DNA of 21,162 nt from a virus: positions 1 through 21,162 of IMG/VR virus record IMGVR_UViG_3300018063_000047; one strand, written 5' to 3'. How positions within the stretch are numbered: the stretch's first letter is position 1; each line of letters opens with the position of its first letter. The translations under genes and the position numbers were made by a program. Shown piece after piece: positions 1 through 21,162 of this stretch. The notes below the pieces were generated by a model that saw nothing but the letters and a program-made list of their open reading frames with translations, had not been told where the DNA came from and ran no database searches.

Positions 1-123
1 GGGACGTCTAGCTATTGGTCGTCCAGATATCCACAGTATCCACTCTGTGTCTTACCGAACGATCCTGGTCATTTACCTTACGGGATTCTCTGTGACGAGT
101 CATCCATACAGTATGTCCTTCTA
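1..123. repeat. Left copy of 123-bp terminal direct repeat (circular-map overlap)
   Basis: Bases 1-123 are identical to 21040-21162. They lie inside the end of the tail-terminator gene (8-445, minus), and the right copy stops in the middle of that same gene. This is what one expects when a circular or circularly permuted genome is assembled and its ends overlap. A true short terminal repeat is less likely because it would cut a gene. The unit length implied is 21,039 bp. Confidence 0.93.
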
Positions 124-445
124 CGAAGGGGTCCAGAGTATTGTGAGCACGGTCCAGAAGAGCCATGATTCTCGCCCCGATGTTATTGTCAAGGCGAGAA
201 TTACCGTCTCTTACATCCCCTCTGACGTACGTATGGATACGAGCCGTTACACGTCTTCCCGGATCGTCATGAGTACCGTCGAATACGGAAGTCAGATCAG
301 GGATAGCGATAAAAGGATACTGTCGGGCATTCAATTCTGGAATCTCATCGAGTACTACAGAGACATACTGCATGGTCTCGGAATCACTTCTCAGGAGATT
401 GGCAATTCCAGTCTGTACCGCTTGTGTAGGATCAATGGTTGCCAT
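8..445 (-). CDS. Tail terminator / tail completion protein (DUF3168-like)
   Basis: This 145-aa protein follows a gp10-like gene and precedes the tail tube gene across the map junction, the usual place of the tail terminator that caps the tail and joins it to the head. It begins with a helical segment (about residues 8-35, ending in ELNARQYPFI), then has alternating strands and a late segment rich in Arg and Asp (about 118-138), which fits the tail-completion fold. Its ATG overlaps the upstream stop as TAATG, so translation is probably coupled. The stop is the TAG at 8-10. The family call rests mainly on size and order; sequence similarity is weak by eye. Confidence 0.68.
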   Translation of the reverse strand: MATIDPTQAVQTGIANLLRSDSETMQYVSVVLDEIPELNARQYPFIAIPDLTSVFDGTHDDPGRRVTARIHTYVRGDVRDGNSRLDNNIGARIMALLDRAHNTLDPFVEGHTVWMTRHRESRKVNDQDRSVRHRVDTVDIWTTNS

Positions 446-747
446 TACCCTACCGCCTTACTGACCGCTGTTTCAAAGCCACTTCGGAATCCAGCTACGG
501 CAGGAGCAATGAAAGGCTCTTCCGTCTCTACGATATCAGCATAGTCCAGAGATCCACCAACAGATACTCTTGCTCCATCAGGAGTATTGATTACCTCTAC
601 GGAATCACGTAGGGCTCCAGTATTCACAGGAGCGTTTCTACGGATAATATCCGCTAGCTCCTCTGCTTCTCTGCGTACCGCTTGAATAGCGTTGTCCTTG
701 ATTGCCTGGAACTCACGTTCTAGCTGCTTGGCTGTGTTGTTCGCCAT
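445..747 (-). CDS. HK97 gp10-like head-tail/tail completion protein
   Basis: This 100-aa protein starts with a charged helix (about residues 5-35). It then has the segment IIRRNAPVNTGALRDSVEV, whose (R)xAPVxTGxLRxSI pattern is the hallmark of the HK97 gp10 / minor-capsid completion family. A later FIAPAVAG resembles the 'P.. fl.PA' end of the same family. It is a soluble cytoplasmic assembly protein at the head-tail interface. It overlaps both neighbours by one base (TAATG at each end). The length is at the short end of the family. Confidence 0.82.
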   Translation of the reverse strand: MANNTAKQLEREFQAIKDNAIQAVRREAEELADIIRRNAPVNTGALRDSVEVINTPDGARVSVGGSLDYADIVETEEPFIAPAVAGFRSGFETAVSKAVG

Positions 748-1811
748 TATGAAGCCCTTCCGTTCTTCTTGCGTCCATAAGCCGCTACGGCTCTTTCTCT
801 GAGATCTGCCAGACCTACCCCACGTACTTCGCTCTCGCCTTCTCCCTTACCGATTGTACGGGCGTATGCCGTACGTTCCTGTACCAGTTGAGCCATCGCC
901 TCAGCAATGGTGAGATCGTGGATCAGAGGGGGCACTGAGAGCTTTGTAATGGCATCTCCAGTCGTATGAGAAGCTGCGACTGTACCAAGAACTCCTCTGG
1001 TCACAGTAAGAGTACGAGAGACGTATACAGTAGCCCCTGAAGTATGAGCTTCAAGAACAGAACCATCCCATCCTCGCTTGACGATGAGGTTGTCACCTGC
1101 AATGTCAATGATCAGCATTCTCTCTCCGTCGATAAGAATAATCTCATCCTCGAAGAAAGCAGCACCTGAAGAGACAGGAATAGTGGTAGCGCCTGTATTG
1201 GCCACATTAGCCGTAATGGTCTGAGAACTGGTTTTGAAAGATCTGTTGGTTACTGTTACTCGTTCAGTACCGATCTTCAGAAGATTACCGATACCGATAA
1301 GAGAACCATCGGAAACGTCAAGAGATGTAGTAGACGAATTGATGGAACCTACCAGAGTTCCCGTGCTTTCACTGTCATCCGAATAGCCAAAGGTACCGGT
1401 AATCGTAATCGCATTCTGATAGGCCGTACCCGTATCGAATGCGACATTGGAAGAAGCATCGAGTTCTACGCGAGTATAGGGAGGACCATCATCAGGCTTC
1501 AGGAAGTAGCCTCCTGATCCTGCTGTAATAGCCTCTCCAGATTCCAAGAGAGCTACCGAGATTACCTCATTGTGATCAAGCCAAAGAGTCCAGGGAAGAT
1601 CATTGGCACCCAGAGAGTTGTACCAGGAAAAGTTCTGTGTACGGATCTCAGGATAGAAACGACGCTTCAGAAGGCCCTCAACAGTATCTGTGGCAGACAT
1701 AAGGGCACGACGAATCTGCTTCTCCGCCTTTGCTACCTCCTGGATATCCAGAGAGTACTTCACATCTTCTACAGTGGCATATGTCATGCCGTCTCTGTTC
1801 TTGATTTCCAT
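747..1811 (-). CDS. Head-tail connector (gp6-like) with inserted beta-rich region
   Basis: This is a 354-aa protein. The N-terminal 75 residues (TVEDVKYSLDI..., then ALMSATDTVEGLLKRRFYPE) and the C-terminal helical part (about 295-350, IAEAMAQLVQERTAYAR and an Arg/Lys-rich tail) look like the helical DNA-packaging/adaptor proteins that dock on the portal. Those proteins are normally 100-150 aa. Here about 200 residues of Thr/Ser/Gly-rich strand sequence lie between the halves, including two related stretches (LIGIGNLLKIGTERVTVTNR and FFEDEIILIDGERMLIIDIA). Gene position between the zinc-ribbon protein and the gp10-like gene agrees with a neck role. The start ATG is at 1811, 39 bases after the upstream stop. 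Confidence 0.68.
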   Translation of the reverse strand: MEIKNRDGMTYATVEDVKYSLDIQEVAKAEKQIRRALMSATDTVEGLLKRRFYPEIRTQNFSWYNSLGANDLPWTLWLDHNEVISVALLESGEAITAGSGGYFLKPDDGPPYTRVELDASSNVAFDTGTAYQNAITITGTFGYSDDSESTGTLVGSINSSTTSLDVSDGSLIGIGNLLKIGTERVTVTNRSFKTSSQTITANVANTGATTIPVSSGAAFFEDEIILIDGERMLIIDIAGDNLIVKRGWDGSVLEAHTSGATVYVSRTLTVTRGVLGTVAASHTTGDAITKLSVPPLIHDLTIAEAMAQLVQERTAYARTIGKGEGESEVRGVGLADLRERAVAAYGRKKNGRAS

Positions 1812-1850
1812 ATCTTCCTCGTTCCCTGCGATTAGCAGCGTAGTTCCTGG

Positions 1851-2117
1851 TTATCCCAGCTCGTTGTTCCAGCCGGATGGACGGGTGTAATCTCCCATAG
1901 GACAATGAAGCTGTCCCTGTGGTCCTGTATTCAAGGGGAAACCATCGTAAGGACACGCAACAGGCTGTTCTCTCAGCCAGTCATTCTGTTCTTGTGCATT
2001 CTGTTTCCCGATGTCAAGAAGTTTCTGCCATCCACCGGAACCTGTTACCGCCGTTTGGGCAAACTCGGAAGCGTACGCGGATGAGTATGCAGTGGAGAAC
2101 GCCCCTTGAGTAGCCAT
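1851..2117 (-). CDS. Small zinc-ribbon-like protein of actinophage head-tail region
   Basis: This 88-aa protein has an Ala/Ser/Gln-rich, probably helical first half. Its second half carries ACPYDGFPLNTG, then QLHCPMGDYTRP, so two Cys about 18 residues apart are each followed by Pro and an aromatic or DG element. This CPxDGxPL...(Y/H)CP pattern recurs in small proteins next to connector genes of actinobacteriophages. The function is unknown. Only two Cys are present, so metal binding would need His or a dimer. The ATG overlaps the upstream stop as TAATG. Confidence 0.75.
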   Translation of the reverse strand: MATQGAFSTAYSSAYASEFAQTAVTGSGGWQKLLDIGKQNAQEQNDWLREQPVACPYDGFPLNTGPQGQLHCPMGDYTRPSGWNNELG

Positions 2118-2848
2118 TATACGGTCGCCCCCGTTGCGTCAATCCACGCTGTACCCTTCCACCAGATTGGCTTACCCAGAGTGGTATCCAGGTACATTGT
2201 TCCAGTACTTACTGTAATAGGTCTGGCTGCCGTTGTGCCATCTAGTTGATCCCTCGAACGCGGAAGCGAAAGAACCGTGCCGACATTGGCATTCGAGTTG
2301 AGTACGTAACCTACAAATGAGCTGGTTGTGCTAGTCGTCAGAGTACCGGTCGCCGAGCAGTACAGGGCGTCTCCATCGAGGAAAGCAGAAGTATTCAGGT
2401 CATGCAGTACACCGAATGTCGTAATTCTGCCATTCGAGTTGTTGGCAATATCCTCGGTCGTTACACCAACGATTTCACCCTGTCCTCTGTCCTTCGCAAT
2501 CAGCGTGTTGTCACCTTGACCTCCAGTAATGCGGACCGGAGTTCCGTCAAGAATGGTGGAGCCTGTAGTGTTACGTCCGATCATCCACTCTTCATAGCCT
2601 ACCTGGAGTGCTCCATCGGTAGATACCTCCATGGACAGACCATTCGTAACGCTGTCCCAGTAGACATTCCCTGCGACTGACGCAGCAGCTCCAGCAGCCG
2701 TATCGAACAATAGCGCAGGAATGGGGTTGGTTCCGTCCGTGCGCTCAAAGAGGGCTGTGACGATGTCACGCATATCACTGGCACTGATCTGTCCAGTTGT
2801 GTTGTCAGGCAGCAGAGCAAGCATCTGCGCCATCGTCAAATTAGCCAC
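2117..2848 (-). CDS. Beta-rich virion protein, fibre- or head-fibre-like
   Basis: This 243-aa protein has a short helical N-terminus (about 1-35). It is followed by a long Gly/Thr/Ser-rich beta region with the segment GRITTFGVLHDLNTSAFLDG and then DALYCSAT. That 'G.v..LdTSa...Gd.lY.s.TG' pattern is shared by many phage head-fibre and tail-fibre-adjacent proteins. The C-terminus (IWWKGTAWIDATGATV) resembles the ends of fibre-like proteins. The start is a GTG at 2846-2848, chosen because AAGGAG lies just upstream and the previous stop is two bases away. An exact role on head or tail cannot be decided from sequence. Confidence 0.62.
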   Translation of the reverse strand: MANLTMAQMLALLPDNTTGQISASDMRDIVTALFERTDGTNPIPALLFDTAAGAAASVAGNVYWDSVTNGLSMEVSTDGALQVGYEEWMIGRNTTGSTILDGTPVRITGGQGDNTLIAKDRGQGEIVGVTTEDIANNSNGRITTFGVLHDLNTSAFLDGDALYCSATGTLTTSTTSSFVGYVLNSNANVGTVLSLPRSRDQLDGTTAARPITVSTGTMYLDTTLGKPIWWKGTAWIDATGATV

Positions 2849-2850
2849 GA

Positions 2851-3060
2851 TTACTCTCCTTCGGTTAGTCTCGTTACCAGAACAGCCTTTGATCCTCTGA
2901 AAGGAAGACCAAGCTCTTTGGCAAATGTTACCAGCTCTGTCTTGGTCAGACTACTGTAGTCGATTCCCGGTACTTCGTCTTCTACCACAAACAGCGGTAC
3001 AGAGGGAATAGTCTGTACCGCTGCATTAGTGGCTCCGCCATGAGCGGTAATTCTTGGCAT
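2851..3060 (-). CDS. Small SAP-motif protein
   Basis: This 69-aa protein has a disordered-looking first half. It ends in the helix-extended-helix pattern LTKTELVTFAKELGLPFRGS, followed by KAVLVTRLTEGE (about residues 37-69), which is a good SAP motif: a Leu-rich helix, a 'gl...Gsk' turn and a second helix. SAP motifs usually bind nucleic acid. Small SAP proteins are common among virion genes of actinophages, where the role is not known. It starts five bases after the upstream stop with no clear ribosome site, so translation is probably coupled. Confidence 0.7.
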   Translation of the reverse strand: MPRITAHGGATNAAVQTIPSVPLFVVEDEVPGIDYSSLTKTELVTFAKELGLPFRGSKAVLVTRLTEGE

Positions 3061-3065
3061 GATGA

Positions 3066-3515
3066 CTACGCAGCTACCAGAGTAGCGCCTTCATCGATAG
3101 GTACCCAAGTGACATACCACTTGATGACACCATCAGTACCAGCAGAAACATGCTCGATCTGACCAGTCTCGGCAATGATGTACGGCTTGGTAACACCAAG
3201 AGCACCCTTGACAAGAGTATCTGTCTTGAGACCTGTTACTACAAAGATTTCACCTACAGCAGAATCAGTAGTACCAATATCGGTAGCCGCAAAAACATCT
3301 ACGGTAGTACCAGCAGTAGGGTTGTGCTGTAGCTTGTACGAGTTCGCTACTGTAACGGCCGTGGTAACACGTCCGACAATCGATGTGATGGCCACAAGAC
3401 CACCAGCAATGGTGAACAGAGGCACAGTAGTAGCTGCCAGAGTTCCTGTGGACTTGGTAGACACATCACCGAGTACCGCCTTACGGAAGGCTGCTGCGTT
3501 GTTGTATACGCTCAT
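3066..3515 (-). CDS. Putative capsid-associated structural protein (abundant virion type)
   Basis: This 149-aa protein starts MSVYNNAAAFRKAVLGD. It then has regular beta-strand sequence with GGLVAITSIVGRVTTAV and ends in IKWYVTWVPIDEGATLVAA. The 'lf.v.GG.v.it.i.G.vTt' core and the 'G.v.W...y.Pld.Ga.v.aa' end are shared with small structural proteins encoded after the capsid gene in many small actinophages. A decoration or head-fibre role is plausible but unproven. Its ribosome site AAAGGAGG lies in a small hairpin together with the stop codon of the upstream gene. Confidence 0.62.
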   Translation of the reverse strand: MSVYNNAAAFRKAVLGDVSTKSTGTLAATTVPLFTIAGGLVAITSIVGRVTTAVTVANSYKLQHNPTAGTTVDVFAATDIGTTDSAVGEIFVVTGLKTDTLVKGALGVTKPYIIAETGQIEHVSAGTDGVIKWYVTWVPIDEGATLVAA

Positions 3516-3520
3516 AATTC

Positions 3521-3535
3521 AGCCTCCTTTAGGCT
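3521..3535 (-). promoter_or_regulatory. Ribosome-site hairpin coupling two capsid-region genes
   Basis: On the minus strand AGCCT (3535-3531) pairs with AGGCT (3525-3521) around the loop AAAGG. The hairpin contains the Shine-Dalgarno AAAGGAGG of the gene starting at 3515 and the stop codon (3531-3529) of the gene before it. A ribosome ending there would open the hairpin, suggesting stop-dependent re-initiation. The stem is only 5 bp. Confidence 0.4.
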
Positions 3536-3972
3536 ACTAGGCTTGACTTGAGGTTGGAAGGCTTACGCATGATGTGCAGATCCTGAATAAGTGCTACACA
3601 AGTTCCAGCGGAAGGAGTGCACTGTACACGGTCGTAACCATCAGAAAGCTGTGCGGCTCTTACCGTAATGACGTAAGTGTCATCCGACGCTGTAGCCCCA
3701 TCTACATCATTACCAGAAAGGCTCGCATTAGCGATACGAGTCCAAGTCCCACCAATGGCAGGTCCGGCATGTGCATAACAGTTCAGGGCAACATCCAGGT
3801 CGATCTCAGAATTAATACCACGAGAATCGGTCTGAGTAAGAACCAGTGTGTGAGTACCCGCGTCAAGGAAGCTGACGAAGGATACTGCTCCAGCATTCGA
3901 CAGAGGAACGTCTAGTCCACTTGCCTCATGAATTACATTGAAGACTGTTCCCAGTCCGGGCATTGCTTGCAT
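3529..3972 (-). CDS. Capsid-proximal structural protein, function unknown
   Basis: This is a 147-aa beta-rich protein. Seen in it: VSFVSFLDAGTHTLVLTQTD near residue 35, GTWTRIANA near 75, and the C-terminal block QLSDGYDRVQCTPS, then LIQDLHIMRKPSNLKS. The last block (LsDGY..v.c.......a.l.DL.v.RkP.NL) is a recurring ending of proteins encoded immediately after HK97-type capsid genes. They are usually annotated as hypothetical or decoration-like. The start ATG at 3972 has GGAG six bases upstream; a second in-frame ATG follows three codons later. It lies 170 bases after the capsid stop, behind a structured RNA stretch. Confidence 0.6.
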   Translation of the reverse strand: MQAMPGLGTVFNVIHEASGLDVPLSNAGAVSFVSFLDAGTHTLVLTQTDSRGINSEIDLDVALNCYAHAGPAIGGTWTRIANASLSGNDVDGATASDDTYVITVRAAQLSDGYDRVQCTPSAGTCVALIQDLHIMRKPSNLKSSLVA

Positions 3973-3996
3973 TTTATCTCCATGGCATCTACTTGG

Positions 3997-4094
3997 CCTA
4001 TGGGCGCCACTGCATAGGTTGCATGGTCATTACTGACCTTTGTCCTTCTACCTGGAATTGAACCAGTTGATATACCCGACGTATAGAAGAAGGA
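3997..4094 (-). ncRNA. Structured leader RNA with tRNA T-arm-like element
   Basis: Between the capsid gene and the next gene the minus-strand transcript can form a chain of perfect helices. TCCTTCT (4094-4088) pairs with AGAAGGA (4049-4043). This encloses TATAC/GTATA (4085-4071, loop GTCGG) and CTGG/CCAG (4066-4052, loop TTCAATT). After it come GGTCA/TGACC with a GTAA (GNRA) loop (4038-4025) and CCTATG/CATAGG (4018-3997). The GGTTCAATTCC core fits the tRNA T-arm consensus TTCRANY. There is no room for an anticodon arm. It may be a processing or translation-control element, or the 3' end of a tRNA left by an attachment site. Confidence 0.45.
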
Positions 4095-4135
4095 CTATCC
4101 CTGAAGCGGGAAGGAATTGGCACCTCAGGGATAGT
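4094..4135 (-). terminator. Hairpin after the capsid gene (partial terminator or processing site)
   Basis: ACTATCCCTGA and TCAGGGATAGT form a perfect 11-bp stem with a 20-base loop, beginning 7 bases after the capsid stop. On the minus strand the stem is followed by CCTTCTTCT rather than a clean T tract. An attenuator or RNA-stability element that raises capsid mRNA relative to downstream genes is as likely as a full stop. Confidence 0.5.
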
Positions 4136-4142
4136 TTATGGG

Positions 4143-5483
4143 TTACGCGCGAGTCGCAAGCTGTACGTAAGGACTCATGGTTGCGCTGCTGTTACGTGGA
4201 GTAAGAGGAGACTCAAGCCATGGACGTCCGTCATTACGAGCGATCATACGGTAAGTGGTCTTGTCAGAAGTGAACTTCACGTGAGGTGAAGAATCCACAG
4301 TCATCATCTGACGATCACCGATAAGATACATACCGAAGTCCACGAAGGACAGGTCACCCTGAGTACCAAGAGCCGCAGGAGCCTTCTCAGTCATGATAAC
4401 TGGACGGCCAAGCAGGTTCAGGGTAGGGGTAGCAGTACCATCCGTAAGCCAGATAGCGGATCCACCGGTACCGACGTCAAGAGCCATAGTAGCAAGCTCT
4501 ACGAAGGTATCAGGAGAAGCAATCCATACAGCACGGCTCTGAGAGCTAGGAAGCATACGGGAGTACATCTTGATGATGTTCTGCCATACGATCGTTCCAG
4601 CAACCTGGTTGGTCTCCTTAGCCACAGTCAGAAGGGCACCATTGGCAGCAGAAAGAGCACCAAGAGGAGCACCTGCACCGTTACCACTCAGGAAGTCAAC
4701 ATCCTCATAGAAGGACATTGCCTCTGGGAAGATCTCCTCAATGAACATTCCGAATGCTCCCCAGTCACGAACCAATTCGTTGGTAACGTGAGCAAGAGCA
4801 GTCTGCTTTGTTGCCTCAAGCTTCAGACTTCCGAAGGTTGCCTCAGACTCGGATAGCTCAGCGCCTTCCTCTGTACGGTAAACCACAACGCCACCGAAGA
4901 CAGAGGACACACGAGATGTCTCGTCGATCTTAGGGAAACGAAGAGTTGCACTGGACATAGGAATGACACGGGCACGTGGACGTACGATGGACTCACCAAG
5001 AGAGAGACGTGTAAGCTCACCACGGAACTCTTCAGGAACAAGGAATCCACCTTCAGCGCCTACGGCCTCCTGGTAGTTCAGGATCTCCTGAATCTTGTTC
5101 TGTACGTCTGGCTTAGGATTACCCTGGTGCCATACTGCCTGCATGTAAGAGGCAAGGTCAGGGAACATACCGTTAAGCTTCGCACCGACAGCCTTAGGGT
5201 TGTTCACAGGGTTGTAGCGGTTATGACCAGGACCGTTATAAGGGTCCAGATTCAGCTTCTTTACAGTAGCCGCATCAGGATTGTCCTTGAGGAAGTTAGT
5301 GATAACAGACTCGGTCTGCTCCTTAACCTGCTCCATAAGGGTCTTGTCAGCGTCATTGGTAGCGCGGACATAGTTCTTCAGAACTCCTGCGAACTGTCCG
5401 GTCTCCATCAGGTTGTTGACCTTGTCACGGTCCTGAAGTAGAACCTCAAGCTCTTCCGCGCTGGTCGGTGTAGTAGTCGTCAC
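4143..5483 (-). CDS. Major capsid protein, HK97 fold
   Basis: This 446-aa protein has two parts. Residues 1 to about 130 are charged and helical (ELEVLLQDRDKVNNLMETG and following), like the scaffolding delta domain of HK97-type capsid proteins. From about 145 (GGFLVPEEFRGELTRLSL) the classic phage_capsid family pattern begins, with GESIVRPRARVIPM, a late VWIASPDTFVEL and GRPVIMTEKAPA, and a terminal segment with a strand pattern. It is expected to form the icosahedral shell and to be trimmed by the protease encoded just before it. The start is GTG at 5483, four bases into the end of the protease gene (GTGA), with AAGGAG eight bases upstream. Confidence 0.95.
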   Translation of the reverse strand: MTTTTPTSAEELEVLLQDRDKVNNLMETGQFAGVLKNYVRATNDADKTLMEQVKEQTESVITNFLKDNPDAATVKKLNLDPYNGPGHNRYNPVNNPKAVGAKLNGMFPDLASYMQAVWHQGNPKPDVQNKIQEILNYQEAVGAEGGFLVPEEFRGELTRLSLGESIVRPRARVIPMSSATLRFPKIDETSRVSSVFGGVVVYRTEEGAELSESEATFGSLKLEATKQTALAHVTNELVRDWGAFGMFIEEIFPEAMSFYEDVDFLSGNGAGAPLGALSAANGALLTVAKETNQVAGTIVWQNIIKMYSRMLPSSQSRAVWIASPDTFVELATMALDVGTGGSAIWLTDGTATPTLNLLGRPVIMTEKAPAALGTQGDLSFVDFGMYLIGDRQMMTVDSSPHVKFTSDKTTYRMIARNDGRPWLESPLTPRNSSATMSPYVQLATRA

Positions 5484-6193
5484 TTCATGCTCTCCTTTAC
5501 GAGCTTAAGAATGTCGAAGTCCCAACCAGTGGCGGACTTCTCGTTTGTACTCATTGTACCGTTGTTCACCACGGATGTGGTAACAGTATTATTGGGTGAT
5601 CCCGCAATGGAATCAGCAAGACCGGCATCAACGGCATTCTGTGCTGTATACCAGGTCTCTTCTTTCATGGCATTACGGAACTCTTCTGGGTTCTTGCCTG
5701 AACGCTCTGCGTAGATACTGGCAATATTGTTGGAAGCGTCATCGAGCATATCGGCTAGTTTACGGGCATCCACAGCATTACCCATGACAATACCCGCAGC
5801 ATCATGAATCATCATACGAGCATTAGGCTCCATTACACGGGTATCGGCTGCCTGAACGATGAAGGAAGCAGCAGAAGCAGCGAGAGCGTCAACTGTAATG
5901 GTTACATTGGCAGGGTGATTCTTCAAAGCAGCGTAAATAGCCAGTCCATCGAATACCTGTCCGCCTTCACTGTTGATATGCAGATCGATATTCTTGGTAG
6001 AAACGGCATTCAACTCATCAATGAAGTCTCTTGCATTGACACCATACTCACCAATCATGTCGTGAATGCCAATGTAGGTGGTATTGGCAGAGGCATTCTT
6101 GACAGAATACCAATTCTTGCCTGAATGCTTCTTCACCGTATCTGCCGCATTACGGAGATCATTGGCAATAGCAGTCAGTTTCTTAAGGTCCAT
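5480..6193 (-). CDS. ClpP-type prohead maturation protease (S14)
   Basis: This 237-aa protein shows the ClpP/crotonase fold signs in order: DLHINSEGGQVFDGLAIY (70-87), ALAASAASFIVQAA with the likely nucleophile Ser110, and NARMMIHDAAG with the likely catalytic His130. These are followed by the helical lid region and YTAQNAVDAGLADSI. It should cleave the capsid delta domain, and itself, inside the prohead. It overlaps the portal gene by 11 bases upstream and the capsid gene by 4 bases downstream. AGGAAGG lies upstream of its ATG. The short tail after residue 200 (rich in Asn/Thr/Val) is weakly conserved-looking. Confidence 0.94.
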   Translation of the reverse strand: MDLKKLTAIANDLRNAADTVKKHSGKNWYSVKNASANTTYIGIHDMIGEYGVNARDFIDELNAVSTKNIDLHINSEGGQVFDGLAIYAALKNHPANVTITVDALAASAASFIVQAADTRVMEPNARMMIHDAAGIVMGNAVDARKLADMLDDASNNIASIYAERSGKNPEEFRNAMKEETWYTAQNAVDAGLADSIAGSPNNTVTTSVVNNGTMSTNEKSATGWDFDILKLVKESMK

Positions 6194-7433
6194 TAACCTG
6201 TCCTTCCTGTTCTGGGGCGTTTACTGGAGTAGTCATAGTAGAAGTTCTCGTAGCCATTTCAGGGAGACCAACAACACGTGCCGCATCCTCGGGCATTACA
6301 CCTGAGTCAATTAGCGTCTTATAGGCATTGGCCTTTGATTCACGCTCTTTGTTCTCTTCATCAGAGTTCTTAGGACGTGGATTACAGTAGTCGAACTCAT
6401 AACGGATTCCATTGGGGAACTTAGGAAGGAAACTGCCGTTCAATGCAGACTTGAATCGCTCAAGACGTGGAATGACCTGACGAGCCGCATAGCTGTCATC
6501 AGCTGCAAGAGCATTAGCAAGATTGACATTGTCCGATTGACCAAGGATGTGCTGGTGCATACCGAATGCTTCACGAATAGTATCTCTTCCAAAATTGGCA
6601 AGATTGACGTATTCCATGTCCTTATTCGTATACTTACGGTCAATCCAGGTAGCGCCACCTTCTAGAATAGCAATCTTGTGAGCATTGGAAACACCTTGAT
6701 GCTGACTCTTCCAACGTCTGTTCTGGCGTTCCCATTCATCATCTTCCAATTCCGCAGGGAATGAGATGATCCCGCCTGGTTCAGCTCCATTGACAAAGAA
6801 GTTCTTGTTGTAGTCAATAGCAGCCTGATAACCATATAGAGTCGTCATAAGGGATTGAACAGGGCCCATTCCTCGGTAGATATCTACAGGGTTAGGCATT
6901 TTAAGCTGAATTACCTGATCGATACCAAGAGGAATCTCTTCCCCGCCTGGTCCTCTGTAAACGTATCCGATGATGAATTGATCAGGGCTCTTCACTGGGT
7001 ACATACGGTCTGGTCTTACCGGCCAGATCTCTGTAGGGCCTAGGGAAGGAGCACGAGGATCTGTATAAAGAACCCACCATCCTTCACCTGTAAGGTCGAT
7101 ATGCTGTTGTTCTGTCTCGACGAACAACTGACGATTGAAGAAGTTGTTGGGCTTGTTCCATACGTCAAGAGCAGGATGAGCAGTGACAAGACGTCTGTCT
7201 TCCTTCTTACCAGAAGCTGACTTACGGTAAAGCTCCCATTCCACACCTGCAACAGCATTGGCATTCGTTGAAACAACGGCGAAGAGAGTAGATACAGCGG
7301 AATAGCGGTCAAGAAGACGCTTACGGTCTACGGGCTGTTCATCGAAGGTATTGCTGCTGGAGAAAGTACGAGGAATATTACGCTGTACATAAGGCGTAGG
7401 AACGAGGTTGATCAGATCCTTGATAGAACGCAT
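6183..7433 (-). CDS. Portal protein, HK97 family
   Basis: This 416-aa protein forms the dodecameric DNA channel at one capsid vertex. HK97-portal features can be seen: an early NANAVAGVEWELYRK strand (about 56-70), HPALDVWNKPN near 96, the VWPVRPDRMYPV-like segment (IWPVRPDRMYPVKSP), IYRGMGPVQSLMTTLYGYQ near 190, and GTTWIDRKY-like GATWIDRKYTNKDMEYV near 260, then REAFGMHQHILGQ. The C-terminus (about 385-416) is Pro/Gln/Asn-rich and probably flexible. Its ATG overlaps the upstream stop as TAATG. Length is normal for the family. Confidence 0.93.
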   Translation of the reverse strand: MRSIKDLINLVPTPYVQRNIPRTFSSSNTFDEQPVDRKRLLDRYSAVSTLFAVVSTNANAVAGVEWELYRKSASGKKEDRRLVTAHPALDVWNKPNNFFNRQLFVETEQQHIDLTGEGWWVLYTDPRAPSLGPTEIWPVRPDRMYPVKSPDQFIIGYVYRGPGGEEIPLGIDQVIQLKMPNPVDIYRGMGPVQSLMTTLYGYQAAIDYNKNFFVNGAEPGGIISFPAELEDDEWERQNRRWKSQHQGVSNAHKIAILEGGATWIDRKYTNKDMEYVNLANFGRDTIREAFGMHQHILGQSDNVNLANALAADDSYAARQVIPRLERFKSALNGSFLPKFPNGIRYEFDYCNPRPKNSDEENKERESKANAYKTLIDSGVMPEDAARVVGLPEMATRTSTMTTPVNAPEQEGQVNGP

Positions 7434-7723
7434 TACTCGTTACCTCCAGTCAGAGCGTCCAGTAGGAATAGGGAGATCCCGATAACGAGAAATCCGAGGG
7501 GAGGGAATACCAGCCATGCCGCATATGCGATGAAACCGAATCCCGATGTGTACATGATAGCACGACGTGACTTCTTTAGTGTAGTCGTACTCTTTGTGAA
7601 GACAGTAGTAAAGACTCCCAGGATGAAGCCTAGGTATGTACGGCTCTTCTTCTTGGCCAGTACCACGTGTGTCTGCATGGCTTTGTGCTGCTGTGCGTAT
7701 ACCTCCGCAAAGGTTGTAGTCAT
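7433..7723 (-). CDS. Two-helix membrane protein between terminase and portal
   Basis: This 96-aa protein has a basic, soluble N-terminal half with many Lys/Arg (residues 24-54). It then has two adjoining hydrophobic segments (about 56-73 IMYTSGFGFIAYAAWLVF and 74-90 GFLVIGISLFLLDAL) around Pro-Pro. It sits with one-base TAATG overlaps between the large terminase and portal genes. Small membrane proteins at this place occur in actinophages and have no known job. A holin function is possible given two helices, but the early packaging position argues against a simple lysis cassette. Confidence 0.7.
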   Translation of the reverse strand: MTTTFAEVYAQQHKAMQTHVVLAKKKSRTYLGFILGVFTTVFTKSTTTLKKSRRAIMYTSGFGFIAYAAWLVFPPLGFLVIGISLFLLDALTGGNE

Positions 7724-9039
7724 TATCCGAAAGTCCTGTCTGCTCGGGCTGTACTGCCTAGGTCAAGATGAGCGACCATATATCTCATGGCGTCCATACC
7801 GTGGTCATTGCCGTCTTCTGGCATATCCTTCTTCTTGTTCCATACGAAACCTGTAATCTCCTCAAGAGTAGAACAAGGTCTCTTGGAACTCTCCAATTCG
7901 AGATCCCTGTTTACGAGAGCATCTCTGCACAGATAGATCCGAGGCTTTCCGTTTCCCTGCATCTGAAGTCTTGAGGCTACTGCCTGAACTCCTTCAGTGA
8001 TCTTCTTATAGGCAGGCTTCGTTGGCATACCCAAATGCTTCTCAAGAGTCTTACGAGTATCAGTCGAATGGTCAGTGATGATAGCCTTTGGTCTTGGCTC
8101 CTTCTCCAGAAGGGCACGAATTGTCTTGGCGTGATTCTCTACGATATCCTGCGTCTTGTAGATCTCCTTGTAGAGATAGAGAGTACCGTCATTGTCCACA
8201 GCCCAGAACTGACATACGAATGGGTCATTGTATCCGAAGTCAATAGACAGATAACGGGTCCAGTCCTTTGGTGGCTCTTTGATTTCCTTGTGGATATGAA
8301 TGGAAGGATCAAAGCCGTCGTATACCAGTCCTTCAGCCGCAGCCCAAATACCCTTACGGTAACGAAGGTATCTTACGCCTGTCAGAGCATCCAACCCCAT
8401 GAGGTAGTTCTTACCGTCTACAGTCGGCTCTCTGGTCTTCTGATCGAAATAGACTGGGTTGTCCTCATGGCGAGACTCAATCATGCGGGTCATTCCCTTA
8501 TCGCATCTGATCTTTAGCCAATGAGTAGGCATATCCGGATTACAGTCAGCGATCAATTGCTGATAAGGAATCTTTCCATTACGAAGACGAGTAGTAAGAA
8601 TCTCCCAGTCATTCTCATTCAGTTCATTGGATTCATTGACATAGACAATGTCATATTCGGTAGAAAGGACTTTCTTATCCTTATCCATGCCGCCAAGAAC
8701 AATACGAGAGCCATTCTTATAGCGGTAAGAGGGAGGTTCTCTTGTGCTACCACCAAAGAACTGTACCTCACCTGTTGCCAAGTGCTCCTTTGCTACATGA
8801 GCCTCGTAGGTCTTGGCAGTGGAAGAAGCCTGAGATGCCTGGGTCTTACGGATCATGAGGATGTTGGCTTCTGGATACTTCATGGCCAGGATGTGAAGCT
8901 TCTCGATACATGCTCTAGATTTTCCCGTGCCAGCGGGGCCGCAATACAGTACCTCACGGTCTTTTGCCATAAGGAGTTCAATGGCTGTCCCATAAGGCGC
9001 ATAAGTGTGAACTGACGTTGGATTACGCGAAATAGCCAT
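7723..9039 (-). CDS. Terminase large subunit (ATPase and nuclease)
   Basis: This is a 438-aa packaging motor. Seen in order: Walker A GPAGTGKS (34-41), Walker B-like DIVYVNES (130-137, with Asn before the catalytic Glu), coupling motif CNPD (166-169), and an RNase H-type nuclease with SIDFGYND (Asp267), IITDHSTD (Asp323) and DGNDHGMDAMRY (Asp412/Asp416). It cuts concatemers or circles and pumps DNA through the portal. The ATG at 9039 is chosen over an in-frame one at 9084 because AAGGAG lies six bases upstream and the protein then begins close to the ATPase core. The longer form would only overlap the small-terminase gene. Confidence 0.95.
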   Translation of the reverse strand: MAISRNPTSVHTYAPYGTAIELLMAKDREVLYCGPAGTGKSRACIEKLHILAMKYPEANILMIRKTQASQASSTAKTYEAHVAKEHLATGEVQFFGGSTREPPSYRYKNGSRIVLGGMDKDKKVLSTEYDIVYVNESNELNENDWEILTTRLRNGKIPYQQLIADCNPDMPTHWLKIRCDKGMTRMIESRHEDNPVYFDQKTREPTVDGKNYLMGLDALTGVRYLRYRKGIWAAAEGLVYDGFDPSIHIHKEIKEPPKDWTRYLSIDFGYNDPFVCQFWAVDNDGTLYLYKEIYKTQDIVENHAKTIRALLEKEPRPKAIITDHSTDTRKTLEKHLGMPTKPAYKKITEGVQAVASRLQMQGNGKPRIYLCRDALVNRDLELESSKRPCSTLEEITGFVWNKKKDMPEDGNDHGMDAMRYMVAHLDLGSTARADRTFG

Positions 9040-9049
9040 TGAATTCTCC

Positions 9050-9523
9050 TTAGATATCAGCGATATCGATATTGGCCAATTCATAAGTAGCCAATTGGAT
9101 ATTGATATTGTTCTTATTTCCTAGTGGCTCCAGTTCTTCCTTGGCGTCCTTCAGGAGCCTTGAAAGAGTACTGGCGGTAGTAGGAGTCAACTCCATCCCG
9201 ATAAGGCCCTCAGCGGCGTCCTGAAGGGCTCCTAGACGTGCTCCCTTGTCAGCGATCCAGAGCCATGCGTACTCATCTGCCAACTTCTCCTGTCTGGCTT
9301 CGATAAGAGGCATATTACGCTTCTTGAACTGGGCAATGGACCCTTGGGTTACCCCAAAGCGTTCTGCCAGTTCCTTCTGTGTTACCTCACCCACAGCAAG
9401 TTCATGGATGACCTGAGCCTTTGCCCATCCTGTAGCAAGAGGTCTATGAGGCTTATCGACAACGATTACCATTTCAGTGGAGGTATCAGGGGAGCTATGA
9501 GTGTTATCTGACGTTTGTCCCAT
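9050..9523 (-). CDS. Terminase small subunit
   Basis: This 157-aa protein has a helix-turn-helix at about residues 43-72 (ELAVGEVTQKELAERFGVTQ, then GSIAQFKKRN), suited to recognising the packaging site. A helical middle (EARQEKLADEYAWLWIADKG and following) fits ring oligomerisation. It also has a C-terminal stretch rich in Asn/Ile/Leu that would contact the large subunit. It lies directly upstream of the large terminase, with a 10-base gap that holds the latter's ribosome site. The first 35 residues look disordered. Overlaps the preceding 40-aa gene by 20 bases. Confidence 0.9.
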   Translation of the reverse strand: MGQTSDNTHSSPDTSTEMVIVVDKPHRPLATGWAKAQVIHELAVGEVTQKELAERFGVTQGSIAQFKKRNMPLIEARQEKLADEYAWLWIADKGARLGALQDAAEGLIGMELTPTTASTLSRLLKDAKEELEPLGNKNNINIQLATYELANIDIADI

Positions 9524-9626
9524 TTCTACGCAATTCCTCTCTAAGATGGTCGGAGATGATCTTTCTCCCCTGTGGTGTCTTCAGCGCTTCGTTGATAAGA
9601 ATGTCGATCTTCTTGGTAGTAGCCAT
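9504..9626 (-). CDS. 40-aa peptide opening the virion operon
   Basis: ATG at 9626 to TAA at 9504-9506 encodes MATTKKIDILINEALKTPQG and 20 more residues, mostly helical and basic (RKIISDHLREELRR near the end). AAGGA lies seven bases upstream, and the reading frame ends 20 bases inside the small-terminase gene, an arrangement typical of coupled genes. It is the first gene after the divergent control region. No family is recognised; a role as a small regulator or packaging accessory is only a guess. Confidence 0.6.
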   Translation of the reverse strand: MATTKKIDILINEALKTPQGRKIISDHLREELRRNGTNVR

Positions 9627-9662
9627 AGTAGTTTCCTTCCACGATTCTATGTCCTTGGTTCC

Positions 9663-9668
9663 ATTATA
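9663..9668 (-). promoter_or_regulatory. Possible -10 box of the leftward virion operon
   Basis: A perfect TATAAT on the minus strand stands 37 bases upstream of the first leftward start codon, in the only gap between the divergent units. The best -35 at 17-base spacing is TTCATT (9691-9686), which is poor. The promoter may need an activator, for example the winged-helix protein encoded on the other side. Confidence 0.35.
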
Positions 9669-9700
9669 CAGGCTCAAAGAGATAGAATGAAGGATAAAGA

Positions 9701-9970
9701 ATGAGTAGAGAAAGGCTAAGAGACCGACTACAGAGAGGACAGAGTATGCACGTCTACGATATTTTCACGGCCGAAGTTTCCCAGGGAGCGAAGCTACTGT
9801 GGCTGTATCTGAGATACGAACCAGGGGTGCACAGTCAGCAGGATCTTGCTACGGAGATCGGAGCAACCATGCAGAGCGTCAACAAGTACGTACGTGAACT
9901 GAGAGAGGATGGATGGATCACTGTGGAGAAGAGTAAGGACAGCCGCAGATTCGTATATGACATCGTCTGA
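9701..9970 (+). CDS. Winged-helix DNA-binding protein, regulator or replication initiator
   Basis: This 89-aa protein has a basic N-terminus (SRERLRDRLQRGQS). It is followed by a winged-helix domain: a first helix (AEVSQGAKLLWLYLRYEPG, about 25-43), then HSQQDLATEIGATMQSVNKY as the helix-turn-helix (about 44-63), and a wing with WITVEKSKDSRRFVYDIV at the end. This is the pattern of HTH_36/MarR-like domains in phage and plasmid regulators and initiators. AAGGA lies six bases before the ATG. It stands divergent from the virion operon and is closed by a strong terminator, so autogenous control or late-operon switching is plausible. Binding to the ATGACA repeats 600 bases away is another possibility. 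Confidence 0.7.
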   Translation: MSRERLRDRLQRGQSMHVYDIFTAEVSQGAKLLWLYLRYEPGVHSQQDLATEIGATMQSVNKYVRELREDGWITVEKSKDSRRFVYDIV

Positions 9971-9982
9971 GTAGCTAATAAG

Positions 9983-10030
9983 AAAAGCCCCGTCTTCACC
10001 AACCGGAGGGTAAATGAAGACGGGGCTTTT
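9983..10030. terminator. Bidirectional intrinsic terminator
   Basis: AAAAGCCCCGTCTTCA (9983-9998) and its exact complement (10015-10030) form a 16-bp GC-rich stem. It has a 16-base loop and A/T runs on both sides. It lies between the ends of the rightward winged-helix gene and the leftward CxxC mini-protein gene, and would stop both. Confidence 0.92.
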
Positions 10031-10093
10031 CCATAGACATACACTCAGCAGATGTATCGGACTTTCTATGGCTGTCTCCATTATAGCGCGATT

Positions 10094-10237
10094 CTACTTG
10101 CCGTTCGTGAGGTGCCATTTTCCACAACGATGACAGCTTACAGCCTTCGGTTCTTGCTTGCCTTTTGACTGGACGAGGATCTTCCCTGCGGCCAGTTTAG
10201 CTGATAGTTCGTCTCGGTATGCCTTCGGGCATCCCAT
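10094..10237 (-). CDS. 47-aa CxxC mini-protein of actinophage type
   Basis: ATG at 10237 to TAG at 10094-10096. The protein begins MGCPKAYRDELSAKLAAGKI. It ends VSCHRCGKWHLTNGK, so a Cys near the N-terminus, a CxxC and a GxWHLT element are present. Very similar short proteins (Cys-Pro-Lys..., a basic helix, then C(P)xCGxWHLT) are scattered through actinophage genomes. They are taken to be small zinc-binding proteins of unknown role. GGAG lies six bases upstream. It is the last gene before the terminator at 9983-10030. Confidence 0.78.
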   Translation of the reverse strand: MGCPKAYRDELSAKLAAGKILVQSKGKQEPKAVSCHRCGKWHLTNGK

Positions 10238-10263
10238 ATGAGTCTCCGTTCGTTAGGGAAACC

Positions 10264-10476
10264 CTAGGGTAGCAGAAAAGGCAGGAGGATGGCCAGTAGA
10301 GCGATGAGTGTAGCTGCGGTAGGGATTGTCCATACACGCTTCTCAAGGGCCCTGATACGGGTTTCGTGGTCGTTGTGGTCTTGTAGGTGAGCGGTGTAAG
10401 TCTCATTGAGGTGATCTAGCTTTGCTTCGATACGGGTGAGGGCTTTGATAAGCTCTGGATCTTGCATGGCGTCCAC
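10264..10476 (-). CDS. XhlA-like coiled-coil/membrane protein, possible lysis protein
   Basis: This is a 70-aa protein. Residues 6-48 form a charged coiled coil (ELIKALTRIEAKLDHLNETY and on to HETRIRALEKRVW). Residues 50-69 are one hydrophobic helix (IPTAATLIALLAILLPFLLP) ending at the C-terminus. This matches the layout of the XhlA/hemolysin-type small proteins that act with holins. The start is taken as GTG at 10476 because AAAGGGG lies six bases upstream; a TTG two codons earlier would abut that site and is unlikely. It leads a two-gene leftward unit. It is the best candidate for a lysis gene here, but activity cannot be inferred from sequence. Confidence 0.65.
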   Translation of the reverse strand: MDAMQDPELIKALTRIEAKLDHLNETYTAHLQDHNDHETRIRALEKRVWTIPTAATLIALLAILLPFLLP

Positions 10477-10698
10477 GATCAACCCCTTTCAGTGGGTAGG
10501 GATAAAACTTGAGAGAGTAAAAATGTAGATAACAACTATTGTAGCGGATGAGGTAGGGGAAGTAGTGAAGAGGGGTACGATGACAGAATGACAAAAATGA
10601 CAGCTTTTTGGAGGTAGACTTTTCTCTATGTAGGAGGAGTTGGTACTGTAGTAGTTATGTCCGGTATGTATACCAGCCGAGTGGGAGGGGAGTTACTT

Positions 10699-10719
10699 GT
10701 CTTACTTCTAGGGTAAGAC
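10699..10719. repeat. Inverted repeat GTCTTAC-N7-GTAAGAC
   Basis: A perfect 7-bp inverted repeat with a 7-base spacer lies inside the gene-free stretch. GTCTTAC occurs again at 10997-11003 between the tandem promoters, so the arms may be sites for one DNA-binding protein. Other than this, bases 10603-10730 and 10483-10579 show nothing I can name. Confidence 0.55.
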
Positions 10720-10794
10720 CTTGTAAATCTTGTCATTTTTGTCATTTTACTAGAAAAAAAAGTAAGTAAAACGTCACAGCCCAGTAATAGCAAG

Positions 10795-10812
10795 GGTTAC
10801 TGACTAGTAACC
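10795..10812. repeat. Inverted repeat GGTTACT-N4-AGTAACC
   Basis: A perfect 7-bp inverted repeat lies immediately before the triple ATGACA block. The 9-mer GGGTTACTG, which includes its left arm (10794-10802), recurs at 10895-10903 before the last inverted block. It may be part of the origin's structure. Confidence 0.55.
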
Positions 10813-10945
10813 TCGATGACAAAACCGATGACAAACCAATGACAGATTTCAAAAGTTGTCATCCCCACCTCGCACCGGTTGGGTTCTTGTCATCGGGTTA
10901 CTGTCATCTTGTCATCGGTTTGTCACCGCCTACGACTCTAGCTAG

Positions 10946-10974
10946 TTGACAACCTTCAATAACTTGTGTATACT
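10946..10974 (+). promoter_or_regulatory. Upstream rightward promoter P1
   Basis: TTGACA (10946-10951), 17 bases, then TATACT (10969-10974): consensus -35, ideal spacing and a five-of-six -10. It follows the last origin repeat and reads toward the antitoxin-like and primase genes. Confidence 0.85.
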
Positions 10975-10999
10975 GTTACTTAAGCAGTTGCACTTAGTC

Positions 11000-11088
11000 T
11001 TACCTAAGAAATCCCTTTACTAAGATTTTACCTAAAATAGGGTCTTCAGACTTGACAACCTTCAAGAAATGCTGTATCCTTTAGGTAT
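11000..11088. promoter_or_regulatory. Repeated TTACCTAA motif around the tandem promoters
   Basis: TTACCTAA stands at 11000-11007 and 11028-11035. Its complement, with one change, stands at 11081-11088, just past the -10 of the second promoter. CTTAG/CTAAG arms (10993-11008) flank the first copy. The arrangement fits operators for a repressor, most simply the Phd-like product of the next gene. A related palindrome, AGGTATTACCT, is at 11510-11520 in the primase leader. Confidence 0.45.
11052..11080 (+). promoter_or_regulatory. Downstream rightward promoter P2
   Basis: TTGACA (11052-11057), 17 bases, TATCCT (11075-11080). It shares the 14-mer TTGACAACCTTCAA with P1, 106 bases upstream, so a protein that binds the shared bases would act on both. 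The first start codon follows at 11133. Confidence 0.8.
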
Positions 11089-11132
11089 AGAGTAAAACAC
11101 CAAGCAACAACCATCCCTATCAAGGAGAAAAT

Positions 11133-11318
11133 ATGTCTGTCACCGCTGAGAAGATCTACCAGGGAATCAAGTATGACCGTGCTGTATCTCTTCTGGACTT
11201 CCGTACCAACATGTCAGAGGCTCTTGAAGCTCTGGAGAATGGAGAAGTACTGCTTCTCTCCAAGTACAATAAGGCTGTAGCTCTAGTAACAGGTATCGAT
11301 CATGGACACAACGGCTAG
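11133..11318 (+). CDS. Phd/YefM-like antitoxin-type DNA-binding protein
   Basis: This is a 61-aa protein. The segment DFRTNMSEALEALENGEVLL (about 23-42), followed by LSKYNKAVALVTG, matches the Phd/YefM core: a helix 'lr.nlsealeaienGe.v', a strand, and 'nKp.Av.v'. These proteins fold as DNA-binding dimers that repress their own promoter, and a C-terminal tail neutralises a toxin. Here the tail is very short. AAGGAG lies five bases before the ATG, and two strong promoters with repeated motifs lie upstream. No Doc, YoeB or RelE-like toxin follows. It may serve as a plain repressor of the replication unit, or guard against a host or rival toxin. Confidence 0.55.
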   Translation: MSVTAEKIYQGIKYDRAVSLLDFRTNMSEALEALENGEVLLLSKYNKAVALVTGIDHGHNG

Positions 11319-11481
11319 AAGAATGGGGATTGATCCCCTGTCCCGTGACGACGCCAAGAGAATGTCGGCCGAACTACGCAGGGACAAGAAAAAGACCCCT
11401 TCCGGGAAGAAGGGGTCTACGTTGAAGAAGTACCGTCTCAAGGGTACCAAGGAGTACTACTACTATTCATACGCTAGCTAA
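11302..11481 (+). CDS. Basic 59-aa protein overlapping the antitoxin-like gene
   Basis: ATG at 11302 overlaps the preceding gene by 17 bases; TAA at 11479-11481. The protein starts MDTTARRMGIDPLSRDDAKR, has a Lys/Arg-rich middle (RRDKKKTPSGKKGSTLKKYR) and ends in EYYYYSYAS. No family is recognised. Antitoxin-then-toxin genes often overlap like this, but no ribonuclease or Fic motif is present. The strong charge fits nucleic-acid binding. The ribosome site is weak (AGG), and later ATGs at 11323 and 11362 are possible starts. A hairpin that could act as a leftward terminator lies within the coding sequence. Confidence 0.55.
   Translation: MDTTARRMGIDPLSRDDAKRMSAELRRDKKKTPSGKKGSTLKKYRLKGTKEYYYYSYAS
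11393..11418 (-). terminator. Leftward terminator-like hairpin inside a rightward gene
   Basis: AGACCCCTTC (11393-11402) and GAAGGGGTCT (11409-11418) form a perfect 10-bp stem with a six-base loop. Read on the minus strand it is followed by a T run (TTTTTC). Read on the plus strand it has no T run. It could stop antisense transcripts entering the control region. Confidence 0.45.
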
Positions 11482-11491
11482 GCACAGAGAA

Positions 11492-11520
11492 ACCTAGGCG
11501 TTTTCGCATAGGTATTACCT
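11492..11520 (+). promoter_or_regulatory. Hairpin and palindrome in the primase leader
   Basis: ACCTA...TAGGT arms (11492-11513) enclose GCG-TTTT-CGC. The adjoining AGGTATTACCT (11510-11520) is an 11-base palindrome sharing the TACCT core seen at the promoters. It lies 40-70 bases ahead of the primase start and may be an operator or a leader structure. Confidence 0.35.
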
Positions 11521-11559
11521 CCGCTTACATTCGCATACACACTCATAGGAGTCTAACAC

Positions 11560-13845
11560 ATGCTTGCAAACACTTCAAACCTTCCTCATGCGCTTGACTA
11601 CGCACAGCGCGGGTGGAGGGTAGTACGTACGGACACCGGACGCAAATACCCCACGATGAAGAACTGGCAAGACAACGCCACTACTGATCTCGCGCGGATC
11701 GAACACTGGTACACCCAGTATCCCTCTTCGAACATCTGCATCGCTACGGGAGAAGAATCTAACCTATTCGTCTTGGACGTCGATGGAGAAGCAGGGGAAT
11801 CAACACTTTTCGATCTTCAGCGTACTTACTCGCAGCTTCCTCTGACATACACAGTCAGCACACGCTCCGGTGGCCTTCATTACTACTTCACCTGGGAAGG
11901 AATTGACTTCCCCTTGGGTAACTCAGCCGGAAAGCTGGGAACAGGATTGGATACGCGAGGTAGTGGAGGACAGGTTGTGGCTCCACCATCCTACGCAGTA
12001 GCCGACCACAAGGGGCCAGAGGGCTTCTACAGCGTCCTGAGAGACGTTCCGGCAGTCCCGGCCCCAGAGTGGCTTCTAGCCCTTCTACGCCCTGCACAGA
12101 GCTTCTACGAGGCAGGTACGCTTGCCGAGGAACTACCGGATACGGTCTCCTGCTATGGCGGTAAGGCACTGAAAAGCGCACTCAGTAACATCCTTAATGC
12201 CCCACAAGGCACACGCCAGACTACTATGTACCAGGAGACCCTCAGCATGAAAGCAATTTTTACAGCAGGTGGCCTAGGAAACGATGAAGAGTACGTAAAG
12301 ACTTCCCTGTTTCAAACTGCCGTCGACAGTGGTTTGTCCGAAGACAGAGCCGAGAGAGTATATACCGCATGGCGTGATACGCCTGTCTCTCCCCGTAAGC
12401 TTCCAGAGTCCGTAGGTCTCTCTCCTGACGATTTCACTGAGGACCCTGAGCTTCCTACGTATTCCCTAGATGACTTCGGCAATGGTGACAGGATAATTGC
12501 TGAGCATGGGGATTCTCTTGCCTACATCTCGGACAAAAGAGACTGGAGTACCTATACGGGTTCCAAGTGGGAATTGGGTTCCGCTACCGCGCTTATCCGT
12601 GCCAAGGTAAAGGACGTACTTCGTAACATGCAGGAGACCGAAGAGCAGGGATGGACTCCTGGAGACGACCGTAAGGCTTTTTTGACTCATTGCAAGAAGT
12701 CCCGTTCAACCGCATCTGTAAATGCCGCATTCAGTACTCTCGCTGATGAGGCGTCTCTGCACAGAAAGTCTGAGCAGTTCGACAAGGATCTTCACCTGAT
12801 CAACTTCCTCAATGGGACCATGGATACACGCAACCTGTCTTTCCGCGCTCACGACAAGAACGATTACATCACTCGTGAAATGCCCATCAATTACAATTCG
12901 GAGGCAAAGGCGCCCGTATGGGAGAAATTCTTGTCAGATGCAGTACCCGACGACAGTGTTCGTCGTTTTCTTCAGATTCTCGTGGGTTACACACTGACTG
13001 GTCATGGCACCGACAAGGTTATCCCGTGGCTACACGGTCCTAAGAATACTGGTAAGTCCCGAGTCACGGTTACTCTGACAAAGCTTTTCGGAAGCGATTA
13101 TGGTGTAACGGCCAGTGCTTCTCTGCTTTACGCGCAGCAGCATCAGTCCTCTGGTCCCAACGAAGCTCTTGATGCCCTGAGATCTCGTCGTTTTGTGGCT
13201 ATGTCTGAAACCGGTAAGCATGAATTCGACGAGGAACTTCTGAAGAAGCTTTCTGGTGGAGGCGAGAATATCAGTTCCCGTGGTCTTCAAGCCAAGCAGT
13301 CCGAGTGGAAGGCTGAATGTGTCATCTGGGTAGGTTCCAATACCACTCCTTACATTCGCAGTAACGACAACGCCACTTGGGGAAGGTTCTTGCCCATTGA
13401 GTTCAATAACGTAGTCACTCCCACGTCACCAGGTTATGATCCTCTGCTACAGGACAAGCTTGACGGAGAACTAGAAGGCATCATGACCTGGGCAGTTGAG
13501 GGACTGCGCATGTACAACCAGGAAGGCAAGCTCGTGATTCCCGAGATCGTTACTGGTTATATCAAGTCCTTCCGTGACGCTGCGGACTTGGTAAGTCAAT
13601 TCCTTACGGACATGTTCGAAGATAATCTCTACCACGAGAACGCGGAAAAGACTACCGAGAACATGATTCCAAAGACTCAGGTGATTGCCGACTTCAATAA
13701 TTGGGTGGCCAAGTACGGACACGGTAAGCCTTGGAAGACTGCCACACTCGTCGAGCGCCTGGAAAGCCTAGGGCATTCGGAAGGACGCACAGCTAAGGTA
13801 CGCGGATTCAAGGGCATTATGAGCCCGTACACTACACCCTTTTAA
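11560..13845 (+). CDS. PrimPol-D5 primase-helicase fusion
   Basis: This is a 761-aa protein. Residues 1-175 are a bifunctional primase/polymerase domain: LDVDGEAG (72-79) with the paired acidic residues, SGGLHYYF (103-110), and GSGGQVVAPPS (134-144). After a linker, about 400-660 is a D5/P4-type SF3 helicase: NFLNGTMD (415-422), Walker A GPKNTGKS (493-500), Walker B-like FVAMSE (545-550), sensor VIWVGSNTTPYI (588-599) and the arginine-finger segment WGRFLPIEF (607-615). The last 60 residues look like a winged helix. It would unwind the origin and prime synthesis, with the host polymerase completing the work. AGGAG lies eight bases before the ATG. It is the only large replication gene. Confidence 0.95.
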   Translation: MLANTSNLPHALDYAQRGWRVVRTDTGRKYPTMKNWQDNATTDLARIEHWYTQYPSSNICIATGEESNLFVLDVDGEAGESTLFDLQRTYSQLPLTYTVSTRSGGLHYYFTWEGIDFPLGNSAGKLGTGLDTRGSGGQVVAPPSYAVADHKGPEGFYSVLRDVPAVPAPEWLLALLRPAQSFYEAGTLAEELPDTVSCYGGKALKSALSNILNAPQGTRQTTMYQETLSMKAIFTAGGLGNDEEYVKTSLFQTAVDSGLSEDRAERVYTAWRDTPVSPRKLPESVGLSPDDFTEDPELPTYSLDDFGNGDRIIAEHGDSLAYISDKRDWSTYTGSKWELGSATALIRAKVKDVLRNMQETEEQGWTPGDDRKAFLTHCKKSRSTASVNAAFSTLADEASLHRKSEQFDKDLHLINFLNGTMDTRNLSFRAHDKNDYITREMPINYNSEAKAPVWEKFLSDAVPDDSVRRFLQILVGYTLTGHGTDKVIPWLHGPKNTGKSRVTVTLTKLFGSDYGVTASASLLYAQQHQSSGPNEALDALRSRRFVAMSETGKHEFDEELLKKLSGGGENISSRGLQAKQSEWKAECVIWVGSNTTPYIRSNDNATWGRFLPIEFNNVVTPTSPGYDPLLQDKLDGELEGIMTWAVEGLRMYNQEGKLVIPEIVTGYIKSFRDAADLVSQFLTDMFEDNLYHENAEKTTENMIPKTQVIADFNNWVAKYGHGKPWKTATLVERLESLGHSEGRTAKVRGFKGIMSPYTTPF

Positions 13846-13855
13846 GGAGAACGCA

Positions 13856-14008
13856 ATGAGCATGACCAAGCAGATCGAGATCCTCCTCTGTAAGGCCCGT
13901 CACCCTAGCTGTACGCCTCTCAGACGGCTTGAACTACGGGAAGAGGTACAAAGACTCCAGAACGCAAGAGAAGAGGCTTATAAGGCCTCTCAGAGCCTCG
14001 GAGAATAA
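13856..14008 (+). CDS. 50-aa helical peptide after the primase
   Basis: ATG at 13856 (AAGGAG six bases upstream, ten bases after the primase stop) to TAA at 14006-14008. The product begins MSMTKQIEILLCKARHPSCT. It continues as a charged helix (RRLELREEVQRLQNAREEAY), probably a coiled coil, with two Cys near the start. No family is recognised. Spacing and ribosome site make co-translation with the primase likely. Its stop codon forms the edge of the terminator hairpin. Confidence 0.65.
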   Translation: MSMTKQIEILLCKARHPSCTPLRRLELREEVQRLQNAREEAYKASQSLGE

Positions 14009-14047
14009 GAAAGACCCATTACCTTAATTGGTAATGGGTCTTTCTTA
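14006..14047. terminator. Bidirectional terminator between converging operons
   Basis: TAAGAAAGACCCATTACC (14006-14023) and its exact complement (14030-14047) make an 18-bp stem with a six-base loop. T runs follow on both strands. It ends the rightward replication unit and the leftward tail operon, whose last stop codon starts at 14048. Confidence 0.93.
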
Positions 14048-14578
14048 TTACGTCAATTCCGCCGCTGTGACGATTACGGTGGCTCCCGCAAGTGCAAGGA
14101 GACCATTGTTCTGTACTGTGACCGTTACCGTATTACTGTCTGTAATTGCTACAGACGTAATCTCCAGATCAGCTAGCAGTGCGGAGGTTCCTGCCAGTGC
14201 CGCAGATGCTTCGTAGTTGGTCCCACTCATTGAGGTATTCAGATCCACAGCTACGTTGGCCGTACCTCCTGATCCCGTGATGGCCGGAGTAAGTGCATAC
14301 CCCATAGCCAGCGTGATATCCGGAATCGACAGTACTTCTACATAGTACAGCCCGTACTGCGCATTGGGGAACGGATAGGGATACGAATCATAATGCTGAC
14401 CCACAACCATCCATTCACCAAGATTCATCGTACGGTTGATATTGTCCCCATCCTTATAGGTAAGTACCGTTCCGGTATCCGATACGAATGTAATACCTGT
14501 ATTCAGAGTACCAGCGATATAGGCTCCGTTTGTTCCGTCATATTGTGCGCTTTCGTAGCGCGGTGCTACTGTGGGCAT
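14048..14578 (-). CDS. Last tail-operon gene: distal tail or fibre-like protein
   Basis: This 176-aa protein is beta-rich throughout. The N-terminus (MPTVAPRYESAQYDGTNGAY) is followed by a segment with MNLGEWMVVGQHY and YSYPFPNAQYG-like aromatic residues. The second half is Ala/Thr/Gly-rich with VTVTVQNNGLLALAGATVIV near the end. It follows the minor tail gene and has AAGGAG eight bases before its ATG. Position and composition suggest a surface protein at the tail tip, perhaps in receptor contact. No enzymatic motif and no signal peptide are seen. Confidence 0.55.
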   Translation of the reverse strand: MPTVAPRYESAQYDGTNGAYIAGTLNTGITFVSDTGTVLTYKDGDNINRTMNLGEWMVVGQHYDSYPYPFPNAQYGLYYVEVLSIPDITLAMGYALTPAITGSGGTANVAVDLNTSMSGTNYEASAALAGTSALLADLEITSVAITDSNTVTVTVQNNGLLALAGATVIVTAAELT

Positions 14579-14603
14579 TTCATAGTCTCCTTAGTAGTCC
14601 TTA

Positions 14604-15116
14604 TTATGCGATTCGGCGAACGATCAATGACGAACCCGCACGAACCTGAGTTGCTGCCGGATCGGATACGCGTTGTGCCCATTGGAAATTCAGGGTTCCC
14701 GCTGTACCCGATGTTACCAAGGTACCTGACACATACGCTGTCATGGCCGCTAGGTTCCCTCCTCCGAACTCTGTGGTCTCTGTGATGGCTCTTCCCTGCA
14801 TGTTCACTGCTGTGACTGTCGTGCTTGATGTCTCGTTAATGTGGGCACCAATAGCGCCCCATGTCATGGACGCCCCTGAAGGACCATCAAAGGTAATCTT
14901 GATGTCACCCGAAGTCCCGGACGAATGAATGAGACTGAGATCCACCTGATAAGTGGCGTTAGCTTCTACCGATACGAACAGCTCATCGTCATTCTGAAGC
15001 GTTGTAGAACTCGTAACAGTCTCAGTGGTTCCCTTTCGTACCGTATCCGGGAGCATCGAATCGAGAATATCGGCTGTCATACGCATACCTGCGAAAATAT
15101 CAGGGTACTTGGCCAT
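14604..15116 (-). CDS. Minor tail protein of Streptomyces-phage type
   Basis: This protein is about 170 aa. The start MAKYPDIFAGMRMTADILDS, then MLPDTVRKGTTETVTSSTTL, and the ending GTLNFQWAQRV...AGSSLIVRRIA closely follow a family of small beta-sandwich proteins common near the tail genes of Streptomyces phages and prophages ('aG.r.ta..L..mlP...', '...l.lqWAQ....t..aGS.l.v.R.A'). Their role is thought to be in the tail tip, without proof. I chose the ATG at 15116, ten bases after GGAG; an in-frame ATG at 15125 lies only one base from that site. Confidence 0.7.
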   Translation of the reverse strand: MAKYPDIFAGMRMTADILDSMLPDTVRKGTTETVTSSTTLQNDDELFVSVEANATYQVDLSLIHSSGTSGDIKITFDGPSGASMTWGAIGAHINETSSTTVTAVNMQGRAITETTEFGGGNLAAMTAYVSGTLVTSGTAGTLNFQWAQRVSDPAATQVRAGSSLIVRRIA

Positions 15117-15133
15117 GGTAACCATACTCCAAT

Positions 15134-17908
15134 CTAAAGGGCGAAAAATACTGGCTTGTCCAGGCGTACGTCTTCGCCTGATACGTGGGTAATTGCTGGA
15201 CCATTGATGCCACGGACCGTGGTGAAGGTCTGTGAAGACGAAGTACCAGAGATAGCGGTCACTCTTACAGTCTCACCACTGGAGCCTCCAATGCGAACAT
15301 TGAAAGGGAACTCGGCTGGATACGTGGCGGAGTCGACCCATCTTTTACTCCCTGTAGCCGTAACCACATCGATCAAGGTCTCTGTCAGTGTCAGGTCTTC
15401 GTTGAGAGTGGTGCCCCCCGTATCCGCACGCTGATATCTGTCAATACCCGCTACGAAGGCATTCCATGTGCTTCCAGGTACACAGTCCAGTGTACGTGAC
15501 CATTCTCTGTCCGAGATTGCGTCAGAGATTCCGAAGACAAGCAGATCAACGGATGCAGGCCCGAAATCGGCTGGAAGACTTACCAAGGTGATCTTATCTC
15601 CCAGATCGGTCTTCATTAGTCTGTCGAATAGCCTAGCGGTTTGTTTATTAGCAAAATTGAATGTGATCTGTGGGTAACGCATCTCATCCACGGTAGCCAT
15701 GGTTACACGGAACGATGCTTGTGATGCTAGATCGTCATCCGATACCACAGAGATTTCAACAGACGTATCGTAACGGCCGATGTCATCGATCGAGTTAGTA
15801 CCTGTTTCCAGAGCGAAGGTGTACTCAGATCCGCTCTTACGCTTGACTGTGATCTCATTGAACGGTGCTCTGTCATCGTCTGTAGGTTCGAGTTCATCAA
15901 TTACTCCCGCGCTGAAGTCCACCTCTACGACAGGTGCTTGATTCCAAAGGGTAGTAGAACTGCGATATACCAATTCAGGTGCATCACGTCGTTCTCCGAA
16001 GAGACCTAGATCCGTAACCTCTACCTCACGTAGTAGCGTCAGAAGGTCATCAGAGCGCTGGTATCCCATACGGGCGGTACTTCCCGTGTAGGACGCGGTT
16101 GATCCTGTAATGCTCTCCTCGGAACACAGACGACGAAAACGAGTATGTGCTCGTTCACCGTTCCATGCCACATTTGCATCACTTGTAGCGCTGTATGCGG
16201 CTAGATCGTCCGCGATGGTAAGGTGACCTACTGAGGTTCCAGCCAAGTCTCCTCCACCTCCCACTGTTACCTTTAGTACGCGTCCCACTGAAGTCCCTGC
16301 GAAGGTATCCGAGAATGTCTCTACCGAAATGGTATCGTCAACCGTCAAGTCACTCGTATAGTTTGCTACACGAACAGCATAGGTGATGGTACCCCCGCTG
16401 ACGGAAAGTTCCACAGTCAACGCATCCGTTTCGCCGTTGATCCCAAAAGCCACACCACCACTGTTCGCCAGTTCTGTTCCGTCAAAGTCATAGGCCACAA
16501 AGCGAATATTCCCTGAAGACAGAAGGCTGAGAACTACCGTACGAGCGGTTCCACTGGTGGTGAAAGACAGCAGCGTAACCTCACTGGCTACTCCCGCAAC
16601 AGGGACATTGACCAAGGCTCTGATAGCGATCTCACTCGTAGGGGTATACGCTTTTGGTGGCAACTGGATACTCCCGGTAGTGAACGTGGGAAGTGCATCA
16701 GATGCGTTCCATTCTTCATTAGCCGAAAGATTAACCGCACCGAGTACTTTCCCGGCATTTCCATTGACAAGACCACTGGCAATACTTGAGGAGTTTACTA
16801 GGTCTTCCATAGGATAGTACGCCACGATATCCGCTCTGCTCGGTGAAGACATTTCTCTGAACATGGCAGATCGTAGTGTCTTGTTACCAGAACCAAGCCG
16901 ACGTGTGATTCCTGCGGGTGTTGTAGTCATTCTTCGGTCCGCACCAGACTTGTCCCTGCTGGGAGTCCATGAAGGAATCTCAGCGGACAACAGAGTGTGC
17001 TTGTTGCTGAGAAAAGCATCCTGCTGTGCTGTCCACGTCTTACCTGTTACATCCGCGAATGACTTTGCGCCTGATCCTGTTCTAGAAGGATCAAAGTCTG
17101 TAAGAACTGTTCCACCGATACCATTACGTACCTGTACACGGTATAGATCTCCCGCCATTCCAGGATTGCTGGCATTGACAATTCCTCCAGCTTCCACAGA
17201 TGCCGTTGGATTGAACACATTGGTCGTTGCGGAACCAAGTACAGGGTCTCCGATAAGAGACCAGTTCTCATCGATATCGTCAACGCTCTTAGACGCGTAG
17301 AAACGAACCTCATATACGCTGTCACTGTTGGATACGTCCAGGGTGATCTTAAGTGCTGTACGCTGTCCCGCGTGAGCGGGCATACTCACTGTTGAGGATT
17401 CGGTAACCGTGGCCGTGCCATTTGTGCTCCACGTAAGGGAGATGATACCCACCGATGAGATAGTAACAGCCCAGGAGCGATTACCTGCCGCCTGATATCT
17501 TCCCATGATATTCTGTGCGCGTCGCCAGTTGTTCATGGACAGTTCAGCCCGTAGCTCCAGATCAGTTGTGATGTTAAGTCCTGACGTACTGGGAGTGGAG
17601 AAAGTTGAGGCACTAGCAGCAGCAGCACCTGATACCACTGCCCAAGGGCTACCGTAGCGCACGCCATAACGTACTGGAGTATTCAGGTTGATCTTACCTC
17701 TCAGAGAACTGCGAGGATTACGGCGGGAAAACTTCCCGTCCTTGTTTACGAGAGGAAGTACACCAGAGCTGGGACCAGCGCTGTTTCGCTCACTGGAACG
17801 TCCTGTCTTGGAAGTAACGGCCCTTACGGATGATACGTCCTTGGTAATGGAGTTCCAGGTATCGTCAAAGTACAGCTCTGCCCATAGTGGTGGTGGCAGT
17901 GATGGCAT
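15134..17908 (-). CDS. Large tail-tip protein with LamG-like domains
   Basis: This is a 924-aa protein. The N-terminus (PPPLWAELYFDDTWNSITKD, then SSERNSAGPSSGVLPLVN) is that of distal-tail/minor tail proteins of actinophages. Residues about 95-275 and 355-560 look like LamG/concanavalin-type sandwiches; the second begins DIVAYYPMEDLVNSSSIASG. Residues about 600-850 carry a hub-like part (LLTLLREVEVTDLGLFGER, then repeated strands). The C-terminus has TLTETLIDV and TVRGINGPAITHVSGEDVRL, similar to other tail-tip ends. It probably joins Dit, hub and carbohydrate-binding roles in one chain. GGGAGG lies ahead of the ATG, three bases after the tape-measure stop. No murein-hydrolase motif was seen. 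Confidence 0.8.
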   Translation of the reverse strand: MPSLPPPLWAELYFDDTWNSITKDVSSVRAVTSKTGRSSERNSAGPSSGVLPLVNKDGKFSRRNPRSSLRGKINLNTPVRYGVRYGSPWAVVSGAAAASASTFSTPSTSGLNITTDLELRAELSMNNWRRAQNIMGRYQAAGNRSWAVTISSVGIISLTWSTNGTATVTESSTVSMPAHAGQRTALKITLDVSNSDSVYEVRFYASKSVDDIDENWSLIGDPVLGSATTNVFNPTASVEAGGIVNASNPGMAGDLYRVQVRNGIGGTVLTDFDPSRTGSGAKSFADVTGKTWTAQQDAFLSNKHTLLSAEIPSWTPSRDKSGADRRMTTTPAGITRRLGSGNKTLRSAMFREMSSPSRADIVAYYPMEDLVNSSSIASGLVNGNAGKVLGAVNLSANEEWNASDALPTFTTGSIQLPPKAYTPTSEIAIRALVNVPVAGVASEVTLLSFTTSGTARTVVLSLLSSGNIRFVAYDFDGTELANSGGVAFGINGETDALTVELSVSGGTITYAVRVANYTSDLTVDDTISVETFSDTFAGTSVGRVLKVTVGGGGDLAGTSVGHLTIADDLAAYSATSDANVAWNGERAHTRFRRLCSEESITGSTASYTGSTARMGYQRSDDLLTLLREVEVTDLGLFGERRDAPELVYRSSTTLWNQAPVVEVDFSAGVIDELEPTDDDRAPFNEITVKRKSGSEYTFALETGTNSIDDIGRYDTSVEISVVSDDDLASQASFRVTMATVDEMRYPQITFNFANKQTARLFDRLMKTDLGDKITLVSLPADFGPASVDLLVFGISDAISDREWSRTLDCVPGSTWNAFVAGIDRYQRADTGGTTLNEDLTLTETLIDVVTATGSKRWVDSATYPAEFPFNVRIGGSSGETVRVTAISGTSSSQTFTTVRGINGPAITHVSGEDVRLDKPVFFAL

Positions 17909-17911
17909 TGG

Positions 17912-19492
17912 TTACCTCCCGGTGTTGAGTGTTGTAACGTCTCCGTTGAAATCGATACGGATCTTCTCTTTCAGCCATGTCATGAAGTCATCGCTTGTGT
18001 CATCCTGGAAACTGATGGTCAGGTTGTTCTGTCCTCCAGAGTTCATATCCAGAAGTCCCTGTAGCTTGGACAGAGGAAGTACGGTTTCTTGTTCTCTTCC
18101 CTCACCGATCATAGCCATGGTAGGACCAGTGGTAATACCACCTTCGGCTAGGTAAGGAATATATGGTACGGAAGGAATATTCACACCAGGAATACGATTC
18201 GCTCCACTGATAAGGGTATTGATTCCTCCGATAGCGCTGTTGATAAGACCGATAGCCCCGTTAAGAGCGCCGCTTAGTCCTGCTGTAATACCATTCCACA
18301 TACCGCTCAGGAAGCCTCCGATACGGCTTACCGCACCTGAGACGTTTCTTGCGGCAGTATCCCACTGGGTCTTGATCCAACCGCTAATCGCTCCCCAGTT
18401 CTTGATGATAATTCCTAGAGGAGTGAAATTGAGGAAGATGTATTTCAGAGCGGTAATAGCCACACTGACTCCCTTTACGACGTTGGCCCATAGTCCTTGT
18501 AGCCAGTTCCAGATACTCGTAAAGATCTTTACTGTCCACTTCTCGATGGTATCCCAGTTCTTGATGATAAGAACCGTAAGACCTACAACAGCGGCGATAA
18601 TCAGAGCAATAGGCCAGATGGACAATAGCCAGGCAGCCGCCATGGCAAGAGCGCTGATCGTAGCCGAAGCAGCCATAGCGATCCATGCCCCTACCGTAGT
18701 AAGTGCTGCCCCTACGGAAGCCATAGCCGTTGCCAGCATGCCCCCTTGAAGCAGCGCAAAGGTCCCTACAAGCCCCAGAAGAACTGAGGCGATAGAAGAG
18801 GCCACACCCAGCCAAGAGGCCATTACAGAGGGACCTACGACGTTTCTCTGTGCCTCGTTGAGGTCTAGCTGTGCTTCCTTACCATCGAGCGTTGCTTGCT
18901 TACCATCCAACTGTGCTTGCTTGAGATCAGCAGTAGCCTGAGTGGAATCAAGCTTAGCCTGAGAGGCGTCTTCGTCCGCCTGCTTGAGATCAATAGTAGC
19001 CTGTTGTGCTTCCAGAGAACCCTTACCGAATTCGGCTACTGTCTCGTTGTACGCCTTCTGTGCTGTCTTCTGGTCAAGTAGTGCTTGTTCCAGGTCAATA
19101 CCTGCCTGTACACCATCACGCTGTGCCTGGTTGACATCGATCTGTGCCTGTGCTGCGTCTCTAGTAGCCTGCTCCATATCCAGAGAAGCCTGAGTAACAG
19201 CGTTCTGAGCACGTGACAGATCGTCAGCACGTCGTTCTCCGATATTCCATAGATCGGTAACAGACTGAACAGTACCACCCAGATCAGCCATAGCAGCGGA
19301 AGCGCCAAGAGCGCCAACGCCCAGACCAGCCATATGGCCACCTGAATCGTCGGCGCTCTTTCCTACATCAGCGAGACCGGCAGAGGCACTATCAGCACTG
19401 GAATTCAGTCTATCGAGGTCTTGGGAAACACCACCGATAACAGATGAACTATTACCCGCGTTGACTCCTAGATCAATCGTCAGATCTGCCAA
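17912..19492 (-). CDS. Tape measure protein (short, with heptad-repeat core)
   Basis: This is a 526-aa protein. Residues about 95-216 form a long Ala/Gln/Asp-rich coiled coil with near-repeats such as QATADLKQAQ, KQATLDGKEAQ and LDLNEAQ. Residues about 225-312 are strongly hydrophobic. The C-terminus has YLAEGGITTGPTMAMIGEGR, then EQETVLPLSKL, a typical tape-measure ending. By the usual 0.15 nm per residue the tail would be roughly 80 nm. The start is TTG at 19492 with AGGAGG eight bases upstream; it overlaps the end of the chaperone gene. No lysozyme or peptidase domain is seen. Confidence 0.92.
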   Translation of the reverse strand: MADLTIDLGVNAGNSSSVIGGVSQDLDRLNSSADSASAGLADVGKSADDSGGHMAGLGVGALGASAAMADLGGTVQSVTDLWNIGERRADDLSRAQNAVTQASLDMEQATRDAAQAQIDVNQAQRDGVQAGIDLEQALLDQKTAQKAYNETVAEFGKGSLEAQQATIDLKQADEDASQAKLDSTQATADLKQAQLDGKQATLDGKEAQLDLNEAQRNVVGPSVMASWLGVASSIASVLLGLVGTFALLQGGMLATAMASVGAALTTVGAWIAMAASATISALAMAAAWLLSIWPIALIIAAVVGLTVLIIKNWDTIEKWTVKIFTSIWNWLQGLWANVVKGVSVAITALKYIFLNFTPLGIIIKNWGAISGWIKTQWDTAARNVSGAVSRIGGFLSGMWNGITAGLSGALNGAIGLINSAIGGINTLISGANRIPGVNIPSVPYIPYLAEGGITTGPTMAMIGEGREQETVLPLSKLQGLLDMNSGGQNNLTISFQDDTSDDFMTWLKEKIRIDFNGDVTTLNTGR

Positions 19493-19760
19493 TGTACTCG
19501 CCTCCTAGGCTCTGGTTCAGTTCCTTGATCACTGCGAGCAGCTCATTAGGATCTTTCTTCTTTCTTCCCCAAGGGATGAGGAAGTCACTGATTTTGAATT
19601 TCTTACCCTTACTACGATTGGCATTGGCAATCGTAGCGGAAACCGTGGCTGCTTGAATATCCTGTCGCTTGCTTCCAATAGGACCGTTCATCTTCTCGTA
19701 AGCCATCCATTCGGTCAGCTCGTATGAAGACAAACGGGAATCCAGATCAGCCACGGTCAT
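19473..19760 (-). CDS. Tail assembly chaperone T part, made by -1 frameshift
   Basis: The 95 residues from the internal ATG (MTVADLDSRLSSYELTEWMA) match the T-type tail chaperone, which helps the tape measure. The similarity begins before that ATG: the same frame runs upstream as FRFRLAEHLC, and the family normally has a '(Y)RLA..LGMTV' start. There is no ribosome site ahead of the ATG. The real product is therefore the G-T fusion (20179 to 19473, about 235 aa), in which 122 residues of G join 113 residues in this frame after slippage at 19814-19820. Confidence 0.85.
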   Translation of the reverse strand: MTVADLDSRLSSYELTEWMAYEKMNGPIGSKRQDIQAATVSATIANANRSKGKKFKISDFLIPWGRKKKDPNELLAVIKELNQSLGGEYIGRSDD

Positions 19761-19774
19761 ACAAAGGTGTTCAG

Positions 19775-20179
19775 CTAGTCGGAATCTGAACTGCCGCTCT
19801 GGACGGCTCCGGAGTTTCCCTCTGCGTCATCTACAGATCCCGGACTCATACCAGAGATGCGCATGGCAACCTGATACAGTCTGTCGAGCACCTTACCGGA
19901 CTTCTTACCTAGGTCGGTAATCTCCTTGTTGGTGTAGAGACGCTCGAAGTTCTCGTCAACCAGCGCCATGGCTACGACCTTCTCACGGTTGTTCTTGATG
20001 GATTCCACCTTGAACTGCGGAGTAGATCCGTTGGCTACCAGAGAACCGGCCTCAAGGTAGCCACGGTCAGCCGAACTCAATTCCAGAATACGTACGTCTC
20101 CGCCCCACTCCGGGACAGAAACATCTTCCCACTTACGGTCTACAGACTCATTGATCTTAGCCTTACCGATTAGTGCCAT
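19775..20179 (-). CDS. Tail assembly chaperone G
   Basis: This 134-aa protein has DVSVPEWGGDVRILELSSADR early (about 18-38), a middle REKVVAMALVDENFERLYTN, then ITDLGKKSGKVLDRLYQVAM, and a Gly/Ser/Asp-rich tail. This is the pattern of G-type tail chaperones of actinophages ('..v.vPeWgg.v.v.elt..er', 'valsLvdedG.rlf', 'lg.ks...l.rl...a..lSG'). It lies between tail tube and tape measure genes. AAGGAG precedes the ATG. The -1 frame is open across its stop codon and a slippery heptamer lies 37 bases before the stop, so it is expressed alone and as a G-T fusion. Confidence 0.9.
   Translation of the reverse strand: MALIGKAKINESVDRKWEDVSVPEWGGDVRILELSSADRGYLEAGSLVANGSTPQFKVESIKNNREKVVAMALVDENFERLYTNKEITDLGKKSGKVLDRLYQVAMRISGMSPGSVDDAEGNSGAVQSGSSDSD
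19814..19820 (-). promoter_or_regulatory. -1 ribosomal frameshift site GGGAAAC
   Basis: On the minus strand the G frame reads GAG GGA AAC, so G GGA AAC is in the X XXY YYZ phase. The -1 frame is closed upstream by TGA at 19829-19827 and open from there through the T gene. The zero-frame stop is TAG at 19777-19775. The heptamer is the same kind as lambda's GGGAAAG. An 8-base palindrome CTCCGGAG follows directly. Confidence 0.88.
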
Positions 20180-20200
20180 TTTCCTTCTCCTTAGTTATTC

Positions 20201-20629
20201 TTAGGCAGCCGCTAGTGTTGGGCGACCTGAAATCTTGAATGTGACTTCTCTCTCCATACGATCATCGATAGGGAATGAATCTCCCAGATCGGTGATAAGT
20301 GCGGAGAATGTCCACGTGTGTACGTTAGCCTCACCGGGGAGAATAACAATTCGATAGTTACGTAGTTCGTCCTCTTCGAAGTCCGCGTCAAGATTAGAAT
20401 GAGTAGCGTTGGAAGGGTCGTAGTTGATGGTAGCGGATACTTCTCCACCATCCTTGAGTCCCTTTACGAACTCACGGTACTGATTAGCACTGTCATGTGC
20501 CGTTACCTCAATAGCGTCTCTCTGTCGGCTAGGACCAGAAAGATCGGATACGTTGGCAATGGTGACGTACGTACCAGCACCATCGGAATCACGCTTAAGC
20601 TGCGTTCCCCATGCGTCTAGACCAGCCAT
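20201..20629 (-). CDS. Major tail (tube) protein
   Basis: This 142-aa protein has MAGLDAWGTQLKRDSDGAGT at the start and IANVSDLSGPSRQRDAIEVT near 25-44. It continues with SANQYREFVKGLKDGGEVSA, then TINYDPSNATHSNL, and a C-terminal DRMEREVTFKISGRP. These are the marks of lambda gpV/TTP-type tail tube subunits ('i..i.gp...r..ievT.h.s...y.e.i.gl.d.G.vs....y.p'). It polymerises around the tape measure to form the tube. GGGAG lies six bases before the ATG. Just upstream is a small virion gene; just downstream are the chaperones. Confidence 0.92.
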   Translation of the reverse strand: MAGLDAWGTQLKRDSDGAGTYVTIANVSDLSGPSRQRDAIEVTAHDSANQYREFVKGLKDGGEVSATINYDPSNATHSNLDADFEEDELRNYRIVILPGEANVHTWTFSALITDLGDSFPIDDRMEREVTFKISGRPTLAAA

Positions 20630-20630
20630 G

Positions 20631-20969
20631 TTATGCTCCCAGCTCGAATACGCCTACCGTCACGGAAGTGACAGCGCTGTATGTTACGGATGCTCTACCA
20701 GTGGCTCCTCTGAAGACATTGGCGAGAGGGACAATACAGGTCTTCCCTGCTGCGACAACGTAGGTACCCTGAGCGATAGCCAGTCCGGAAACCGTTCCGG
20801 GAGTATCGAGGGTTACGGTCTTTGAAGACGCGTCGCTGTTAAGGATAGCCAGGAACTTACCTGGTCCTACCTCTGTCGTGTCTCCGCCAGAAGTGGCAGC
20901 GACTAGTGCAGCACCAAGATCAAGTGTTCCTGATGCCACGGAAATTGTGGTTGTAGTGAGTGCCGCCAT
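20631..20969 (-). CDS. Small beta-rich virion protein before the tail tube
   Basis: This 112-aa protein consists of Ala/Thr/Val/Gly-rich strands. The central LNSDASSKTVTLDTPGTVSG, then LAIAQGTYVVAAGKT, and the ending SVTYSAVTSVTVGVFELG match small structural proteins of many phages ('..v.N.s..s.tvtv.tpgtv.Gla......v.aG......p......g.v.vtys.vt.vtva.i'). A head decoration or neck role is likely; the exact place is unknown. AAAGGAG precedes the ATG. It is the first gene after the map junction, about 75 bases past the tail-terminator stop. Confidence 0.6.
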   Translation of the reverse strand: MAALTTTTISVASGTLDLGAALVAATSGGDTTEVGPGKFLAILNSDASSKTVTLDTPGTVSGLAIAQGTYVVAAGKTCIVPLANVFRGATGRASVTYSAVTSVTVGVFELGA

Positions 20970-21004
20970 TGCGCGCTCCTTTTGGTTGAAGTCTTCTTAG
21001 GACA

Positions 21005-21010
21005 ATTATA
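21005..21010 (-). promoter_or_regulatory. Possible internal -10 box ahead of the tail genes
   Basis: TATAAT on the minus strand lies 35 bases before the start at 20969, in one of the longer gaps of the virion operon. No good -35 is found at 16-18 bases. The gap is AT-rich, so chance is a fair explanation. Confidence 0.22.
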
Positions 21011-21039
21011 GTTGATTACGAGGATAGATATGTTTTATA

Positions 21040-21162
21040 GGGACGTCTAGCTATTGGTCGTCCAGATATCCACAGTATCCACTCTGTGTCTTACCGAACG
21101 ATCCTGGTCATTTACCTTACGGGATTCTCTGTGACGAGTCATCCATACAGTATGTCCTTCTA
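21040..21162. repeat. Right copy of the 123-bp terminal repeat, with a cut gene copy
   Basis: This copy is identical to 1-123. On the minus strand it carries the last part of the tail-terminator coding sequence (stop at 21047-21049), cut by the window edge. It is not a second gene; on the circular map 21040 is base 1. Confidence 0.93.

Follow-up and report, generated by a model that had tools for sequence, protein, structure and literature searches.

The window analysed here is the whole 21,162-nt stretch of IMG/VR record IMGVR_UViG_3300018063_000047, the ends of which overlap by 123 bp; it therefore represents a complete circular genome of 21,039 bp. Its morphogenesis genes are on the minus strand and are nearest to those of the Streptomyces phage Dagobah (TerL, 53%; capsid, 49%). 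With head genes approximately 50% identical to those of the 47-kb Dagobah, this 21-kb tailed phage is unusually small for its lineage, and its GC content is only approximately 50% alongside Dagobah-like head genes. No close relatives were found through the primase (viral and genome contigs) or through the DNA (phages), and we found neither Rfam matches nor tRNAs.

The array lies in the stretch between a minus-strand gene and a plus-strand group formed by a 61-amino-acid open reading frame and a primase-helicase gene (Table 1). The primase-helicase combines PrimPol and D5 domains with a putative C-terminal winged helix. For the small open reading frame, the analysis identified no toxin partner. 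A second winged-helix protein, encoded at 9701–9970 (the 9701 protein), has weak similarity to the N-termini of replication initiation proteins.

The hexamer ATGACA (TGTCAT on the opposite strand) occurs in 12 exact copies between 10580 and 10915, six per strand, in the order >>> << >>> <<<<. Both the count and the place are as given in the initial annotation of this DNA, which had listed blocks of three direct, two inverted, three direct and four inverted copies. Start-to-start spacings are 8, 9 | 134 | 9 | 76 | 12, 11 | 18 | 31, 14, 8, so that the 8–12 bases reported within blocks describe all blocks except the last, which contains steps of 31 and 14. A thirteenth, near copy (GTGACA, minus strand, approximately 10920–10926) closes the array. 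The inverted repeats and A-rich stretch noted earlier are also real; the inverted repeats measure 29 nt (79%), 19 nt (89%) and 13 nt (100%).

Table 1 Coordinates of the array, its surroundings and the neighbouring genes in the window
Feature	Position	Strand	Description
Winged-helix gene, 89 aa	9701–9970	+	HTH_Crp/MarR domain matches; flanked by minus-strand genes
Intergenic stretch	10483–11132		Between a small minus-strand gene (weakly holin-like) and the plus-strand group
Iteron set 1	10580–10745		ATGACA on plus strand at 10580, 10588, 10597; on minus strand at 10731, 10740
Imperfect inverted repeat, 29 nt	10587–10615 / 10718–10746		79%; within set 1
Spacer between sets	10746–10815		70 bp, 63% AT; first 30 bases 77% AT
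Iteron set 2	10816–10926		ATGACA on plus strand at 10816, 10828, 10839; on minus strand at 10857, 10888, 10902, 10910; plus near copy GTGACA
Inverted repeat, 19 nt	10826–10844 / 10910–10928		89%; set 2
Sigma-70-like promoter	10946–10974	+	TTGACA-17-TATACT; −35 box one base off the iteron word
Promoter-like copy 2	11052–11080	+	TTGACA-17-TATCCT; 83% identical to the copy at 10946–10974
61-aa open reading frame	11133–11318	+	Between array and primase gene; weakly like Phd/YefM antitoxins
PrimPol-D5 primase-helicase, 761 aa	11560–13845	+	PF09250 (1e-39), PF08706 (1e-26); proposed initiator
Wing segment codons, residues 739–752	13774–13815	+	HSEGRTAKVRGFKG; C-terminal winged helix; proposed ATGACA reader

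The array is rare by every measure applied to the genome. ATGACA is its most clustered hexamer and the array its densest two-way hexamer cluster, with 35 copies per kb inside and 0.9 per kb elsewhere. The whole window has 31 copies against 13.7 expected from dinucleotide shuffles, and the word is not dense elsewhere, an outcome that the initial annotation had named as refuting an origin. In 200 order-1 Markov genomes, no two-way hexamer cluster exceeded six copies. The primase gene follows about 650 bp downstream of the array, the end of which is approximately 630 bp before the gene start, and there is no similar cluster 3′ of the primase in the window. The two promoter copies form a 29-nt repeat that adjoins the array.

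The 30-base windows with the highest AT content in the region start at 10731–10741. By analogy with P4 and PICI origins (PMC6092414), the spacer between the two sets is a candidate melting site. Detrended cumulative GC skew turns within the array, at 10810, where a turning point had been anticipated, but it does so as a maximum; we set the skew aside as uninformative because a local G-rich stretch drives this maximum. Origins are not usually marked by a skew maximum.

Recurrence of two-way arrays at D5 loci

A scan by word only, for viral contigs with three close ATGACA words, gave 119 loci, 13 of which (12 without a duplicate) have the dense two-way layout. Two control words gave such arrays at 0 of 119 loci (CAATGA) and 6 of 120 (AACAGT), indicating that many different words serve this class, with unequal frequency. 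A D5-class or related P-loop primase-helicase was present at 7 of the 12 array loci, compared with 1 of 37 other pattern-matched records (p = 7e-5). These helicases have D5_N (L027, L042, L063 and L109), DUF5906 (L036), DUF3987 (L046) or VapE (L019) domains; the array abuts or overlaps the helicase gene, or lies at most 0.15 kb away, in six cases; in L042 the distance is 2.7 kb. The records of L022, L032, L044, L065/L115 and L103, which have dense two-way ATGACA arrays, contained none of the four helicase families; several of them are fragments. Three other loci (L069, L073 and L076) have ten to twelve ATGACA words in the same direction within 400 bp, which may be coding repeats or another kind of site.

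Choosing loci by protein similarity alone gave a concordant picture. At 18 of 24 nonredundant D5 loci, the D5 stop codon marks the beginning of the best two-way hexamer cluster in the entire locus, and the words mostly differ. In a wider and more diverse set of 91 nonredundant loci, 44 have their best cluster at this position, against an expectation of approximately 6 under uniform placement, and the words vary between lineages; a two-way cluster of six or more is absent from 19 of the 91. Relatives with the same kind of replication gene had been expected to carry the array: distant ones often do carry arrays, but with other words. The best cluster falls at most 1.5 kb upstream of D5 in eight of the 91 loci, with L545 and L558 looking convincing. 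In L545 the word TGTAAC is arranged >>> << >> <<<, nearly the block order of the window, approximately 730 bp upstream of D5. Such cases make the upstream place of the window array unusual, not unique.

Blind two-way scans of positive controls ranked the annotated 302-bp origin of Sfi21 (AGTAAC) first, the rep_origin of A2 (ACGGGA) first, and crr and ori1 of P4 first and second. Scanning the sequence for two-way words thus finds origins of D5 phages. These comparisons with D5 loci and annotated origins strongly support the earlier proposal of an iteron origin beside a primase-helicase gene. The array is indeed unlike simple tandem iterons, as was also remarked, but alternating layouts prove to be normal for the class: they occur in P4 crr and ori1, A2, Sfi21 and unrelated viral contigs.

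Wing residues and origin words

In P4 alpha and SaPI Rep the C-terminal domain binds the origin repeats (PMC4234260, PMC7581432), and in Cch2, a D5-type helicase of SCCmec, it binds an origin in which AAGTG is needed (PMC7581432). At the D5 locus of Staphylococcus phage IME1365, the commonest hexamer just 3′ of the primase is AAAGTG. In an AlphaFold model of the window protein (mean pLDDT 85), residues 739–752 form a hairpin after the last helix, and the model is closest in fold to D5-type primase-helicases of large DNA viruses. The putative winged-helix C-terminus has no Pox_D5 Pfam match. A single-sequence model of the C-terminal 100 residues reached a pLDDT of 55 and was left out.

We compared words and C-termini among D5 proteins with helicase parts at least 85% identical, sampling 80 D5 loci per scan (381 loci match one pattern set). 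The same word was used in 51 of 51 pairs with C-termini at least 97% identical and in only 8 of 43 pairs at 80–90%. At 70–80% the word was again shared in 18 of 23 pairs, nearly all of them from one AGGGCA group, which makes overall C-terminal identity a poor guide to the word. Proteins with the same recognition helix (YKMRKQKFGAEM) but different wings have different words. Across 30 loci, word similarity showed no rank correlation with the identity of either the core or the C-terminus; a signal is confined to near-identical proteins and to single wing residues.

Two wing positions track the word among 26 different wings that fit [KR][FYL]-x5-X6-x-G-X9, with words of the form NTG[AT]N. At X6, Met goes with A as the first base (9 of 9), and Arg (8 of 8) and Lys (5 of 6) with G. 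At X9, Asn, Ile, Val or Tyr goes with A as the fifth base (11 of 11), and Arg, Lys, Thr or Trp with C (15 of 15). Minor classes apart, the rules hold in 25 (X6) and 26 (X9) of the 26 wing variants (loci L134–L213 and L448–L607). The X6 rule emerged from the first 80 loci and was then borne out by new wings with Met (L462 and L479) and Arg (L487/L491, L488 and L492), whereas the X9 rule was derived post hoc from all the data. Fisher values of 1.6e-6 and 1.3e-7 overstate the certainty, because X9 was seen after the fact and the wings are related by descent. The rule applies to families with NTG[AT]N words and wings with the glycine, and the wings of L027 and L109 were not counted as support.

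The window wing (HSEGRTAKVRGFKG) aligns gaplessly in the same register as its relatives but without the glycine, with A745 at X6 and R748 at X9. Its word, ATGAC followed by A, agrees with the prediction from Arg at X9 and is also as found with other non-basic residues at X6. L042, which likewise uses ATGACA, has Ser at X6 and Arg at X9.

The initial annotation had named two possible binders, the 9701 protein and the D5 C-terminus. Word changes follow D5 wing changes, which favours the second and disfavours the first; the putative reader of the array is thus likely to be the D5 C-terminal winged helix. We lean, by a modest margin over even, towards a wing code in which X6 would set base 1 and X9 base 5 of NTG[AT]N. 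Origin specificity would then be switched by a few wing residues that change together with the array, keeping related replicons off each other's origins, and the window would be an upstream PrimPol-type case. A limited literature search found no earlier report of the correlation, which is weak evidence of novelty; the correlation may be new. If the code is true, protein sequence could serve to predict the origin words used by many phages, satellites and cassettes, and it would become possible to test directly how replicons that are nearly identical keep their origins separate.

The array as a probable replication origin and its known counterparts

The array has the features of an iteron-origin class: clustered two-way noncoding words, an adjacent D5/SF3 primase-helicase, and two sets flanking an AT-rich stretch. 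We consider it very probable that this circular phage starts its replication here, with the array bound by the phage's own PrimPol-D5 protein. Several copies of the protein would attach to the ATGACA words, each by its C-terminal winged helix. The two sets, on either side of an A-rich stretch, contain words of both orientations, so that a pair of D5 hexamers could be built in opposite directions. The hexamers would melt the A-rich stretch, the SF3/D5 motor would unwind outwards, and the fused PrimPol domain would prime both forks in a bidirectional start. More speculatively, the TTGACA −35 boxes are close enough to the word that the initiator could dampen its own promoters. Counting against an origin are the upstream place of the array, the D5 loci that have no cluster of six or more, and AT-richness limited to the first 30 of the 70 spacer bases.

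It is improbable, in our judgement, that the array is instead an operator through which a regulator such as the 9701 protein controls divergent early and late promoters while replication starts elsewhere. The setting would suit this: the array sits between divergent genes, immediately ahead of two sigma-70-like promoters with −35 boxes one base from the word, and the 9701 protein has HTH_Crp/MarR matches. Against it, experimental or annotated origins share the layout, such arrays adjoin D5-class genes, and changes of word accompany changes of the D5 wing. The 9701 protein may be a further binder, and the array may have a regulatory side role.

Very unlikely, and more so than an operator, is a stem-loop origin of the pRN1 kind, in which the PrimPol-D5 protein recognizes hairpins formed by the inverted repeats and the words serve solely as arms of the stems. 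Each iteron set does fold on a single strand far better than shuffles (z = −4.7 and −3.7), and pRN1 ORF904 has the same order of PrimPol, SF3 and winged helix together with a stem-loop origin of approximately 100 nt (PMC4234260). Folding into stems is, however, a necessary outcome of words that face both ways. Set 1 would require a loop of approximately 100 bases, the same-direction doublets at 8–12 bp, as in P4 and A2, are unneeded for a stem, and the wing-word correlation suggests that duplex DNA is recognized. Repeat arrays also occur as partition and incompatibility sites, but a site of that kind unrelated to initiation, or a chance cluster, is barely credible given 12 copies against the simulated maximum of six and no partition protein match among the proteins scanned.

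Taken as an origin, the array places the replication start of a complete small phage without a close relative in the collections searched. Arrays of this type are already known from P4, dairy phages and staphylococcal pathogenicity islands; the window adds a case with an upstream place and a PrimPol-type primase. Three other origin types do not describe it. A SaPI/PICI-type position, immediately 3′ of rep, is at odds with an upstream array and no 3′ cluster; a classical plasmid origin of the Rep_3/RepA type, the iterons of which are long and run in one direction, with six-base two-way words and no Rep_3 match among the proteins scanned; and a pRN1-type origin (a large stem-loop 3′ of the gene, without iterons) with iterons present upstream of the gene.

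The closest known match to the plan of the window is P4 ori1, ordered >>> < [AT] >> upstream of alpha. In both ori1 and crr, as in the window, short two-way words stand in doublets of approximately 10 bp, and alpha combines an SF3-type helicase with a C-terminal winged helix (PMC4234260), as the window protein probably does. The P4 word is GGTGAACAG rather than ATGACA, the primase domain of alpha is TOPRIM rather than PrimPol, and P4 carries crr as an additional region 3′ of alpha, whereas the single array of the window has no similar counterpart 3′ of the primase.

PICI origins consist of an AT-rich region flanked by two iteron sets (PMC6092414). SaPIs and PICIs share this arrangement and a D5-type helicase with the window, the primase and helicase being sometimes fused (PMC6092414, PMC7581432), but they are satellites with origins immediately 3′ of rep, whereas the window is a complete phage with its array upstream. 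Sfi21, whose element is an independent origin according to secondary literature (PMC6356513), and A2 likewise have short two-way words in a noncoding gap beside a D5 primase; their AGTAAC and ACGGGA arrays are 3′ of the gene, in contrast to the upstream ATGACA of the window. pRN1 ORF904 shares the PrimPol, SF3 helicase and winged-helix architecture, and its origin the inverted-repeat structure, but pRN1 lacks iterons and has its stem-loop origin 3′ of the gene. The architecture was suggested to go with stem-loops (PMC4234260); contrary to that suggestion, the window pairs a PrimPol-D5 protein with iterons.
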